The position numbers and the translations under genes were made by a program. A stretch of DNA of 64,000 nt from assembly GCF_001458415.1 (NCBI RefSeq), contig NZ_CYSD01000042.1:186001-250000 (forward strand), read 5' to 3'. How positions within the stretch are numbered: position 1 is the stretch's first letter; each line of letters opens with the position of its first letter. Below, piece by piece: positions 1 to 64,000 of the stretch. Origin of the DNA: Tritonibacter multivorans (GTDB taxonomy: Bacteria > Pseudomonadota > Alphaproteobacteria > Rhodobacterales > Rhodobacteraceae). The notes under the pieces were generated by a model. The model was given only the letters and a program-made list of their open reading frames with translations, did not search any database and was not told the origin of the DNA.

Positions 1-1434
1 GAGAGCGAAGCCGAAGGCAAATGCTTTGGCGGTGTGGCGCGTATCAAATCCGCAGTGGACGCCAAGCGCGCGGAACTGGCTGGCCAGAACGTTTTGGTTC
101 TGGACGCCGGTGACCCGTTCCAGGGCTCGTTGTTCTACACCACCTACAAAGGTGCGGCCGAGGCCGAATTCATGGAAGCCATCGGCTATGACGCCATGGC
201 GGTCGGCAACCACGAATTTGACGATGGCCCCGAAGGTTTGGCCAAATTCATCGATGCCGTGTCCTTCCCGGTTATCTCTGGCAACCTTGACCTGTCATCC
301 GAGGACAGCCTGAAAGGCAAAGTGGGCAACCATGTCGTGCTGGAAGTGGGTGGCGAAAAGATCGGCATCATCTCGGTTCTGGCGACCGACACCGTGGATA
401 CTTCTTCCCCCGGCGACAATGTTGTCTTCCAGGACGAGATCGAAAGCCTGAAAGCAGACGTTGCCACGCTGGAAGCCGAAGGCGTGAACAAGATCATCGC
501 GCTGACCCACGTAGGCCTGCCCAAAGATCTGGACATTGCGGCAGCGGTTCCGGGCATTGACGTTGTGGTCGGTGGCCACTCCCACACCCTGCTGTCCAAC
601 ACCAACGAGCGCGCAAAAGGCCCCTATCCGACCATGGTGGGCGACACGGCGGTTGTCACCGCTTACGCCTATTCCAAATATCTGGGTGAGCTGGACGTGA
701 CCTTTGATGACGCGGGCGTTGTCTCTGCTGCGGAAGGCGAGCCGATGCTGCTGGATGCCTCTGTCACGCCGGATGCGGGCATGCTGGCACGCGTTGCTGA
801 AATGGGCGCCCCGATCGAGGAAATGAAAAAGCGCGTTGTCGCGGAATCCTCGGATGTGATCGTCGGTGACCGCAATGTTTGCCGCGCCGAGGAATGTTCG
901 ATCGGCAACCTCGTTGCGGACGCAATGCTGGACCGTGTGAAAGATCAGGGCATTTCCATCGCGATCCAGAACGGTGGTGGCCTGCGCGCGTCGATTGATG
1001 CGGGCGAAGTGACCATGGGCGAAGTGCTGACCGTGCTGCCGTTCCAGAACACGCTGTCGACCTTCTTTGTGTCCGGCCAGACCGTGATCGACGCGCTGGA
1101 AAGCGGTGTGTCCCAAGTGGAAGAGGGCAAAGGCCGTTTCCCGCAGGTGGCGGGTCTGAAGTACACCTTCGACATCGCGGTTGCGCCGAACGAAGGCCGT
1201 GTGTCTGACGTGCTGGTCATGGACGGCGACGCTTGGGTCGCGATCGACCCGGCGAAAACCTACGGTCTGGTTTCCAACAACTACGTCCGTGGCGGCGGTG
1301 ACGGGTACAAAATGTTCCGCGACGCAGAAAACGCCTATGACTTTGGTCCCGATCTGGCGGATGTGACGGCCGAGTATATGGCGAAAAACGCGCCTTACAC
1401 GCCCTACACCGATGGTCGTATCACCAAGAAATAA
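1..1434 (+). CDS. 5'-nucleotidase / metallophosphatase (5' end missing)
   Basis: The reading frame is open from the first base, so the N-terminus lies outside the window; 477 residues are visible. This is a UshA-like bifunctional nucleotidase that removes phosphate from nucleotides, normally in the periplasm. The calcineurin-like metal centre shows as GNHEFD near residue 68 and GGHSH near 190. The C-terminal 5'-nucleotidase domain has NGGGLRASIDAG near residue 325 and ends YTPYTDGRITKK. The signal peptide cannot be assessed because the start is absent. A strong hairpin terminator follows directly. The exact substrate (5'-nucleotide, 2',3'-cyclic nucleotide or UDP-sugar) cannot be told from this part. 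Confidence 0.93.
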   Translation, partial: ESEAEGKCFGGVARIKSAVDAKRAELAGQNVLVLDAGDPFQGSLFYTTYKGAAEAEFMEAIGYDAMAVGNHEFDDGPEGLAKFIDAVSFPVISGNLDLSSEDSLKGKVGNHVVLEVGGEKIGIISVLATDTVDTSSPGDNVVFQDEIESLKADVATLEAEGVNKIIALTHVGLPKDLDIAAAVPGIDVVVGGHSHTLLSNTNERAKGPYPTMVGDTAVVTAYAYSKYLGELDVTFDDAGVVSAAEGEPMLLDASVTPDAGMLARVAEMGAPIEEMKKRVVAESSDVIVGDRNVCRAEECSIGNLVADAMLDRVKDQGISIAIQNGGGLRASIDAGEVTMGEVLTVLPFQNTLSTFFVSGQTVIDALESGVSQVEEGKGRFPQVAGLKYTFDIAVAPNEGRVSDVLVMDGDAWVAIDPAKTYGLVSNNYVRGGGDGYKMFRDAENAYDFGPDLADVTAEYMAKNAPYTPYTDGRITKK

Positions 1435-1457
1435 TCAGCGTCTAAGGACCTGATGAG

Positions 1458-1492
1458 CCGCCGTGCCCGTAGGGGCGCGGCGGTTTTCTTTT
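1458..1492 (+). terminator. Rho-independent terminator after the nucleotidase gene
   Basis: An 11-bp stem (CCGCCGTGCCC at 1458-1468 with GGGCGCGGCGG at 1473-1483, one G-T wobble) has a GTAG loop and is followed by TTTTCTTTT. Confidence 0.85.
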
Positions 1493-1529
1493 GCTTTTCT
1501 TCGTTGCCTGCGCATGGCAAATTGGCGTT

Positions 1530-1832
1530 ATGGATCACCCGCTGATTGACCTTATCAACGCGCGTATTGCGGCGGCCGAAAAGGACGGCGCCTTCGACAA
1601 CCTCGAAGGGGCGGGGAAGCCTTTGCCGAAATGCGACGATCCCGAAAACGCGGTGATGACGCGCATCCTGAAAGACAATGGCGCGGTGCCCGAAGTGGTG
1701 AGCCTGTCGCGTCAGCTGGCGGATCTGCGTGCAGAGCTGCGCGACACCGGCGACCGCACCAAGCGGCGCGACATTATCAAAGACATGTCGATGATCGAAG
1801 CCCGGATCGAAATTGCCCGCAAACGGGGTTAA
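1530..1832 (+). CDS. DUF1992 (DnaJ-associated domain) family protein
   Basis: A 100-residue cytosolic protein of the DUF1992 family, also found in DnaJ homolog subfamily C member 28. The family hallmarks are visible: an N-terminal helix beginning MDHPLIDLINARIAAAEKDG, then the segment FDNLEGAGKPLP, then a charged helical C-terminus rich in Arg, Glu and Lys. The function of the family is unknown. The ATG at 1530 is chosen because the family normally starts just before this helix; the frame remains open 13 codons further upstream. The stop codon overlaps that of the convergent flavodoxin-like gene by four bases, so the two transcripts meet head-on. Confidence 0.85.
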   Translation: MDHPLIDLINARIAAAEKDGAFDNLEGAGKPLPKCDDPENAVMTRILKDNGAVPEVVSLSRQLADLRAELRDTGDRTKRRDIIKDMSMIEARIEIARKRG

Positions 1833-2374
1833 CCCCAGCGTTCGGTTGCTGCGCGAATACGGCGGCCAAAAATACGTGCGGTTTCAAGGTCCTGTGACAT
1901 GACCTTCCCATCGTCCTGACCGCTGTCACGGGCCATCAGACCCAGCCACGACCCATCTGTATTGAGCCCCGCACGTTCGGGAAACACCGGTGCGCCAATG
2001 GCGGTTTGACCGACCCAGATCATGCCCATTTGCGCGGCAAACACGCTGAGCCTTTGCAGCGCAGCAAGCTTGTCGCCGGATGGGTGTGTGGCCACGGTGA
2101 AGCCTGCGGCAAGCTTGTCTTGCCAGGCCTGCTCCATCCAGCGTTCGGCGGCTTCTTCCAGAAACAGGCCGAATTTTGCGGCGGTCGACCCCATATAGGT
2201 CGGTGCCCCAAAGACCAGTGTTGGTGCCGCATCCAGTGCGGCCCAGTCTTCGGCCGTTATCCCGTCCACATCAACCAGGCGCACCTGACCCATGTCTGTG
2301 GCCAGCGCTTTGGCAATTTGGGTGGTGTGGCCGAAGCCCGAGAAATAGGCGATGCAAATAGGAGCTTGTGTCAT
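1829..2374 (-). CDS. Flavodoxin / WrbA-like family protein
   Basis: A 181-residue flavodoxin-fold protein. The FMN phosphate loop is seen as YFSGFGHTTQIAKAL near residues 9-23, and FGAPTYMGSTAAKF near 58-71 resembles the second flavin loop of WrbA-type NAD(P)H:quinone oxidoreductases. The length fits short WrbA-like flavoproteins that reduce quinones with two electrons in the cytosol. The ATG at 2374 places the beta-1 strand directly at the N-terminus; further in-frame starts upstream would add about 30 residues unlike the family. The gene starts inside a divergent arrangement with the SRAP gene at 2433, so the two share a 58-bp promoter region. The substrate is inferred only from the fold. 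Confidence 0.82.
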   Translation of the reverse strand: MTQAPICIAYFSGFGHTTQIAKALATDMGQVRLVDVDGITAEDWAALDAAPTLVFGAPTYMGSTAAKFGLFLEEAAERWMEQAWQDKLAAGFTVATHPSGDKLAALQRLSVFAAQMGMIWVGQTAIGAPVFPERAGLNTDGSWLGLMARDSGQDDGKVMSQDLETARIFGRRIRAATERWG

Positions 2375-2432
2375 GGCTGCAATCTGGGTGAGTTTGACGA
2401 CATCTGCAAGACAGGCTGGAAGGGACAACGCC

Positions 2433-3131
2433 ATGTGCGGAAGATTTGCGCTGACACTGCCCACAGATGCGATGGCGCAGCTGTTTGATGCGCAGGCCGC
2501 GAACCTTTTGCCGAACCTGCCGAACTATAACATTTGCCCCACCACCGCGGTGCATGCGATCAAATCCGGCCCGCTTGGCCGGCAGTTGGTGTCCATGCGC
2601 TGGGGATTCCTGCCCCATTGGTACGAGACCGAAACCGCAGGTCCGCTGCTGATCAATGCGCGCGCCGAAACCCTTGCCGAAAAACCTGCCTTTGCCAGCG
2701 CCTGCCGCGAACGCCGCGCGCTGATCCCGGCGGATGGGTTTTATGAATGGACCAAGGCCCCCCATGGGGCGCGGCTGCCCTGGTATCTGCACCGCAGGGA
2801 TGGCGCGCCCATTGCCTTTGCCGCGATCTGGCAAAGCTGGCAGGGGGCAGGTGTTGATATGCCAATAGAGACCTGTGCCATTGTCACCACCGCCGCCAAT
2901 CAGGAGGTGGGGGCCATTCATCACCGCATGCCGCTGGTGCTTGCGCCCGATCAATGGCCGTTGTGGCTGGGCGAGGAAGGGCACGGTGCCGCGACGCTGA
3001 TGCAACCGGGACCGGACGGGCTGTTGGAGGTCTTTCGGGTCGACCCCGAGGTCAACAGCAACCGCGCCAGTGGGGCGCAGTTGCGTGACCCTGTCGAAGA
3101 CGGCGCGCCGCCTCGTGGACAGTTGATTTAG
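2433..3131 (+). CDS. SOS response-associated peptidase (SRAP/YedK/HMCES family)
   Basis: A 232-residue SRAP protein, which crosslinks to abasic sites in single-stranded DNA to protect them. The ATG at 2433 is required because the catalytic residue is Cys2, exposed after removal of Met (MCGRFAL). Other expected residues are present: Asn75 in INARAET, Glu105 in GFYEWTK and His163 in IHHRMP. The C-terminal VNSNRASG stretch is a typical family end. It lies divergently from the flavodoxin-like gene. No LexA operator was recognised upstream, so SOS control cannot be claimed here. Confidence 0.95.
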   Translation: MCGRFALTLPTDAMAQLFDAQAANLLPNLPNYNICPTTAVHAIKSGPLGRQLVSMRWGFLPHWYETETAGPLLINARAETLAEKPAFASACRERRALIPADGFYEWTKAPHGARLPWYLHRRDGAPIAFAAIWQSWQGAGVDMPIETCAIVTTAANQEVGAIHHRMPLVLAPDQWPLWLGEEGHGAATLMQPGPDGLLEVFRVDPEVNSNRASGAQLRDPVEDGAPPRGQLI

Positions 3132-3148
3132 ACGATTGATCTAGGCGT

Positions 3149-3760
3149 TCACGCGCCGTTCAGAACCCGTTTCGGGGCGCGGCTCAGCTCATTGCCGGTC
3201 AGCGTGGCCTTTTTCAGCAATGCCAGAAACAAATTGGCTTCCGTTTCGCTGAGCCCGGCGAGAACACGCGTCTGTGCCCGATCCACATAAGGGGCAAGTT
3301 CGCGCAGCAATTGGTGCCCGGCAAAGGTCAGCGACACAATCTTGGCGCGGCGATCCCCGGGGCGCGGGGTACGCGTGGTCAGACCCTTGTCACAGAGTTT
3401 ATCAACCACCTTGCCGGTTGTTGCGCGGTCATAGCCAATGAGCCCCGCAAGCGTGGCCTGATCGACGTCCGGATGTGCCGCCAAGGTGGCCAGAACGCAG
3501 TGTTGCACCTGCGTGAGGTTTGCACCCGTTTGAGCGATCGAGTCCAAAAACTGTGCGGTTGCAATCTGGTTGAGCTGCCGGATCAATGTCGTCGGCAGTT
3601 CCAATTTATTCGCCGGGTCCATATCAGAACGGAGCGGTTGGTCATCAATCAGGTCGCGCATATCTTTGTCACTCGAAAATAGGCCGTGCCGGATAAAATA
3701 GAACACACGGCGGGTTGCCTCGATTACGTTTCTTGTCTCCAGACTAGAGAAAGTAAGCAT
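3149..3760 (-). CDS. MarR family transcriptional regulator
   Basis: A 203-residue winged-helix regulator. The MarR core spans about residues 60-170, with the recognition region VDQATLAGLIGYDRATTGKV and the wing RPGDRRAKIVSLT. MarR proteins act as dimers that leave DNA on binding phenolic or oxidative ligands. The start at 3760 is supported by GAGG six bases upstream. A second ATG at 3661 would give a shorter protein beginning closer to the domain, so the 33-residue N-terminal extension is uncertain. The gene converges on the SRAP gene and is divergent from mnmH across 100 bp. Its target is unknown. Confidence 0.88.
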   Translation of the reverse strand: MLTFSSLETRNVIEATRRVFYFIRHGLFSSDKDMRDLIDDQPLRSDMDPANKLELPTTLIRQLNQIATAQFLDSIAQTGANLTQVQHCVLATLAAHPDVDQATLAGLIGYDRATTGKVVDKLCDKGLTTRTPRPGDRRAKIVSLTFAGHQLLRELAPYVDRAQTRVLAGLSETEANLFLALLKKATLTGNELSRAPKRVLNGA

Positions 3761-3860
3761 GCTGCCTCAACTCACCGTTTTTGGGGAGGTTTGTGGTGAA
3801 GTGGCTAAACTTTTAGGGTTTTTGCGTTGGTTCACCGTAAAACCGGTGTAGGAAGAAGGC

Positions 3861-4922
3861 ATGAGCCTGACGTTTTCTTCCCTGGCACAGATGCTTGCCC
3901 ATGGTCATGACACGGTGATCGATGTGCGCAGCCCGGCCGAATATGCCGAGGACCATGTGCCCGGTGCCATCAACCTTCCCGTGCTGAACAATGAAGAACG
4001 CGCCGAGGTCGGGACGATCTATGTGCAGGACAGCCCCTTTAAGGCCCGTAAACTCGGGGCGGCGCTGGTGTTTCGCAATGCGGCCAATCACATCGAACAG
4101 CACCTCAGCCATCATGACGGGGCATGGCGGCCCTTGGTCTATTGCTGGCGTGGCGGCCAGCGCAGCGGGTCGTTTACGTGGATGTTGCAGCAGATCGGGT
4201 GGCGCGCGGATGTGGTGCAGGGGGGCTATCAAACCTATCGCCGTATGGTTCACCGCGCGGTTTACGAGGACGCGCTGACGCATCGTCTGGTTCTGCTCGA
4301 TGGGTTCACCGGCACCGCCAAGACTGAAATCCTGACTGCGGTTGCGCGTCAGGGGGGGCAGGTGCTGGATCTTGAAGCCATGGCCGGGCACCGTGGCTCG
4401 CTTCTGGGCGAACGGCCGGGGGGGCAGCCCAGCCAGAAGGCCTTTGAAAGCCGCATCGCCTGCGCGCTGGCGGGTATGGACCCGGAACGCCCTGTGCTGG
4501 TTGAGGCAGAGGCCAATAAAATCGGCGCGCGCAGTATTCCACCGACCGTGTGGGAGGCCATGAAACATGCGCCGCGTCTGGATGTGGAGGCCGCGTTTGA
4601 GGCGCGCTGTGACTATCTTTTGCGCGCCTATGAGGACATTCTGTCCAATGGTCCAAAGCTGAGCGAGAAGCTTGATCAGTTGCGGGCGCATCGTTCAAAC
4701 GCGTTGGTCGATCAGTGGCAGGCGTTCATTGCCGAAGGCGACAAAGCCGCCCTGACCGCAAGCCTGATGCGCGACCATTACGACCCGGCCTATCGGAAAG
4801 CACGCGGCCGATACCCGGTGCAGAGCCTTGGGTCTGTTGTCACAGAGAGCCTGAATGATACGGGCATCGAAGCGGCTGCAACGCAGGTACTTGCCCGTCT
4901 AGAGGCGCTTAGCGCAGGGTGA
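3861..4922 (+). CDS. mnmH: tRNA 2-selenouridine synthase MnmH/SelU
   Basis: A 353-residue cytosolic enzyme that replaces sulfur by selenium in 2-thiouridine at tRNA wobble position 34, using selenophosphate. The N-terminal rhodanese domain carries the catalytic cysteine in YCWRGGQRS (Cys95). The C-terminal part holds a P-loop, GFTGTAKT, at residues 148-155, linked in this family to geranyl transfer and its exchange for selenium. The family length is about 360 residues. The 3' end overlaps the convergent selD by 14 bp, so selenophosphate supply and its user sit together. No SelA or SelB gene is in the window. Confidence 0.95.
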   Translation: MSLTFSSLAQMLAHGHDTVIDVRSPAEYAEDHVPGAINLPVLNNEERAEVGTIYVQDSPFKARKLGAALVFRNAANHIEQHLSHHDGAWRPLVYCWRGGQRSGSFTWMLQQIGWRADVVQGGYQTYRRMVHRAVYEDALTHRLVLLDGFTGTAKTEILTAVARQGGQVLDLEAMAGHRGSLLGERPGGQPSQKAFESRIACALAGMDPERPVLVEAEANKIGARSIPPTVWEAMKHAPRLDVEAAFEARCDYLLRAYEDILSNGPKLSEKLDQLRAHRSNALVDQWQAFIAEGDKAALTASLMRDHYDPAYRKARGRYPVQSLGSVVTESLNDTGIEAAATQVLARLEALSAG

Positions 4923-7068
4923 TGTCACCGCTGTTCTGGGTGATCTCTCCGATCATCGCTGCGTGGTAGCCTGCGTCTTGCAACGCCTTCAGGGTCGATT
5001 GCGCCCTGTCAGGGGCAACGGCAGCCAAAAGCCCGCCAGAAGTCTGCGGGTCAAACAGCAGCGCGCGCGGGCCTGCGTCGGACAGATCCGGTGCCAGCCT
5101 GCGGTTGGCGTCATAAATCGAAGAGCGAATGCCAGCCTCGGCCAGCGCGTCGGCGCCCGTCATCCGCGGAATGTCCTGCACGGAAAGGGTGGCGCCCACC
5201 TGTGACGCGGACAGCAGCCCCTTGAGATGCCCGATCAGGCCAAAGCCGGTGACATCCGTCATCGCATGGGCGCTGTTCAGGATCTCGGCTGCGGTTTTCT
5301 GGCTTTGCCGCATCATCGCAAGCGCCTCTGCAAGGTCTGTGCCGCGGGCCGCACCTGCCATGTCGCCTGCCATAATCATTCCCGAGCCAAGCGGTTTGGT
5401 CAGCAAAAGCACATCGCCCGGACGCGCACCCGCGAGCGTGAGGGGATAATCGCAAAGCCCGGTGAGGGTGAAACCAATCATCAATTCCGCCCCAATCGAG
5501 GTATGGCCACCAACAATCGCCGCCCCTGCCTCTGCCATGACCTGATCGGCGGTGGCCATAATTTCGGCCAAGGTGCGGGCCTGCAAACTGTCGGACAGGC
5601 GGGGCAAGATGAGCGTCAGGGTGGCGGCCTGAGGGCGTGCGCCCATGGCGTAGATATCATTCAGCGCATGTTGGGCGGCGATTTCGGTCATCACCACCGG
5701 GTCTTCCACCATGGCGCGCAGGTGATCGGTCGACAGCACCTGTTTCGCGCCGCCCACGGTCAAAAGCGCCGCGTCATCGCCGGGAAGCGGGGTGAGGTCA
5801 TCGCGCGCGGCGCCCTGATGGGGCGCGAGTGTGGCCAACAGGGCTGTGCGGCCAACCTTTGACCCGCAGCCCCCACAGAGGGGCTTGGTGCCAAGGGCCT
5901 CGGCCAAGCCTTCGGCATGCGGGACTGGAAGGGGCGGCGTCGCCATTGCGGGCAGGCGGCGGAACTTCTCCATAAACTGCTGGTCGATCCGGTCTTTCCA
6001 GCGCCACAGCAGGGGGCTTGCAAAACCAAAGCCGCTGCGGTCGGCCAGTGCCCGTTTGCCGCCGAGGGACACGAGTTTGAGATAATCGCTTTGCGGCCTA
6101 TAAGACTTCAGAGGCTGGCCCGACAGCGCCGCGCGCAGGTTGTGCAGCAAAACAGGCGCTTGGCGCACAGCGAAAACACCGGCCTTGGGGCGCGGGGCAA
6201 AGGCCATTTCGGCACAGTCGCCGGTGGCAAAGATCGCCGGGTCCGAGGTCTGAAGGTGCGCGTCAATGACGACAAACCCGTCTTTCATCGTGAGCCCGCA
6301 GTCAGACAGCCAGTCATAGGGGCGCGTGCCCGCGGCGCCGACGGTGAAATCGGACAGAACACTGCGTCCAGAGGCCAGGTGAATGTGCCCTTCGCTGAGG
6401 TGGGTGATCTCGGCCTGTTCGATCACCTCGACCCCGTATTCGTCCAAGGCGCGCCGAATGCGCGCGGCATTCTGCGGGCTGACGGCGGAAAGAACCGCTG
6501 AGCGATCTATCAAGGTGGCGCTGGCCAGACGGTCACGGGATCTGAGCGCATGGGCCATGGCCAGTATCAACTCGGTTCCGGCGATGCCGCCGCCAATGCA
6601 GGCAATGCGGGCCGGGCCGTCGCCGCTGCGGAATGCGTCCCAGCGCGCCGCAAAGGTTCCAAGCGGTTTGGCAGGCACGCCGTGCTCCGCAAACCCCACC
6701 AGCTGCGGCATGGTGGAGGTTATCCCAATGTCGACTGATGCAATGTCATAAACAATGGGCGGACGGCCCTGCACATGAATGGTTTTTGCCACCGGATCGA
6801 TCCGACTGGCGCGGCCCAAGATCAGCCGGGCGCCAACAAATCGGGCAAGCTTGACCAGGTCAATGTCCAGATCATCGCGCCCGTAGTGTCCGGCAACAAA
6901 CCCAGGAAGCATGCCGGAATAGGCGGCAGCGGGTTGCGGGTCGATCACCGTCAGCCGCACGCCGGGCAGCGGGTTCATGGCCCACATCCGCAGGACCAGC
7001 GCATGGGCATGACCGCCCCCCACAAGAACCAGATCACGGGTCAAAGGCAGGGGGGCGGTGGGTGTCAT
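4909..7068 (-). CDS. selD: Selenide, water dikinase SelD fused to an FAD oxidoreductase domain
   Basis: A 719-residue two-domain protein. Residues about 11-370 form an NADH dehydrogenase type II-like flavoprotein with the FAD motif LVGGGHAHA at residues 15-23 and a second dinucleotide motif IGGGIAGTE. Residues about 385-719 form selenophosphate synthetase, which makes selenophosphate from selenide and ATP. The catalytic cysteine is Cys401 with Lys404 in CGGCGSKVG, so the active site uses cysteine and not selenocysteine. PGDDAALL and VGGHTSIGAELM are ATP and metal-binding segments. The ATG at 7068 begins 10 residues before the FAD strand; an open frame upstream is low-complexity and unsupported. 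The 3' end overlaps mnmH. The flavin domain may deliver reduced selenium, but this is unproven. Confidence 0.94.
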   Translation of the reverse strand: MTPTAPLPLTRDLVLVGGGHAHALVLRMWAMNPLPGVRLTVIDPQPAAAYSGMLPGFVAGHYGRDDLDIDLVKLARFVGARLILGRASRIDPVAKTIHVQGRPPIVYDIASVDIGITSTMPQLVGFAEHGVPAKPLGTFAARWDAFRSGDGPARIACIGGGIAGTELILAMAHALRSRDRLASATLIDRSAVLSAVSPQNAARIRRALDEYGVEVIEQAEITHLSEGHIHLASGRSVLSDFTVGAAGTRPYDWLSDCGLTMKDGFVVIDAHLQTSDPAIFATGDCAEMAFAPRPKAGVFAVRQAPVLLHNLRAALSGQPLKSYRPQSDYLKLVSLGGKRALADRSGFGFASPLLWRWKDRIDQQFMEKFRRLPAMATPPLPVPHAEGLAEALGTKPLCGGCGSKVGRTALLATLAPHQGAARDDLTPLPGDDAALLTVGGAKQVLSTDHLRAMVEDPVVMTEIAAQHALNDIYAMGARPQAATLTLILPRLSDSLQARTLAEIMATADQVMAEAGAAIVGGHTSIGAELMIGFTLTGLCDYPLTLAGARPGDVLLLTKPLGSGMIMAGDMAGAARGTDLAEALAMMRQSQKTAAEILNSAHAMTDVTGFGLIGHLKGLLSASQVGATLSVQDIPRMTGADALAEAGIRSSIYDANRRLAPDLSDAGPRALLFDPQTSGGLLAAVAPDRAQSTLKALQDAGYHAAMIGEITQNSGDITLR

Positions 7069-7087
7069 AAAGCGCTTTCTTCGCGGC

Positions 7088-7477
7088 TTAGCCCTGCTGC
7101 TGCGGAGCGTCGCCGTTCTCTTCGGGTTGCATATGCGTTGCCCAGAGGCGGTCTTCGCCGGGGCTGGGCAGGTCTTCCGGTTTGGTGTGGCGGCTGATGT
7201 GCACCTTGGCAATGAAATTTGCCGTGACCGGGGCCGTGACCAGCAGGAACATCAAAATCAGCAGCTCGTGGCTGGAGCCGTGGTGATCGTATCCCCAGGA
7301 ATGGAAGAAAGAGGCCAGCAGAATGGCGCCCACGCCCAAGGTGGAGGTTTTGGTCGGCGCATGCAGCCGTGACACCGGGTCATTGAGCTTCAAAAGCCCA
7401 AAAGAGCCCAGCAGCCCAAAGAAGCCGCCCAGCACCGCGAAGACGACAATCAGAATGTCCAGAATCTGTTCCATCAT
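7088..7477 (-). CDS. mrpG: Mrp cation/proton antiporter subunit G
   Basis: A 129-residue membrane protein with three predicted transmembrane segments (about residues 5-25, 40-60 and 65-85) and a polar C-terminal tail of about 40 residues. The PhaG/MnhG signature LKLNDPVSRLHAPTKTSTLG lies near residues 28-47. It is the last gene of the Mrp operon, seven bases after mrpF. The SD AGGA lies upstream of tandem ATG codons at 7477 and 7474. The subunit is needed for assembly and activity of the Na+(or K+)/H+ antiporter in the inner membrane. Confidence 0.92.
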   Translation of the reverse strand: MMEQILDILIVVFAVLGGFFGLLGSFGLLKLNDPVSRLHAPTKTSTLGVGAILLASFFHSWGYDHHGSSHELLILMFLLVTAPVTANFIAKVHISRHTKPEDLPSPGEDRLWATHMQPEENGDAPQQQG

Positions 7478-7484
7478 CTTGTCC

Positions 7485-7754
7485 TCACTCAATAATATTG
7501 CCGCGCAGCAGGAAGCGCGCATAAGCCACAGTCGAGATAAACCCAAGCATCGCCATAATCAGCGCCGCCTCAAAGAAGATCTCGGTTCCCAGCGCCACGC
7601 CATAGAGCGCGATCAGCGCGATGGCGTTGATGAACATCGTGTCGAGCGCAAGGATCCGGTCCGAGGTTTCCTTGGCAAAGATGATTTTCCAGAGGTTCAT
7701 CAAAAGCGCCAGTGAAAAGCAGGCATAGGCAAAGCCGTAAGCATATTGGATCAT
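7485..7754 (-). CDS. mrpF: Mrp cation/proton antiporter subunit F
   Basis: An 89-residue inner-membrane protein with three hydrophobic helices, the usual size for MnhF/PhaF. The motif DRILALDTMFINAIALIAL at about residues 34-52 holds the acidic residue conserved in the family. Its start overlaps the mrpE stop by four bases (ATGA), indicating translational coupling. It contributes to the small-subunit part of the Mrp complex. Confidence 0.93.
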   Translation of the reverse strand: MIQYAYGFAYACFSLALLMNLWKIIFAKETSDRILALDTMFINAIALIALYGVALGTEIFFEAALIMAMLGFISTVAYARFLLRGNIIE

Positions 7755-8248
7755 TCGAAGATCTCCTTCAGGCGGGCCTCGTAGCGGGACTTGATCGTGG
7801 CGACCTCGGATTCGGGGTCGGGGGCGTGCAGGCAGTGGACCAGCAGCGCGTGGCCTTCGCTGGAGATGTCACAGGTCACGGTGCCCGGCGTCATGGTGAT
7901 GGTGCCCCCCAGCATGGCGATGGCTTCGGGCGTGCGAATGTCCAGCGGCACGGTGACAAAGGCGGGCTGGCGGCGGCTGTTGGGCATGAACAGAACAATG
8001 CGCGCCACGATGAAGTTGGCGACAACAATGTCCCAGAGCACCACCGCCACATAGCCGATCAGGTTCAGCGGTTTCGACAGTTTGGGCCGGTTGGGCCAGA
8101 AGGGCTGCGTCACAAAGGGGATCAGCAGACCCAGAAACAGGCCAAACACCAGCGAATTGAGCGAGAAGCGGTTGACCAGCATCAGCCAGGTCACCGTCAG
8201 CATCAGGGTCAGGTAAGGGTGCGGCACAAGCCGGTTGAGGATTTTCAT
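7751..8248 (-). CDS. mrpE: Mrp cation/proton antiporter subunit E
   Basis: A 165-residue MnhE/PhaE subunit. Two N-terminal membrane segments (about residues 11-45) are followed by a third region near 55-80 and a soluble C-terminal domain. MTPGTVTCDI in that domain is highly characteristic of MrpE. It overlaps mrpF by four bases and its start shares one base with the mrpD stop. MrpE is important for stability of the hetero-oligomeric antiporter. Confidence 0.94.
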   Translation of the reverse strand: MKILNRLVPHPYLTLMLTVTWLMLVNRFSLNSLVFGLFLGLLIPFVTQPFWPNRPKLSKPLNLIGYVAVVLWDIVVANFIVARIVLFMPNSRRQPAFVTVPLDIRTPEAIAMLGGTITMTPGTVTCDISSEGHALLVHCLHAPDPESEVATIKSRYEARLKEIFE

Positions 8249-9879
8249 CAGTGGCTCTCCTCACTTTGCGCATCCGGTTGCGGATAGGTGTCTTCATTGT
8301 GGTCAGCGTGGTGGAACGTGTCGTGCGAATGCGCGTCATTGGGGTCTTCCACCGGGCGATCGCGGTTGGCCAGCACGGTTTCCACATAAGCGCGGCGATC
8401 AAACAGATCCGCGGCAGTTGCCTCGGCGTAGCGCATCACCGGACCAGCAGCCACGGTGTACAGGCCCAGCAGACCCAACAGTCCAATGACCGTCACGAAG
8501 GTCAATGCCGTGCTGGGGGCCGGATTCGGGGCCTCTGCCACATAATCTTCGGGGGTGTCGAGCCCATGCGATTTCCAGAATATCGCCGTGCCGGCCCGTG
8601 CGAGACCCAGGATCGTCACCAGCGAACTGATCAGGATCACAGCCCAGACCCAAGGCGCCAGCGCATGGTCGCGCGCGGCGTCCAGCACCAGCAGCTTGCC
8701 CAGGAACCCGGATAGCGGTGGCATGCCCGCCATGGCAATGGCCGCGACAAAGAACAGGGCCGAGATCAGACCGCTGTGCGCCATCACCGGCTTTGCGGTG
8801 ATCTCTCCGCCCTGACGTTCCATCACCATGTCGGCAATCAGGAACAGCGCGGCAGCGGTGAAGGTCGAGTGAACGATGTAATAGATCGCGGCGGCCGCAG
8901 CCTCGGGGGTGAACAGCGAAATTGCGGTCAGCAGCGTGCCCACGGATGTGATCGCGCCAAAGGCTGCCAGATGGCCAATCTCGCGCGAGCCCAGAACCCC
9001 AAAGGCACCAATTGCGGCGGTCATCAGGGCGGCGGGTAGCAGCCAGGCCTCCATCAGACCCGCGGCGGCGGGCACGTCTGGGGCAAAGACCAGCGTGTAC
9101 ATCCGCAGGATCGCATAGGCGCCGACCTTGGTCATGATTGCAAACAGGGCGGCCACTGGCAGGGGCGCGTTAGCATAGGATGCGGGCAGCCAGAAATGCA
9201 ACGGCAGAAGCGCGGCTTTGATCGCAAAGACCAAGAGCAACATAATCGCGCCCACCCGCAGGATCGCGGTGTCGGAGGCGGGCAGTTCCGCCACACGCAC
9301 CGCAAGGTCGGCCATATTCAGCGTGCCCGTCACCGCATAAAGCGTGCCAAGCGCAAACAGGAACAGCGACGAGCCGATGAGGTTATAGACCACATATTGC
9401 ACGCCGGCCTGAAACCGTCGGGTGCCACCGCCGTGGATCATCAGGCCATAGGAGGCAATCAGCAGCACCTCGAAGAAGACAAACAGGTTGAAGGCATCGC
9501 CGGTCAGAAACGCGCCCATAATGCCCATCAGCTGGAATTGAAACAGCGCGTGGAAGTTCGCGCCGCGTTCGTCCCAGCCGGATCCCATGGCATACAGCAC
9601 CACGCCCAGACCCAGCACCGCCGTCAGCAGCACCATCAGCGCCGACAGACGGTCCAGCACCAGCACAATGCCAAAGGGCGCCTGCCAGTTGCCAAGCTCG
9701 TAGACCTGCACGGTGCCATCCGCCGCCTGCGCGGTCAGCGCCACGGCGATGACCGTCAGCAGCACACAGCTCGCGACAGAGAACACCCGTTGCAGGTCAA
9801 TGTGATAGCGCAGCGCCATAATGATAAAAGGGGCCACCAATGCGGGCAGCACCACCGGTGCAATCAGGAGATGGTTCAT
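8248..9879 (-). CDS. mrpD: Mrp cation/proton antiporter subunit D
   Basis: A 543-residue protein related to the NuoL/M/N proton-translocating subunits of complex I, with about 14 transmembrane helices and a polar, histidine and aspartate-rich C-terminal tail (about 70 residues after residue 475). Typical segments are FFEVLLIASYGLMIHGGG near 150 and LLPLHFWLPASYANAPLPVA near 220, which include the proton-path lysine region. It overlaps mrpC by four bases. With MrpA it forms the ion-moving core of the antiporter. Confidence 0.95.
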   Translation of the reverse strand: MNHLLIAPVVLPALVAPFIIMALRYHIDLQRVFSVASCVLLTVIAVALTAQAADGTVQVYELGNWQAPFGIVLVLDRLSALMVLLTAVLGLGVVLYAMGSGWDERGANFHALFQFQLMGIMGAFLTGDAFNLFVFFEVLLIASYGLMIHGGGTRRFQAGVQYVVYNLIGSSLFLFALGTLYAVTGTLNMADLAVRVAELPASDTAILRVGAIMLLLVFAIKAALLPLHFWLPASYANAPLPVAALFAIMTKVGAYAILRMYTLVFAPDVPAAAGLMEAWLLPAALMTAAIGAFGVLGSREIGHLAAFGAITSVGTLLTAISLFTPEAAAAAIYYIVHSTFTAAALFLIADMVMERQGGEITAKPVMAHSGLISALFFVAAIAMAGMPPLSGFLGKLLVLDAARDHALAPWVWAVILISSLVTILGLARAGTAIFWKSHGLDTPEDYVAEAPNPAPSTALTFVTVIGLLGLLGLYTVAAGPVMRYAEATAADLFDRRAYVETVLANRDRPVEDPNDAHSHDTFHHADHNEDTYPQPDAQSEESH

Positions 9880-10226
9880 GCGTCCTCTCCTGCCTCAGTC
9901 GTATGGGTCATATTGATATTGTCATCCTTGGCGCTGAGGTAGGCCGCAAGTGCGATCATCACCACCACGGCGGTCATGCCGAAAGAGATCACAATTGCGG
10001 TCAGCACCAACGCTTGGGGCAGGGGGTCGGCATAGGCGACCTCGGCGTATTTATTGAGGATCGGCGGCGCGCCGGTGACCAGACGGCCGGTGGCGAACAG
10101 AAAGATGTTCACCCCATAGGTCAGGAGCGACAGGCCCAGGATCACCGGAAAGGTCCGGCGGCGCAGCATCAGGTAAATGCCCGCTGCGGTCAGAATACCG
10201 ATGGCGGAAGCGACGAGGAGTTCCAT
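9876..10226 (-). CDS. mrpC: Mrp cation/proton antiporter subunit C
   Basis: A 116-residue NuoK-like membrane protein with three helices (about residues 4-22, 28-48 and 72-95), matching MnhC/PhaC in length. LSLLTYGVNIFLFATGR and DPLPQALVLTAIVISFG are recognisable family segments. It starts two bases after the mrpA stop and overlaps mrpD by four bases. Confidence 0.95.
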   Translation of the reverse strand: MELLVASAIGILTAAGIYLMLRRRTFPVILGLSLLTYGVNIFLFATGRLVTGAPPILNKYAEVAYADPLPQALVLTAIVISFGMTAVVVMIALAAYLSAKDDNINMTHTTEAGEDA

Positions 10227-10228
10227 GC

Positions 10229-13087
10229 TCAGCCCTCATTCTTTTCGTTGGCGGCGAGGTCATCGCGCGCGGGATTGATGTCGATGGCGTGGTCTGTGTC
10301 GATGCCCGGCTGCCAGGCAAAGCGCGCAAGGCTCTCAAGCGCCAGGAGCACCGCACCAACCACGGCAAGGAACACGCCAAGGTCAAACAGGGCGGCTGTA
10401 GCCAGTTCGAATTCCTTCAGCGGTTCAATGTGCACGTAGCCAAAGTCCGAGGTGAGGAACGGCACATTGTTGAACCACGCGCCAAGGCCCGTGGCGGCAG
10501 CGACCAGCACGCCAGATCCGATGATCCCGTGATAAGGGAACCGCTGGCGTTCCGCTGCCCAGCCAAAGCCCGAGGCCATATACTGCATCACCACCGCAAT
10601 CGCGGCGATCAGACCGGCAATGAAACCACCGCCCGGCAGGTTGTGACCGCGGAAGAAGATATAGGCCGCCACCATCAGCGCCACCGGCATCATCACGCGG
10701 GTCACCACCACCATCAGACCGGGGTGGGCGTCGCCTGCCATCAGCATGTCAGGTTTGCGGTTCAGCAGGTACGCGCGCACTTTGGAGGCCAGAACCGCCT
10801 CGGTCAGCGCATAGATCACCATCGCGGCAATCCCCAAAACGATGATTTCGCCAAAGGTGTCGAAGCCCCGGAAATCCACCAGGATCACATTCACCATATT
10901 GGTGCCGCCGCCGCCCTTGTAGGAATTGGCCGCATGGAAGGCCGAGATGCTCTCGAAAGAGAAATCCCGCATCAGCATGGCATAGGCCAGCGCGGCAATC
11001 CCGACACCGGCCGCCACCGCGATCCCGCCATCCCGCAGACGGGTCAGGGGCGGGGTTTCAATCGGTGTGTCCTTGGGCATGAAGTTCAACGCCAGCAGCA
11101 TGAGGATAATGGTCACCACCTCGACCGAGATCTGCGTCAGCGCAAGGTCGGGTGCCGAGAGATAGTTAAACGACAGCGACACGATGAGACCAACAATCCC
11201 GATCAGGATCAGCGACAGGAAACGGTTGCGGTGCAAAAGCAGAATGCAACCCGTCGCAACCACCAGAAGGAGCCAGCCAACCGCCGGCAGCAGCCCGATT
11301 TCCATCATCTTGCGGGTAGGAAGCCCAAGCGTGCCCGAAGTATAGGCATGAATGGAAACGGCCAGCGTGAACACCACCATGATCGCCGCATAGCGGGTGA
11401 TCGCGCCATTGTGCAGACCATCGGTAATCCCGCGCGCCAGATCGGTGACGCGGGCGATGATCCCTTCAAAGATCGCTTTGGCCTCGGGGCGCGGCGCGTC
11501 ATTCCACGCCCGGTCCAGCCAACGGTGCAACATCAACAGCAGAAGGCCGCCAACGATGGCGCCTGCAGACATATAGAGCGCGGGCGTGAACCCGTGCCAC
11601 AGTTTCAGGTACACCTTGGGGTGTGCACCTGTAACCGCGTCGGCTGTCACCTGCACCAGCGGCCCAACAACGGGCCCCGAAAACAGGCCAATCACCACCA
11701 CCAGAACGGTCAGCAGCGCAGGCGAGGCCCACAGCCCAAAGCCCGGATCATGGGGATGGCCGGGGTAATCCTCGCGTTTGGGACCAAGGAAGGTATGGGC
11801 GATAAAGCGGAAGGAATAGGCGACCGAGAACAGCGCCGCCAATGTGGCCAGCGCGGGCACCAGCAGATGGCTGCCGTTCCAATCGGTATGAGCTGCGAGC
11901 TCCAGCATCATTTCTTTGGACAAGAACCCGTTGAACGGTGGGATACCTGCCATCGACAGTCCTGCCACCAGGGCAATGGTAAAGGTCACCGGCATCAGAT
12001 GGCGCAGACCGCCCAGACGTTTGATGTCGCGGGTGTGCGCTTCGTGGTCGACAATGCCAGCGGTCATAAACAGCGCCGCCTTGAAGGTGGCGTGGTTGAT
12101 AATATGAAATACTGCGCCCACCGCTGCGGCCTTGGTGCCAAAGCCAAGAAGCATGGTGATCAGACCCAGATGCGACACGGTGGAGAATGCCAAAAGCGCC
12201 TTCAGGTCATCTTTGAACAGGGCAATGACGGCCCCCAAGAGCATGGTCACAAGGCCGGTGGTCGCCACAATGTAGAACCACGCATCGGTGCCCGCCAGCA
12301 CCGGCCACAGCCGCGCCATCAGGAACAAGCCCGCTTTGACCATAGTGGCAGAGTGCAGATAGGCCGACACCGGCGTCGGCGCAGCCATGGCGTGGGGCAG
12401 CCAGAAATGGAACGGGAACTGCGCGGATTTGGTAAAGGCACCCAGCAGGATCAGCAGCAAAGCGGGGAGATAAAGGTCCGAAGACTGGATTGCCTCTTTG
12501 TTTTGCAGGATCACAGAGATGTCGTAAGACCCTGCAATGTGTCCCAAGATCAGCATGCCGGCGATCATCGCCAAGCCGCCCATGCCGGTCACGGTCAGCG
12601 CCATGCGCGCGCCCTGACGCCCCTCGGGCAGATGTTTCCAAAAACCAATCAGCAGGAAGGACGACAGGGACGTCAGCTCCCAGAAGATCAGCAGCAGCAG
12701 GATATTGTCCGAGGTGACAATGCCCACCATCGCGCCCTGAAACAGCAGAAGATAGGTGTAGAAATTGCCCATCGGATCCTGCCGCGACAGGTAGAACCGC
12801 GCATAGAGAATGATCAGCAGACCAATGCTAAGGATCAGGGTGGCAAACAGGAACCCAAGGCCATCCAGGAAGAAATTCGCCGACAGCCCCAGCTGCGGCA
12901 GCCAGTCAACACGGGCATGGATGACTTCACCGGCAAAAATCGCAGGCGCATGGGTCATCAGGCCAACAAAGGCCAACAGCGACGCAAGCCCCGCCGCAAA
13001 GGCGCAGGCATCACGCCCCGCACGGATCAAAAGCCCTGGGAACAGGGCTCCAAGAAAGGGCAAAGCCGCAATCAGGAATAGGGACAC
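10229..13087 (-). CDS. mrpA: Mrp cation/proton antiporter subunit A, fused A+B type
   Basis: A 952-residue inner-membrane protein and first gene of the operon. Residues 1-about 760 form the NuoL-like MrpA with about 20 helices (FPFHFWLPHAMAAPTPVSAY near 235; VEVVTIILMLLALNF near 655). The C-terminal 165 residues match MrpB (FFRGHNLPGGGFIAGLIAA), so A and B are fused as in rhizobial PhaA. The start is taken as GTG at 13087, which has GGAG eight bases upstream; a TTG at 13120 in frame has no such site. The complex exchanges Na+ or K+ for H+, giving salt and alkali tolerance suited to seawater. Confidence 0.94.
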   Translation of the reverse strand: MSLFLIAALPFLGALFPGLLIRAGRDACAFAAGLASLLAFVGLMTHAPAIFAGEVIHARVDWLPQLGLSANFFLDGLGFLFATLILSIGLLIILYARFYLSRQDPMGNFYTYLLLFQGAMVGIVTSDNILLLLIFWELTSLSSFLLIGFWKHLPEGRQGARMALTVTGMGGLAMIAGMLILGHIAGSYDISVILQNKEAIQSSDLYLPALLLILLGAFTKSAQFPFHFWLPHAMAAPTPVSAYLHSATMVKAGLFLMARLWPVLAGTDAWFYIVATTGLVTMLLGAVIALFKDDLKALLAFSTVSHLGLITMLLGFGTKAAAVGAVFHIINHATFKAALFMTAGIVDHEAHTRDIKRLGGLRHLMPVTFTIALVAGLSMAGIPPFNGFLSKEMMLELAAHTDWNGSHLLVPALATLAALFSVAYSFRFIAHTFLGPKREDYPGHPHDPGFGLWASPALLTVLVVVIGLFSGPVVGPLVQVTADAVTGAHPKVYLKLWHGFTPALYMSAGAIVGGLLLLMLHRWLDRAWNDAPRPEAKAIFEGIIARVTDLARGITDGLHNGAITRYAAIMVVFTLAVSIHAYTSGTLGLPTRKMMEIGLLPAVGWLLLVVATGCILLLHRNRFLSLILIGIVGLIVSLSFNYLSAPDLALTQISVEVVTIILMLLALNFMPKDTPIETPPLTRLRDGGIAVAAGVGIAALAYAMLMRDFSFESISAFHAANSYKGGGGTNMVNVILVDFRGFDTFGEIIVLGIAAMVIYALTEAVLASKVRAYLLNRKPDMLMAGDAHPGLMVVVTRVMMPVALMVAAYIFFRGHNLPGGGFIAGLIAAIAVVMQYMASGFGWAAERQRFPYHGIIGSGVLVAAATGLGAWFNNVPFLTSDFGYVHIEPLKEFELATAALFDLGVFLAVVGAVLLALESLARFAWQPGIDTDHAIDINPARDDLAANEKNEG

Positions 13088-13410
13088 GTATTTCTCTCCA
13101 AGTCGGGCAACTTCGGGCAAGTTTTATTATTGGGCGGCACGCAGCAGCCGTACTCCGCCGGAATTGTAGATTGGCTTAGCAAATTTCCAGTGTTTGGGGC
13201 GATAATCTCGACCGTTTTTCGCAGAAATTCTACCGATTTGGCCCGTTGGTTGCACAAATGCGGCGATTGCTGATGGCAGAGGTCGCTCTGCGATGTCGGG
13301 TGCAGGCGCGTTGTGGGGGATAACAGCTGTGATGACGCGATCTTGAAACCACACAGACTGCGGCCAGTGTTAAGGAAGACCCATCTCTTCTTTTCCCGTC
13401 GGAGCGGTAA
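13088..13410 (+). other. Intergenic promoter region between mrp operon and rhodanese gene
   Basis: No credible gene lies in these 323 bases between two divergent units. It must hold the promoters of both. The only structure noted is a small hairpin, GCAGAG-GTCG-CTCTGC at 13276-13291. No known operator was recognised. Confidence 0.6.
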
Positions 13411-13884
13411 ATGACCCATTCCAATACGTCCGGACTGACACGCAGAACCCTTTTTGCTGGCGGCGGCGTTCTTGCCGCGGGGGCTGCGGGCGGCTGGTGG
13501 ATCTCGCAGCGATACACCCCGCCGCATGACAATACGCGGCTGACTGTCGCAGAGGCCTTTGATCAGGCCGCCAGTGGTCAGGTGCTGTTGGTGGACATTC
13601 GCACGCCCGCAGAATGGCGCCGCACAGGACTGCCGCAGGGCGCGGTGCCGCTGGATATGCGTCGTCCGGATTTCACCACTGAACTGTTGCGGCTGACAGG
13701 GGGCGTCGCGGATGCGCCCGTGGCGTTGATCTGTGCGGGTGGCGTGCGCTCTGCACGCTTGTCTCTGCGTTTGACCGAGGCTGGGTTCACCCAAATTATT
13801 GACGTGCCTGAAGGGATGTTCGGCTCTGCCGCCGGTCCTGGATGGTTGAATTCAAAACTTCCCGTAACCAATTGGCAAGGATAG
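13411..13884 (+). CDS. Rhodanese-like protein with Tat-type signal
   Basis: A 157-residue exported protein. The N-terminus LTRRTLFAGGG has the twin arginines and hydrophobic stretch of a Tat signal (residues 9-30). A single rhodanese domain follows (about 40-150) with LLVDIRTPAEWRRTG and the catalytic loop ICAGGVRSA. Rhodaneses carry sulfane sulfur as a persulfide on that cysteine. The following esterase gene begins four bases after its stop, so the two are probably cotranscribed. The periplasmic acceptor is unknown. Confidence 0.9.
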   Translation: MTHSNTSGLTRRTLFAGGGVLAAGAAGGWWISQRYTPPHDNTRLTVAEAFDQAASGQVLLVDIRTPAEWRRTGLPQGAVPLDMRRPDFTTELLRLTGGVADAPVALICAGGVRSARLSLRLTEAGFTQIIDVPEGMFGSAAGPGWLNSKLPVTNWQG

Positions 13885-13888
13885 TTAA

Positions 13889-14728
13889 ATGAAGATTAAG
13901 ATTGCCGGTGCTATTGCAGGTTTTGCGTCCATGTTTGCCACTGGTTTTGCCACTGGCGCAACCGCGTGCGGCACCGGGGAAACCTGTACCATCGACAGTG
14001 GCATCTACGAAATCGCCCTGCCAAAGAACAGCGATGGGGCGCCCGTGGTTGTGTTTCTGCATGGCTATGGTGGGTCAGGCGCAAATGTGATGCGCATGCG
14101 CGGTGTGGTCGAGGCCGTGACCGCGCGCGGCTATGCGATGGTCGCGCCTTATGCGCTGCCGCGTCCAAATGGCAACCGGTCCTGGGCGTTCATTTCAGAT
14201 TTTGGCGAACGGGACGACATGGCGTTCCTGCGCGATGTGGTGCGTGATGCCGCAGGGCGCTTCAATACTGAAGAACAAAACGTTGTTCTTGCAGGATTTT
14301 CTGCCGGTGCCTTTATGGTCAACTATGGCGCATGTGCGGATGCGGATGCATTTGCCGCCTATGCGCCCATTGCCGGTGGGTTCTGGCGACCGCAACCGCA
14401 AACCTGCGATGGTCCCATTCGCATGTATCATGCGCACGGTTGGAACGACGGTGTTGTGCCCTTGGAGGGGCGCATCCTTGGCGGAGGGCGCTGGGAGCAG
14501 GGCGATATCTGGGCCGGGCTCGAACTGTGGCGCGAGGCCAATGGATGTGACACCCATGCGCCGACTATGATGCAGCAAGACGGGGATCTGATGATCCGCA
14601 GCTGGGACTGTGGCGCGGGCGCAGAGATCACCTTCGAGCTGTTCCCCGGCGGCCATCAGGTGCCCCGAGGCTGGGCGGACCGAATGCTCGATTGGTACCA
14701 GGCTGATCCGGGCCGCCCAGAGGGCTGA
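13889..14728 (+). CDS. Secreted alpha/beta-hydrolase esterase (LpqC / PHB depolymerase-like)
   Basis: A 279-residue protein with an N-terminal signal peptide (about residues 1-26, followed by Cys27). The alpha/beta-hydrolase triad is visible: Ser138 in GFSAGA, Asp187 in HGWNDGVVP and His256 in GGHQVPRG. The oxyanion region is LHGYGGSG at 58-65. This pattern fits the LpqC/polyhydroxybutyrate depolymerase-like and feruloyl esterase group. The natural ester is not predictable. A lipoprotein is unlikely, because the residues before Cys27 are TA and not a clear lipobox. It ends four bases from the convergent opgH stop. Confidence 0.85.
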   Translation: MKIKIAGAIAGFASMFATGFATGATACGTGETCTIDSGIYEIALPKNSDGAPVVVFLHGYGGSGANVMRMRGVVEAVTARGYAMVAPYALPRPNGNRSWAFISDFGERDDMAFLRDVVRDAAGRFNTEEQNVVLAGFSAGAFMVNYGACADADAFAAYAPIAGGFWRPQPQTCDGPIRMYHAHGWNDGVVPLEGRILGGGRWEQGDIWAGLELWREANGCDTHAPTMMQQDGDLMIRSWDCGAGAEITFELFPGGHQVPRGWADRMLDWYQADPGRPEG

Positions 14729-14731
14729 GTT

Positions 14732-16606
14732 TTATTCAGCGGGGTGGGCTGGTCCTGCCCCGCTCAGCACTTGCGCGACCCAGCCGCGATAATGCTGCGC
14801 GGCGCGGGAGATTTGCGGCGCATTCAGATCTTCGGCGGTGCCCATCAGCCGTAAACGCAGACCAGAGAGGGCCGACAGCGGCACGGCAAGCACCAGCGAC
14901 AAGGCAATTGGCGCCAGCCAGAGCGACACCAGCCCCAGACCCACACCAATCGCCAGCGCCACGCCGACCACCGTTTCCAGACCGTGGAATTTCGCCAGCG
15001 TGCCCCAGCTATAAGCGCCGCCATCGCGCATCTGCGGGGCCCAGCCTTTTTGCAGACCAAGGACGGTGCGGAACACGGCGATCATCTGCTGCACCATCAG
15101 GATCGGTGCATACAGGATCGCCAGAAGGATCTCGGTTGTCATCGACAGAAGGAACCGGCCAAGCCCGCCGAATTCGGCCATCTTGCGCCCCGTCAGGGGC
15201 AGGGCAACCACAGACAGCAGCTTGGGCGCCAGCAGCATCGCGTAAATCAGCAGCACCACCGCCACGTGGCGCGGCTCGCTCATGTCTGGCCATGACGGAC
15301 GGGTGGGGTTGGCTTCGGAAAAATAGGTGATGACCGAGGCCTCCTCGGAGCGGCCAATCAGCGCCCAGATCACCAGCAGGGCAAACCACAGGGGCGCCAT
15401 CAGATAGCCGATCGCCCCATGGGCCAGATGGAACCGCGACATAGCGTGAAAGCCGCGCGCACCGAGCAGCTGCAGGTGCTGCAGATTGCCCTGACACCAG
15501 CGCCGGTCGCGCTGCACATGGTCGATCAGAGTTGCGGGGGTTTCCTCGTAGGATCCGCGAATGCGGGGCAGGAAGCGCACGCGCCATCCGGCCCGGCGCA
15601 GAAGACCCGCCTCGACAAAATCGTGGCTCATGATCAGCTGCGGCTTGCCGCGCAGATTGCGCACCTCGGGCAGGCCTGCACAGGCGGCAAAGGCCTTGGT
15701 GCGGATGATCGCATTGTGGCCCCAGTAATTGCCTTCATGCCCTGCCCAACGGGCAAGCCCTTCGGCCAGCGCAAGGCCGTAGACGCCATTGGCAAACTGC
15801 TGCATGCGGCCAAAAACAGATTGCGCACCAATGAGTTGCGGGAAGCTTTGGATAAGCCCGGCCGACGGGTCACGGGCCAGCGCATTCGTAAGACGGCGGA
15901 TCGCACGACCGGTCATCAGACTGTCGGCATCCAGCACCAGCATGGCCTCGTAATTGCCCCCCCAGCGGCGCACCCAGTCGCTGATATTGCCGACTTTGCG
16001 TGCGGTATTGTCGTCGCGACGCCGGTAATACAAGGCGATGTCCGGGCACATGTCAGCGCGCAGCGCCTCAACCGCGATGCGTTCCTGCTGCGCGATGGAC
16101 TCATCGCGGGTATCCGACAGAATGAACATCTCGAACGTGTGGCCGCCACTGCGCGCGCGCAGTTCTTCCAGCATGGAGCGCGCATTGCCCAGCACAAAAG
16201 ACGGCAGCTCGTTGTAGGTCGGTACCAAAAGCGCCACGCGCATTGGTGTGCGGGGGCCACGTTCCGGTGTCCAGTCCCGGCGGGACAGGCCAAACAGCCC
16301 CAGCAGCACAGTCGACACCGTGAAGGTGATCCAGAAGAAGTTGAACGCGATCAGCGCCAGCAGAACCCCTTCGAGCACCGTGGTGCCCCCTTGGGCAAAC
16401 CAGCCCGAGATCACCAAGGCCAGCGCCAGCGTCGCCAGCATTGCGGGTGAAAACGTCAGGACACGCCACAAGCCGGCCTGCCGAGATTGGCCGCAATCGC
16501 TGATCCGTGCCGGGGCATCTGCGTCATGGAAATCGCGGGCGAAATCCTGCTCTGGCATGGCCAGCGGTGCGTCAGGGGGCAATAGGGGGCGCGGGTCAGG
16601 CAACAT
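14732..16606 (-). CDS. opgH: Glucans biosynthesis glucosyltransferase H
   Basis: A 624-residue inner-membrane GT2 glucosyltransferase that builds the beta-glucan backbone of osmoregulated periplasmic glucans from UDP-glucose. Visible are LVLDADSLM (Asp226, Asp228), MSHDFVEAG and RDRRW (366-370), the acidic and QxxRW-type motifs, with membrane helices at about 60-120 and in the C-terminal third. It is shorter than the 847-residue E. coli enzyme. The ATG at 16606 overlaps the opgG stop (TGATG) and has AGGTGG eight bases upstream; a GTG at 16618 lies inside that site. It is the last gene of the operon. Confidence 0.94.
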   Translation of the reverse strand: MLPDPRPLLPPDAPLAMPEQDFARDFHDADAPARISDCGQSRQAGLWRVLTFSPAMLATLALALVISGWFAQGGTTVLEGVLLALIAFNFFWITFTVSTVLLGLFGLSRRDWTPERGPRTPMRVALLVPTYNELPSFVLGNARSMLEELRARSGGHTFEMFILSDTRDESIAQQERIAVEALRADMCPDIALYYRRRDDNTARKVGNISDWVRRWGGNYEAMLVLDADSLMTGRAIRRLTNALARDPSAGLIQSFPQLIGAQSVFGRMQQFANGVYGLALAEGLARWAGHEGNYWGHNAIIRTKAFAACAGLPEVRNLRGKPQLIMSHDFVEAGLLRRAGWRVRFLPRIRGSYEETPATLIDHVQRDRRWCQGNLQHLQLLGARGFHAMSRFHLAHGAIGYLMAPLWFALLVIWALIGRSEEASVITYFSEANPTRPSWPDMSEPRHVAVVLLIYAMLLAPKLLSVVALPLTGRKMAEFGGLGRFLLSMTTEILLAILYAPILMVQQMIAVFRTVLGLQKGWAPQMRDGGAYSWGTLAKFHGLETVVGVALAIGVGLGLVSLWLAPIALSLVLAVPLSALSGLRLRLMGTAEDLNAPQISRAAQHYRGWVAQVLSGAGPAHPAE

Positions 16607-18117
16607 CAGACAGTCCACCTATAAAGCCACACTTCAGAGGCCGCCGCGCCGTCGCGGCGCAGCTGGGCGCGCAGCTCCACATGGGTTTTCTCGCCCGGAT
16701 CAAAATAGAATGCCAGCCGCAGACCACCGGTTTCCGGGTTGCGCTGCAGGACACCTTCGCTGACCTCCGCGTGGGGCGAAGAGATATGGATGGCGTAATC
16801 TTCGGGATCCCCCTCCAGCAGCGGGTGGGCGGCATATTCCACCGTGACAATGCGACCCTCGCCGCCAAAGATCCGCGCGCCGCTGGTGGTTTCCACCACT
16901 TTGGAAAGGCCAAGATCCGGCCCCGGACCCCAGGTGAGGCGATAAGCCAGATCCACCTGTTCGCCCGCCGGATACGGCGTGGCAGGACGCCAGTAGGCGA
17001 CAATATTGTCGTAGATTTCTTTGTCAGCCGGGATTTCCACCAGCGTCACAGCGCCCTTGCCCCAATGGCCTTTGGGCTCCACCCAGAGCGACGGACGGCG
17101 GTGATAAAACGCTTCCATGTCATTAAAATCGCGCAGCTCGCTGGCGCGTTGCACCAGACCAAAGCCCGCCGGGTTTTCATCGACAAAGGATGACACCTGC
17201 AAATGGGTCGGGTTCGCCAGCGGCCGCCACAGGACCTCGTCATTGCCGTTTTTCACCTGCAGCCCTTCACTGTCGTGGACAGCGGGGCGGAAGTCGTCAA
17301 AGCGATTGCGGTTGGTGGCGTCAAACAGGAACATTGATGTCAGCGGCGCAAGGCCTGCGTGGGTCAGATCCTCGCGCGGGAACAATGTCGCTTCGACCTC
17401 CATTGTGCAGGGCATGCCGGGCGTGATGTCGAAGCGGTAGGCGCCGGTCACGCTGGGGCTGTCCATCAATGCGTGGACGACCATGTTTTCCTGATCCGGG
17501 CCGGGGGCTTCCAGCCAGAAGCTGATGAAATCCGGGAATTCTTCGCCTTCGGGGTCGGCGGTTTTCAGCGCCAGACCACGGGCCGACAGACCATAGGCCT
17601 GCCCCGTGGCAATCGCGCGGAAATAGCTTGCGCCCTGGAACACGCAGAACTCGGTCTTTTTGCCATTGCCCTTCAGATCGGTGCGCAGACGGAGGCCCGA
17701 ATAGCCGAGGCTCGCGTCATCGGACAGCTCGGGCGAGATCTCGTGCGTTTTGAACTTGGAGATGTCAAAAGGCACCAGCCGGTCGACGCCGTCTTCAACC
17801 GCGTGGATTTTTACAGGTCGCGGGAAATAAAGACCGGGTAGGAAGAAGTCGACATTGTAGCTGCGGTTGGTGTCGGCCCAGAGCGCGCGCGGCAACATGA
17901 AGCGGAAGGACTGGTATTCGTCATAGGACATATCCCGCCAGTCCTGCGGCACCTGATGGCGCGCGCGGTAGGGGCGTTCCGCCAGCGCACGGGCGCGGGC
18001 GACCACGTCATCGCGGGTAAAGGGCGTGGTTTCGCCCACGGCCAATGCGGGATGGGCAGCGGTCAGCGACAGGGCCGAGGCGCTCAGAAGGAAGGAACGT
18101 CGGGTGAGGGCGCTCAT
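16606..18117 (-). CDS. opgG: Glucan biosynthesis periplasmic protein G
   Basis: A 503-residue OpgG/MdoG protein needed for periplasmic glucan branching or polymer processing. The N-terminus LTRRSFLLSASALSL followed by AHPALA is a Tat-type signal peptide with likely cleavage near residue 27. The body carries typical MdoG segments such as RPYRARHQVPQDWRDMSYDEY near residue 48 onwards and WVEPKGHWGKGAVTLVEIP near 350. It overlaps opgC by four bases and opgH by one, so the three genes are translationally coupled. Confidence 0.95.
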   Translation of the reverse strand: MSALTRRSFLLSASALSLTAAHPALAVGETTPFTRDDVVARARALAERPYRARHQVPQDWRDMSYDEYQSFRFMLPRALWADTNRSYNVDFFLPGLYFPRPVKIHAVEDGVDRLVPFDISKFKTHEISPELSDDASLGYSGLRLRTDLKGNGKKTEFCVFQGASYFRAIATGQAYGLSARGLALKTADPEGEEFPDFISFWLEAPGPDQENMVVHALMDSPSVTGAYRFDITPGMPCTMEVEATLFPREDLTHAGLAPLTSMFLFDATNRNRFDDFRPAVHDSEGLQVKNGNDEVLWRPLANPTHLQVSSFVDENPAGFGLVQRASELRDFNDMEAFYHRRPSLWVEPKGHWGKGAVTLVEIPADKEIYDNIVAYWRPATPYPAGEQVDLAYRLTWGPGPDLGLSKVVETTSGARIFGGEGRIVTVEYAAHPLLEGDPEDYAIHISSPHAEVSEGVLQRNPETGGLRLAFYFDPGEKTHVELRAQLRRDGAAASEVWLYRWTV

Positions 18118-19379
18118 GCTTTGCGTCTCCAGGGATTGGACTTGAACCAGGCTGCGCCATAGGCACAGGCGATAATGAGGGCAAAGCCCGTGAGATTTGC
18201 GAAGGGGACGGTCACTGCGGTGCGTCCCATTTCATCCAGCGCGACGCCAATCATGCGGGCAAGCGCCATGGAAAACACAAAAACCGCGAGGCTTTGCTGG
18301 CCGACCTTGGTGATAACCGCCAGCAGGCCTGCCCAGATCTTGGCTGCCACGCCCTGACCACGCGCGATCAGGTTCTGGCCATTTTCACCGGCCACAATCC
18401 ACGCCAGATAGGCCAGTGACAGAAAGTGGACATAGCGCAGCAGGCCAAAGTCCGTTTTCTCGCGCCACTCGGAGGTCAGCGGATAGGTCTTGCGGATCAT
18501 CGCGCCTAGATCAGCATTGGCCGCCTCAACCCAGAGGAAGACCTTCCACGACCCGAAAGGCGCACCCAGGACAAGGAAGGCCACGGCCAGAGCCGCCAGC
18601 GCCCAATGCACCGGAGGCTTTGGCAGCCAGCCCTTCATGAAGGCAAAACCGGTGAAGAACAGCAGCTGCCAGCCAAAGGGGTTGAAGAACCATTCGCGTG
18701 CGGACCACGGCTCTGCCGGCAGGCTCAGCCCATTGGGGCCAAGGCCCAGCATATAGGGGTTTGCCACCAGCCATACCGCGACACAGAAGGCGGCGATGGC
18801 GCCGACATGGAGTTTCTCCAACGCCATGACAAAGGGCATCAGCCCCAGCACCACCAGATACATCGGCAGAATGTCAAAGTAATTGGGCACATAGGTCAGG
18901 GTGAACAGACCCAGCAATTGCTCGGACGTGTTGTTGAAGAAAGGTTTCAGGTTCAGCGACCCGATATAGGACTTGTCAAATGCCCCGCTCAGATCCAGCG
19001 CGGCCATACACATGGCGACAAAGAAAAACAGACCGATATGGGCCCAGAACACCTGCCAGCAGCGGAACAGCACACGGGCCGTGCCCATCAGCCAGCCGCC
19101 GCGCGCATAAGACCCGCCAAAGGCAATGGCCGACGCCATGCCAGAGCAGAACACAAAGATCTCGGTCGCGTCAGAAAACCCGAACCGCGCAGGGATCCAA
19201 GACGTCCAGGCATTGCCCGGCACATGGGCAATCAGAATGATGAACATCGCAATGCCGCGATAGAAATCCAGCCGTGGGTCACGCGGGCGCGACGCAGCGG
19301 GTTTCTGCGGCGCAGCCTGTGCATTGGCCGCAGGCGTATCAGCCGCCTTGGGACCGGGGAATGGCGCAATTTCAGCCAT
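18114..19379 (-). CDS. opgC: OpgC family membrane acyltransferase
   Basis: A 421-residue polytopic protein of the OpgC family, which adds succinyl groups to periplasmic glucans and makes them anionic. A proline and alanine-rich cytosolic tail of about 35 residues precedes the family hallmark RLDFYRGIAMFIILIAHV and about ten membrane helices. ATEIFVFCSGMASAIAFGG near residue 71 is also typical. It precedes opgG and overlaps it by four bases. Succinylation is inferred from the family; another acyl group is possible. Confidence 0.92.
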   Translation of the reverse strand: MAEIAPFPGPKAADTPAANAQAAPQKPAASRPRDPRLDFYRGIAMFIILIAHVPGNAWTSWIPARFGFSDATEIFVFCSGMASAIAFGGSYARGGWLMGTARVLFRCWQVFWAHIGLFFFVAMCMAALDLSGAFDKSYIGSLNLKPFFNNTSEQLLGLFTLTYVPNYFDILPMYLVVLGLMPFVMALEKLHVGAIAAFCVAVWLVANPYMLGLGPNGLSLPAEPWSAREWFFNPFGWQLLFFTGFAFMKGWLPKPPVHWALAALAVAFLVLGAPFGSWKVFLWVEAANADLGAMIRKTYPLTSEWREKTDFGLLRYVHFLSLAYLAWIVAGENGQNLIARGQGVAAKIWAGLLAVITKVGQQSLAVFVFSMALARMIGVALDEMGRTAVTVPFANLTGFALIIACAYGAAWFKSNPWRRKA

Positions 19380-19395
19380 TGTGTTTCAAAATTCC

Positions 19396-20760
19396 TTATT
19401 CAGCAGGAACGCTGGTGGCGCTCCCGGAGTCTCGGCCCGTTGCAATCAATGCGCGGCGGGCCGCCGCGTAATTGTCTTCAGCGCCGCCACGCAGCGCGCG
19501 TCGATCATCCAGGATGGCTTCGACCGCGCCCCACTGGCCGGCGCGTAGGCCCGCATCAATGGTCATTCGCTCAAAAACATCCCGCTGGGCATGGCTGCCG
19601 CCGGCCAGTTGCATCGACTCGCGCACTTGCGACAAGCTCTTGAAAGCTAGGCCATAATCGCCTTCGCCAAAGGCCTCAAGGCCAGAAGCAGCAAGCGCGC
19701 CGGGGGTGGCCATTCTTTGCTCAGCTTCGGTGGAAGACCGCTGACCGTCGGCATGGATCCGCGCGACCATACGCTTGGCTTCGGTGTCGCGATCCCGGCC
19801 GGCAAGAGCCAGAAGATAGTGCAGATCGGCAAAGATCAGGCTGCCATCTTCGGTGCGGTTGGCACAGAGCTCAGAGAGTTCATCCCAACGGTTGCCGACA
19901 GCGTGACCGTCCAGCTCCAGACGCATCAGCAGCGAGGTTGCGTTCGAGATGTCGCGGTAGTCGTCGGTTTTGTCCTTGCGGACTTCCGCATCATACAGCG
20001 CCATCACCTCGTCGACCTGACCCAGGTCCAGATGCATCAGCGCCTTGTGCCACCAGACGTGATAGCGGAAGTTGTTGCAATGAGCCCATGCGGCCTCGCG
20101 CCCCGTCAGCCATTCCAGACCCGACTTGGCATTGCCCGTCATGTCGTGGACGTGGGCGACCGCATGCAGGCCCCAAGCATCATCCGGAGCAGTCCAAAGC
20201 GCCTGACGGCCAGTGACCTCGGCGCGGTCATAATCGCCGGTTTCCTCCAGCGCAAAGGCGTAGCAGCCCAGAAGATACCCATGCGCGGCATGGTCGGTGT
20301 CATAGGCAGGCATCACCCGTTCAAGCGAGGCCCGCATGCCAGTGCTGTCGCCAAGGATAAAGCGGATGCCGTGGGACAGTTTCATCGCCAGCGCGTCGGT
20401 GGGGCAGGTGGTCAGCACCTCTTCCATACGCGAGATGGCCTCGGACGGGCGGCCGGCCATCCAAGCCTCCAGCGCATCAATATATTTGCGTTCGCGCGGC
20501 AGCGCGCCTTCGTAACAGGTTTTGGCGGTCGCAAGCGCCTCTTGTGCCATCGGCAGCAGTTCGCGGCGCCCCAGCATCAGCAGAGACAGGCCTTTGATCG
20601 CGTGCGCCAGTGCAAATTCGGGCTCGGCCTCCAGCACCGCGCCCAGATGGGTTGCGGTGTCCGCGCCATGGGCCAAAACTCCAAGCTGGACGGCGTTCCA
20701 GTTCTCGAGCGATTTACGCTGGGTGAGGCTGCTGTCCTGTCCGAAAAGGTCATCTGTCAT
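19396..20760 (-). CDS. TPR protein of the TTC38 family
   Basis: A 454-residue soluble protein with helical tetratricopeptide repeats. The region LHAVAHVHDMTGNAKSGLEW followed by CNNFRYHVWWHKALMHLD is characteristic of tetratricopeptide repeat protein 38-like proteins. The biochemical role of this family is not settled. It sits 16 bp upstream of opgC on the same strand, so it may be the first gene of the glucan operon. Start choice is between ATG at 20760 and ATG at 20772; neither has a strong ribosome site, and the shorter one has GGATGG upstream. Confidence 0.85.
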   Translation of the reverse strand: MTDDLFGQDSSLTQRKSLENWNAVQLGVLAHGADTATHLGAVLEAEPEFALAHAIKGLSLLMLGRRELLPMAQEALATAKTCYEGALPRERKYIDALEAWMAGRPSEAISRMEEVLTTCPTDALAMKLSHGIRFILGDSTGMRASLERVMPAYDTDHAAHGYLLGCYAFALEETGDYDRAEVTGRQALWTAPDDAWGLHAVAHVHDMTGNAKSGLEWLTGREAAWAHCNNFRYHVWWHKALMHLDLGQVDEVMALYDAEVRKDKTDDYRDISNATSLLMRLELDGHAVGNRWDELSELCANRTEDGSLIFADLHYLLALAGRDRDTEAKRMVARIHADGQRSSTEAEQRMATPGALAASGLEAFGEGDYGLAFKSLSQVRESMQLAGGSHAQRDVFERMTIDAGLRAGQWGAVEAILDDRRALRGGAEDNYAAARRALIATGRDSGSATSVPAE

Positions 20761-20930
20761 GCTTGGGTCCATCCGCTGGCTAAGCTTAAAAAGTCTTTGT
20801 CACCCATAAAGCTAGCCGAGTGTTACAGGTCGGGCGATCCTGCCTCGCGTTTTGGTGAAGTGCCGTGTGCGTTCTTACGCCGACGGTTTGATTTTTTGCG
20901 GTAGAACGGGCGGAATGTCGCTGAAATCGC

Positions 20931-20966
20931 ATAAAAACACGCCTCTGCCGCGGGGGCAGAGGCGTG
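20931..20966 (-). terminator. Terminator of the CoA-transferase operon
   Basis: A perfect 12-bp stem (20938-20949 with 20955-20966) has a five-base loop. Read on the minus strand it ends in GTGTTTTT, and it lies about 50 bp beyond the CoA-transferase stop. Confidence 0.88.
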
Positions 20967-21016
20967 GATTTTCAGCAGTCGGCTGGAAATTTGTAACAAT
21001 CCGGGACTGATTTGTT

Positions 21017-22234
21017 TCAATCACCCGTTTTGCACCCGTTTGGGGTGTCTCCTGTGGCCTCAAATGCCCGGTCCCCAGACAGAATCTCGGCGCTGTCGGC
21101 CCCGCATTCCGGCGGCGGGCGGCGGTAAGTGACCGGGGTGCGAGAGAATTTCAGCGGGTTGCCCAACAGGCGCACAGCTCCCGGCGCAGCCTGCATTTCC
21201 ACGACCATGTCCCGCGCCGCCACCTGATCCGTGTTGAAGACCTGATCGAGTGTGTTTACGGGACCGGCGGGCACTTTGCGGGCCTCCATCGCGGCGATCA
21301 TGGCGTCGGTTGTGTGGGCTGCGATGGCGGGTTTAAGGATGGTATTCATCGCGTCGCGGTGTTCCAGCCGGGCGGGGTTGGTGGCAAAGCGGGGATCCTT
21401 CATCAGGCCACTCAGCCCCAGAAAGTCCAACATCCGCGCGCATTGACTGTCATTGCCCACCGCAAGGATCACATGGCCGTCAGCCGTGGCATAGGTCTGA
21501 TAAGGCATGATCGACGGATGGCCATTGCCACGGCGGATCGGCACCTGATCCGTGGCCAGATAGCTTGCGCCTTCATTGATCAGCCAGGCGATCTGGCTGT
21601 CCACAAGGGCCACATCGATCTGCTGGCCTTCGCCGCTGGCCTCGCGGTGGCGCAACGCTGAAAGGATACCGATGCAGGCATACATGCCGCACATGACATC
21701 GGCGATGCCAACGCCGACTTTCATCGGCTGGCCGTCCGGGTCGCCTGTCAGCGACATGATCCCGCCGTAGCCTTGGGCCATCAGGTCATAGCCCGGCTTT
21801 TCCCGGTTCGGGCCGGTCTGGCCGTAGCCGGAGATAGAGCAGTACACCAGACGCGGGAAGGCGTCTTTCAGGCTGTCATAGTCCAGCCCGTATTTGGCCA
21901 GCCCACCGGGTTTGAAGTTTTCGATCAGAATGTCGGCTTCACCTGCAAGGCGGCGGATGATCTGCTGGCCTTCGGGGCTGGAAATGTCCAGCGCAAGCGA
22001 ACGTTTGTTGCGGTTGGCGCACATGAAATAGGGCGTCAGATCCGTGTCTTCCGCGATGGTCTTGCCCCATTGGCGGGTGTCGTCCCCGCCCGATTTGGGG
22101 TTTTCCACCTTGATCACATCCGCGCCCAGATCGCCCAGCAGCTGCGTGCAGGTGGGACCCGCTAGAATGCGCGACAGATCCAGCACCTTGACGCCGTTCA
22201 GCGCGCCATGGGGCAGCAGGTTAGAGACGTCCAT
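21017..22234 (-). CDS. CaiB/BaiF family (class III) CoA-transferase
   Basis: A 405-residue CoA-transferase. The N-terminal VLDLSRILAGPTCTQLLGDL and VIKVENPKSGGDDTRQWG are family hallmarks, and GYDLMAQGYGGIMSLTG near residue 145 is the conserved segment around the start of the second domain. The enzymes move CoA between carboxylic acids through an aspartyl anhydride. It overlaps the upstream TPP-enzyme gene by 14 bp, so the two products probably work in one path. The acid is unknown; oxalate, succinate or a longer acid are all possible. Confidence 0.92.
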   Translation of the reverse strand: MDVSNLLPHGALNGVKVLDLSRILAGPTCTQLLGDLGADVIKVENPKSGGDDTRQWGKTIAEDTDLTPYFMCANRNKRSLALDISSPEGQQIIRRLAGEADILIENFKPGGLAKYGLDYDSLKDAFPRLVYCSISGYGQTGPNREKPGYDLMAQGYGGIMSLTGDPDGQPMKVGVGIADVMCGMYACIGILSALRHREASGEGQQIDVALVDSQIAWLINEGASYLATDQVPIRRGNGHPSIMPYQTYATADGHVILAVGNDSQCARMLDFLGLSGLMKDPRFATNPARLEHRDAMNTILKPAIAAHTTDAMIAAMEARKVPAGPVNTLDQVFNTDQVAARDMVVEMQAAPGAVRLLGNPLKFSRTPVTYRRPPPECGADSAEILSGDRAFEATGDTPNGCKTGD

Positions 22235-23849
22235 CGTAGCCTCCGCGGTCGATTTCGCAGGCGATGACGGTGAAGCTGTCGGCGGCCATGGCTTCGGTCA
22301 GGGCGGCGCGCAATTCCGCGCGGTTTGTAACGCTGTGGCCGTTGCCCCCAAAGGCACGCCCTATCGCGGCAAAGTCGTGGCGGGCAAAATCCACAGCCGC
22401 ATTGGACAGCTGGCGCTGGCGTTGTTTCAGCTCGATCAGCGCAAGCGAGGCGTCGACAAAGACCACAAAGATCGGCGCAAGCCCTTCCTCGGATGCGGTG
22501 GCAAGCTCGCCTGCGGCCATCAGGAAACCGGCATCCCCTGAGAAGCTGACCACGGTGCGGTCCGGCTGGGCAAGCTTACGACCGATTGCCATGGGCAAGG
22601 CGCAGCCCATGGTGCAGAGGCCAGAAGACTGGATCAGCTGGCGTGGTTCTGTGCAGGTCCACATCTGGCTGAGCAGGATGCGGTGCGCGCCGCTGTCTGC
22701 GGTCAGCAGGGTGTCTTGGGGCAGTGTGGCCATACATTCGGCAATAACCCCGGCGGGGCCCCAGGCGTCGTCCTGCGGGAAGGCGGTGGCGAGGGCGGAT
22801 TTCACGGCAGCCGGTTCTTTGCCAAGCCACGTGTCGCGCGGTGGCGTGTCTTTGGACAGGGCGGTGAGGGTTTCAGGGATCGAGGCGATCAGGTTCAGAC
22901 CGGCCTGATGCATGTAGTGGTGGTTTGGCTCTGCTGTCAGGTCAATCACCTTCTGGCGGGCCGGGTCCCAGGCATCGCGCCAGCCGGGGCGCATCTCAAT
23001 GGGATCATAGCCAATGGCAAGGATCAGATCCGCGGCTTCGACCAAAGGCAGGAGGTGCTTGTCCGCCAAAGGGGACAGCCCCGCGCCACCGAGACACAGC
23101 GGATTGTCTTCCGGCAGCACGCCTTTGGCCTTGTAAGTGGTGACAAAAGGGATCTGATGGGTTTCCAGAAACGCGCGCAAGGGGGCGCTGGCGTCCTGGT
23201 AGAGCAAGTCGAGCCCCACCACAGCGAGCGGCTTTTCAGCCGTCGCCAGCCAGTCACGCGCCTGCGTCAAGGTTTCGCCGCTTGGCGCGGTTTTGCCCGC
23301 AGGCGCACGGGCAATGTTGCGTTCTCTTGCAGGTGCACTTGCGACCGTGATGGGCACATCGAGATGGACCGGACCATTGCGCCCTTCGGTGGCGATGGTG
23401 ACAACCTTATCCGCGATGACCTCTGCCGCGTCTGCATCAAGACGCAAGCTCGCCTTGGTGATGGGCGCAAACACCGCCTGCTGGTTCAGCACCTGATGGG
23501 TGTAGGTTGCGGCCTCGGCGGCATCGACGCAGCCGGTGAGCACGACCATGGGCACCCGGTCCTGATGCGCATTGGCCACCACATTGATCCCGTTCAGCGC
23601 GCCGGGGCCAAGCGTTGCAAGCAGGAGCACCGGTGCGCCATCGGCGTGATGCACCCCTTCGCCAATGAAGCCCGCGCAGTTTTCGTGCTTGGCCAGATGT
23701 ACTTTGATGCCTGCTGTTTCGAGCGCATCAACCAGCGTCAGCACCTCGCCGCCGGGCATGCCAAAGGCATGGCGACAGCCTGCTTTGAAGAGGCGGCGCG
23801 CCAGAACATCAGCGGCACGCAGAGGGGAGGGCGACGGGGAATGGGTCAT
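22221..23849 (-). CDS. Thiamine diphosphate-dependent enzyme (acetolactate synthase / decarboxylase-like)
   Basis: A 542-residue enzyme of the acetolactate synthase superfamily. The catalytic glutamate is Glu56 in KHENCAGF. The TPP and Mg2+ motif appears as FSGDAGFLMAAGEL, but the downstream asparagine position reads FVDASLALIE, a departure from the usual NN pair. The three-domain arrangement and length fit the family. Its stop lies inside the CoA-transferase gene, which suggests one operon. It could be an acyl-CoA or 2-oxoacid decarboxylase, or a lyase; acetolactate synthase itself is less likely without an ilvN neighbour. Confidence 0.88.
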   Translation of the reverse strand: MTHSPSPSPLRAADVLARRLFKAGCRHAFGMPGGEVLTLVDALETAGIKVHLAKHENCAGFIGEGVHHADGAPVLLLATLGPGALNGINVVANAHQDRVPMVVLTGCVDAAEAATYTHQVLNQQAVFAPITKASLRLDADAAEVIADKVVTIATEGRNGPVHLDVPITVASAPARERNIARAPAGKTAPSGETLTQARDWLATAEKPLAVVGLDLLYQDASAPLRAFLETHQIPFVTTYKAKGVLPEDNPLCLGGAGLSPLADKHLLPLVEAADLILAIGYDPIEMRPGWRDAWDPARQKVIDLTAEPNHHYMHQAGLNLIASIPETLTALSKDTPPRDTWLGKEPAAVKSALATAFPQDDAWGPAGVIAECMATLPQDTLLTADSGAHRILLSQMWTCTEPRQLIQSSGLCTMGCALPMAIGRKLAQPDRTVVSFSGDAGFLMAAGELATASEEGLAPIFVVFVDASLALIELKQRQRQLSNAAVDFARHDFAAIGRAFGGNGHSVTNRAELRAALTEAMAADSFTVIACEIDRGGYDGRL

Positions 23850-23988
23850 CGGGCGGCATCCTGAAAAGCGTAATACCCCTCAGTCCTAGCGCGATCCGAT
23901 AAAGATTACACCGGCTTAGATGCTGATCCCCCCTCACATGCGCGCGACTGCGCCGAGGGAAATGTTACAAAAACGCGCGTCCCGTGGG

Positions 23989-24996
23989 TTACGCCCAGCC
24001 TTTGCGGAAGAAATGCGGGCTGGCACCGAACTTGCGTTTGAACTGGCGCGAGAAATGCGTGGCATTGTTGAACCCCGACGCGACGGCGATTTCCGCCACC
24101 GACAGCGAGGTTTCGTTCATCAGGCCAAAGGCGTGGGTCAGGCGCATGTCGGAGTAGACATGCATCGGGCTTTGATCCAGATGCCGGGCAAAGAGCCGCT
24201 CCAGCTGACGGCGCGAGATTTCCAGCCGTTCGCAGAGTTCAGAAATCGACAGCGGTTCTTCGATGGTTTCCTGCATCAGCTGCAGGGCCGTCAGCAGGCG
24301 TTGGTTGCGGCTGCCGATGGCCACTGCGTAATTGGACTTCTGCGGCTTGGCGACCGATCCGGAGCGGGCATGCAGGCACATATCGGCAACAATGATCGCC
24401 AGCTGTTTGCCGTGGCGGGATTCGATCAGATTCAGCATCAGATCCGTGGCCGCATTGCCACCGCCACAGGTCATCAGTTTGTCGTTGATCTCAAACGAAT
24501 TGGGCGAGGGGATCAGGTCGGGGAAGGTTTCAATAAACCCCGGCTGGTTTTCCCAGTGCAGTGTAAACGGCTTGTCGCGCAACAACCCCGCCTGGGCCAG
24601 CGCGAAGGCACCGGTGCAGATGCCACCGATCCGGCGGCCATAGCGGGTTTCGCGGCGCAGCCAGTTCAGCGTGGCCTCGGAGGCTGCCTCATGTGGTTCG
24701 ACCCCGGCGCAGACAAATCCCAGCGATTCATTGGGCAGCGTCGACAGCGGCAGGTCCGGGGTAACTTTCATCCCATTCGAGCAGGTGATCGGTTGGCCGT
24801 CTTCGGTCATGATATACCATCGAAACAGGCAACGGTTTGTCACCTGATTGGCGATGCGCAGGGGCTCGATTGCGGCGGCCACCGGCAGCATTGTCGCTTT
24901 GGGCAGCAGCAGGAAATAAAAATCCAGTGCCGGGCCGTCGAATTCAAGGGCCAGAGACGCGGAGCCCGCCTTGGGTACGAACGGATCTTCTTGCAT
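23989..24996 (-). CDS. GlxA family AraC-type transcriptional regulator
   Basis: A 335-residue regulator. Residues about 25-200 form a class I glutamine amidotransferase-like (DJ-1/PfpI) domain with GGICTGAFALAQAGLL near the nucleophile elbow. Residues about 230-333 are an AraC DNA-binding domain with two helix-turn-helix motifs (LSISELCERLEISRRQLERL and LSVAEIAVASGFNNATHFSR). Relatives such as GbdR and CdhR answer to betaine or carnitine breakdown products, but the ligand here is unknown. It is a single-gene unit with a long upstream region shared with clpP. Confidence 0.92.
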   Translation of the reverse strand: MQEDPFVPKAGSASLALEFDGPALDFYFLLLPKATMLPVAAAIEPLRIANQVTNRCLFRWYIMTEDGQPITCSNGMKVTPDLPLSTLPNESLGFVCAGVEPHEAASEATLNWLRRETRYGRRIGGICTGAFALAQAGLLRDKPFTLHWENQPGFIETFPDLIPSPNSFEINDKLMTCGGGNAATDLMLNLIESRHGKQLAIIVADMCLHARSGSVAKPQKSNYAVAIGSRNQRLLTALQLMQETIEEPLSISELCERLEISRRQLERLFARHLDQSPMHVYSDMRLTHAFGLMNETSLSVAEIAVASGFNNATHFSRQFKRKFGASPHFFRKGWA

Positions 24997-25477
24997 CGGC
25001 GACCTCCTTTCCTGTCGAGCGCCCCGTGCGTGGGGCCGTATGACGCGCTTCTCTTGCTAGCGTGCCGTGTCCTTGGAATGATGACGCTTTTCGACAAAGC
25101 GGGGGCGATTGGCGACATGGCGGCCTTGCATTTCGTCCAAAACGGGCTAGGTCGCGCTGATTTTGACGCGCCCTGTGACATCTTGTGACATGGGAGGGCT
25201 GCCGCGATTGGCGTTACCGCGCGGTATGTTTTCCGGCAGTTTTCGCGCGGAGTGACGGAAGTTTTTCACCCCTTACGAAAAATTAACCATTTTATGGGCA
25301 AGGCTGGGAGAACACGTGTGGCAAAGGCCTGCCAGACGGAAAAGCGCGTCGTTTCAAAGTCGCGGCAGGTGTGAAAACGTCCTGCACCTCTTGCAGGCCC
25401 AAATCCGCAGCACTAAGACTCAGGTAATATTCTGTCGGGTATGGTGCTTGGCAGAAAGTTCGAAGCAGGCAGGTCCA
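24997..25477. other. Divergent regulatory region between the GlxA-type regulator and clpP
   Basis: This 481-bp stretch has no supported gene. It contains a tandem TGTGACAT direct repeat (25174-25191), a TTAACCAT motif at 25283-25290, and a CCTGCA-TGCAGG hairpin at 25381-25397 in the likely clpP leader. Confidence 0.6.
25174..25191. promoter_or_regulatory. Tandem TGTGACAT direct repeat upstream of the AraC-type regulator
   Basis: TGTGACAT occurs at 25174-25181 and again at 25184-25191, exactly ten bases apart, one turn of DNA. Such direct repeats suit AraC-family binding. The assignment to this regulator is inference. Confidence 0.35.
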
Positions 25478-26110
25478 ATGATTGATCCCAGAGAAACTTA
25501 TATGAACACCCTCGTTCCCATGGTGGTTGAGCAAACCAGCCGCGGTGAACGCGCCTATGACATTTTTTCCCGCCTGCTGAAGGAACGTATTATCTTCCTC
25601 AATGGGCCGGTTCACGACGGCATGAGCTCTCTGATCGTGGCGCAGCTTCTGCACCTCGAGGCGGAAAACCCCTCCAAAGAGATTTCCATGTACATCAACA
25701 GCCCCGGCGGCGTTGTGACCTCTGGTCTGTCGATCTATGACACCATGCAGTATATCAAGCCGAAGGTGTCGACCCTGGTGATCGGTCAGGCGGCCTCCAT
25801 GGGGTCGCTGCTGCTGACGGCTGGCGATCCGGGTATGCGCTTTAGCTTGCCGAATTCCCGCGTGATGGTGCACCAGCCCTCTGGTGGTTTCCAGGGTCAG
25901 GCCACCGACATTATGATCCACGCCGAAGAGACGCTGAAACTGAAAAAGCGCCTCAACGAGATCTATGTCAAACACACCGGTCGCGAGTACGAGGAAATCG
26001 TCAACGCGCTGGAACGCGACAACTTCATGTCCCCGGAAGAGGCCAAGGAATTTGGCCTGATCGACGAAATCGTCGAGAACCGCGCCGTTGGTGATGAAGA
26101 GACAAGCTGA
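25478..26110 (+). CDS. clpP: ATP-dependent Clp protease proteolytic subunit
   Basis: A 210-residue serine peptidase that forms a 14-mer barrel fed by ClpX or ClpA. The catalytic triad is Ser107 in GQAASMGS, His132 in VHQPSGG and Asp181 in ERDNFM. The start at 25478 gives the alphaproteobacterial N-terminus [20 protein letters not shown]; an ATG at 25502 is the alternative. A terminator hairpin separates it from clpX, so clpX probably also has its own promoter. Confidence 0.97.
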
Positions 26111-26131
26111 TTAACCGCTTTTGAAAATATC

Positions 26132-26161
26132 ACGCGCCCCACAGGGGGTGGGGCGCGTTTT
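26132..26161 (+). terminator. Terminator between clpP and clpX
   Basis: A perfect 10-bp stem, ACGCGCCCCA (26132-26141) with TGGGGCGCGT (26149-26158), has a seven-base loop and ends in four T residues. Confidence 0.85.
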
Positions 26162-26257
26162 GACATTGTGGCCGGTCTGGGATCATCCTAAGCTGGCATA
26201 AATCCGGGGCAGAAGACCTTTAAGACGCCAAGTCCCGGGGCGGATGAAAGGGTAACC

Positions 26258-27529
26258 ATGGCGACGAACTCCAGCGGCGACAGCAAGAACACGCTTTACT
26301 GCAGCTTCTGCGGCAAGAGCCAGCATGAGGTACGCAAGCTGATCGCGGGTCCGACCGTGTTCATCTGCGACGAATGCGTTGAGCTTTGCATGGACATCAT
26401 CCGCGAGGAAACAAAAGCCTCCGGTCTGAAGGCCACCGATGGTGTGCCGACCCCAAAAGACATTTGTGGCGTTCTGGACGACTACGTGATTGGTCAGGCC
26501 ACCGCAAAACGCGTTCTGTCCGTCGCGGTGCACAACCACTACAAACGTCTGAACCACGCCCAGAAGGCCGGCAGCGATATTGAGCTGGCGAAATCCAACA
26601 TTCTGCTGATCGGCCCGACCGGTTGCGGTAAGACGCTTCTGGCCCAGACGCTGGCGCGCATTCTGGATGTGCCCTTCACCATGGCCGACGCGACCACGCT
26701 GACCGAGGCGGGTTATGTCGGTGAAGACGTTGAAAACATCATCCTGAAGCTGCTGCAGGCCTCTGAATACAACGTCGAACGCGCACAACGTGGCATCGTC
26801 TATATTGACGAGGTCGACAAGATCACCCGCAAGTCTGAAAACCCCTCCATCACCCGCGATGTGTCGGGCGAGGGCGTGCAGCAGGCGCTCCTGAAGCTGA
26901 TGGAAGGCACCGTGGCGAGCGTGCCGCCGCAGGGCGGTCGCAAGCACCCGCAGCAGGAATTCCTGCAGGTGGACACCACGAACATCCTGTTCATCTGTGG
27001 TGGCGCTTTTGCCGGTCTGGATAAAATCATTGCACAGCGGGGCAAGGGCTCTGCCATGGGCTTTGGCGCGGATGTGCGCGACAATGATGACCGCGGTGTG
27101 GGCGAGCTGTTCAAAGAGCTGGAGCCCGAAGATCTGCTGAAATTCGGCCTGATTCCGGAATTTGTCGGCCGTCTGCCGGTTTTGGCGACGCTGGAAGATC
27201 TGGACGCAGATGCGTTGATCACCATTCTGACCAAGCCGAAGAACGCGCTGGTGAAACAGTATCAGCGCTTGTTCGAACTGGAAGACACCGAACTGACCTT
27301 TACCGAGGACGCGCTGAAAGCGATTGCCGACAAGGCAATCCAGCGTAAAACCGGTGCCCGTGGTCTGCGCTCCATTATGGAAGACATCCTGCTGGACACC
27401 ATGTTCGACCTGCCGGGTATGGACAGCGTGACCGAGGTTGTGGTGAACGAAGAGGCGGTGAACTCTGACAAGCAACCGCTGATGATCCACGGCGAAGGCG
27501 AAGCAAAAGAGCCCGCATCCGCTGGGTAA
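26258..27529 (+). CDS. clpX: ATP-dependent Clp protease ATP-binding subunit ClpX
   Basis: A 423-residue AAA+ unfoldase that recognises tagged substrates and threads them into ClpP. The N-terminal zinc-binding domain has CSFCGKS and CDECVELC (four cysteines within residues 15-43). Walker A is GPTGCGKT near 121-128, Walker [10 protein letters not shown] near 184-192, and [15 protein letters not shown] near 363 is the sensor 2 arginine region. In alphaproteobacteria ClpXP drives cell-cycle proteolysis. A hairpin with five T residues follows 38 bp after the stop, inside the start of the next gene. Confidence 0.97.
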
Positions 27530-27565
27530 TCGCTTTTGCGCATCGGTATTGATCTGATCAAGGGA

Positions 27566-28084
27566 ATGGCCAATGTCGCACTGACATTGGCCTTTTTCTA
27601 TGGGTGTGGATGGTGGCTGTTTGTGGGCTGGCCCGTGCAAACGCGGCGTGTCGAAGATCCGATTTTTGCGACACACTTCTTTGAGGGACTCTTGCCAGTA
27701 GCGGAAGTTCTTCAAAGTCGACGATACAATCCCAGAGGGGAAACGTGGGGATGCACCTATGCGATTGTTCGGATCGGCGATCCAATGCCGTTGCATCCAC
27801 CAAGCCGTGACTTACGGGAGCGCCCTGTAGATCCAAAAGATCTAATCCCATGGGATTTTCATTTCGGCGGCGATTGGCGGGAAACCCCAGCCGCAGCGCT
27901 CGGGCCAAACATCAAAGATTCGATCGGCTTTTGCCAAATAGACTGGCCTGAAACACTGGTTCAGGAGATCCGCGACGCATTGGCGACGCCCGGCGGCTGG
28001 TATGTGCGCGATGTCTCGAGCGAGACGGTTTACCTTTATGCTCCGAAACAAAGGCTTGCGGCGCGGGTGCGTTTTGGGGATTAA
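27566..28084 (+). CDS. Hypothetical protein with N-terminal membrane anchor
   Basis: About 172 residues, not recognised. The N-terminus MANVALTLAFFYGCGWWLFVGW is a hydrophobic segment of about 20 residues, and the rest is soluble, rich in Trp, Pro and charged residues (PWDFHFGGDWRETP near residue 95). The ATG at 27566 is preferred over an in-frame TTG at 27536, though AAGGGA sits too close to it to be a good ribosome site. The first codons coincide with the clpX terminator hairpin (27568-27597), so the true start or expression route is doubtful. Confidence 0.6.
   Translation: MANVALTLAFFYGCGWWLFVGWPVQTRRVEDPIFATHFFEGLLPVAEVLQSRRYNPRGETWGCTYAIVRIGDPMPLHPPSRDLRERPVDPKDLIPWDFHFGGDWRETPAAALGPNIKDSIGFCQIDWPETLVQEIRDALATPGGWYVRDVSSETVYLYAPKQRLAARVRFGD
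27568..27597 (+). terminator. clpX terminator lying inside the next open frame
   Basis: A perfect 10-bp stem GGCCAATGTC / GACATTGGCC (27568-27577 and 27583-27592), loop GCACT, is followed by TTTTT. It sits 38 bp after clpX. Confidence 0.85.
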
Positions 28085-28110
28085 CGTCGCCAAACAGGAA
28101 AGGAAAAACC

Positions 28111-28476
28111 ATGACCATCAAACGCATCTCTTCTGGCGGTGAATTCGAAGCGAAAATCGGCTATTGCCGGGCCGTAGTGGCTGGCGGTTTTGTGCATGTT
28201 GCAGGCACCGTTGGTGCGGGCGACACCGTCGAAGAACAGTGCAAAGCGGCGCTCGACACCATCAAAGGGGCGCTGGAAAAAGCGGGCTCCAGCTTTGCTG
28301 AGGTTGTGCGCGTGAACTATTACCTGCCCGACGCGGCAGAGTTCGAACCCTGCTGGCCGATCCTCGCCGAAGCCTTTGGCGAAAACCCACCAGCGGCCAC
28401 CATGGTAGAATGCAACCTGATCGACCCGAAATTCCGGATCGAGATCGAACTGACCGCGCTGGCGCCGCAGGCTTAA
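28111..28476 (+). CDS. RidA/YjgF family protein, variant lacking the substrate arginine
   Basis: A 121-residue Rid-family protein with the usual trimer-forming fold: VAGGFVHVAGTVG near residue 22, VRVNYYLPDAAEFEPCWP near 67 and RIEIELTALAP at the end. True RidA deaminates reactive enamines and imines using an arginine in a PARSCVEV-like motif. Here the matching segment is PAATMVEC, with alanine at position 96, so RidA-type imine deaminase activity is unlikely and it belongs to another Rid subgroup. It follows the hypothetical gene by 26 bp with an AGGAAAGGA ribosome site. Confidence 0.9.
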   Translation: MTIKRISSGGEFEAKIGYCRAVVAGGFVHVAGTVGAGDTVEEQCKAALDTIKGALEKAGSSFAEVVRVNYYLPDAAEFEPCWPILAEAFGENPPAATMVECNLIDPKFRIEIELTALAPQA

Positions 28477-28536
28477 GTCAAAAATACATGGGCAATCCCG
28501 GCCGGTTCGAGCCGGGGTGCCTTGCCCCGACTATGG

Positions 28537-28821
28537 TCAGAGGGATTTCCCGGATGTAAACGTCAGGCCAAGGGCCGCACTTGCGTGTTGCAGATCGGGA
28601 TAAGAAAACAGCCGGTCCAGCAGGGGCATCAGCCAGACGTCCGGGTGTTTGGATGGATCAGAGACCTGCACAGCCCCCGCAGTACCCGACACTTTGATCC
28701 GCTTGGCTGAAAAGCTCTGGGGGGCCGCTGAGGCGGTATCCTGTGTGTGGGCGTTGTGCTGGTAGAAAAAGAACGCCAGCGTCAGTGCCGTGCACAGCAG
28801 TTGAAGCAAGACCCGTGCCAT
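28537..28821 (-). CDS. Small exported or membrane-anchored hypothetical protein
   Basis: A 94-residue protein of unknown function. Residues 4-20 are hydrophobic (VLLQLLCTALTLAFFFY), giving a signal peptide or anchor, and the rest is soluble. The ribosome site GGAAGGAAA lies eight to nine bases before the ATG, which supports a real gene. It converges on the RidA-like gene. Confidence 0.6.
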   Translation of the reverse strand: MARVLLQLLCTALTLAFFFYQHNAHTQDTASAAPQSFSAKRIKVSGTAGAVQVSDPSKHPDVWLMPLLDRLFSYPDLQHASAALGLTFTSGKSL

Positions 28822-29014
28822 TTGCGTTTCCTTCCAAGGGTTAAACCGTTCTTAGGTTCTCTCCCTTCATATTTCCCGTGAATTGGGCCGGATTTGGGGC
28901 CGTGGCGCGACGGCAAGGTGTCACAACACATGACAAATTTAGGTGCGCGCCCTTAGCATCTGGACCTCTGTCGGAAATTGGGCCATACAGCGAAGCAGCA
29001 TTTCGGAGGCACCC

Positions 29015-29401
29015 ATGGGAATTCTGAACACTCTATTGAGCGCCGTTACCTGGTGGAACGGAGCAACCCTGAACACGATGATCTTTACCCGTCGCCACGG
29101 GAAAAAGGTCGGCGAAGACGAGCAGGGCAATACGTTCTATCGCAACGCAGACGACAGCAAACGCTGGGTGATCTTCAATGGCGAAGCCGAAGCCTCGCGC
29201 ATTGGCGCCGATTGGCACGGCTGGCTGCACCGCACTTTTGACGAAGTGCCGAGTGAGAAGCCGCTGAAGCGCAAGGATTGGGAACAGCCGCATCAGGAAA
29301 ACCTGACCGGCACCATGCTGGCCTATGCGCCGGCAGGTTCGATCCGCGCCGGTGGAGAGCCCAAGGATCGCCGCGATTACGAGGCTTGGGTGCCGGAATA
29401 A
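29015..29401 (+). CDS. NADH:ubiquinone oxidoreductase accessory subunit, NDUFA12 family
   Basis: A 128-residue member of the NDUFA12 family, an accessory subunit of complex I on the cytoplasmic side in alphaproteobacteria and mitochondria. Typical segments are GKKVGEDEQGNTFYRN near residue 28, GWLHRTFDEVP near 69 and KDRRDYEAWVPE at the end. The ATG at 29015 has GGAGG five bases upstream. It is followed within about 75 bp by mlaD, a gene order common in this class. Confidence 0.95.
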   Translation: MGILNTLLSAVTWWNGATLNTMIFTRRHGKKVGEDEQGNTFYRNADDSKRWVIFNGEAEASRIGADWHGWLHRTFDEVPSEKPLKRKDWEQPHQENLTGTMLAYAPAGSIRAGGEPKDRRDYEAWVPE

Positions 29402-29476
29402 CGGCCCGCACCCAACGCGACGGATCAACGAATTTTTTCGGAGCCAACTCATAGGTTGGCGCCGCCAGAAGGCAGG

Positions 29477-29929
29477 ATGAAAATGTCTCAAAACACGACC
29501 GAGGTTCTGGTTGGCGGGGTGGTCCTTGCTGCCGCAGTTGCATTTGGGGCCTATGCCAGCCAGGTGGCCGGTGTTGGCGCCGGTGGTCAGACCTACGACC
29601 TGAGTGCGTCATTCCGGTCGCTGGAAGGGGTCAATGTTGGCACCGATGTGCGTCTGGCTGGCGTGAAAATCGGCACCGTCACCGATGTTGCGCTGAACTC
29701 GGAAACCTTCCGCGCCGACACGACCTTTGCGGTCGAGCAGGGCGTCGCCATCCCCGACGACAGCGCGGTGGTGATTTCCTCGGAAGGGCTGTTGGGCGGC
29801 AACTTTGTCGAAGTCATGCCGGGCGGCTCGCCCTATAACCTCGAAGCGGGTGATGAAATCACGGACACCCAAGGCGCAGTGAGCCTGATTTCGCTGCTGG
29901 TCAAGTTTGTTTCTGGCAGCGGCGACTGA
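29477..29929 (+). CDS. mlaD: Outer-membrane lipid asymmetry protein MlaD (MCE domain)
   Basis: A 150-residue inner-membrane anchored periplasmic protein that binds phospholipids for retrograde transport to the inner membrane. One N-terminal helix (about residues 10-32, LVGGVVLAAAVAFGAYA) is followed by the MCE domain with VNVGTDVRLAGVKIGTV near residue 51 and SEGLLGGNFVEVMPGG near 102. The MlaE, MlaF and MlaC partners are not in the window. ATG codons at 29477 and 29483 are both possible starts. Confidence 0.93.
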   Translation: MKMSQNTTEVLVGGVVLAAAVAFGAYASQVAGVGAGGQTYDLSASFRSLEGVNVGTDVRLAGVKIGTVTDVALNSETFRADTTFAVEQGVAIPDDSAVVISSEGLLGGNFVEVMPGGSPYNLEAGDEITDTQGAVSLISLLVKFVSGSGD

Positions 29930-29931
29930 AC

Positions 29932-30411
29932 ATGATCCAGACCTTGGCGCGTTCCGCAATTGCGATCGGCGCTGCGTTGCTGGCTCCGGTTGTGATGAGC
30001 CCGGCCCACGCGCAGAGCATCACCGTAGAAGAACTCGACCCGCTGGGCGATGGGCAGGATGATGGCGCGCGTCTGACCACGCTGCAACCCGCCCAGTCCG
30101 TCGAACAGGGGCGTGCAGACAGCGGTGCCCTGGGTGAGTTGCGGGCCTTGGACAAGGTCAATGGTCACACGCAAACCTCCGAGCTGCCTGTGGGCGGTTC
30201 CGCGCAGATGTTTGGTGTGCTGGTGACCCTGCATGAATGCCGCTACCCGGCGGACAATCCGACAGGCGACGCCTATGGGTTTGTCACCATTCGCAACCCG
30301 CAATCGGGTGCGGTGAAGTTTCAGGGCTGGATGGTGGCGTCTAGCCCGGCGCTGAATGCGCTAGATGATCGCCGTTATGATGTCTGGCTGCTGCGCTGCA
30401 AAAGCGCCTGA
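29932..30411 (+). CDS. DUF2155 domain-containing periplasmic protein
   Basis: A 159-residue protein with a signal peptide ending near AHAQ (residue 28). The C-terminal DUF2155 domain includes LRALDKVNGHTQTSELPVGG and FQGWMVASSPALNALDDRRYDVWLLRC. The family is specific to alphaproteobacteria and of unknown function. It begins two bases after the mlaD stop, so the two are coupled. Its last 37 bases overlap the convergent aat gene. Confidence 0.92.
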   Translation: MIQTLARSAIAIGAALLAPVVMSPAHAQSITVEELDPLGDGQDDGARLTTLQPAQSVEQGRADSGALGELRALDKVNGHTQTSELPVGGSAQMFGVLVTLHECRYPADNPTGDAYGFVTIRNPQSGAVKFQGWMVASSPALNALDDRRYDVWLLRCKSA

Positions 30412-31007
30412 GGCGACGGGATCTCGGGGCTTAGAAAATCCCCCTCCATCTGCAACGCAACTGCAAGGCGATTGCGATAGTCCGCGCGCGGGATCTCTTG
30501 CCCGCCCAAGGACGCCAGATGCGGTGTGATGAACTGCGTGTCACAGAGGCCAAAGCCTCCTATGCGCAGCCGGTCAATCAGATAGGCCAGCGCGATTTTT
30601 GAGGCATCCGTGCGCCGAGAAAACATGCTTTCGCCAAAGAACGCGCCCCCCAGCGACACGCCATAGACGCCGCCAACCAGATCCTGACCATCCCAGACCT
30701 CGAGAGAATGGGCAAAGCCAAGGGTGTGCAGTTCCAGATAGCGATCAAAGATTTCGTCATTGATCCAGGTCTCTTCCCGGTCCGCACAGCCTTCGACAAC
30801 GCCCGCAAAATCGCCATTGACGCTGATGCCATGGCGGCCTTTGCGAATGCGTTTGGCGAGCGATTTGGAGATGTGAAACCCATCGAGCGGCAGGACGCCG
30901 CGCTGTTTGGGGTCGACCCAGAACACCTCTTCCGCGTCGCGGGTTTCCGCCATGGGAAACACACCGCTGGCATAGGCGTGCAGAAGAAGATCGGCTGAAA
31001 GCTCCAT
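30375..31007 (-). CDS. aat: Leucyl/phenylalanyl-tRNA--protein transferase
   Basis: A 210-residue enzyme that adds Leu or Phe to proteins with N-terminal Arg or Lys, creating N-end rule degradation signals in the cytosol. Typical segments are YASGVFPMAE near residue 12, FWVDPKQRGVLPLDGFHISKSL near 29, SLGGAFFGESMFSR near 118 and GFGLCDTQF near 151. The 3' end overlaps DUF2155 by 37 bp on the opposite strand. Confidence 0.96.
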   Translation of the reverse strand: MELSADLLLHAYASGVFPMAETRDAEEVFWVDPKQRGVLPLDGFHISKSLAKRIRKGRHGISVNGDFAGVVEGCADREETWINDEIFDRYLELHTLGFAHSLEVWDGQDLVGGVYGVSLGGAFFGESMFSRRTDASKIALAYLIDRLRIGGFGLCDTQFITPHLASLGGQEIPRADYRNRLAVALQMEGDFLSPEIPSPQALLQRSSQTS

Positions 31008-31028
31008 AAGTCTTACCTAGCACAAAAG

Positions 31029-31062
31029 AAAAAGGGCGACAGCCTCAGCTTCGCCCTTTTTT
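31029..31062 (-). terminator. Terminator of the accBC operon
   Basis: GGGCGA / TCGCCC stem (31034-31039 and 31051-31056), flanked by A and T runs, forms a bidirectional type hairpin between the accC stop and the aat start. On the minus strand it ends in TTTTT. Confidence 0.85.
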
Positions 31063-31088
31063 ATCAGTTGCTTACTATCGTCACGTTC

Positions 31089-32438
31089 TTATTCGGGGAA
31101 CGTGCGGTCCAGCCATTTTTCCAGCCAGTGGATGTTGTAGTTGCCGCTCAGGACGTCGTCTTCCTGCAAAAGCATCTCAAACAGCGGGGTCGAGGTGTCG
31201 ACCCCATCCACGATCATCTCTCCCAGCGAACGCGCCAGACGCGCCAGCGCCTCGGGGCGGTCGCGGCCGTGGACGATCAGCTTGCCGATCAGGCTGTCGT
31301 AATAGGGCGGGATGGAGTAGCCGTCATAAAGCGCAGAATCCATGCGCACACCCAGACCACCGGGCGCGTGATAGGCGGTCACTTTACCCGGGCAGGGGGC
31401 AAAGTTCGGCAGACGTTCGGCGTTGATGCGGACCTCAATGGCGTGGCCGTTGATTTCCAGCTCTTCCTGCTTGAACGACAGCGGCAGGCCGGATGCGACG
31501 CGGATCTGTTCGCGCACGAGGTCCTGACCAAAGATCGCCTCGGTCACCGGGTGTTCCACCTGCAGACGGGTGTTCATTTCGATGAAATAGAACTCGCCAT
31601 CCTCATAGAGGAATTCGATGGTGCCCGCGCCGGAGTAGCCCATTTTACCAATCGCATCGGCGCAGATTTTACCGATACGGGCGCGCTCTTCTGGGGTGAT
31701 GCAGGGGCCGGGGGCCTCTTCAAACACCTTCTGGTGGCGACGCTGCAGCGAACAGTCGCGTTCGCCCAGATGCACGCCATTGCCTTTGCCATCGCCAAAG
31801 ACCTGGATCTCGATGTGGCGCGGACGCTGGAGGTATTTCTCCATATAGACTTCGTCGTTGCCGAAGGCGGCTTTGCCTTCAGAACGGGCGGTGCGGAAGG
31901 CCACTTCCAGCTCGTCCTCGGTCAGGGCGACTTTCATGCCGCGACCACCACCACCGGCGGTGGCCTTGATGATGACCGGATAGCCCATGTCTGCCGCAAC
32001 TTTCTTTGCGGTTTCATAGTCCGGCACACCACCGTCAGAGCCAGGAACGCAGGGGATACCCAATGCCTTCGCGGTGTCTTTTGCGGTGATTTTGTCACCC
32101 ATCTGACGGATGTGCGCGGCAGAGGGGCCAATAAAGGTCAGGTCGTGGTCTTCGACGATCTGCACAAAATTGGCGTTTTCCGACAGGAAGCCATAGCCCG
32201 GGTGAATCGCCTGCGCGCCGGTGATTTCACAGGCGGAGATGATCGCCGGGATCGACAGGTAGCTTTGCGCCGAAGACGGCGGGCCAATGCAGACGCTTTC
32301 GTCGGCCATGCGCACGTGCATGGCGTCGCTGTCGGCGGTCGAATGCACGGCCACGGATTTGATGCCCATTTCGCGGCAAGCACGGATCACCCGGAGGGCG
32401 ATCTCACCGCGGTTGGCAATCAGGATTTTGTCAAACAT
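31089..32438 (-). CDS. accC: Acetyl-CoA carboxylase, biotin carboxylase subunit
   Basis: A 449-residue ATP-grasp enzyme that carboxylates biotin on AccB, the first step of fatty acid synthesis. Visible are [20 protein letters not shown] at the N-terminus, the glycine-rich ATP loop [11 protein letters not shown] near residue 159, and [16 protein letters not shown] near 285 with the bicarbonate and catalytic residues. It starts 14 bp after accB, the standard accBC order. Confidence 0.97.
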
Positions 32439-32452
32439 CTGGGTTGCTCCCC

Positions 32453-32953
32453 TTACTCGAGGATAACCAGCGGTGTTCCGAACTCAACCGCGGCGCCGTC
32501 TTCGATCAGGATGCGCTTCACGGTGCCCGACTTGGGAGAGGGGATGTGGTTCATGGTCTTCATTGCTTCGACGATCAGCAGGGTGTCGCCTTCGCTAACC
32601 TGTTGACCAACCGAGATAAAGGATGCGGCACCCGGTTCCGGCTGCAGGTATGCGGTGCCAACCATCGGGGAGGTCACGGCGCCCGGATGGGAGGCGGGAT
32701 CTTCGCTTGCAGCCGGGGCTGCGGCTGCGGGTGCTGCGGCGGCAGGGGCAGCTGCTGCGGCGACGGGGGCGGCGGCGGGCACTTGCATCTGTACCGGTGC
32801 GGCCACTGCGGTTTGGCGGGACACACGCACGTTCAGGCTGTCGTCATCGCCGTATTCGCGTTTGACCTGAAGTTCGGTCAGGTCGTTTTCGCGCAGCAGC
32901 TCGGCCAGAGCCTTGATGAATGCCACGTCTGCGTCATGTGCTTTGTTTGTCAT
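32453..32953 (-). CDS. accB: Acetyl-CoA carboxylase biotin carboxyl carrier protein
   Basis: A 166-residue carrier protein. An N-terminal helical domain is followed by an alanine and proline-rich flexible linker (about residues 50-85) and the biotinyl domain, in which Lys132 of [10 protein letters not shown] is the biotin site. It is the first gene of the accBC operon. Confidence 0.96.
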
Positions 32954-33142
32954 TTTCTTCCTCGGCAGAGTCCTGATGGCCCGGTTGTCTCCGGGCTAGA
33001 ATTTTGCAGCCTTATAGGCCATGGATGACCATAAGGAAAGCGGGCTCGTATTCGTCGCTAACATGGTGACAGTTGGCGCTATTTGCAATGAGATATTGCG
33101 GGGAATGGCAGCATGGGGCGTGCCAGAAGGGGGCTTTCGCCC

Positions 33143-33700
33143 TTAAAGAGGCATGCCCGATAGTTTTGCCACCAGTTCCGGGAGCTTACGTGCCTCGAAT
33201 TTCTCCAATAGGCGGGCACGATGGGTTTCGACCGTCCGGTAGGACAGATCAAGCTGGCGGCCGATTTCTTTGGCCGACAACCCGCGGGCGGTGAAAATTG
33301 CAACTTCGCGTTCGCGGGCGCTTAGGGTGACGACGGGCCGTTCGCTGGACAGATCGGCAAAGCTCCAGACGCCGGTTTTAAACGGGTCATCCGGCGTCAC
33401 GGACCGGCCCCGCACCCGGCACCAGAACAATTGCGCATCCGCACGTCGCATGATCCGTTCATCATGATAGAGCCCGTCCGGCGCTTCGCTGAGTTTCAGA
33501 ACCTCGCCAATCCGGTTGTAGTCTTCGCTGCTGGGGTAGAAATCGGCAATCGGCCGGTTCAGCAGATCAGCCACCTCGGCGCCAAAGGTGGCGGCAAACT
33601 GGCGGTTGCAGCGGCGAATGATCCGGTGATCCAGAACGGCAAGTCCCAGCGGCGCATGGTCAAAGGCGAGATCGGCAATTGTGTCAGCGTCAGAAGTCAT
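33143..33700 (-). CDS. PAS-LuxR type transcriptional regulator
   Basis: A 185-residue regulator. Residues about 10-115 resemble a PAS domain (LAVLDHRIIRRCNRQFAATF, then VWSFADLSSE). Residues about 120-185 are a LuxR/FixJ-type helix-turn-helix, with LSAREREVAIFTARGLSAKE and LSYRTVETHRARLLEKF. No phospho-acceptor receiver domain is present, so it probably senses a ligand or redox state directly. The ATG at 33700 is chosen; a GTG at 33763 would add residues encoded by the upstream terminator. It lies directly downstream of the liv operon, separated by a terminator. Confidence 0.85.
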   Translation of the reverse strand: MTSDADTIADLAFDHAPLGLAVLDHRIIRRCNRQFAATFGAEVADLLNRPIADFYPSSEDYNRIGEVLKLSEAPDGLYHDERIMRRADAQLFWCRVRGRSVTPDDPFKTGVWSFADLSSERPVVTLSAREREVAIFTARGLSAKEIGRQLDLSYRTVETHRARLLEKFEARKLPELVAKLSGMPL

Positions 33701-33744
33701 GGTGTCAGATAACCGCGAAGCATGGCCGGAGAAAAGAGAAAGTG

Positions 33745-33788
33745 AAAAGAAAAAACCGGCCACCCCATGTGTTCAGTGGGGGACCGGT
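33745..33788 (-). terminator. Terminator of the branched-chain type ABC transporter operon
   Basis: Imperfect hairpin with ACCGG/CCGGT and CCCCA/TGGGG arms (33755-33767 and 33777-33788). On the minus strand it is followed by a long T-rich run. Confidence 0.7.
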
Positions 33789-33851
33789 CAGGCGGCCGAA
33801 AATTGGCCAAGGCGTCGACCTTGGGGCATTCTCCGGCGGGGAGAGTTCGGA

Positions 33852-34607
33852 TCAGATCGCCAGATATTCGGCGCGCAGCTCTTCGTTTTCCAGAACCTCG
33901 GCGGCGGTGCCGTCAAAGACAATGCCACCGGTGTCGAGGATCACCGCTCGGTCAGCAAGCTCCAGCGCGCGCACGGCATTCTGTTCGACCAGAATGGTGG
34001 TCATGCCCTGTTCCTTGATGTGGATGAGGGTCTTTTCGATCTCGTCCACGATCACCGGCGCGAGGCCCTCGTAAGGTTCGTCCAGAAGCAGCACTTTGAT
34101 GTCCCGCGCCAACGCCCGCGCAATCGCCAGCATCTGCTGTTCCCCGCCCGACAGGGTGACGCCTTCCTGTTTGCGGCGTTCGCCCAGACGCGGGAACAGA
34201 TCATAAAGGCGGTCAATTGACCAGCCAATGGGCGGCGCGATTTGCGCCAGTTGCAGGTTCTCCTCGACCGTGAGGCCGGGGATAATGCGGCGGTCTTCGG
34301 GGACCAGGCCAAGGCCCGCAGCGGCGGCCTCGTGGGATTCCATCAGGTGAAGCGGCTGGTGATCCAGCCAAATTTCACCCTGTGTCACCATGGGCGAGCC
34401 GGTGCGCGCAATCGACCGCAGGGTCGAGGTTTTGCCAGCCCCATTGCGGCCCAGAAGGGCGAGGATCTCGCCTTCGTGGACGTTAAAGTTGATGCCCTGC
34501 ACGATATAGCTTTCGCCGTAATAGGCGTGCATGTCCCAGACCGACAGAAAGGCTGGCGCCGTGGTAGCCTGATTGGCGTTCTTGGAGAAATCCGGTTTGA
34601 CGTTCAT
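33852..34607 (-). CDS. livF: Branched-chain amino-acid type ABC transporter ATPase LivF
   Basis: A 251-residue ATPase with Walker A LGRNGAGKT, signature LSGGEQQMLAIARAL and Walker B VLLLDEPYEGLAP. An N-terminal extension of about 20 residues precedes the domain. The ATG at 34607 has AAAGGA seven bases upstream. It is the last gene of a five-gene importer operon and is set apart from livG by an 81-bp gap with a palindromic repeat. The substrate may be amino acids or amides; it is not fixed by sequence. Confidence 0.92.
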   Translation of the reverse strand: MNVKPDFSKNANQATTAPAFLSVWDMHAYYGESYIVQGINFNVHEGEILALLGRNGAGKTSTLRSIARTGSPMVTQGEIWLDHQPLHLMESHEAAAAGLGLVPEDRRIIPGLTVEENLQLAQIAPPIGWSIDRLYDLFPRLGERRKQEGVTLSGGEQQMLAIARALARDIKVLLLDEPYEGLAPVIVDEIEKTLIHIKEQGMTTILVEQNAVRALELADRAVILDTGGIVFDGTAAEVLENEELRAEYLAI

Positions 34608-34620
34608 GATTTTTTCCTTT

Positions 34621-34680
34621 CTCACTCAACTGGTCCGAAAACCGGTGTCCACTTTTCGGTCCGGTTTCGGGTTGAGTGAC
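34621..34680. repeat. Nested palindromic intergenic element between livF and livG
   Basis: Outer arms TCACTCAAC (34622-34630) and GTTGAGTGA (34671-34679) enclose inner arms CCGAAAA (34635-34641) and TTTTCGG (34653-34659), plus ACCGG/CCGGT. The wording of the inner part resembles the RIME/REP-like palindromes of alphaproteobacteria. It folds into a long hairpin inside an operon. Confidence 0.75.
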
Positions 34681-34688
34681 GTGCCTCC

Positions 34689-35444
34689 TTACGCCGTTTC
34701 GCCCAGATACGCTTCGCGCACCTTCGGGTTGCCACGGATGTTTTCGGGATCGTCTTCGACCAGCGGTGTGCCCTGCGCCAGAACGGTGATCCGATTGGCA
34801 AGGGAGAACACCACATGCATGTCGTGTTCGATGATCGCGATGGTGATATCGCGCTGGTCCGAGATTTCCTTCAGCAGGTCGATGGTGTTGTTGGTATCGG
34901 CCCGCGCCATGCCGGCGGTGGGTTCATCCAGCAGCAGAAGACGCGGTTCCTGCGACAGGCACATGCCAATTTCAAGGCGGCGTTTATCCCCGCGCGACAT
35001 CGCAGCTGCATGCATGTGCCGCTTGTCGGCCATGTTCATCTCTTCCAGCATATGCTCGGCTTTCTCCAGAACGTCCTTTTGGGACATCACATCGGAAAAC
35101 GCATTCATTTCAAACGCGCCATCGCGTTTGGCAAAGCAGGGGATCATCATGTTTTCCAGAACGCTCAGATCGCCAAAGATTTCAGGCGTTTGAAACACGC
35201 GGGAAATGCCCATTTGGTTGATCTCGTAAGGCGCGCGGCCCAGCACGGATTGGCCGTCAAACATGACAGAGCCCGTGTCCGGGATCAGCTTGCCCACCAG
35301 ACAGTTCAGGAGGGTGGATTTACCGGCCCCATTTGGGCCGATAATGGCGTGAACCGAGTTCTCTTTCACCGAGAGGTTCACATCACCAAGCGCCTGCAGA
35401 CCGCCAAAGCGTTTGCCGACGTTTTTGACTTCGAGAATACCCAT
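34689..35444 (-). CDS. livG: Branched-chain amino-acid type ABC transporter ATPase LivG
   Basis: A 251-residue ATPase with Walker A GPNGAGKST near residue 36 and Walker B LLLLDEPTAGMA near 169. The ABC signature, normally LSGGQ or LSYGQ, reads MSRGDKRRLEIG near 149, an unusual loop. The C-terminal LAQGTPLVEDDPENIRGNPKVREAYLG is typical of LivG. It starts 12 bp after livM. Confidence 0.92.
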   Translation of the reverse strand: MGILEVKNVGKRFGGLQALGDVNLSVKENSVHAIIGPNGAGKSTLLNCLVGKLIPDTGSVMFDGQSVLGRAPYEINQMGISRVFQTPEIFGDLSVLENMMIPCFAKRDGAFEMNAFSDVMSQKDVLEKAEHMLEEMNMADKRHMHAAAMSRGDKRRLEIGMCLSQEPRLLLLDEPTAGMARADTNNTIDLLKEISDQRDITIAIIEHDMHVVFSLANRITVLAQGTPLVEDDPENIRGNPKVREAYLGETA

Positions 35445-35456
35445 CGTAAGCGCTCC

Positions 35457-36653
35457 TTATTCTGCGGGGGTTGTCTTGGTGGTGGATTTTTTGGCGCCAC
35501 GGTTGCGGAACCAGCCGTTCACACGTTGTCCGCCTTCGACCAGACCACCGGGCAGGTAGATCACCACCAGCATGAACAGGATGCCCAGCGTCAGGTGCCA
35601 GCCCTTACCGATGAACGGGTAGAGCACATTGACCAGAAGATCTTCGAGCCCATCCGGCAGGAAGGCGAACCATTCGTGCAGGATGGTGGAGTTGATCTTG
35701 GAGAAGATGTTCTCGAAGTATTTGATGAAGCCTGCGCCCAGAACTGGACCAATCAGGGTGCCAACACCGCCAAGGATGGTCATCAGAACAACCTCACCCG
35801 AAGCCGTCCACTGCATCCGCTCCGCACCGGCAAGCGGGTCCATGGAGGCCATCAGGCCACCGGCAAGACCTGCATACATGCCAGAGATCACAAAGGCCGC
35901 CAGCGTATAGGGTTTGGAGTTCAGCCCGGTGTAGTTCATCCGCTGCTGGTTGGATTTCACCGCGCGCAGCATCATCCCGAACGGGGACCGGAAGATGCGG
36001 ATCGCAACATAGAAAGACACCAGCATGATCAGCGCACAGAAGTAGTAGCCGACATTGAAGGTAAAGGACCATGCGCCCAGGGCCAGCTCTGCGCTGCTGC
36101 GCATCTCAAGTCCAAAAATGCTCGGCACCGGAATATTGCCGCCTGCGGTCTGGGAGACGCCCAGAATACGCGGATCATCCAGCGCCAGCTGCAGGCCGGT
36201 CTCGCCCCCGGTGATCGGGGTCAGAACCGAATAGGCCAGCGCGAACATCATCTGCGCAAAGGCCAGCGTCAGGATCGAGAAGTAGATGCCCGAGCGCCGC
36301 AGGCTGACAAAGCCAATAACCAGCGAGAACAGGCCCGCAACGATGACCGACAGGATGATCGCCGGCACCACATTCATGCTCAGCAGTTTGAACATCCAGA
36401 CCGCCGCATAAGATCCCACACCAAGGAAGGCCGCGTGACCAAAGGACAGGTAGCCGGTGAGGCCGAACAGGATGTTAAATCCAATGGCAAAGACGCCAAA
36501 GATCACAAATCGCTGCATCAGGTCCGGATAGCCCGCATTGAACTGCGCCATGGCGCTGTCGGCAGGGAAAGGGTTCAGGATGAAGGGGGCGAACATCGTC
36601 AGCACGGCCACAATCACAAGCAGGCTGAGATCGGTTTTTTCGAGTTTGAACAT
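35457..36653 (-). CDS. livM: Branched-chain amino-acid type ABC transporter permease LivM
   Basis: A 398-residue inner-membrane permease with about ten helices. [23 protein letters not shown] near residue 59 is the LivM hallmark, and [14 protein letters not shown] near 294 is the cytosolic loop that meets the ATPase. The polar lysine and threonine-rich C-terminus is not conserved. It is separated from livH by four bases. Confidence 0.94.
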
Positions 36654-36657
36654 TGTC

Positions 36658-37689
36658 TTAGTCCTCCATCACGCCTTTGCGACCCATCAGGCCACGGGGA
36701 CGGGTGAGAAGAATTACGATCGCCACCAGATAGATGATGACCTGGTTGATGCCGGGGATGATGTCGATCACCTCGCGCATGGAGGCAAAGCTTTCGAGGA
36801 TACCAAGCAGGAAGCCTGCCAGCACCGCGCCCGGAAGCGACCCCATGCCGCCGACGACCACCACAACAAAGGACAAGACAAGGAAATCCATACCCATGTG
36901 GTAATTCGGCGAGTTGATCGGCGTGTACATCACACCCGCAAGGCCCGCGACCGCAGCGGCGACCCCAAACATAATGGTGAAGCGGCGGTCGATGTTGATG
37001 CCCAGAAGCCCCACGGTCTCGCGGTCCGCCATGCCGGCGCGAACCACCATGCCAAAGGTGGTGAACTGCAGGAAGGCAAAGACGCCACCAATGATCACAG
37101 CTGCAAAGCCGAAGTAGATGATCCGCCAGTAGGGGTAGATGATCAGGTTCGGGTCAAAGCCAAGCGCTGCGCCGAAATCAAAAGACCCCTTGAACGCATC
37201 GGGCGCGGGGGTCGGGATCGGGTTTGCACCATAGAAATACTTGATCACTTCCTGCAGCACGATCGCCAGACCAAAGGTCACAAGGATCTGATCCGCATGC
37301 GGGCGCTTGTAGAAGTGTTTGATCAGGCCACGCTCCATAATGACGCCAACAGCGATCATGATCGGAATGGCAAACAGCAGCGACAGCGGCACCGCCCAGT
37401 CGATGATGGCATCGCCTGTGGCCACGCCAAAGATGTCATGCACGTAAGGCACCTCGACCTTCAGCGGATTGCCAAGGAAATCTTTCTGCGTGTCGTCGAT
37501 GATCGTATGGCTCAGCGTCAGAATGCGGCTGAGGGTGACGGCACAGAAGGCGCCGATCATGAACAATGCGCCGTGGGCAAAGTTCACGACGCCCAGCGTG
37601 CCGAAGATGAGTGTCAGACCCAGCGCAATCAGCGCATAGGCCGAGCCCTTGTCGAGCCCGTTCAGGATTTGAAGAATTATTGCGTCCAT
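36658..37689 (-). CDS. livH: Branched-chain amino-acid type ABC transporter permease LivH
   Basis: A 343-residue permease with about eight helices. It begins with [21 protein letters not shown] and [12 protein letters not shown], both typical of LivH, and has [13 protein letters not shown] near residue 279 as the ATPase-contact loop. A hydrophilic insert near residues 60-90 lengthens it beyond E. coli LivH (308 residues). A 183-bp gap with a hairpin precedes it in the operon. Confidence 0.94.
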
Positions 37690-37842
37690 GGTCCCACCCT
37701 TTGGAAGTCCGAGTGCAAGTGCGTGTACGCAAACAACAAAGCACCAAGCCCGTCGCGAGCAGGGCCGCGGGCGTCATGGCATTTTTGCTGTGTTGCGGGT
37801 GCAGGGACGGCGGACCTTTGGGAGTTGCTCCGCCGCCGAAAG

Positions 37843-37864
37843 GACCGGTCGCGAACGACCGGTC
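37843..37864 (-). terminator. Hairpin between binding-protein gene and livH
   Basis: A perfect 9-bp stem, GACCGGTCG / CGACCGGTC, has a four-base loop and lies nine bases after the binding-protein stop. No T run follows, so partial termination or mRNA 3' protection is more likely than full stop. Confidence 0.65.
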
Positions 37865-37872
37865 ACACGCGC

Positions 37873-39219
37873 TTAGGCCCCGTTGTTGCAGGTGCCGAGA
37901 GCACCGCCGGAGAATTGCGGGTGATCCGGTGCATAGGTCACCTGATCCGCCGGCGTTACTTCGACGATTTCCAGAAGGTCGAACTCGGACGTCGGGTTCT
38001 CTTTCCCCTTCACGACCAGCACGTCTTTGAAGCACTGGTGGTCGTCGGCGCGATACAGCGTCTTGCCATTGCCCAGGCCGTCGAACTCGAACCCTTCGAG
38101 CGCTTCGGCAACCGCGCAAGGCGCAAACGAACCTGCGCGCTGAACGGCATCCGCATAAAGCAGGGTCTGCACATAGCAGGTGTGCGCGGCCTGAGACGGC
38201 GGGAAGCCGTATTTGGTTCCGAACGAACGGACAAACGCCTTGGAGCCTTCGTCCTGCAGCGACCAGTGCCAGTTGGTGGAGCCAAAGATGCCCTTCACGT
38301 TTGCACCCGCACCTTTCGCCATCAGGCGAGAGTAAAGCGGAACAATGATCTGGAAGTCTTTGCCGTTCACCTGCTTGTCGCGCAGGCCGAACTGAACCGC
38401 ATTGGTCAGCGAGTTCACCATGTTGCCGCCGTAGTGGTTCAGAACCAGCGTATCGGCGCCGGACTGCAGAACCGGAGCGATGTAAGACGAGAAGTCCGTT
38501 TGAGTGAGTGGGGTCTTCACCGCTGCAACTGTTTCCCAACCCATGGCCTCGGTCGAGGATTTCACCGCTTCTTCCGTGGTGTAGCCCCAGTTGTAGTCCG
38601 CGGTCAGGTGATAGGCTTTGCGGTCGGTGCCATAGGCATTGGCCAGAACCGGCGCCAGCGCCGCACCGGACATGTAAGAGTTAAAGAAGTGGCGGAAGCC
38701 ATTGGCCCGCTTATCTTTACCGGTGGTGTCATTAGAGTGGGTCAGACCCGCCATAAAGATCACACCAGCTTCTTGGCAGAGCGCCTGAACGGCCACAGCC
38801 ACACCAGAGGACGAACCACCGGTGATCATGATCGCGCCGTCTTTTTCGATCATCGATTTTGCAGAGGCGCGCGCCGCGTCAGATTTGGTCTGGGTGTCGC
38901 CGGTCACATATTCGACCTTCTTGCCCAGGATGCCGTTGCCCTGAAGCTCTTTGGAGCTGAAGGTGGGCATCATACCGCCGTCGCCGCCACCGTTCAGGTG
39001 CTCGACCGCCAGCTGATAGGCGCGCAGTTCGTCCGCACCCTCGTCCGCATAGGGACCAGTTTGCGGCACGTTGAAGCCCAGCGTTACCGTGCCGCCCGTG
39101 GGCTCATTGGTAAACGCATGGGCGCTTTGTGCTGTAAAAATCGTCGGCACCGCAAGACCGGCACCTGCAACAGCACCTGTCTTGAGCATACCACGACGGG
39201 TCACGTCAGTCTTAGACAT
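37873..39219 (-). CDS. ABC transporter substrate-binding protein (periplasmic, Leu/Ile/Val-binding family)
   Basis: A 448-residue periplasmic binding protein. The N-terminus DVTRRGMLKTGAVAGAGLAV ending in SAHA is a Tat-type signal. The mature part is a type I fold beginning GGTVTLGFNVPQTGPYADEG, with ITGGSSSGVAVAVQALC near residue 130 contacting ligand. The length exceeds E. coli LivK (about 370) and resembles urea or amide-binding relatives, so the ligand is open. GGAGG precedes the ATG at 39219. It heads the operon and is followed by a hairpin that may raise its level over the membrane subunits. Confidence 0.92.
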   Translation of the reverse strand: MSKTDVTRRGMLKTGAVAGAGLAVPTIFTAQSAHAFTNEPTGGTVTLGFNVPQTGPYADEGADELRAYQLAVEHLNGGGDGGMMPTFSSKELQGNGILGKKVEYVTGDTQTKSDAARASAKSMIEKDGAIMITGGSSSGVAVAVQALCQEAGVIFMAGLTHSNDTTGKDKRANGFRHFFNSYMSGAALAPVLANAYGTDRKAYHLTADYNWGYTTEEAVKSSTEAMGWETVAAVKTPLTQTDFSSYIAPVLQSGADTLVLNHYGGNMVNSLTNAVQFGLRDKQVNGKDFQIIVPLYSRLMAKGAGANVKGIFGSTNWHWSLQDEGSKAFVRSFGTKYGFPPSQAAHTCYVQTLLYADAVQRAGSFAPCAVAEALEGFEFDGLGNGKTLYRADDHQCFKDVLVVKGKENPTSEFDLLEIVEVTPADQVTYAPDHPQFSGGALGTCNNGA

Positions 39220-39383
39220 GTAGTTCCTCCCTAGAATGTAAGATGACGCGTGGCTCCTCACTTCCACGCTACATCTGCAACTATGTGCAAAACTACTATG
39301 GGAGGCACTGGTAAAGTCGCGCAATAAATCCCTTGTTTTAAATCGTTTTCCAGTAAAGAAATGAACAGGGAGGCCCGTTTTCT

Positions 39384-39393
39384 GTAAATTTAC
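39384..39393. promoter_or_regulatory. Palindrome GTAAATTTAC upstream of the XRE regulator
   Basis: A perfect 10-bp palindrome lies 66 bp before the XRE gene start in the divergent region shared with the binding-protein gene. It could be an autoregulatory operator, but no consensus for this regulator was recognised. Confidence 0.3.
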
Positions 39394-39458
39394 TTATGCT
39401 GCAACGCGGAAAGTGATTGAATTAACGGGCAGGGAGGACGCGCACTGGGAGGGTGCCA

Positions 39459-40847
39459 ATGCCAGCACAGGGGCTAGCCAAAGGCGCAACCGCGGCCGGA
39501 TCGAAGTCCGGGGCGCAGGATGTGGGCCAAAGTTTGACCGGAAGCCGCATCCGCGAGCGCCGTTTGATGGCCGGCCTGCGCCAGGCTGACCTTGCACAGC
39601 AGGTAGGCATTTCTGCGTCCTATCTCAACCTTATTGAACACAATCGCCGCAGAATTGGCGGCAAACTGCTGGTAAATTTGGCACAGGCGCTTGGCGTCGA
39701 ACCTTCGCTTTTGACCGAAGGGGCCGAAGCCACGCTTTTGGCGGCCCTGCGGGAGGCGGCGGCGGATGCCAACAGCTCCTCTGCGGAAATCGACAAGCTC
39801 GAGGAATTTGCGGGCCGCTTTCCGGGCTGGGCCGAGGTCGTGTCAGCAGCCCATCGCCGGATTGCCACGTTGGAGCAGACCGTGCGGACCTTGTCGGACC
39901 GTCTGACCCATGACGCCCACCTTGCGGCGTCCCTGCACGAGGTGCTGTCCACGGCCGCCTCGATCCGCTCAACTGCGTCGATCCTTGCGGAAACCGGCGA
40001 ACTGGAGGCCGAATGGCGCGACCGGTTTCACCAAAACCTGAACGAGGACTCCCTGCGGCTGGCTGAAAGCAGCCGCGCTTTGGTGAGCTTTCTGGACGAA
40101 GGCGACACCAGTGCGGAACGGCGTGGCGTGCCGCAGGAAGAAGTCGAAGCGTTCTTTGCCGAACATGATTTCCATTTTGCTGAACTCGAGGCCGGGCGCG
40201 CCCACGCCGAAGAACTGATTGGGGAAAGCCCTCAGCTGGAAAGCGATGCGGCGCGGAAAATGGCATTGCGGGCGCTTGATCAATATCTGGAAGACGCGCG
40301 TCTGCTGCCCATGACCGCCATGGACGTGGCGCTGGCAGGACAGGCAGAGCTGAACCCGGCGGCCCTGGCGCAGGAGTTTAATGTGGCCCTGCCGGTCATG
40401 CTGCGCCGTTTGGGGGTCCTGTCCGAAGAGGTGCTGGGGCGGCCCTCGGGTCTGGTGATCTGTGATGCGTCGGGCTCGATCCTGTTTCGCAAACCCGTGC
40501 GCGGGTTCAATTTGCCACGTTTTGGGGCATCTTGTCCGCTTTGGCCGCTGTTTACGGCGCTTACGCGCCCGCATCGCCCGATCCGCCGTCGTGTTATGCA
40601 GCAAAGTGGTTCGGCCCGGCCGTGTAATACCTTTGCCGTCAGCTGGGCAGAGGGCCCGGTGGATTTTCAGACGGATCCAATGCTGCAGGCGGTGATGCTG
40701 ATCCTGCCCGAACAGGATCAGGAAGGCAGTGCCCCGGCGACAGAGGTGCCGCAAAGCCTGGGGTCCAGCTGTCGGATCTGCGCGCGACCTGCTTGTCCTG
40801 CGCGACGGGAGCCCTCGATCCTGCGGGATGCGCCTGAAACATTTTGA
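39459..40847 (+). CDS. XRE family short-chain fatty acyl regulator
   Basis: A 462-residue regulator. Residues about 28-82 form an XRE helix-turn-helix (IRERRLMAGLRQADLAQQVG, then SASYLNLIEHNRRRIGG). The large C-terminal region, with FGASCPLWPLFTALTRP and the cysteine-rich end SSCRICARPACPARREPSIL, matches the DUF2083-type domain of RamB/ScfR-like short-chain acyl-CoA regulators that govern acetate, propionate and glyoxylate genes. The ATG at 39459 has GGGAGG six bases upstream. It precedes the receiver/kinase operon, which supports a role in carboxylic acid use. Confidence 0.88.
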   Translation: MPAQGLAKGATAAGSKSGAQDVGQSLTGSRIRERRLMAGLRQADLAQQVGISASYLNLIEHNRRRIGGKLLVNLAQALGVEPSLLTEGAEATLLAALREAAADANSSSAEIDKLEEFAGRFPGWAEVVSAAHRRIATLEQTVRTLSDRLTHDAHLAASLHEVLSTAASIRSTASILAETGELEAEWRDRFHQNLNEDSLRLAESSRALVSFLDEGDTSAERRGVPQEEVEAFFAEHDFHFAELEAGRAHAEELIGESPQLESDAARKMALRALDQYLEDARLLPMTAMDVALAGQAELNPAALAQEFNVALPVMLRRLGVLSEEVLGRPSGLVICDASGSILFRKPVRGFNLPRFGASCPLWPLFTALTRPHRPIRRRVMQQSGSARPCNTFAVSWAEGPVDFQTDPMLQAVMLILPEQDQEGSAPATEVPQSLGSSCRICARPACPARREPSILRDAPETF

Positions 40848-40896
40848 CACGGGCGCATCGGCCCCGGTCACGGGTTTGGATAATTTTATGTCGTCC

Positions 40897-40916
40897 GGGT
40901 GACAGCTTGGGTGACA
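40897..40916 (+). promoter_or_regulatory. Direct repeat GGGTGACA x2 before the receiver gene
   Basis: GGGTGACA occurs at 40897-40904 and 40909-40916, 12 bases apart, about 110 bp before the receiver start. It is a candidate regulator site only. Confidence 0.3.
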
Positions 40917-41024
40917 TTTCCAATTTCCTGGTGCATGATCGCGCCCTGCACCGGGAGGAGCTCTGCGGCTGTTTTGCAGGAACAAAACGCAGCCATAGGG
41001 CCGGTGCAAGGAGAGGAAGGGAGA

Positions 41025-41480
41025 ATGGCAGGAATGTCTGCGGCTATGGGCCACGTTCTGCTGGTGGAAGACGAGATCAATATTGCTGAGGCAATTCGCT
41101 TCCTGCTGACCCGCGAGGGCTGGCAGGTGGATGTGCATGCCAATGGCAGTGATGCAGTGGCAAAAATCACCGAATGCGCCCCCGATCTGGTCATTCTGGA
41201 TCTGATGCTGCCCGGAAAAAGCGGGCTAGAGATCATCAAGGAGCTGCGCCAGCAAGACAGCTTTTCGGATTTGCCAGTGCTGATGCTGACCGCGCGCGGG
41301 GCGATCAAGGATCGTGAAATGGCTGAGAAGGCCGGGGTCACACGGTTTATGACCAAACCTTTTGCCAATTCCGAAGTTCTGACCGCAGTGCGTGATCTGC
41401 GGGCGCAAGCGTTGCAGCGGCAGGGCGCATCGGACGCAGAAGCAGGCAGCGTTGCCGCTGTGGCTGCCAAGCAGGGCTGA
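41025..41480 (+). CDS. Single-domain response regulator (CheY-like receiver)
   Basis: A 151-residue receiver protein with the acidic pair in VLLVEDE (residues 11-17), phospho-acceptor Asp59 in LVILDLMLPG, Thr89 in LMLTA and Lys111 in FMTKPF. No DNA-binding output domain is present; a short Ala-rich tail follows. The ATG at 41025 has GGGAG upstream. It begins a tight operon with a small membrane protein and the SSF histidine kinase, its probable phosphodonor. Confidence 0.92.
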   Translation: MAGMSAAMGHVLLVEDEINIAEAIRFLLTREGWQVDVHANGSDAVAKITECAPDLVILDLMLPGKSGLEIIKELRQQDSFSDLPVLMLTARGAIKDREMAEKAGVTRFMTKPFANSEVLTAVRDLRAQALQRQGASDAEAGSVAAVAAKQG

Positions 41481-41485
41481 CCCCG

Positions 41486-41893
41486 GTGCCGATCCGCAAT
41501 GACGGGGCAGGGCAGCGCGACGAACGTCTGGCCCTTTTTGTTGAAAAAGCCACCTATCGCCGTCGGCGGTTGATGGATATCGCCCGTCTGGCCCCCATTA
41601 TGGGGGCGCTTCTTTTTGCGGTACCGCTGCTGTGGCCAGCCGACACCTCCGAACCCGGAGAGGCCGTGCGCACCTCGGCAGCGATGATTTATGTGTTTTG
41701 CGTGTGGACCGTCTTGGTCGGCTTCGGGGCGGCTTTTTCGCTCGCGGTGCGGCTCTGGGCGGTGCATTGGACCCATCGCTCTGATGCTGAGGCGCTGGTC
41801 GGTCCGGTCGGACAGACCTCGCCCCTGATGGGGGCTGAGCAGAGGCCAAAGCAGTCTCCAGAGCAGACCACGTCCGGAGGCCCTCTGGAATGA
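41486..41893 (+). CDS. Small two-helix membrane protein of the SSF-kinase operon
   Basis: A 135-residue protein, not assigned to a family with confidence. Two membrane helices (about residues 35-51 and 66-92) are followed by a polar tail. It starts with GTG five bases after the receiver stop and ends overlapping the kinase start by four bases (ATGA), so its level is coupled to the kinase. Its layout resembles the small DUF4212-type partners of sodium/solute symporters, which would suit an SSF-type sensor; this is inference. Confidence 0.7.
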   Translation: MPIRNDGAGQRDERLALFVEKATYRRRRLMDIARLAPIMGALLFAVPLLWPADTSEPGEAVRTSAAMIYVFCVWTVLVGFGAAFSLAVRLWAVHWTHRSDAEALVGPVGQTSPLMGAEQRPKQSPEQTTSGGPLE

Positions 41894-44565
41894 CGTTGCT
41901 GAACCTTCTTGGGCTGGTGTGCCTGAGCTATGTGGCGCTTTTGTTTCTTGTTGCCTTCTGGGCGGATCGTCTGGCCGAACGGGGGCGCGGCAAACGCTTT
42001 ATGTCCTCGGCGATGATCTACACGCTGTCGCTGTCCATCTATTGCACCGCCTGGACCTTTTATGGCGCAGTTGGATATGCGGCGCGGTCGGGGCTGGAAT
42101 ATGTCACGATCTACCTTGGGCCGACGCTGGTCATGATCGCCTGGTGGTGGGGGCTGCGCAAACTGGTCCGGGTTGGTCGCAGCCAGCGGATTTCCTCTAT
42201 CGCGGACCTTTTGTCTTCGCGCTATGGCAAGTCCAATACGTTGGCAATCTGCGTCACGCTGCTCGCGGTGATTGGTGTGACACCTTATATTGCCCTGCAA
42301 CTTCAGTCGATCACCCTATCGTTGTCCGTCTTTGCCGAGGCCGATGGCCTGCAGGGCTATGATCAGTCCGGCACCGTGTTCTGGATTGCGGCGGGTCTTG
42401 CCGCTTTTGCCATCCTGTTCGGCACCCGCAACCTCAACGCCAATGAACGCCACCACGGGGTGGTGATGGCGGTTGCGCTGGAGGCGGTGGTCAAGATCGT
42501 TGCGCTGATCGCGGTGGGGATCTTTGTCGTCTGGGGACTGGCGGGCGGCGTGTCGGATGTCTTGGATCGTATTGACGCCTCGGACCTTGGCCGCTGGCAG
42601 GTGGACGGGTCGCGTTGGGCGACGATCACCTTTCTGTCGGCGGCGGCCTTTGTCTGCCTGCCGCGCATGTTTCAGGTCATGGTGGTCGAAAACGAAGACG
42701 AACGCCACCTTCAGGTCGCGGCCTGGGCCTTCCCACTGTATTTGCTGCTGATTTCGGTCTTTGTTGTGCCAATCGCGGCGCTCGGGCTCGAGATGCTGCC
42801 GGAAGGCACCAACCCCGACCTCTTTGTCCTCAGCCTGCCGATGGCCGCGGGGCAAGAGGGGCTGGCGGTGTTGTCGTTCCTCGGTGGCTTCTCCTCGGCC
42901 ACTTCTATGGTGATTGTTGCGGCCATGTCGCTGTCGACCATGGTGTCGAACCATATTGTGATGCCGATTTGGCTGTCGGCGCAGACCGGGGAAGAAGGCG
43001 CATCCGTTTCAGGCGATGTGCGCAATATTGTCCTGATGTCCCGGCGTCTGGCCATCGCTGCGATCATGGCGTTGGGATATGCCTATTATCAGGCCTCGGG
43101 CGGGGGGGATGCGCTGGCGGCGATCGGGATTATTTCCTTTTCCGGCATTGCCCAGATCCTGCCCGCGCTGGTTGGCGGCCTGTTCTGGCGCGGGGCCACG
43201 CGTCTGGGCGCTTTGGCCGGGTTGCTGACCGGGTTTGGCATCTGGATTTACACGCTGTTTCTGCCCGAACTCGGCGGGGCCTTTTTGCCGCCCAACTGGC
43301 TGGAGGTCGGGCCCTTTGGGCTGGCGTGGCTGCATCCGCAGGCCTTGTTTGGCATCACCGGGCTGGATCCGATTGTCCATTCGGTCCTGTGGTCGCTGAG
43401 CCTGAACACAGCGGCGTTCTGCTTTGTGTCAACGCTGACCTTTCCGACGCCGCTCGAACGGTTGCAAGGGGCGCAGTTTGTTGATGTCTTTGACCATTCC
43501 GCCGGTCCCGGTGGCTGGCTGGGGTCCGTTGCACAGGCCGAAGACCTGATGATCATGTCCCAGCGGATCCTTGGCCCCGAAGAGGCGCAGGCGTTTTTTC
43601 AGCGGGAATTGGCGCGACAGGGCGGGCCTGGCCCCTTGCCAGAACCCACGCCCCGATTCCTTGAGGCGCTGGAGAAGGAACTTTCGGCCTCGATCGGCTC
43701 TGCGGCGGCCCATGCGATGATCGGCCAGATTGTGGGGGGCGCCTCGGTGTCGGTGGATGACCTGCTGGCGGTGGCGGATGAATCCGCACAGATGCTGGAA
43801 TACTCCGCTCGACTTGAGGCACAATCACAGGAGCTGCAGCTCACCGCGCGCAAACTGCGCGAAACCAATGAACAATTGACCCAGCTGAGCCGTCAGAAGG
43901 ATGAATTCCTGAGCCAGGTCAGCCACGAGCTGCGCACGCCGATGACCTCGGTGCGGGCGTTTTCCGAAATCCTGCGCGACACACCCGATCTGGCCACCGC
44001 AGACCAGCAGCGGTACGCCACCGTCATTCACGACGAGGCCCAGCGGCTGACACGGCTGCTGAATGATCTCTTGGATCTGAGTGTGCTTGAAAACGGTCAG
44101 GTGTCCCTGAACCTGTCCGAAGGAAAGTTGGGCGAGGTACTGGATCATTCGGTGACTGCGGCGCTGGCAGGGGCGGACACGCAGGTGGAAATTCGTCGCG
44201 AACACAGCCGGGAAGCGCTGGTGCTCCACACCGATCTGGATCGTTTGGCGCAGGTGTTCATAAACCTCATCGCAAACGCGCAAAAATACTGCGTCGCCGA
44301 CCACCCGGTTCTCAGAATTGTGGTTGAAGAGCTGGGGGATCTGGTTTGTATCGATTTCGTGGACAATGGCGAAGGCGTGCCCAGTGACAAGCGAAAAGTA
44401 ATTTTCGAGAAATTCTCGAGGGTTACGCCCGAACGCGCCGGCGGTGCAGGGTTGGGGCTGGCCATCTGTCGCGAGATCATGTTGCGCCTTGGCGGCGATG
44501 TTACCTATGTTCCGGGAAACACTGGCGCGCGGTTTCGCGTGACTTTGCCGCTGCAAAACTCCTGA
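41890..44565 (+). CDS. Sodium/solute symporter-type sensor histidine kinase
   Basis: An 891-residue hybrid of transporter and kinase, like CbrA and CrbS. Residues 1-about 500 contain about 13 membrane helices of the SSF fold (YCTAWTFYGAVGYAARSG near 51; FLGGFSSATSMVIVAAMSLS near 330). A coiled linker (about 635-670) leads to the HisKA domain with His679 in SQVSHELRTP. The HATPase domain has INLIANAQKY, DNGEGVP and GGAGLGLAICREI. CbrA and CrbS relatives govern histidine or acetate use. The operon with a receiver and an acyl-type XRE regulator upstream suggests a carboxylate signal here. Confidence 0.92.
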   Translation: MTLLNLLGLVCLSYVALLFLVAFWADRLAERGRGKRFMSSAMIYTLSLSIYCTAWTFYGAVGYAARSGLEYVTIYLGPTLVMIAWWWGLRKLVRVGRSQRISSIADLLSSRYGKSNTLAICVTLLAVIGVTPYIALQLQSITLSLSVFAEADGLQGYDQSGTVFWIAAGLAAFAILFGTRNLNANERHHGVVMAVALEAVVKIVALIAVGIFVVWGLAGGVSDVLDRIDASDLGRWQVDGSRWATITFLSAAAFVCLPRMFQVMVVENEDERHLQVAAWAFPLYLLLISVFVVPIAALGLEMLPEGTNPDLFVLSLPMAAGQEGLAVLSFLGGFSSATSMVIVAAMSLSTMVSNHIVMPIWLSAQTGEEGASVSGDVRNIVLMSRRLAIAAIMALGYAYYQASGGGDALAAIGIISFSGIAQILPALVGGLFWRGATRLGALAGLLTGFGIWIYTLFLPELGGAFLPPNWLEVGPFGLAWLHPQALFGITGLDPIVHSVLWSLSLNTAAFCFVSTLTFPTPLERLQGAQFVDVFDHSAGPGGWLGSVAQAEDLMIMSQRILGPEEAQAFFQRELARQGGPGPLPEPTPRFLEALEKELSASIGSAAAHAMIGQIVGGASVSVDDLLAVADESAQMLEYSARLEAQSQELQLTARKLRETNEQLTQLSRQKDEFLSQVSHELRTPMTSVRAFSEILRDTPDLATADQQRYATVIHDEAQRLTRLLNDLLDLSVLENGQVSLNLSEGKLGEVLDHSVTAALAGADTQVEIRREHSREALVLHTDLDRLAQVFINLIANAQKYCVADHPVLRIVVEELGDLVCIDFVDNGEGVPSDKRKVIFEKFSRVTPERAGGAGLGLAICREIMLRLGGDVTYVPGNTGARFRVTLPLQNS

Positions 44566-44669
44566 AGACTTAAATTAGCTGCAATGCGGCTAAATCCGTA
44601 AAGGTCTTGGTAACCGTCACTGAGATAAAACCGGTGCAAACGGGTGTGGAAGGCTCAGGTTCATAATCT

Positions 44670-45995
44670 ATGACTGACAAGGATCAATCGCAGCAAGACA
44701 TGAAGCCAGTCGGAGGACTGGCCCGTAAGCTTGCGGCGACAAAAGAAGACAAAGGTAGGGTCGGCGGGTCCCTTACATTGAAGGCGCTGCGCCGCGCGGT
44801 CGCGCGCGCGGCAGAAGACCTGTGCGAATTGCCGATGGCGGTCATTGCCGCCCGTCAGAACAACCGTAAACCCGAAGATTTGACAGCGCTTCTGTCTGAC
44901 AAACACCTGCTGGTTTTGCTTGACTGCCCAAAGGGGCGCATTGGCGCCGCGACGCTGGATGCGGCCGCCGTGACGGCGTTGATCCAGAAGCAGACCATGG
45001 GAGCCGTGATGGGCATGGCGGGCGACGAACGCGCCTATACCCCGACCGATGCTGCGATGGTGGCAGAGTTTCTGGAAAAGCTCTTTGGCAAAGTTGTTGA
45101 GATCCTCGAGGAACAGCGCGACCGCGACATGTTCGAAGGCTACCGTTTTGGTGCGCAGATCGAAGATGTTCGGACCCTTGTTCTGGGGATGGAGGCGGAT
45201 GACTACCGGGTTATCAACCTCAATATCGACCTCGACTGCGGCAAGATGCAGGGTGAGGTTCGGATCCTTCTGCCGGAACCTTCGGCCGAAGAAAATGCCG
45301 AAAGCCAGCAAATCCGCGGCCCCCGTATTGGCGCAGGCGTTGGCAGCATGCGCGCCGAACTCAGCGCGGTGCTGTGCAAGGCGAAATTGCCGCTGCGCGA
45401 GTTTACGTCGCTGAGGGTTGGCGATCTGATGCCATTGGACCAGGCTTACCTGTATGAAACCGATCTGCTCGCCATTAATGGCACTGTGGTTGCCAAGGGG
45501 CGCATGGGGCAGATGAACGGTTCCAAGGCCGTTCGGATCAACGTTGGCTCCGTTAAACTGCCGGGGCAGGGCGATGGCACGTTCTCTGATCAGGTTGGCG
45601 GCGGTGCTGCGCCTTCGGAGGCCGGAATGGGGCTGTCTATTGCGGCGCAAGGTTTGCAAGAGCCTGGCGGTCTGGGCGGTGATCTTGGCGGCGGCTTAGG
45701 CGGTGATTTTGGCGGCGGCTTGGGGGGCGACTTGGGCGGAGGTCTCGGTGGCGATCTGGGTGGCGATCTGGGTGGTGGCCTTGGCGGTGATCTAGGCGGC
45801 GATTTGGGCGGTGGCCTGCCAGATGACCTGCCGCTCACTCTGGATGAACCCGGCGGCCTGCCAATGGGCGATCTTGGGGGCGATCTTGGTGGTGACCTTG
45901 GCGGCGACTTCAATGCGGAAAACACCGCCGTTGAAATCTCGGATCTTGCAGGGCTTGGCGGCGATCTGCCGGATCTGCCTGAAACGGGCACCTAA
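44670..45995 (+). CDS. FliM/FliN-like flagellar switch protein with glycine-aspartate repeat tail
   Basis: A 441-residue protein. Residues about 30-240 resemble the FliM middle domain, and about 245-300 form a SpoA/FliN-type domain (LPLREFTSLRVGDLMPLDQA, then NGTVVAKGRMGQMNG). From about residue 330 the protein becomes a low-complexity tail of GGDLGG, GGGLGG and related units up to about 412, then an acidic end. Switch proteins form the flagellar C-ring and bind CheY. No other flagellar gene is nearby. The tail is unlike ordinary FliM and its role is unknown. Confidence 0.85.
   Translation: MTDKDQSQQDMKPVGGLARKLAATKEDKGRVGGSLTLKALRRAVARAAEDLCELPMAVIAARQNNRKPEDLTALLSDKHLLVLLDCPKGRIGAATLDAAAVTALIQKQTMGAVMGMAGDERAYTPTDAAMVAEFLEKLFGKVVEILEEQRDRDMFEGYRFGAQIEDVRTLVLGMEADDYRVINLNIDLDCGKMQGEVRILLPEPSAEENAESQQIRGPRIGAGVGSMRAELSAVLCKAKLPLREFTSLRVGDLMPLDQAYLYETDLLAINGTVVAKGRMGQMNGSKAVRINVGSVKLPGQGDGTFSDQVGGGAAPSEAGMGLSIAAQGLQEPGGLGGDLGGGLGGDFGGGLGGDLGGGLGGDLGGDLGGGLGGDLGGDLGGGLPDDLPLTLDEPGGLPMGDLGGDLGGDLGGDFNAENTAVEISDLAGLGGDLPDLPETGT
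45665..45912 (+). repeat. Intragenic GGDL/GGGL-coding repeat tract
   Basis: Degenerate 12-18 base units reading GGCGGTGATCTTGGCGGC-like fill 45665-45820 and resume at 45874-45912. They code for the glycine-aspartate-leucine tail of the FliM-like protein. The third codon positions vary, so selection on the peptide is likely. Confidence 0.9.
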
Positions 45996-46026
45996 CCCGC
46001 TGAAATACAAACAGCCTTAAACAGAA

Positions 46027-46048
46027 AAAGCGCCCCATAGGGCGCTTT
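46027..46048. terminator. Bidirectional terminator after the FliM-like gene
   Basis: Stem AAAGCGCCC / GGGCGCTTT (46027-46035 and 46040-46048) with loop CATA lies between two convergent genes, with A residues on one side serving the minus strand. Confidence 0.8.
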
Positions 46049-46084
46049 ACTTGGTCGATGTGTCATGCCCGAAATCACAGGGCC

Positions 46085-46510
46085 TTAGGACGCGGCGATC
46101 GCGTCCAACGTGGGGCGCAGACCGCTCAGGTCATAGCCTGCCTCTGTGGTTGCCGTCATAATCGTGTCGACATCCAGATCGCTGGCCTGACCCAGCGCCC
46201 AGACAACCGAACAGCGCGTGCCCGAGGCACAATAAGCCAGCACCGGCCCCTCGCAGCCCTCGTATAGCTCGCGCTGGAGGGCGACGTTTTCTGCGTTCAT
46301 GGTCTGATGCGTCAGTGGCAGCACCTTAAACGTCAGCCCCGCAGCTGTGACCGCAGCCCCGATTGCATCGGCCTGATGGCTCGGCGGCACTTCGGCGTCC
46401 GGGCGATTACAGATGACGGTTTTGAAACCAGCCGCAGCAATAGCGGCAACATCCTCGGCAGAGATCTGCGGCGAGACCGAATAGCGGGGGGTGATCGTGC
46501 GAATGTCCAT
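46085..46510 (-). CDS. TIGR01244 / DUF442 family sulfurtransferase-like protein
   Basis: A 141-residue protein of the DUF442 family, which has a phosphatase/rhodanese-like fold. The active loop is YCASGTRCS with Cys94 and Arg99. The N-terminus has YSVSPQISAEDVAAIAAAGF and VICNRPDAE, both family features. Relatives are fused or adjacent to the Blh persulfide dioxygenase, and handle sulfane sulfur under sulfide. Here no Blh gene adjoins it; the MBL-fold gene at the window's far end may be related. Confidence 0.9.
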   Translation of the reverse strand: MDIRTITPRYSVSPQISAEDVAAIAAAGFKTVICNRPDAEVPPSHQADAIGAAVTAAGLTFKVLPLTHQTMNAENVALQRELYEGCEGPVLAYCASGTRCSVVWALGQASDLDVDTIMTATTEAGYDLSGLRPTLDAIAAS

Positions 46511-46519
46511 GCAAGTTCC

Positions 46520-46780
46520 TTACGACTTTGCCGGGCCCCGGTCCAGATCGAAGCGCATCTGTGACACGGCTTCCCTGGCGATTCCCAATCCGCTCTCAGA
46601 ATCACCGAAACCCGTGCGAGCATACAATCGTCCGGCCTCGTTGAGACGCGCTTGCACTGTGTCTGCTTAAAAAACGATCTCTGGGTTTCGGGCCGCCGAC
46701 CTGCTGCAGTGCCGCGAAGACGTGAAGCCCCCTTTCAAGACGTCGCTCGCGCAGGCGGCCATGGGGGCTCAGGTCCCAAT
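46520..46780 (-). pseudogene. Possible frameshifted gene remnant
   Basis: On the minus strand, 46520-46657 reads as about 45 coding-like residues (RLNEAGRLYARTGFGDSESG near the start) ending in TAA just before the DUF442 gene, with no good ATG. Upstream, about 46670-46780 in another frame, reads GRLRERRLERGLHVFAALQQ. Two coding-like stretches in different frames suggest a decayed gene, but the family is not recognised and chance is possible. Confidence 0.3.
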
Positions 46781-47256
46781 TTGGGGGTGCGGCTTTCCTT
46801 GGGTTTGTCAGGTCGGTAATGATGAGATCCCATCAAAAACGGTGGCCTTGTCTTATCTTATTGCATTGACAGTACTTCTTGCAGTGGGATCTGGCGCGCG
46901 GCGCCAGTTGGCATGTCACACTGGCCGGAAAGGCACGGAAGACGGCTTTGGAAGGGCGGCGCGTAGGGGGCGGGTGTCTTCACGCAAGAGTTGCGGGATG
47001 CGCGCGTAAGGTTACAAGGGGAGACAACCTATAATAGAATTGATACGCTGCTGCGCAGAATTTGACGGGGTTTCTTCGCTGCGATGCGAGATCAGATTAT
47101 GGTTAAAGATTATTCAAAAATATAACTTTTTTGCGACAAAGCGCCTCAAAATTGAGGTGTCGCTTGATGCAACTCCGGATTGCGGTATTCTTCAATTGTG
47201 CCGGGGTGCGCGCCAACTGTTTTCGAGCGATCGGCACTTTTGGGAGGAGATTAACG
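46781..47256. other. Weakly coding intergenic stretch
   Basis: No supported gene is seen in these 476 bases. The last part (about 47090-47160) is AT-rich for this genome. TATAAT occurs at 47030-47035 without a matching -35 box at normal spacing. An open frame through 46722-47009 has no ribosome site or recognisable product. Confidence 0.5.
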
Positions 47257-47472
47257 ATGACTATGGACGAATTGATGTCGCGGGCCACCGCACTGGAAGA
47301 AAGCATTCGAGCAGCCAATCCGGCGCACCGGCTCGAGCTGCTGCCAGAGTTCAGTGGTTTGCTTGCGGGCATTCGCAAAGCCGGTGGATCCATCCCCGGC
47401 AGCTTGCGCGGGCTCGAACATGTTTTGAATGAAGAATTGGCGGAAAGTCGTTTCGACAATATGCCGGTCTGA
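47257..47472 (+). CDS. Small hypothetical protein
   Basis: A 71-residue, probably helical, cytosolic protein of unknown function (MTMDELMSRATALEESIRAA at the start). The excellent ribosome site GGGAGGAGA six bases before the ATG at 47257 and the strong terminator after it support a real single-gene unit. Confidence 0.7.
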   Translation: MTMDELMSRATALEESIRAANPAHRLELLPEFSGLLAGIRKAGGSIPGSLRGLEHVLNEELAESRFDNMPV

Positions 47473-47549
47473 TCCCCATTCGAACATTGGATCACCCAGA
47501 CAGGATCGCAGGACGTCGAGCAGGGGCCTCCTGCAATCCGATCTGAACA

Positions 47550-47580
47550 AAAAACGCCCGGGCCAGCGCCGGGCGTTTTT
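47550..47580 (+). terminator. Terminator after the small hypothetical gene
   Basis: Stem ACGCCCGG / CCGGGCGT (47554-47561 and 47569-47576) with flanking A and T runs can serve both strands. Confidence 0.88.
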
Positions 47581-47604
47581 GCGTCTTCCGAAGGGAACGT
47601 GCGA

Positions 47605-47820
47605 TCAGGCCAGAACCAGGCCAACCATGACCAGCATCAATCCCAGCACCGACAGCGCCAGCGCGCCCAGGTTCATGGGCAACACCCCTTGCAACACCGC
47701 GCGCAGGGCCTCGTCATCCAGGTTCTGGCGTTTTGCACGCACCACGCGCAGGACACAGAACACAAGCCCCACCATACCGGCCAAGGTCAGGGCGCCACCG
47801 GCCCAGATCAGATACTCCAT
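47605..47820 (-). CDS. Small two-helix membrane protein
   Basis: A 71-residue protein with two membrane helices (about residues 4-26 and 47-69) joined by a basic loop, RVVRAKRQNLDD. It is unassigned. It is divergent from gapR with 219 bp between and converges on the small gene at 47257, sharing its terminator region. Confidence 0.7.
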   Translation of the reverse strand: MEYLIWAGGALTLAGMVGLVFCVLRVVRAKRQNLDDEALRAVLQGVLPMNLGALALSVLGLMLVMVGLVLA

Positions 47821-48039
47821 CGTGCTCTTACCTTCTCAGTCGCAAAATCTCACATGCGGGTAGCGCAACATCTGTGCCCACGCAACTGCTGTTGGTGGGG
47901 CGAAATTGCCGCTTTGCTGCCGATCACGGCCATCACCGCTTGCGGGACGGCGCGCGCGCTTGTATTTCCCTCGTGATCGAACAGGGCCAATCCGGGCACA
48001 CACCGGAGCCTTGAGGCCACTAGCGGATGGAGCCGACCC

Positions 48040-48306
48040 ATGGACATGACCGAAGAAGAAAAGATTGAAAACTACCGCGTCACCGCGGGTGAACTGCGCC
48101 AGTTCATTGAACGTTTCGAGCGTCTGGACGAGGAAAAGAAAAACCTCGCTGAACAGCAAAAAGAAGTCATGGCCGAAGCTAAGGCACGTGGTTACGACAC
48201 CAAAGTGATGCGCAAAGTGGTCGCGTTGCGCAAGCGCGACGCCAATGACATCGCCGAAGAAGAAGCGGTTCTGGAGATGTACAAGGAAGCGCTTGGCATG
48301 CAGTAA
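48040..48306 (+). CDS. gapR: GapR / DUF2312 nucleoid-associated protein
   Basis: An 88-residue helical protein. GapR, a DUF2312 protein, encircles overtwisted DNA as a dimer of dimers and aids replication and topoisomerases in Caulobacter. The pattern VTAGELRQFIERFERLDEEK followed by KNLAEQQKEVMAEAKARGYD and MRKVVALRKRD is nearly invariant in the family. The length matches (89 in Caulobacter). It is a single-gene unit with its own terminator. Confidence 0.95.
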   Translation: MDMTEEEKIENYRVTAGELRQFIERFERLDEEKKNLAEQQKEVMAEAKARGYDTKVMRKVVALRKRDANDIAEEEAVLEMYKEALGMQ

Positions 48307-48346
48307 ATCTGCTGTGGCCTTTGGGCTGCCAAGGATAAGAATTTCG

Positions 48347-48384
48347 ACGGGGCAGGACAGCACAGTCCGGCCCCGTTTTCTTTT
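48347..48384 (+). terminator. gapR terminator
   Basis: Stem ACGGGGC-A-GGAC / GTCC-G-GCCCCGT (48347-48358 and 48365-48376, one mismatch) with a six-base loop is followed by TTTTCTTTT. Confidence 0.87.
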
Positions 48385-48566
48385 GCGTTCGGTTTGGAAT
48401 CACTGAATTCCCGACGGATTGGCGCTGGTTTGGGGGGGATTGCGCGGTGAATGGCCGAAGCCCGAGGATCCGCTTATGATTTCAGCAACTGTCTTTAGTC
48501 TTGGGTTTTCAGCACATTACCGTTGTTTCTGCGGGGGCAGTTTCAAATTTTTCCGAAAGGCCAAAA

Positions 48567-48584
48567 TTTTACCAGTTGATAAAA
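48567..48584. promoter_or_regulatory. Degenerate RutR-like box upstream of preT
   Basis: TTTTACCAGTTGATAAAA matches 15 of 18 positions of the perfect box at 52315 and keeps the central ACCAGTTG. It lies 67 bp before the preT start. Confidence 0.45.
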
Positions 48585-48650
48585 AATAGAGCTGTGGCAG
48601 CATAGAGGAAAGACAAGACCCAAAAATCTATCCAATCAGGGAGATACCCA

Positions 48651-49985
48651 ATGGCGACCAGCCACCAGGCATCCGGGATCAAGTCGGGGCGTTTGTCCTC
48701 TGTCGACATCGCTGAAAACTTCGGGGATCTGCATGCGCCCTATGACGCCCACGAGGCGGCGGTTGCGGCGGATCGGTGTTATTTCTGTTTTGACGCGCCG
48801 TGCATGACGGCATGCCCGACATCTATTGATATTCCGCAATTCATCCGCGAAATTCAGGCCGGCCACGCGGAAAGCGCCGCTAAGACAATTTTGGATCAGA
48901 ACATTCTGGGCGGCATGTGCGCGCGCGTTTGTCCGACCGAGACCCTGTGCGAAGAGGCCTGTGTGCGCGAAGCCGCCGAAGGCAAGCCGGTTGAAATTGG
49001 CCGTCTTCAGCGCTTTGCCACCGACACCGTGATGGAGAAGGGTATCCACCCGTTCACCCGCGCAGAGGCCACCGGTAAGACGGTCGCGGTTGTGGGCGCG
49101 GGGCCCGCAGGTCTGGCCGCCGCCCATCGCCTTGCGATGAAGGGCCACGATGTGGTGGTGTTTGAATATAAGTCCAAAGCGGGCGGGCTGAACGAATTTG
49201 GCATTGCCGCTTATAAATCCACCAACGATTTTGCCGGGCGTGAAGTCGAATGGTTGATGCAGATCGGCGGCATCACTGTCGAATACGACAAAGGTTTTGG
49301 CAAAGGTCTGACCCTTGATGGCCTGAAGGCCGAGTATGACGCGGTCTTCTTGTCCATCGGTCTGGCAGGCGTCAATGCGCTGCGCGCAGCGGGCGAAGAC
49401 AAAGACGGCGTGCGCGATGCGGTCGATTTCATCGAAGATGTGCGACAGGCAGATGACCTGAGCGCGCTGCCCGTGGGGCGCAATGTGGTGGTGATCGGCG
49501 GTGGCATGACCGCTGTGGATGCCGCGGTGCAGTCGAAACTGCTGGGCGCGGAAAACGTCACCATTGCCTACCGCCGCGACCGTGATGCGATGGGGGCCAG
49601 CCGCTTTGAACAGGATCTTGCGGCCTCCAAGGGCGTGAAGCTGATGTTCAATGTGATGCCCAAGGAAATCATCGGCAATGGCGCCGCAGCTGAGATTGAA
49701 CTGGAATACACCGATATCGTGGAGGGCCGCGTCACGGGAACGGGCGAGACCACGCGTCTGGCGGCCGATCAGGTGTTCAAGGCCATTGGCCAGACGCTGG
49801 AAGGCGCGCCGCAGGAGCTCGCGATCGAAGGTGGGAAGATCCAAGTGAACGACGCTGGCCGCACGTCGATTGCAGGCGTCTGGGCCGGGGGCGACTGTGC
49901 CTCGGGCGGCGAAGATCTGACCGTGACCGCCGTGGCCGAAGGCCGCGACGCCGCTGAAGACATCCACAAGAGCCTTATGGCCTGA
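48651..49985 (+). CDS. preT: NAD-dependent dihydropyrimidine dehydrogenase, PreT subunit
   Basis: A 444-residue flavoprotein of the GltD-like family. The N-terminal domain carries FeS cysteines (CYFCFDAPCMTACP near residue 43; CARVCPTETLCEEAC near 90). Two dinucleotide motifs follow: VAVVGAGPAGLAAAHRL near 144 for FAD and VVVIGGGMTAVDAA near 281 for NAD(P)H. With PreA it reduces uracil and thymine to dihydro forms in the cytosol, the first step of reductive pyrimidine breakdown. preA follows 52 bp later. Confidence 0.94.
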   Translation: MATSHQASGIKSGRLSSVDIAENFGDLHAPYDAHEAAVAADRCYFCFDAPCMTACPTSIDIPQFIREIQAGHAESAAKTILDQNILGGMCARVCPTETLCEEACVREAAEGKPVEIGRLQRFATDTVMEKGIHPFTRAEATGKTVAVVGAGPAGLAAAHRLAMKGHDVVVFEYKSKAGGLNEFGIAAYKSTNDFAGREVEWLMQIGGITVEYDKGFGKGLTLDGLKAEYDAVFLSIGLAGVNALRAAGEDKDGVRDAVDFIEDVRQADDLSALPVGRNVVVIGGGMTAVDAAVQSKLLGAENVTIAYRRDRDAMGASRFEQDLAASKGVKLMFNVMPKEIIGNGAAAEIELEYTDIVEGRVTGTGETTRLAADQVFKAIGQTLEGAPQELAIEGGKIQVNDAGRTSIAGVWAGGDCASGGEDLTVTAVAEGRDAAEDIHKSLMA

Positions 49986-50037
49986 GCCAGTTGGGACCGT
50001 ATCCCGGTCACCGACAAGCAGAATAGGGAGAGATCAA

Positions 50038-51342
50038 ATGGCTGATCTGACGACAGAATTCCTCGGTATTAAGTCTCCGAACCCCTTCTGGCTGGCCTCT
50101 GCGCCGCCAACCGACAAAGAATACAATGTCCGTCGCGCCTTTGAAGCGGGCTGGGGCGGTGTGGTCTGGAAGACGCTGGGCGCAGAAGGCCCGCCCGTGG
50201 TCAATGTAAACGGCCCGCGCTATGGCGCGATCTGGGGCGCGGATCGTCGCCTTCTGGGGCTGAACAATATCGAACTGATCACCGATCGCCCGCTCGAGGT
50301 GAACCTCGAGGAAATGACCCGCGTGAAAAAGGACTATCCCGACCGCGCGCTGATTGCTTCGATCATGGTGCCCTGCGAAGAAGAGGCGTGGAAAAAGATC
50401 CTGCCGCGCGTGGCGGAAACCAATGCCGACGGGATCGAGCTGAACTTTGGCTGCCCGCATGGGATGGCCGAACGCGGCATGGGATCGGCTGTGGGGCAGG
50501 TGCCAGACTACATCCAGATGGTGACCGAATGGTGCAAGCAGTATTATGACCGCCCGGTGATCGTGAAGCTGACGCCAAACATCACCGACATCCGCCACCC
50601 GGCGCGCGCGGCGCAGGCGGGCAATGCCGATGCGGTGTCGCTGATCAATACGATCAACTCCATCACCTCGGTCGATCTGGACAATATGGCGCCGGAGCCG
50701 ACGATTGGTGGCAAGGGGTCGCACGGCGGCTATTGTGGTCCGGCGGTGAAACCGATTGCGTTGAATATGGTGGCAGAGATTGCCCGCGATCCGGCCACAG
50801 CCGGCCTGCCGATTTCCGCCATTGGCGGTGTAACCACCTGGAAAGACGCGGCTGAGTTTATCGCGCTTGGGGCTGGCAATGTGCAGGTCTGCACGGCGGC
50901 GATGACCTATGGGTTTAAAGTGGTCGAGGAAATGATCTCGGGCCTCAGCCATTGGATGGATGAAAAAGGCTATACCTCGATCGAGGACTTCCGCGGCATG
51001 GCGACCCCCAATGTCACCGATTGGCAGTATCTGGACCTGAACTATGTGGCCAAGGCGAAGATCAATCAGGACGATTGCATCAAATGCGGCCGCTGTTTTG
51101 CCGCCTGCGAGGACACCTCGCATCAGGCGATTGCCATGTCCGAGGACCGCACCTTTACCGTGAAGGATGACGAATGCGTGGCCTGTAACCTCTGCGTGAA
51201 TGTCTGCCCGGTTGAAGGCTGTATCACCATGGAGGAGGTGCCCGCAGGCCAGTTGGATCAGCGCACCGGCGAGGTTGTTTCCGACGAATACGCCAACTGG
51301 ACGACCCATCCCAACAACCCATCCGCGGTTGCGGGCGAATAA
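50038..51342 (+). CDS. preA: NAD-dependent dihydropyrimidine dehydrogenase, PreA subunit
   Basis: A 434-residue catalytic subunit. Residues 1-about 320 form a dihydroorotate dehydrogenase-like FMN barrel (NPFWLASAPPTD near residue 15; IELNFGCPHGMAERGMG near 141 with the active-site cysteine region). The C-terminal ferredoxin domain has CIKCGRCFAAC and CVACNLCVNVCP for two 4Fe-4S clusters. GGGAGAG precedes the ATG. It forms the enzyme with PreT, encoded just upstream. Confidence 0.96.
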   Translation: MADLTTEFLGIKSPNPFWLASAPPTDKEYNVRRAFEAGWGGVVWKTLGAEGPPVVNVNGPRYGAIWGADRRLLGLNNIELITDRPLEVNLEEMTRVKKDYPDRALIASIMVPCEEEAWKKILPRVAETNADGIELNFGCPHGMAERGMGSAVGQVPDYIQMVTEWCKQYYDRPVIVKLTPNITDIRHPARAAQAGNADAVSLINTINSITSVDLDNMAPEPTIGGKGSHGGYCGPAVKPIALNMVAEIARDPATAGLPISAIGGVTTWKDAAEFIALGAGNVQVCTAAMTYGFKVVEEMISGLSHWMDEKGYTSIEDFRGMATPNVTDWQYLDLNYVAKAKINQDDCIKCGRCFAACEDTSHQAIAMSEDRTFTVKDDECVACNLCVNVCPVEGCITMEEVPAGQLDQRTGEVVSDEYANWTTHPNNPSAVAGE

Positions 51343-51438
51343 AATTTCATCGGGCGGGGCGGGGTCTCGCCCGATAATCAGGCGGTGCAAAATGCCTGAA
51401 CCTCCACACCTTCCTCCGCTGACCTGTGAAAACTGAAA

Positions 51439-51465
51439 CGCCGCGCATTTTGCGCGGCGCTTTTT
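51439..51465 (+). terminator. Terminator of preTA
   Basis: Stem CGCCGCGCA / TGCGCGGCG (51439-51447 and 51451-51459) with a TTT loop is followed by CTTTTT. Confidence 0.88.
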
Positions 51466-51527
51466 GTCTGTTTCCAGCCGGGGTATGTCGCAATTCGAGT
51501 GCCTATTTTTGCAGCACGCCACCGCGG

Positions 51528-52145
51528 TCAATTGGCAGGGGTCAGCATTTTCCGATAGAGATTTTCAAGAAATTCTTCAGCGCCATCCATTGGGCCGTCC
51601 GGCGCCATAAGGGTGCGCACCTGCACGTCGAAATCCGCGTAGTGCTGGGTCAGCGACCAGATTGAAAACAGCAGGTGGCGGGGGTGCACGCGGGCCAGCT
51701 TTCCCTCGGTCATCCAAGTTTCAAAGATCATCACCGTGTCATCCACCAACACCCGCAGATCAGTGGACAGTTGGTCGATCATCCGCGGCGCGCCCTGGAC
51801 CAGCTCATTGGCAAACAGGCGGCTTTCGCGCGGCATTTCACGGCTCATCTCGAGCTTGCGACGGGTATATTGTAGAATTTCTTCAAGGGGTTCGCCGTCA
51901 GCGTTCAAGTCGCGCAAAGGGGCAAGCCAGCTGTCCAGAAGCTGCGACAGAAGGGCGGTGAAAATCTCTTCCTTTGATGGGAAGTAGTAAAGTAGATTGG
52001 GTTTGGACAGCCCTGCAGCTTTGGCGATCTGGTCGACGGTCGCGCCCCGAAACCCATTTTGCGAAAACACGTCCAACGCGGCTTCGAGGATCGCGGCACG
52101 GTTTCGTTTCTGAATACGCGTCAGGCTTCTTTCAGAGGTTGTCAC
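51528..52145 (-). CDS. rutR: TetR family pyrimidine regulator, RutR-like
   Basis: A 205-residue TetR-type repressor. The helix-turn-helix (FRGATVDQIAKAAGLSKPNL, then LYYFPSKEEIF) spans about residues 32-62. The C-terminal domain with SREMPRESRLFANELVQGAP and HPRHLLFSIWSLTQHYADF closely resembles E. coli RutR, whose ligands are uracil and thymine. It lies inside the pyrimidine-degradation locus, and a perfect RutR-type operator is found 170 bp upstream of its start. Its likely role is repression relieved by uracil. Confidence 0.92.
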   Translation of the reverse strand: MTTSERSLTRIQKRNRAAILEAALDVFSQNGFRGATVDQIAKAAGLSKPNLLYYFPSKEEIFTALLSQLLDSWLAPLRDLNADGEPLEEILQYTRRKLEMSREMPRESRLFANELVQGAPRMIDQLSTDLRVLVDDTVMIFETWMTEGKLARVHPRHLLFSIWSLTQHYADFDVQVRTLMAPDGPMDGAEEFLENLYRKMLTPAN

Positions 52146-52314
52146 GGCAATGCTTCTTTCTATTCCCGGCCCCGAATTGCAGTAAGCTGAGAGAGGTTTC
52201 GGGGCGATAAAATAATTTCGCCTGTTTTTCGCTCACTTGTCCAGCCGAAGGGCAAGTTTGCTGTTTTCGCAATACGCAATTTCTTGACTGATGTCACGCC
52301 GGTGTTACCGTGAG

Positions 52315-52332
52315 TTTGACCAGTTGGTCAAA
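52315..52332. promoter_or_regulatory. Perfect RutR-type operator
   Basis: TTTGACCAGTTGGTCAAA is a perfect inverted repeat (two 8-bp arms, GT centre) that contains the whole E. coli RutR consensus TTGACCA-N2-TGGTCAA. It lies between divergent rutR and the hydrolase gene. Confidence 0.9.
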
Positions 52333-52490
52333 TGTTCCTCCGACGTACATGTTTTAGATGATCGTCAAAGGGCAATTGGCCAACGTCAGACCACAGCCAC
52401 GGAGCGGCGCGCAGGCGCATGGCTCATGGTCCGCCACCAACCCCGAGGGCAGAGCCCCGGACGGCAGGGCCGCAGGGAAGGAAGTACTGG

Positions 52491-53741
52491 ATGACAGCAC
52501 TCGGTAAAAATCTGAAGATCGACGGCGACCGTTTGTGGGACAGCCTTATGGACATGGCCAAAATCGGCCCCGGTGTCGCAGGCGGCAACAATCGCCAGAC
52601 CCTGACGGATGAGGATGCGGAAGGCCGCGCGCTGTTCCAATCCTGGTGCGAGGCCGCAGGCTGCACCATGGGGGTCGACACGATGGGCAATATGTTTGCC
52701 ACCCGCGCAGGTGAAGACCCGGATGCGCTGCCGGTCTATATGGGCAGCCATCTGGACACCCAGCCCACCGGCGGCAAATACGACGGTATTTTGGGTGTTC
52801 TGGGCGGGCTGGAGGTGATCCGTTCGCTGAATGACATGGAAATCAAGACCAAACACCCAATCGTGGTGACCAACTGGACCAATGAAGAGGGCACGCGTTT
52901 TGCGCCTGCAATGCTGTCTTCTGGGGTGTTTGCGGGCAAGCACAGTCAGGACTGGGCCTATGGCCGCGAGGACGCGGAGGGCAAAACCTTTGGCGATGAG
53001 CTGAAGCGCATTGGCTGGGTTGGCGATGAAGAGGTCGGCGCGCGTAAAATGCACGCGATGTTTGAACTCCACATTGAACAGGGTCCCATTCTGGAAGCCG
53101 AGAAGAAAGACATTGGCGTTGTCACCCACGGGCAGGGCCTGTGGTGGCTGCAGTGCACGGTGACCGGCAAAGATGCGCACACGGGCTCGACCCCGATGAA
53201 TATGCGGGTGAACGCGGGTCTGGGCATGGCGCGCATGACCGAAGCGGCGCATCAGATTGCCATGGCGCATCAGCCCCATGCGGTGGGGGCTGTCGGGCAT
53301 TGCGATGTTTATCCGAATTCGCGCAATGTGATCCCGGGCAAAGTGGTGTTCACGGTTGATTTCCGCTCTCCGGATCTGGGCAAGCTGACCTCCATGCGCG
53401 AACAATATGAGGTGAAGGCCAAAGAGATCGCCGCAGAGCTGGGGCTGGGTCTGGAGATCGAACCGGTCGGTCATTTTGATCCTGTCACTTTTGATGAAGG
53501 CTGTGTCGGCGCAGTGCGCGGCGCGGCGGAGCGTTTGGGCTACAGCCACATGGATATCATTTCCGGCGCCGGCCACGATGCCTGCTGGATCAATGATGTG
53601 GCGCCCACCGCAATGATCATGTGCCCCTGCGTTGATGGTCTGAGCCACAATGAGGCGGAAGAGATTTCCAAGGACTGGGCGGCAGCGGGCACGGATGTGT
53701 TGCTGCATGCGGTGCTGGAGACGGCCGAGATCGTGGCGTGA
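52491..53741 (+). CDS. Zn-dependent carbamoyl-amidohydrolase (beta-ureidopropionase / HyuC type)
   Basis: A 416-residue M20-family amidohydrolase that cleaves N-carbamoyl amino acids. Metal ligands appear as GSHLDTQPTGGKYDG near residue 84, the glutamate pair in WTNEEGTRF near 127, and LHIEQGP near 192; SGAGHDACWI near 360 closes the site. In this locus the likely substrates are N-carbamoyl-beta-alanine and its methyl form, the last step of reductive pyrimidine breakdown. The ATG at 52491 has GGAAGGAAG upstream. It follows the RutR operator and precedes hydA. Confidence 0.92.
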   Translation: MTALGKNLKIDGDRLWDSLMDMAKIGPGVAGGNNRQTLTDEDAEGRALFQSWCEAAGCTMGVDTMGNMFATRAGEDPDALPVYMGSHLDTQPTGGKYDGILGVLGGLEVIRSLNDMEIKTKHPIVVTNWTNEEGTRFAPAMLSSGVFAGKHSQDWAYGREDAEGKTFGDELKRIGWVGDEEVGARKMHAMFELHIEQGPILEAEKKDIGVVTHGQGLWWLQCTVTGKDAHTGSTPMNMRVNAGLGMARMTEAAHQIAMAHQPHAVGAVGHCDVYPNSRNVIPGKVVFTVDFRSPDLGKLTSMREQYEVKAKEIAAELGLGLEIEPVGHFDPVTFDEGCVGAVRGAAERLGYSHMDIISGAGHDACWINDVAPTAMIMCPCVDGLSHNEAEEISKDWAAAGTDVLLHAVLETAEIVA

Positions 53742-53773
53742 AATCTGGGGGCACTTGATATCTGAGGACTCTT

Positions 53774-53819
53774 GGGGGCTCTGCCCCCAAACCCCCGGGA
53801 TATTTGTAAAAAGATGAAA
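53774..53819. repeat. Rhodobacterales-type intergenic repeat, copy 1
   Basis: GGGGGCTCTGCCCCC hairpin (53774-53788), then CCCCCGGGATATTTGT and AAAAAGATGAAA to 53819. The same order recurs at 57264-57320. It lies between the hydrolase gene and hydA. Confidence 0.85.
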
Positions 53820-53892
53820 AAGGGGCGGTGGCGCCCTGTGACGGAACAAGCTGAAACAAAAGCGGCGGCAGATCGCAGTTTCAACGGGAGAT

Positions 53893-55353
53893 ATGAAAAT
53901 GACCAAAGTCATCAAGAACGGCACCATTGTGACCGCTGACCTGACCTATAAGGCCGATGTTCTGATCGAGGGGGGCGTGATCACCCAGATTGGTCCGGAC
54001 CTGAAAGGCGATGAGGTTCTGGACGCCACTGGCTGCTATGTCATGCCGGGCGGGATCGATCCGCACACCCATCTTGAGATGCCTTTTATGGGCACCTATT
54101 CCTCGGATGATTTCGAGAGCGGCACCCGCGCAGGTCTTGCGGGCGGCAGCACAATGGTTGTCGATTTTGCCTTGCCGAACCCGGGCGAGAGCCTCTTGGA
54201 TGCGCTGAAGCGGTGGGACAATAAATCGACCCGCGCCAATTGCGACTATTCCTTCCACATGGCGGTGACCTGGTGGGGCGAGCAGGTCTTTGAAGACATG
54301 CAGACCGTCATTCAGCAGCGTGGCATCAATACATTCAAGCATTTCATGGCCTATAAGGGCGCGCTGATGGTCAATGATGACGAAATGTATGCCTCCTTCC
54401 AGCGCCTCGCGGAGCTGGGCGGCATTGCCATGGTGCATGCTGAGAACGGCGATGTGGTGGCGGAACTGTCTGCAAAACTGCTGGCTGAAGGCAACACTGG
54501 CCCCGAGGCGCATGCCTATTCCCGTCCGCCGCAGGTGGAAGGTGAGGCGACAAACCGCGCGATCATGATTGCCGATATGGCGGGCGTGCCGCTTTATGTG
54601 GTGCATACGTCGTGTGAGGAGTCCCATGAGGCGATCCGCCGCGCGCGGATGCAGGGCAAGCGGGTCTGGGGCGAGCCGTTGATCCAGCATCTGACGTTGG
54701 ACGACAGCGAATATATGCACCCCGATTGGGACCATGCCGCGCGGCGCGTGATGTCGCCGCCGTTCCGCAATAAGCAGCATCAGAATTCGCTGTGGAATGG
54801 TCTGCAATCGGGTTCGCTGTCGGTTGTGGCGACGGACCACTGTGCCTTTACATCCGAGCAGAAGCGCTTTGGCGTGGGGGATTTCACCAAGATCCCCAAT
54901 GGCACCGGTGGTCTGGAAGACCGGATGCCGATGCTGTGGACCCATGGGGTCAACACCGGCCGTCTGACGCCGAATGAGTTTGTGGCCGTGACCTCGACCA
55001 ATATCGCCAAGATCCTGAACTGCTATCCCAAGAAGGGCGCGGTCCTGGTGGGCGCAGATGCGGATCTTGTGGTTTGGGACCCGGAAAAATCCAAGACCAT
55101 CACCGCGGACAGCCAGCAGTCTGCGATCGACTACAATGTGTTTGAGGGGCAGGACGTCAAGGGCCTGCCGCGCTATACGCTGACCCGGGGTCAGGTGGCT
55201 GTGATGGACGGGGAGATCAAAACTCAGGAAGGTCACGGTAAATTCGTGGAACGCGAACCCAACACCGTGGTCAACAAAGCGCTGTCTACCTGGAAAGAGC
55301 TGACAGCGCCGCGTCCGGTTGAGCGTACCGGCATTCCTGCGACGGGGGTCTAA
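53893..55353 (+). CDS. hydA: Dihydropyrimidinase
   Basis: A 486-residue cyclic amidohydrolase that opens dihydrouracil and dihydrothymine. The binuclear zinc site is seen as His58 and His60 in DPHTHLEMPF, carboxylated Lys155 in FMAYKG, HAENGDV near 184, VHTSCEESH near 237 and ATDHCAF near 315. Length and motifs match bacterial D-hydantoinase/dihydropyrimidinase. It sits between the carbamoyl-hydrolase gene and the ABC transporter, which is five bases downstream. Confidence 0.96.
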   Translation: MKMTKVIKNGTIVTADLTYKADVLIEGGVITQIGPDLKGDEVLDATGCYVMPGGIDPHTHLEMPFMGTYSSDDFESGTRAGLAGGSTMVVDFALPNPGESLLDALKRWDNKSTRANCDYSFHMAVTWWGEQVFEDMQTVIQQRGINTFKHFMAYKGALMVNDDEMYASFQRLAELGGIAMVHAENGDVVAELSAKLLAEGNTGPEAHAYSRPPQVEGEATNRAIMIADMAGVPLYVVHTSCEESHEAIRRARMQGKRVWGEPLIQHLTLDDSEYMHPDWDHAARRVMSPPFRNKQHQNSLWNGLQSGSLSVVATDHCAFTSEQKRFGVGDFTKIPNGTGGLEDRMPMLWTHGVNTGRLTPNEFVAVTSTNIAKILNCYPKKGAVLVGADADLVVWDPEKSKTITADSQQSAIDYNVFEGQDVKGLPRYTLTRGQVAVMDGEIKTQEGHGKFVEREPNTVVNKALSTWKELTAPRPVERTGIPATGV

Positions 55354-55358
55354 GACAT

Positions 55359-56183
55359 ATGCTGAGCCAGGCGGAAATCGAAGGGTTCGGCGATGCCCAA
55401 CCCGTTCCCAGCCAAACTGTGATTGAGGCCCGCGACCTGAACCTCGTGTTCGGGTCCGGGGAGACCGCAGTGCAGGCGCTGAAGGATGTGAACCTCACCA
55501 TCAATAAGGGTGATTTTGTCTCCTTCATTGGCCCATCGGGCTGCGGTAAAACCACGTTCCTGCGCTGTATTGCAGCGCTGGAACAGCCCACCGGCGGCAG
55601 TCTGACAGTGAATGGCATGTCCCCGGAAGAGGCGCGAAAAGCGCGCGCCTATGGCTATGTGTTCCAGCATGCGGGGCTGTACCCGTGGCGCACGATTGCC
55701 AAGAACATCAAGCTACCTCTTGAGATTATGGGATACTCCAAAGCGGAGCAGGAGAGCCGCGTTGAGGAGGTGCTGAAGCTGGTGGAGCTGGAGGGCTTTG
55801 GCGGCAAATTCCCCTGGCAGCTATCGGGCGGTATGCAGCAGCGGGCGTCGATTGCGCGCGCGCTGGGGTTTGATGCCGATATTCTGCTGATGGATGAACC
55901 CTTTGGAGCGCTGGATGAAATTGTGCGCGACCATCTGAACGAGCAGCTTTTGCAGCTTTGGGCGCGGACCGATAAGACCATTGGCTTTGTCACCCACTCG
56001 ATCCCCGAGGCGGTGTATCTGTCGACCAAGATTGTGGTCATGTCGCCGCGTCCGGGCCGCATTCACGAGATCATCGACAGCCCGCTGCCAAAAGAGCGCC
56101 CCCTGGATATTCGCGACAGTGCAGAGTTCATTGAGGTCTCGCATCGCGTGCGCGAAGGGCTGCGGGCGGGGCATGCAGAATGA
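55359..56183 (+). CDS. ABC transporter ATPase (nitrate/sulfonate/pyrimidine family)
   Basis: A 274-residue ATPase with Walker A GPSGCGKTT, signature LSGGMQQRASIARAL and Walker B ILLMDEPFGALDE, typical of the SsuB/TauB/ThiZ group. A 20-residue N-terminal extension precedes the domain. It begins five bases after hydA and serves the two permeases and binding protein downstream. The cargo is probably a pyrimidine or a precursor, judged from position only. Confidence 0.93.
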   Translation: MLSQAEIEGFGDAQPVPSQTVIEARDLNLVFGSGETAVQALKDVNLTINKGDFVSFIGPSGCGKTTFLRCIAALEQPTGGSLTVNGMSPEEARKARAYGYVFQHAGLYPWRTIAKNIKLPLEIMGYSKAEQESRVEEVLKLVELEGFGGKFPWQLSGGMQQRASIARALGFDADILLMDEPFGALDEIVRDHLNEQLLQLWARTDKTIGFVTHSIPEAVYLSTKIVVMSPRPGRIHEIIDSPLPKERPLDIRDSAEFIEVSHRVREGLRAGHAE

Positions 56184-56277
56184 AGAAGCAAGGGCCTAAA
56201 AACTGGGGGGTGATATGCGTGCACCCCCTGTACCCCCCCTGTGCACCTGTCGTGTGCCATGATGAGGGGGCGAAGAC

Positions 56278-57195
56278 ATGAAAACTTTCTTCGCTGTTCT
56301 CACTGTCGTCGCGGGGATCATTGGTGTTTGGTACCTCGCTTGTGTGCCGATGAACATTAAGGGCGTTTTGGATGCTGCGGAACGGGAAGGCGAGCAGGTG
56401 ACGCCTGCCACCGCCAAGGAACGCCGCGATGCCTCGGCCCTTGGGCTGGTTGCGAACAATAGATTTGCGATGACCCGCGTGTGGTCCGTGGACCGCCCGC
56501 GCTTGCCCGCGCCGCATCAGGTGGCGGTGGAGCTGTGGCAGACCACGGTTGAGAAGAAGGTCACCTCCAAACGCAGCCTGATCTATCACGGCAAGGTGAC
56601 ACTGACTGCGACGCTTCTGGGCTTTGGCATCGGCACGCTGGCGGGGATCCTGCTGGCGGTTGGGATCGTGCATTCCAAGGTGATGGATATGTCTGTCATG
56701 CCCTGGGCCATTGTCAGCCAGACCATCCCGATCATTGCGCTCGCGCCGATGATTATTGTGGTGCTCTATTCCATTGGCGTGCAGGGCTTGCTGCCCAAGG
56801 CGATTATTGCGGCTTATCTGAGTTTCTTCCCGGTGGTTGTTGGTATGGTGAAAGGGTTGCGCAGTCCGGATCACATGCAGCTGGACCTGTTGAAGACCTA
56901 TAACGCCTCCACGAACCATGGGTTCTGGAAGCTGCGGTTGCCATCGTCGCTGCCGTATCTGTTTGCATCGCTCAAGATCGGCATTGCTGCATCTCTGGTG
57001 GGGGCGATTGTTGGTGAGCTGCCTACGGGTGCTGTGGCTGGCCTTGGGGCGCGTCTGTTGGCGGGCAGCTATTATGGGCAGACCGTTCAGATCTGGTCGG
57101 CGCTGTTTGCGGCGGCGATTTTGGCGGCGGCACTGGTGGCGCTGTTGGGACTGATGGAGCGGGCGCTGCTGGCCCGGATGGGGGTGCGGTCATGA
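56278..57195 (+). CDS. ABC transporter permease 1
   Basis: A 305-residue permease of the BPD inner-membrane family. One N-terminal helix and a soluble stretch of about 70 residues precede five to six helices; the ATPase-contact region is LDLLKTYNASTNHGFWKLRLP near residue 203 and the fold resembles SsuC. The long N-terminal periplasmic segment is unusual against SsuC. It follows the ATPase gene by 94 bp and pairs with a second, different permease. Confidence 0.9.
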   Translation: MKTFFAVLTVVAGIIGVWYLACVPMNIKGVLDAAEREGEQVTPATAKERRDASALGLVANNRFAMTRVWSVDRPRLPAPHQVAVELWQTTVEKKVTSKRSLIYHGKVTLTATLLGFGIGTLAGILLAVGIVHSKVMDMSVMPWAIVSQTIPIIALAPMIIVVLYSIGVQGLLPKAIIAAYLSFFPVVVGMVKGLRSPDHMQLDLLKTYNASTNHGFWKLRLPSSLPYLFASLKIGIAASLVGAIVGELPTGAVAGLGARLLAGSYYGQTVQIWSALFAAAILAAALVALLGLMERALLARMGVRS

Positions 57196-57263
57196 CCCGT
57201 TTCAAAAAGGCGGGCGCTGCCCACGTGATGGGATTAGGGGGCGCTGCCCGCAAGACGGGATTA

Positions 57264-57320
57264 GGGGGCTCTGCCCCCGGCGCTGCGCGCCTCCCCCGGG
57301 ATATTTGTAAAAAGATGAAA
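57264..57320. repeat. Rhodobacterales-type intergenic repeat, copy 2
   Basis: GGGGGCTCTGCCCCC at 57264-57278 is followed, after a short GC spacer, by CCCCCGGGATATTTGT and AAAAAGATGAAA to 57320. A partial extra copy of its first part (GGGATTAGGGGGCGCTGCCC) precedes it at 57230-57249. The end lies directly before the permease 2 ribosome site. Confidence 0.85.
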
Positions 57321-57331
57321 GGGGCCCTGTG

Positions 57332-58174
57332 ATGCTTTTGGTTGTTCTGGCGCTTTTGGTCTGGATCGCGGCCTGGTGGTTGAATGCGCGGCTTGCCAAT
57401 GGGGCGCAGGCCGGGACGCGGGCGGTGCAGCTTTTGGTGCCTGCGATCTTTGGTGGGACGCTGCTGATTGTCTGGGAGCTTTTGGTGCGTGGTCTTGGGG
57501 TGCCGTTGGTGATCCTTCCGGCGCCCAGCGTGATCGCAGAGCGTTTCGCCGGGTCGATCCCGATTCTTTGGGCGGATTTCTCGCAGACGATCCTGAAGGG
57601 AGCGCTGGGGGGCTATATTATCGGCTGTGGTGCGGCGTTTGTGATGGCCATTTTGGTTGATCGCAGCGATTTCCTGCGCCGGGGTCTGTTGCCGGTCGGG
57701 AATTTTGTGGCGGCCCTGCCGATTGTCGGCACCGCGCCCATTCTGGTGATGTGGTTTGGCTTTGACTGGCAGTCCAAAGCAGCTGTGGTTGTCGTGATGG
57801 TGTTTTTCCCGATGCTGGTGAACACCGTTGCGGGCCTGCGCGAAACCGATCAGATGCAGCGTGACCTGATGGCCACCTATGCCGCCAGCTACTGGCAGTC
57901 GCTTTTCAAGCTGCGCCTGCCTGCGGCCCTGCCGTTTATCTTTAACGGTCTGAAAATTTCCACCACGCTGGCGCTGATCGGTGCCATTGTCGCAGAGTTC
58001 TTTGGCTCTCCCACGGTGGGGATGGGCTTTCGGATTTCGACCTCGGTTGGGCAGCTTGCGCTGGATATGGTCTGGGCCGAGATCGTGGTTGCGGCCCTTG
58101 CCGGGTCAGCCTTCTACGGGCTGATGGCGGGGCTGGAGAAGGTTTTGACCTTCTGGCACCCCTCACAAAGGTAG
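57332..58174 (+). CDS. ABC transporter permease 2
   Basis: A 280-residue permease with about seven helices, including a first helix at residues 1-18. The ATPase-contact loop is DLMATYAASYWQSLFKLRLP near residue 170 and GAIVAEFFGSPTVGMGF near 216 is typical of the ThiX/SsuC family. A GTG at 57329 is an alternative start. The ribosome site AAAGGGG abuts the intergenic repeat. A strong terminator follows. Confidence 0.92.
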   Translation: MLLVVLALLVWIAAWWLNARLANGAQAGTRAVQLLVPAIFGGTLLIVWELLVRGLGVPLVILPAPSVIAERFAGSIPILWADFSQTILKGALGGYIIGCGAAFVMAILVDRSDFLRRGLLPVGNFVAALPIVGTAPILVMWFGFDWQSKAAVVVVMVFFPMLVNTVAGLRETDQMQRDLMATYAASYWQSLFKLRLPAALPFIFNGLKISTTLALIGAIVAEFFGSPTVGMGFRISTSVGQLALDMVWAEIVVAALAGSAFYGLMAGLEKVLTFWHPSQR

Positions 58175-58185
58175 CCCCATAAGAT

Positions 58186-58220
58186 AACCCCTTCCGCCCA
58201 TGCGGGAGGGGTTTTGTTTT
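58186..58220 (+). terminator. Terminator after permease 2
   Basis: A 12-bp stem (58186-58197 with 58202-58213, one G-T pair) and a CCAT loop are followed by TTTTGTTTT. It separates the permeases from the binding-protein gene. Confidence 0.9.
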
Positions 58221-58348
58221 GGCGTCTATGATACTGAAAAGAGGGTAAAAATACCCCGTGAATAAATGCCCAAAACTTTCGCACAGCGGCTGAAATCGTC
58301 TTGGCTTATTGTGAAATAACTTTGCCTTGGCCGTTCTGTCGCGCAAAA

Positions 58349-58366
58349 TTTGACCATAAGGACAAT
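58349..58366. promoter_or_regulatory. RutR-like half-conserved box before the binding-protein gene
   Basis: TTTGACCATAAGGACAAT has one perfect arm (TTTGACCA) and a weakened second arm, 15 of 18 matches. It ends 12 bp before the ATG and overlaps the likely leader. Confidence 0.4.
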
Positions 58367-58378
58367 AGGGAGTCTGAT

Positions 58379-59365
58379 ATGAAACACGTGCTCACAGCCG
58401 CCGCCATGGCACTGATGGGAACTTCTGCCGCATATGCCGCGGATGAGGTCAAACTGCAGCTGAAATGGGTCACTCAGGCCCAGTTCGCGGGCTACTATGT
58501 GGCGCTCGACAAGGGGTTTTACAGCGAGGAAGATCTGGATGTGACCATCCTGCCGGGTGGCCCCGACATCGCGCCGACCCAGGTGATCGCAGGTGGTGGT
58601 GCTGACGTCACCGTGGAATGGATGCCTGCCGCGCTGGCCGCCCGTGAAAAGGGTCTGCCGCTGGTGAACATTGCGCAGCCATTCAAATCCTCTGGCATGA
58701 TGCTGACCTGCTGGAAAGACACCGGCATTGCGGCACCCGCGGATCTGGCCGACCGTACGCTGGGCGTTTGGTTCTTTGGTAATGAGTTCCCCTTCATGAG
58801 CTGGATGAGCCAGCTGGGCATTTCCACCGAGGGAAAATCCGCCTCTGGTGTTGAGGTTCTGAAGCAGGGCTTTAATGTCGATCCGCTGTTGCAGCGTCAG
58901 GCCGATTGTATTTCGACCATGACCTACAATGAGTACTGGCAGGTGATTGACGCGGGCGTTGGTGCGGACGAACTGGTGACCTTCAAATATGAGGATCAGG
59001 GCGTCGCGACGCTGGAAGATGGTCTTTATGTGCTGGAAGACAAACTGTCGGACCCCGAATTCGCTGGTAAGATGGAGCGTTTTGTGCGCGCCTCTATGAA
59101 GGGTTGGAAATACGCTGAAGAGAACCCGGATGAAGCGGCTGAGATCGTTCTGGACAATGATGCCTCTGGTGCGCAGACCGAAGTGCACCAGAAGCGCATG
59201 ATGGGTGAAATCGCAAAACTGACTGCGGGTTCGAACGGCGCGCTGGATGTTGCCGATTACGAACGCACGGTCGCAACCCTGATGGGGGGCGGCTCTGATC
59301 CTGTGATCACCAAAGCACCCGAAGGCGCCTGGACCCACGCGATCACCGATGCGGCGCTGAAGTAA
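58379..59365 (+). CDS. NMT1-type ABC transporter substrate-binding protein
   Basis: A 328-residue periplasmic protein with a signal peptide cleaved near AAYAAD (residue 22). The NMT1/ThiY-like fold shows in VKLQLKWVTQAQFAGYYVAL and FYSEEDLDVTILPGGPDIAP, a pattern used for pyrimidine precursors and related ligands. GGGAG lies before the ATG at 58379. It has its own transcription unit with a RutR-like box and completes the importer encoded just upstream. The cargo is inferred as pyrimidine, hydantoin or dihydropyrimidine. Confidence 0.93.
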   Translation: MKHVLTAAAMALMGTSAAYAADEVKLQLKWVTQAQFAGYYVALDKGFYSEEDLDVTILPGGPDIAPTQVIAGGGADVTVEWMPAALAAREKGLPLVNIAQPFKSSGMMLTCWKDTGIAAPADLADRTLGVWFFGNEFPFMSWMSQLGISTEGKSASGVEVLKQGFNVDPLLQRQADCISTMTYNEYWQVIDAGVGADELVTFKYEDQGVATLEDGLYVLEDKLSDPEFAGKMERFVRASMKGWKYAEENPDEAAEIVLDNDASGAQTEVHQKRMMGEIAKLTAGSNGALDVADYERTVATLMGGGSDPVITKAPEGAWTHAITDAALK

Positions 59366-59420
59366 GGCGTCATACCGGTCGTTGGCAGAAAGTCAGCGCG
59401 AAAGTTTCGAAAAAACGAAA

Positions 59421-59448
59421 GAACCCCGCCGAATTTTCGGCGGGGTTC
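59421..59448. terminator. Hairpin after the binding-protein gene
   Basis: A perfect 13-bp stem (59421-59433 with 59436-59448) lies 56 bp after the gene. The T run is on the minus-strand side, so on the plus strand it may act as 3' protection. Confidence 0.7.
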
Positions 59449-59549
59449 GTGTATTCTGGCGGCCGGGGTAAGAGTTCTTTAAGTCCATTGGGGTGTCATG
59501 AGGTTGCGGCAGATAGGGTGTGATCTGCCTGTAGTGAGTAGGGGTTCCG

Positions 59550-60389
59550 GTGCTTAAACCAACGGAACAGTTATGCTTTTGCGCTCTTTCCCGTGACGCT
59601 GGCGGCGGTGGGAGGGGGCGTAAACGCATTGGCGCATCCGTGATGTCCATCCAATCTGTGCCGGAGGAAGACGGGGCTGATGATGTGCGCGTTGCCGTAA
59701 AAGATGACGACGACAGCGGGCAAAGTTCACGGTTTTCTAAGCAGGATAAAGGCCGGGCGTCCCCTTTGGATCCGCTGTGCCTCAGGGCGCGTTTGCAGCG
59801 GGATCTGAGCGCAGAAGAGCAGGTTCTGGTGTTGCTGGATCAGGGCGCAAGTGACGGGTCCTTGATGCCGGCTGAGGCGGGGCAGATGCCAGTGGGGATC
59901 ACGTGGGTCACAGTGTGTCAGGCGGACTGCCTGACCGCAGAGGATCTGTGTGTGGCGCTGAAATCGGGGTTTGACCGGGTTTATCTTCAGCTCAGCGCGG
60001 ATGTGACGCGGTTGGCCGGGCAATTGCAACGGGTGGAGGCGGCGGCCCTGCGGCTGGGACCGGGGCAGGTGGTGTCCTTGTTCCATTCGGTCGAAGGGCT
60101 GCTTGCGGGCTGGGCGGAACACGGCACGCGTGGTCCTGTGGTAGATGCCGCGCCGGTGCCTGCCAAGGCCATGCGCCCGGCTGAACTTGCGATTTCTGGC
60201 GCGGACTGCACGTATTGCGGCCAATGCGCCTGGGTCTGTCCAACCGGGGCGCTGTTCCATGGGGATGGCCTTCTGAGTGTGGAAGACGCTGCCTGCATTG
60301 CTTGCGGCGTCTGTGTTGCCACATGCCCGTCGCGCGCGCTGTCTCTCGTCCGCAGGGACAGCGAAGGCGCTCCTGAAAATACCGAATAG
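59550..60389 (+). CDS. 4Fe-4S ferredoxin-type protein with MvhD/FlpD-like region
   Basis: A 279-residue protein. The C-terminal 75 residues hold two 4Fe-4S motifs, CTYCGQCAWVCP and CIACGVCVATCP. The middle (about 75-190) resembles the FlpD/MvhD-type regions of electron-transfer proteins (VTVCQADCLTAEDLCVALKS). The first 60 residues are charged and unlike the rest. GTG at 59550 has AGGGG six bases upstream; ATG at 59643 is the alternative. Related FeS proteins occur beside formate dehydrogenase genes, but none is here. The partner is unknown. Confidence 0.75.
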   Translation: MLKPTEQLCFCALSRDAGGGGRGRKRIGASVMSIQSVPEEDGADDVRVAVKDDDDSGQSSRFSKQDKGRASPLDPLCLRARLQRDLSAEEQVLVLLDQGASDGSLMPAEAGQMPVGITWVTVCQADCLTAEDLCVALKSGFDRVYLQLSADVTRLAGQLQRVEAAALRLGPGQVVSLFHSVEGLLAGWAEHGTRGPVVDAAPVPAKAMRPAELAISGADCTYCGQCAWVCPTGALFHGDGLLSVEDAACIACGVCVATCPSRALSLVRRDSEGAPENTE

Positions 60390-60399
60390 TCACGCAGGC

Positions 60400-61551
60400 T
60401 CAGCGGGGTTTTCGCCCCACCCCAAGCACGGCCAGCGCCACCAGCGCCGCCACAGAGGCGATGCGGACCACAGCCTGAAAATCAAAGGCCTGCGCGACGC
60501 TGCCCACCACAGGTCCGGCCAGCACGCCGCTGACCATTATTGCATTCCAATACAGCGCGGTGGCGCGGGCGGGGCGATCCTCAGAAAAGGATTGCACATA
60601 GCTGATCCCGAGGCTGGCGTAGAACCCATAGTAGAGCCCCTCTAGCGCCGCCCCAAAGAGCATCTGTGGAAAGTTCTGCACCTGGGCCAGAATCTGAATG
60701 GTGATCACGGCCAGCAGCGTGGTGGCCAGAAGCGCCCGGCGAATGCCAAAGCGGGCAATGATCCACGGGGTTGAGAAGATGGCGATCACCTCCACAAAGG
60801 TTTTCATGCTGAAAGCCAGACCCGGCGCGTAACCCGGCAGCCCGACCTCCTGCACATAAAACAGCGGCAGCGCAGAGAAGGTGATGGAATGGGCAAAGGA
60901 CAGGCAGAACACAAAGGCCGCCGCGCGCCACAGATCGTGATTGAGCGCGGCGCCACCCTGATCGCGGGGCGCTGTGGATTTCGGCACGGCGGCAATGTCG
61001 CGCGGCAGGGTCATCCACCACAGCGCAGCCCAGAGCGTTGCAATAAGCAGGGCCACCAGAAACACCGCCTGCAGGCTGATCTGATCAGCGATCAGGAAGG
61101 TCACCGCCGGGCCAACCATCCATGCGGTCGACGTGGTGGCGCGCATATGCGCGTTGAAACGGCTGCGCGCGATGTCCAGCCGCTCTGCCAGAATGCCGCC
61201 AAGGCTGAACATGGTCGAGGTGGCGCTGGAGCCCAGACCAAAGCCAACCACGCCGACGCTCAGCGCGGTCCAGAGTGCTGGCGACAGCCACAGACAGGCA
61301 ACCGCACATAAGAACCCTACAATCGCACAGCCAACCAGGGGAAAGGCCACAGCCCCTGCATCAATGCGGGTGGCAAACTGGCGGTTGACCAAGAGGGTCA
61401 GCCCGACCGCCAGCAGAGAATACACGCTGATGATCCAAGGCGCATAGCCCAGCCCCTCGACCAGAAAGAACGCCATGAAGGGGACAATCATGGCGCTGCA
61501 CAGCGTGCCGCAGAACAGCAGCAGAAGGAAGGAAAACCGATTGAAGGGCAT
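60400..61551 (-). CDS. MFS transporter, sugar efflux (SET)-like
   Basis: A 383-residue major facilitator with about 12 membrane helices. The pattern resembles sugar efflux transporters: GVVGFGLGSSATSTMFSLGG near residue 100 and RPARATALYWNAIMVSGVLA near 325. The substrate is unknown. It ends ten bases from the convergent FeS-protein gene and follows acs on the same strand after a terminator. Confidence 0.85.
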   Translation of the reverse strand: MPFNRFSFLLLLFCGTLCSAMIVPFMAFFLVEGLGYAPWIISVYSLLAVGLTLLVNRQFATRIDAGAVAFPLVGCAIVGFLCAVACLWLSPALWTALSVGVVGFGLGSSATSTMFSLGGILAERLDIARSRFNAHMRATTSTAWMVGPAVTFLIADQISLQAVFLVALLIATLWAALWWMTLPRDIAAVPKSTAPRDQGGAALNHDLWRAAAFVFCLSFAHSITFSALPLFYVQEVGLPGYAPGLAFSMKTFVEVIAIFSTPWIIARFGIRRALLATTLLAVITIQILAQVQNFPQMLFGAALEGLYYGFYASLGISYVQSFSEDRPARATALYWNAIMVSGVLAGPVVGSVAQAFDFQAVVRIASVAALVALAVLGVGRKPR

Positions 61552-61580
61552 GGTTTGAAAGGGGCTTTAAGATATTGATG

Positions 61581-61613
61581 AAAAAAGAAAAGGCCCGCCG
61601 GGTGGCGGGCCTT
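61581..61613 (-). terminator. acs terminator
   Basis: A perfect 10-bp stem AAGGCCCGCC / GGCGGGCCTT (61590-61599 and 61604-61613) is followed on the minus strand by TTTTCTTTTTT. Confidence 0.9.
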
Positions 61614-61629
61614 GGAGGGGGGTGGAGGC

Positions 61630-63588
61630 TTAGCCCTTGGTGGCGCGGTTGGCGATCAGGTCGTCCACCACGCTGGGATCTGCAAGCGTTGAGGTGTCGC
61701 CAAGGCTGCCATAGTCGTTCTCGGCGATCTTGCGCAGAATGCGGCGCATGATTTTGCCAGACCGGGTTTTGGGAAGGCCGGGGGCCCATTGGATCACATC
61801 GGGGCTGGCAATCGGGCCGATTTCAGTACGGACCCAGGTGCGCAGCTCTTTCAGAAGCTCGTCCGAGGGTTCGCGGTCGTTCATCAGCGTGACATAGCAA
61901 TAGATGCCCTGACCCTTGATCTCGTGCGGGTAGCCGACCACGGCGGCTTCGGCCACGGCGGCATGGGCGACCAGCGCGCTTTCAACTTCGGCGGTGCCCA
62001 TGCGGTGACCGGAGACGTTGATCACGTCGTCGACGCGGCCCGTGATCCAGTAATCACCATCTGCGTCGCGGCGGCAGCCGTCCCCGGTGAAGTAATAGCC
62101 TTTGTAGTCCGAGAAATAGGTCTTCTCGAAGCGTTCGTGATCGCCCCAGACGGTGCGCATCTGGCCGGGCCAGCTGCTTTTGATACACAGGACACCTTCG
62201 ACGCCATTGCCGGTGATCTCTTCGCCCGATTGCGGGTCCAGAACCACAGGCTCCACCCCGAAGAAGGGTTTCATCGCAGCACCCGGTTTGGTGGCATGCG
62301 CGCCCGGCAGCGGGGTCATCAGATGGCCGCCGGTTTCGGTCTGCCACCAGGTGTCGATGATCGGGCAGCGACCTTTGCCGACCACATCATTGTACCAGTT
62401 CCAGGCCTCGGGGTTGATGGGTTCACCCACGGTGCCCAGCAGGCGCAGGTCCGACAGGTCGTATTTTTCGACAAATTCGGTGCCCTGACCCATCAGCGCG
62501 CGGATCGCGGTCGGCGCGGTGTAGAACTGGTTCACCTTGTGCTTTTCGCAGACCGCCCAGAACCGCCCCGCATCGGGGTAGGTGGGGGTGCCCTCAAACA
62601 TCAGCGTGGTCGCACCATTGGCCAGCGGCCCATAGACGATATAGCTGTGGCCCGTAACCCAGCCCACATCCGCCGTACACCAGTAGATGTCGCCTTCGTG
62701 GTAATCAAAGCTGATCTCATGGGTCAGCGCCGCATAGGTCAGGTAACCGCCGGTGGAATGCACGACGCCTTTGGGCTGACCCGTCGAGCCCGAGGTATAG
62801 AGGATAAACAGCGGATCCTCGGCGTTCATCTCGGCCGGTTTGCAGTAGTCGTTGGCTTCCAGCACCATCTCATTGTAGTCGAAGTCGCGGTCCTCGATCC
62901 AAGAGATCTGGCCCTTGGTGCGGCGCACCACCAGACATTTCACCGTGTCCTTGCAGTGCAGCAGGGCGGCATCCGCATTGGATTTCAGCGGGGTTACACG
63001 ACCGCCACGCGGCGCCTCATCAGCGGTGATCAGCACCTTGGCGTCACAGCCGTTCACACGGGCTGCCAGCGCGTCGGGGGAAAAGCCCGCAAACACGATA
63101 GAGTGGATCGCACCAATGCGCGCGCAGGCCAGCATGGCATAAGCCGCTTCGGGGATCATCGGCAGATAGATCACCACCCGGTCGCCTTTGCGCACGCCCA
63201 GCGTTTCCAGCACGTTCGCCATACGGCAAGTGCGGCGGTGCAGCTCGCTATAGGTGATGTGCTGCGCAGGCTCGTCGGGGTTGTCGGGTTCCCAGATGAT
63301 CGCGGTCTGGTCACCGCGGGTTTCCAGATGTCGGTCAATACAGTTCGACGAGACGTTCAAAACACCGTCTTCAAACCATTTGATTGACACCTGACCAAAG
63401 CTGAAATCGCTGTTTTTGACCTTGGTGAAGGGTTTGATCCAATCGAGCCGTTCCCCCGCGCGGGCCCAGAAGCCCTCCGGGTCATTGATCGACTCTGCGT
63501 ACATGCTGTCATATTTCGCCGCGTTCACATGGGCGTTGGCAACCATTTCCTCGGACGGCGGGTAGACCTTGCTCGTTGGCTCGGACAT
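61630..63588 (-). CDS. acs: Acetyl-CoA synthetase
   Basis: A 652-residue AMP-forming ligase that activates acetate to acetyl-CoA. Typical segments are [19 protein letters not shown] near residue 264, [15 protein letters not shown] near 415 and the lysine of [15 protein letters not shown] near 609, the site often acetylated to switch the enzyme off. GGAGGAG precedes the ATG. It is a single unit with its own terminator, upstream of the MFS gene. Regulation by the SSF kinase or the XRE acyl regulator of this window is plausible but unproven. Confidence 0.97.
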
Positions 63589-63712
63589 GGGGCTCCTCCT
63601 CTTATGTCTCTCCTTGCGTCAATCCCCGCATGGCAAGGGGCGGATGTCAAACGGTTTTCGCCTGAAAATCAGCGGTAAAACCAGTTTGGCACGAGATGGC
63701 AGAAGACTGGCA

Positions 63713-64000
63713 TTAGAGGCGATTGATCGGCAGTTTTAGAACCGGCGCGCCACTGTCGTCGCGGGGCAGTTCGCCTGCACGCATATTGACCTGCAGCGCA
63801 GGCAGGATCAGCCGTGGCATGGCCAGCTGGGCATCGCGTTCGGTGCGGAATTTCACGAAATCGTCCCGCGTCTTGCCGCCGCCCACGTGGATATTGTTCG
63901 CCCTTTCTTCTGCCACGGTGGTTTCCCACTGAATGTCGCGGCCACCGGGGGCATAATCGTGGCACATGAACAGCCGCATGGCGTCGGGCAGGGCGAGGAT
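63713..64000 (-). CDS. MBL-fold metallo-hydrolase, C-terminal part
   Basis: Only the last 95 residues are in the window; the gene continues past its right edge. ILALPDAMRLFMCHDYAP and the following GGRDIQWETTVAEER match the C-terminal half of ETHE1/Blh-like persulfide dioxygenases and related beta-lactamase-fold hydrolases, with the His-Asp of MCHDY as metal ligands. Persulfide dioxygenase function is likely but not certain without the N-terminal half. Confidence 0.85.
   Translation of the reverse strand: MLALPDAMRLFMCHDYAPGGRDIQWETTVAEERANNIHVGGGKTRDDFVKFRTERDAQLAMPRLILPALQVNMRAGELPRDDSGAPVLKLPINRL

Follow-up and report, generated by a model that had tools for sequence, protein, structure and literature searches.

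A RutR-type regulator and conserved putative operators at a reductive pyrimidine locus of Tritonibacter multivorans

In Escherichia coli, the regulator RutR is linked to rutABCDEFG and carAB. In Tritonibacter multivorans, a RutR-type gene lies instead among the genes of the reductive pyrimidine route and of an ABC importer, within the window (the whole 64,000-nucleotide stretch analysed). This locus raises the question of what its regulator controls, and whether the arrangement is a departure from the E. coli-type state, as an earlier note on this DNA had proposed in describing a rewired uracil sensor. We consider it highly probable that this is an ordinary alphaproteobacterial locus for uracil use under a RutR-type repressor released by uracil; DNA binding, release, repression and substrate are what we infer from the sequence.

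Gene content of the locus

The gene set that the earlier note had read within 11 kb (PreTA, a dihydropyrimidinase, a carbamoylase, an NMT1-type importer and a RutR-like TetR regulator) was recovered in full where it had been placed, with curated models and Pfam in agreement (Table 1). All three enzyme steps of the reductive pyrimidine pathway, those of PreTA, HydA and the amidohydrolase, are encoded at the locus. The nearest solved relatives are dihydropyrimidine dehydrogenase (1gt8) for PreA, N-carbamoyl-beta-alanine amidohydrolase (8c46, 719.6 bits) for the carbamoylase and dihydropyrimidinase (3dc8, 914.5 bits) for HydA. For PreT, no NCBIfam cut-off was reached among the 25 of 85 matches listed. 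The NMT1/THI5-like importer set is complete, with an NMT1 binding protein, two permeases and an ATPase. Terminator-like hairpins number 20 in the region against 10.3 expected from shuffles, and sigma-70-type promoters show no excess (2 found, 3.9 expected). The earlier note had also seen no rutA-G gene, which for rutA holds for the genome at large: a genome-wide search, covering RutA only, returned a sole weak homologue of 41.2 bits against a cut-off of 498.3.

Table 1. Positions in the window of genes, hairpins and boxes at the locus.
Feature	Coordinates	Strand	Basis
Box TTTACCAGTTGATAAA (TTTACC-TGATAAA), putative operator	48568..48583	+	Second box type; ends 67 bp 5' of preT start codon
PreT-type subunit of dihydropyrimidine dehydrogenase	48651..49985	+	Pfam Fer4_20 and Pyr_redox_2 over cut-off; adjoins PreA
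PreA, dihydropyrimidine dehydrogenase catalytic subunit	50038..51342	+	NF006183, 728.6 bits (cut-off 335)
Terminator-like hairpin 3' of preA	51439..51459	+	Hairpin scan
RutR-type TetR regulator	51528..52145	-	Pfam TetR_C_3 over cut-off; nearest solved relative PDB 3loc (E. coli RutR), E 8.9e-55
Box TTGACCAGTTGGTCAA (TTGACCA-NN-TGGTCAA palindrome), putative operator	52316..52331	.	Exact consensus match; gap between rutR and carbamoylase gene
N-carbamoyl-beta-alanine amidohydrolase (M20 family)	52491..53741	+	TIGR01879, 390.1 bits (cut-off 204); PRK09290.1-3 over cut-off
Dihydropyrimidinase HydA	53893..55353	+	TIGR02033, 599.8 bits (cut-off 393.25)
ABC importer ATPase	55359..56183	+	Pfam ABC_tran over cut-off
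ABC importer permease 1	56278..57195	+	Pfam BPD_transp_1 over cut-off
ABC importer permease 2	57329..58174	+	Pfam BPD_transp_1 over cut-off
Terminator-like hairpin 3' of permease 2	58186..58213	+	Hairpin scan
Weak box TTGACCATAAGGACAA 5' of binding-protein gene	58350..58365	+	2 mismatches
Periplasmic substrate-binding protein, NMT1/THI5-like	58379..59365	+	Pfam NMT1, 131.2 bits
Terminator-like hairpin 3' of binding-protein gene	59421..59448	.	Hairpin scan

The regulator and its putative operators

The window regulator does not reach the curated cut-offs for RutR (222.7 of 368 bits for TIGR03613, and 202.8 of 230 for the second model of the TIGR03613/PRK15008 pair), the cut-off of 368 being so strict that none of 249 phylum-sample genomes reached it, rut-linked ones included. 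The uracil contacts of RutR are given as W77, Y97, W167, Q171 and Q179 in the legend to figure 5 of PMC10891134, and the matching residues are all present in the window regulator. Across loci L016-L071, all 56 regulators carry the first four and 55 carry Q179; reductive genes are present at 54 of these 56 loci. Family and contact residues agree with the earlier description of the protein as RutR-like. A second RutR-family protein is encoded elsewhere in the genome (C1:19974-20504).

The box at 52316 matches exactly the sequence TTGACCANNTGGTCAA, which we take to be the RutR consensus. This consensus was compared with the E. coli carA region, whose site TTGACCATTTGGTCCA has 1 mismatch and served as a yardstick, and with the E. 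coli rutA-rutR gap, where the best site has 3 mismatches and was equalled in 63 of 200 shuffled versions of the gap. The 52316 box is the sole exact match in the 4.17-Mb genome, with 1 mismatch at five other places; at up to 2 mismatches, the genome contains 55 sites in all, versus 21 for the control (the pattern read backwards). In the window, 8 sites at up to 3 mismatches were found against 2.62 expected, a number reached in none of 100 shuffles.

A cross-genome comparison for conserved operators, which the earlier note had suggested as a check, was carried out for each box. At up to 2 mismatches, a site of the TTGACCANNTGGTCAA type lies 5' of the carbamoylase gene in 45 of the 53 relatives' loci and is lacking there in 8, which supports the earlier placing of a box, as a candidate operator, before the reductive genes. 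The same sites are rare 5' of the other genes (preT 6/41, preA 0/43, hydA 0/51, ATPase 0/50, permease 1 0/48, permease 2 1/47, binding protein 3/44). Over the 53 loci (1.02 Mb), 58 of 81 sites fall within 350 bp 5' of the carbamoylase gene, a density of 3.127 per kb versus 0.023 in the rest of the loci. Strict matches to the box 5' of preT were found there in 33 of 41 relatives, and 36 of the 42 preT-type sites at up to 1 mismatch (814 kb, 42 loci) fall within 350 bp 5' of preT; in the T. multivorans genome, the pattern TTTACCRNNTGATAAA at this threshold occurs at the preT box and at one other place, the latter with 1 mismatch. Both box types are conserved 5' of reductive genes in Rhodobacterales and Rhizobiales. 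A third operator, at 58350, was rejected: the box is not generally kept, the 3 of 44 relatives with a site at up to 2 mismatches being all Leisingera and carrying another sequence.

It is rather unlikely that the window regulator is limited to the 52316 box and its own gene, with another regulator reading the TTTACC-TGATAAA box and controlling preTA. The two boxes are unlike in sequence, each form is stable across two orders, and the genome does encode the other RutR-family protein on C1; however, all five genomes of genus g68 that were checked for both boxes keep the preT box together with a box 5' of the RutR-type gene, with or without a second regulator by the operon. Furthermore, 73 of the 97 regulator-bearing genomes of the order sample contain one RutR-family match (E <= 1e-35) and 24 contain two, and the preT box of loci L034, L035, L038 and L043, TTGACCATGTGGTAAA, is intermediate between the two box types. 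Control of both operons by the RutR-type regulator is the reading preferred here.

Of the five 1-mismatch sites elsewhere in the genome, three lie inside predicted ORFs (C15, C37 and C42:165059); the C37 ORF presumably encodes DnaK, by its looks, and the C15 and C42:165059 ORFs may be spurious calls. The C2 site is located 5' of a PreA-like gene and the C39 site adjoins genes. An aminotransferase, a possible next step after beta-alanine, has a 2-mismatch box 5' of its gene and reached no NCBIfam cut-off among the matches listed. The gene was found in 38 of 61 genomes; among 30 loci including that of T. multivorans, none of the 29 orthologues has a site at up to 2 mismatches within 300 bp, while one site with 3 mismatches and two with 4 were seen. 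We read this box, rejected as an operator, as a chance or lineage-specific one, and the analysis assigned no beta-alanine transaminase to the regulator.

Importer cargo and proposed control

In families other than that of the window, at least one reductive gene is present in 27 of 38 importer loci; of the 11 without one, five are the lowest-scoring relatives and one is on a 5.2-kb contig. This NMT1-type importer occurs in 42 of 289 class-sample genomes. In one genome (G238), the importer (55-69% identity) lies 3' of rutF and closes a rutABCDF cluster (L281). Because this copy closes a rut cluster, and the pyrimidine base is the shared input of both routes, the importer is proposed to carry a pyrimidine base. 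A 'pyrimidine ABC transporter' is named in a figure key of PMC11698098, where the name has no tie to the window importer. The NMT1/THI5 family and the best solved relative of the binding protein, PDB 3ix1 (E 3.2e-20), a formyl-aminopyrimidine binding protein that binds N-formyl-4-amino-5-aminomethyl-2-methylpyrimidine, would fit a thiamine precursor (hydroxymethyl- or formylaminopyrimidine) as cargo, with the placement here due to chance; given the reductive genes at most importer loci of other alphaproteobacterial families and the copy that ends a rut cluster, we regard this cargo as improbable. A reading in which the TetR protein has another target and the palindrome at 52316 arose by chance is scarcely credible. 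Similar palindromes are common among TetR targets, and sites at up to 2 mismatches recur in the genome more often than the control pattern; but the 52316 copy is the sole exact one, the box is in place at up to 2 mismatches in most relatives, and such sites are more than 100 times denser there than in the rest of the loci.

Directly supported here are the genes, the boxes and their conservation, the uracil-contact residues and the association between the importer and pyrimidine breakdown genes. Under the preferred reading of RutR-type control, a regulator dimer would, without uracil, most likely occupy the 52316-52331 box and the variant 48568-48583 box, repressing the carbamoylase-dihydropyrimidinase-importer operon, preTA and probably its own gene. 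Uracil would enter chiefly through the ABC importer and, once bound in the conserved pocket, cause the regulator to leave the DNA. The reaction steps of PreTA, HydA and the amidohydrolase are established for their enzyme families: PreTA would reduce uracil (and thymine), HydA would open the ring of the resulting dihydro base, and the amidohydrolase would yield ammonia and CO2 along with beta-alanine or the methyl homologue of the latter.

Two repressor types and the direction of change

The window regulator resembles E. coli RutR in its TetR_C_3 family, the 16-bp palindrome type and the uracil-contact residues. It differs from E. coli RutR in scoring under the curated cut-offs and in belonging to a clade sister to the rut-linked regulators; moreover, its boxes precede reductive rather than oxidative genes in a genome with no RutA over cut-off, and no box was found near carA in the stretch examined (L334, 4.1 kb; best site 4 mismatches). 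A RutR-like repressor over the reductive pathway is already in print: by its title, Hidese et al. 2012 (J. Biochem., cited in PMC7332683) deals with a RutR-like repressor, PydR of Pseudomonas putida, that acts on the dihydropyrimidine dehydrogenase gene in the reductive pathway. At the window locus, a conserved box, a candidate operator, precedes preT. The stand-in for PydR, L209 (a same-phylum genome with PreT, PreA, HydA and carbamoylase beside a RutR-family gene, and not P. putida PydR itself), groups apart from the window regulator, in a clade with the tandem second regulators. Leyn et al. 2016 (PMC5343134) report RutR regulons rebuilt for 13 proteobacterial groups (68 genomes), with 743 target genes and taxon-specific motif changes, and place RutR under pyrimidine catabolism. 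A literature search, most subscription papers lying outside it, returned no account of RutR over preTA in Rhodobacterales.

In the order sample (101 genomes), the RutR family was found in 97, PreA in 93 and RutA over cut-off in 1; RutR family and PreA occur together in 92, and are within 10 kb of each other in 81 of these. Putative RutR-type control over the reductive route is the norm within this order. The idea of a rewired uracil sensor therefore stands as far as the RutR-like regulator and the kept boxes before reductive genes are concerned, but not as a departure peculiar to this locus from an E. coli-type state. In the regulator tree (unrooted), all 17 rut-linked rows fall in one clade and the reductive-linked rows in its sister clade and a deeper group; with unlinked rows as a third state, 14 changes are needed. 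The tree was built by a quick method with midpoint rooting only, and has a long-branch warning that includes L108 and a doubtful join of L214 with L222. With the rut-linked regulators in one clade, and with midpoint rooting only, rewiring may have run either way, possibly towards E. coli, whose rut-linked arrangement may be the derived state.

A pair of boxes spaced by 33 or 34 bp was observed at 16 of 19 loci with a second RutR-family gene by the operon, which is PydR-type in the tree, and at none of the 47 others. This association suggests an exchange of two repressors, and comes from few independent events: the tandem state changes 6 times on the best tree, and a test of independent pairs, for which supported branches supplied 3, gave a mean of 1.9 in agreement and 0 opposed, with a median p of 0.5, so that the link is not significant. 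Tentatively, and a little short of probable, anciently separate RutR-type and PydR-type repressors, both with a uracil pocket, would swap control of the carbamoylase-dihydropyrimidinase-importer operon in Alphaproteobacteria, the operator shifting too (one box with the RutR-type alone, two with a PydR-type gene alongside). The window would represent the RutR-type over both operons, and the E. coli rut link may be a later capture by the oxidative route.

The link of operator number to a second regulator is the newer part of this work, and offers natural cases in which a repressor may have replaced its paralogue at a fixed promoter. The proposed pyrimidine-base cargo gives an NMT1-type transporter a substrate that can be put to the test. 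The E. coli-centred view of RutR is corrected for this order, in which the uracil sensor accompanies the reductive route and an importer.

The pyrimidine locus, its regulator and its importer

The genome comprises 4.17 Mb in 45 contigs. Its nearest named relatives among the compared loci, from which very near records may be absent, are Epibacterium, Tritonibacter and Leisingera, so the genome can be placed in the Rhodobacterales, as one of Roseobacter type. The earlier note had described the locus correctly: curated models and solved relatives agree that the route is complete, from uracil to beta-alanine. Terminator-like hairpins 3' of preA, of the second permease gene and of the binding protein gene suggest three probable transcription units besides the regulator, though chance alone also yields many hairpins of this kind here (20 in the region, against 10.3 expected). 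A 279-aa ORF, in which two Cys-rich ferredoxin-like motifs were noted by eye towards the C-terminus, is located 3' of the locus (59550-60389).

Genes of the reductive pyrimidine locus (window positions)
Feature	Position	Strand
preT-preA	48651-51342	+
rutR-like gene	51528-52145	-
carbamoylase-hydA-ABC ATPase-permease-permease	52491-58174	+
binding protein gene	58379-59365	+

The best solved relative of the regulator is E. coli RutR, and all five uracil-contact residues named in an account of the RutR structure (W77, Y97, W167, Q171 and Q179; PMC10891134) are retained. Among the regulators of the 56 nearest loci (L016-L071), the first four residues are retained in 56/56 and Q179 in 55/56. The regulator scores under the curated RutR cut-offs, which were reached by no match in the order sample (0/101) or the phylum sample (0/249), the latter including rut-linked regulators. 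It is classed as RutR-type and is not assigned as a RutR equivalog. The genome also encodes a second, unlinked RutR-family regulator outside the window (G000:C1:19974-20504; L108:9945-10574), flanked by an enoyl-CoA hydratase gene and a Usp/TRAP-transporter pair; it retains the uracil-contact residues and has a box, TTGTCCATCCGGTCAA, in the gap upstream.

The importer binding protein resembles thiamine-precursor binders; at E <= 1e-60, a search of 289 genomes from the class finds it in 42. Outside the window's family there are 38 importer loci, 27 with at least one reductive pyrimidine gene in the stretch fetched and 11 with none. In a genome from the phylum sample (G238, L281:6912-15334), a rutABCDF cluster accompanied by a RutR-type regulator gene ends in the same four importer genes, which lie 3' of rutF and are co-oriented with it; in another genome of this genus (G128, L282), a RutG homologue is encoded on the stretch that carries the rut genes. 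The putative cargo suggested by this linkage to both reductive and rut routes is uracil or thymine.

Conserved boxes before the carbamoylase gene and preT

The box before the carbamoylase gene (52316-52331) matches TTGACCA-NN-TGGTCAA exactly, and is the only exact copy in the genome. Upstream sequence was long enough for comparison in 53 relatives. Their best site 5' of this gene has no mismatch in nine, one in 11, two in 25, and three to six in the remaining eight; shuffled upstream regions gave a mean best of 5.4 mismatches. Within 1.02 Mb of relatives' loci, 58 of the 81 sites with at most two mismatches lie no more than 350 bp before the carbamoylase gene. The E. coli carA box has one mismatch to the same consensus (a match at three or fewer arose in 9/200 shuffles of that 1-kb stretch), and the best site in the E. 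coli rutA-rutR gap is weak, with three mismatches, equalled in 63/200 shuffles. Taxon-specific changes of the RutR motif were noted by Leyn et al. (2016), who reconstructed the regulons of RutR for 68 genomes from 13 groups (PMC5343134).

The box before preT, TTTACCAGTTGATAAA, has three mismatches from this consensus and is taken as a second box type. The form TTTACC[AG]NTTGATAAA is found 5' of preT in 33 of 41 relatives; a related form is present in seven and no such box in one. Where picked by the relatives' upstream scan, the box begins 59 to 105 bp 5' of the estimated start, and it reads TTGACCATGTGGTAAA in L034, L035, L038 and L043. At one mismatch or fewer, the pattern occurs at two places in the own genome, the preT site and one other. 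Comparison across genomes, as proposed earlier, thus upheld conserved candidate operators at both genes (two mismatches or fewer in 45/53 relatives at the carbamoylase gene); a third box placed at 58350 is not conserved across relatives. Outside the window, a 1-mismatch RutR box, TTGACTACTTGGTCAA, is located 16 bp 5' of the ORF start of a PreA-like gene of the dihydroorotate dehydrogenase family (L109:6492-7586, on G000:C2; NF006183 289.2 bits, below the cut-off of 335).

Distribution of the arrangement and the regulator tree

In the order sample of 101 genomes, 97 have a RutR-family match (E <= 1e-35), 93 have PreA (E <= 1e-100) and one has RutA over the cut-off. RutR and PreA occur together in 92 genomes, no more than 10 kb apart in 81 and farther apart or on separate contigs in 11. 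Among 80 named loci, reductive genes are found in 54 of the 56 nearest and rut genes in 22 of the 23 in L073-L095; L072 has neither. From these counts and this split, the contrast with E. coli drawn in the earlier note is real, but it lies between lineages and is not peculiar to the window, whose locus is an ordinary case of a known, order-wide arrangement. The sole RutA-bearing genome of the order sample (L232, G042:C1:419000-435400) has rutA beside a weak rutF homologue, with no rutB-D above the thresholds used; the genome's own RutR-type/reductive locus lies 55 kb away. We found no published account of RutR-type control over reductive genes in Rhodobacterales in the openly licensed literature.

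The regulator tree (96 rows from 158 after same-label near-copies were dropped) was built by a quick method from sequences sampled by similarity to RutR, is unrooted (midpoint only) and has its long branches flagged. All 17 rut-linked rows and five unlinked rows form one starred clade, the sister, under the midpoint root, of the window's clade (33 reductive and five unlinked, support 84). In the deeper group, 9/36 are reductive-linked and 27/36 are without adjacent pyrimidine genes. One state change is needed with two linked states, and 14 with unlinked as a third. This midpoint-rooted tree gives the oxidative link no support as the starting state.

A second regulator and the double box

Fourteen of the 56 nearest loci carry a second RutR-family gene between the RutR-type and carbamoylase genes. 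Its products are 38-43% identical to the window regulator, and the uracil-contact residues are all present in 14/14 of them and in the own unlinked paralogue. Their representatives cluster in the 96-regulator tree with the regulator of L209, beside a reductive cluster in a 'same phylum' genome; taking this as a stand-in for PydR, we infer the name PydR-type. PydR of Pseudomonas putida is cited as a RutR-like protein that represses the dihydropyrimidine dehydrogenase gene (in PMC7332683), and according to a review (PMC6245113), uracil and not thymine is the physiological ligand in E. coli.

Before the carbamoylase gene, 16 of 19 two-regulator loci (including L024, L032, L177 and L186) have a box pair, spaced by 33 bp in seven and 34 bp in nine; the same pattern finds no box in the other three. 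One-regulator loci have at least one box in 39/47 and a pair 20-60 bp apart in 0/47. Other loci, where the second-type regulator is alone, show no uniform layout: some have a single box, some none, and some a pair at a different spacing (L296, L225). The correlation of double box and second regulator is clean, but the independent events behind it are few, and a paired test does not reach significance.

Within one genus (g68), the double box is found in two genomes with the second regulator. In the four without it (L176, L178, L183, L188), no carbamoylase site with two mismatches or fewer to the general pattern was found in 600 bp, and the preT box is retained in the three where preT is on the stretch. 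The preT box and the box before the RutR-type gene are retained in 5/5 g68 genomes checked for both. In L176, the midpoints of the regulator and carbamoylase genes are 3 kb apart. The box pattern of g68 with and without the second regulator points to the RutR-type regulator as candidate owner of the preT box and the PydR-type as that of the double box; on that reading, the carbamoylase operon, too, would be held by the RutR-type regulator in the window's lineage. It is the pattern of possible regulator exchange and of operator number around the locus, not the window's locus alone, that deserves a second look.
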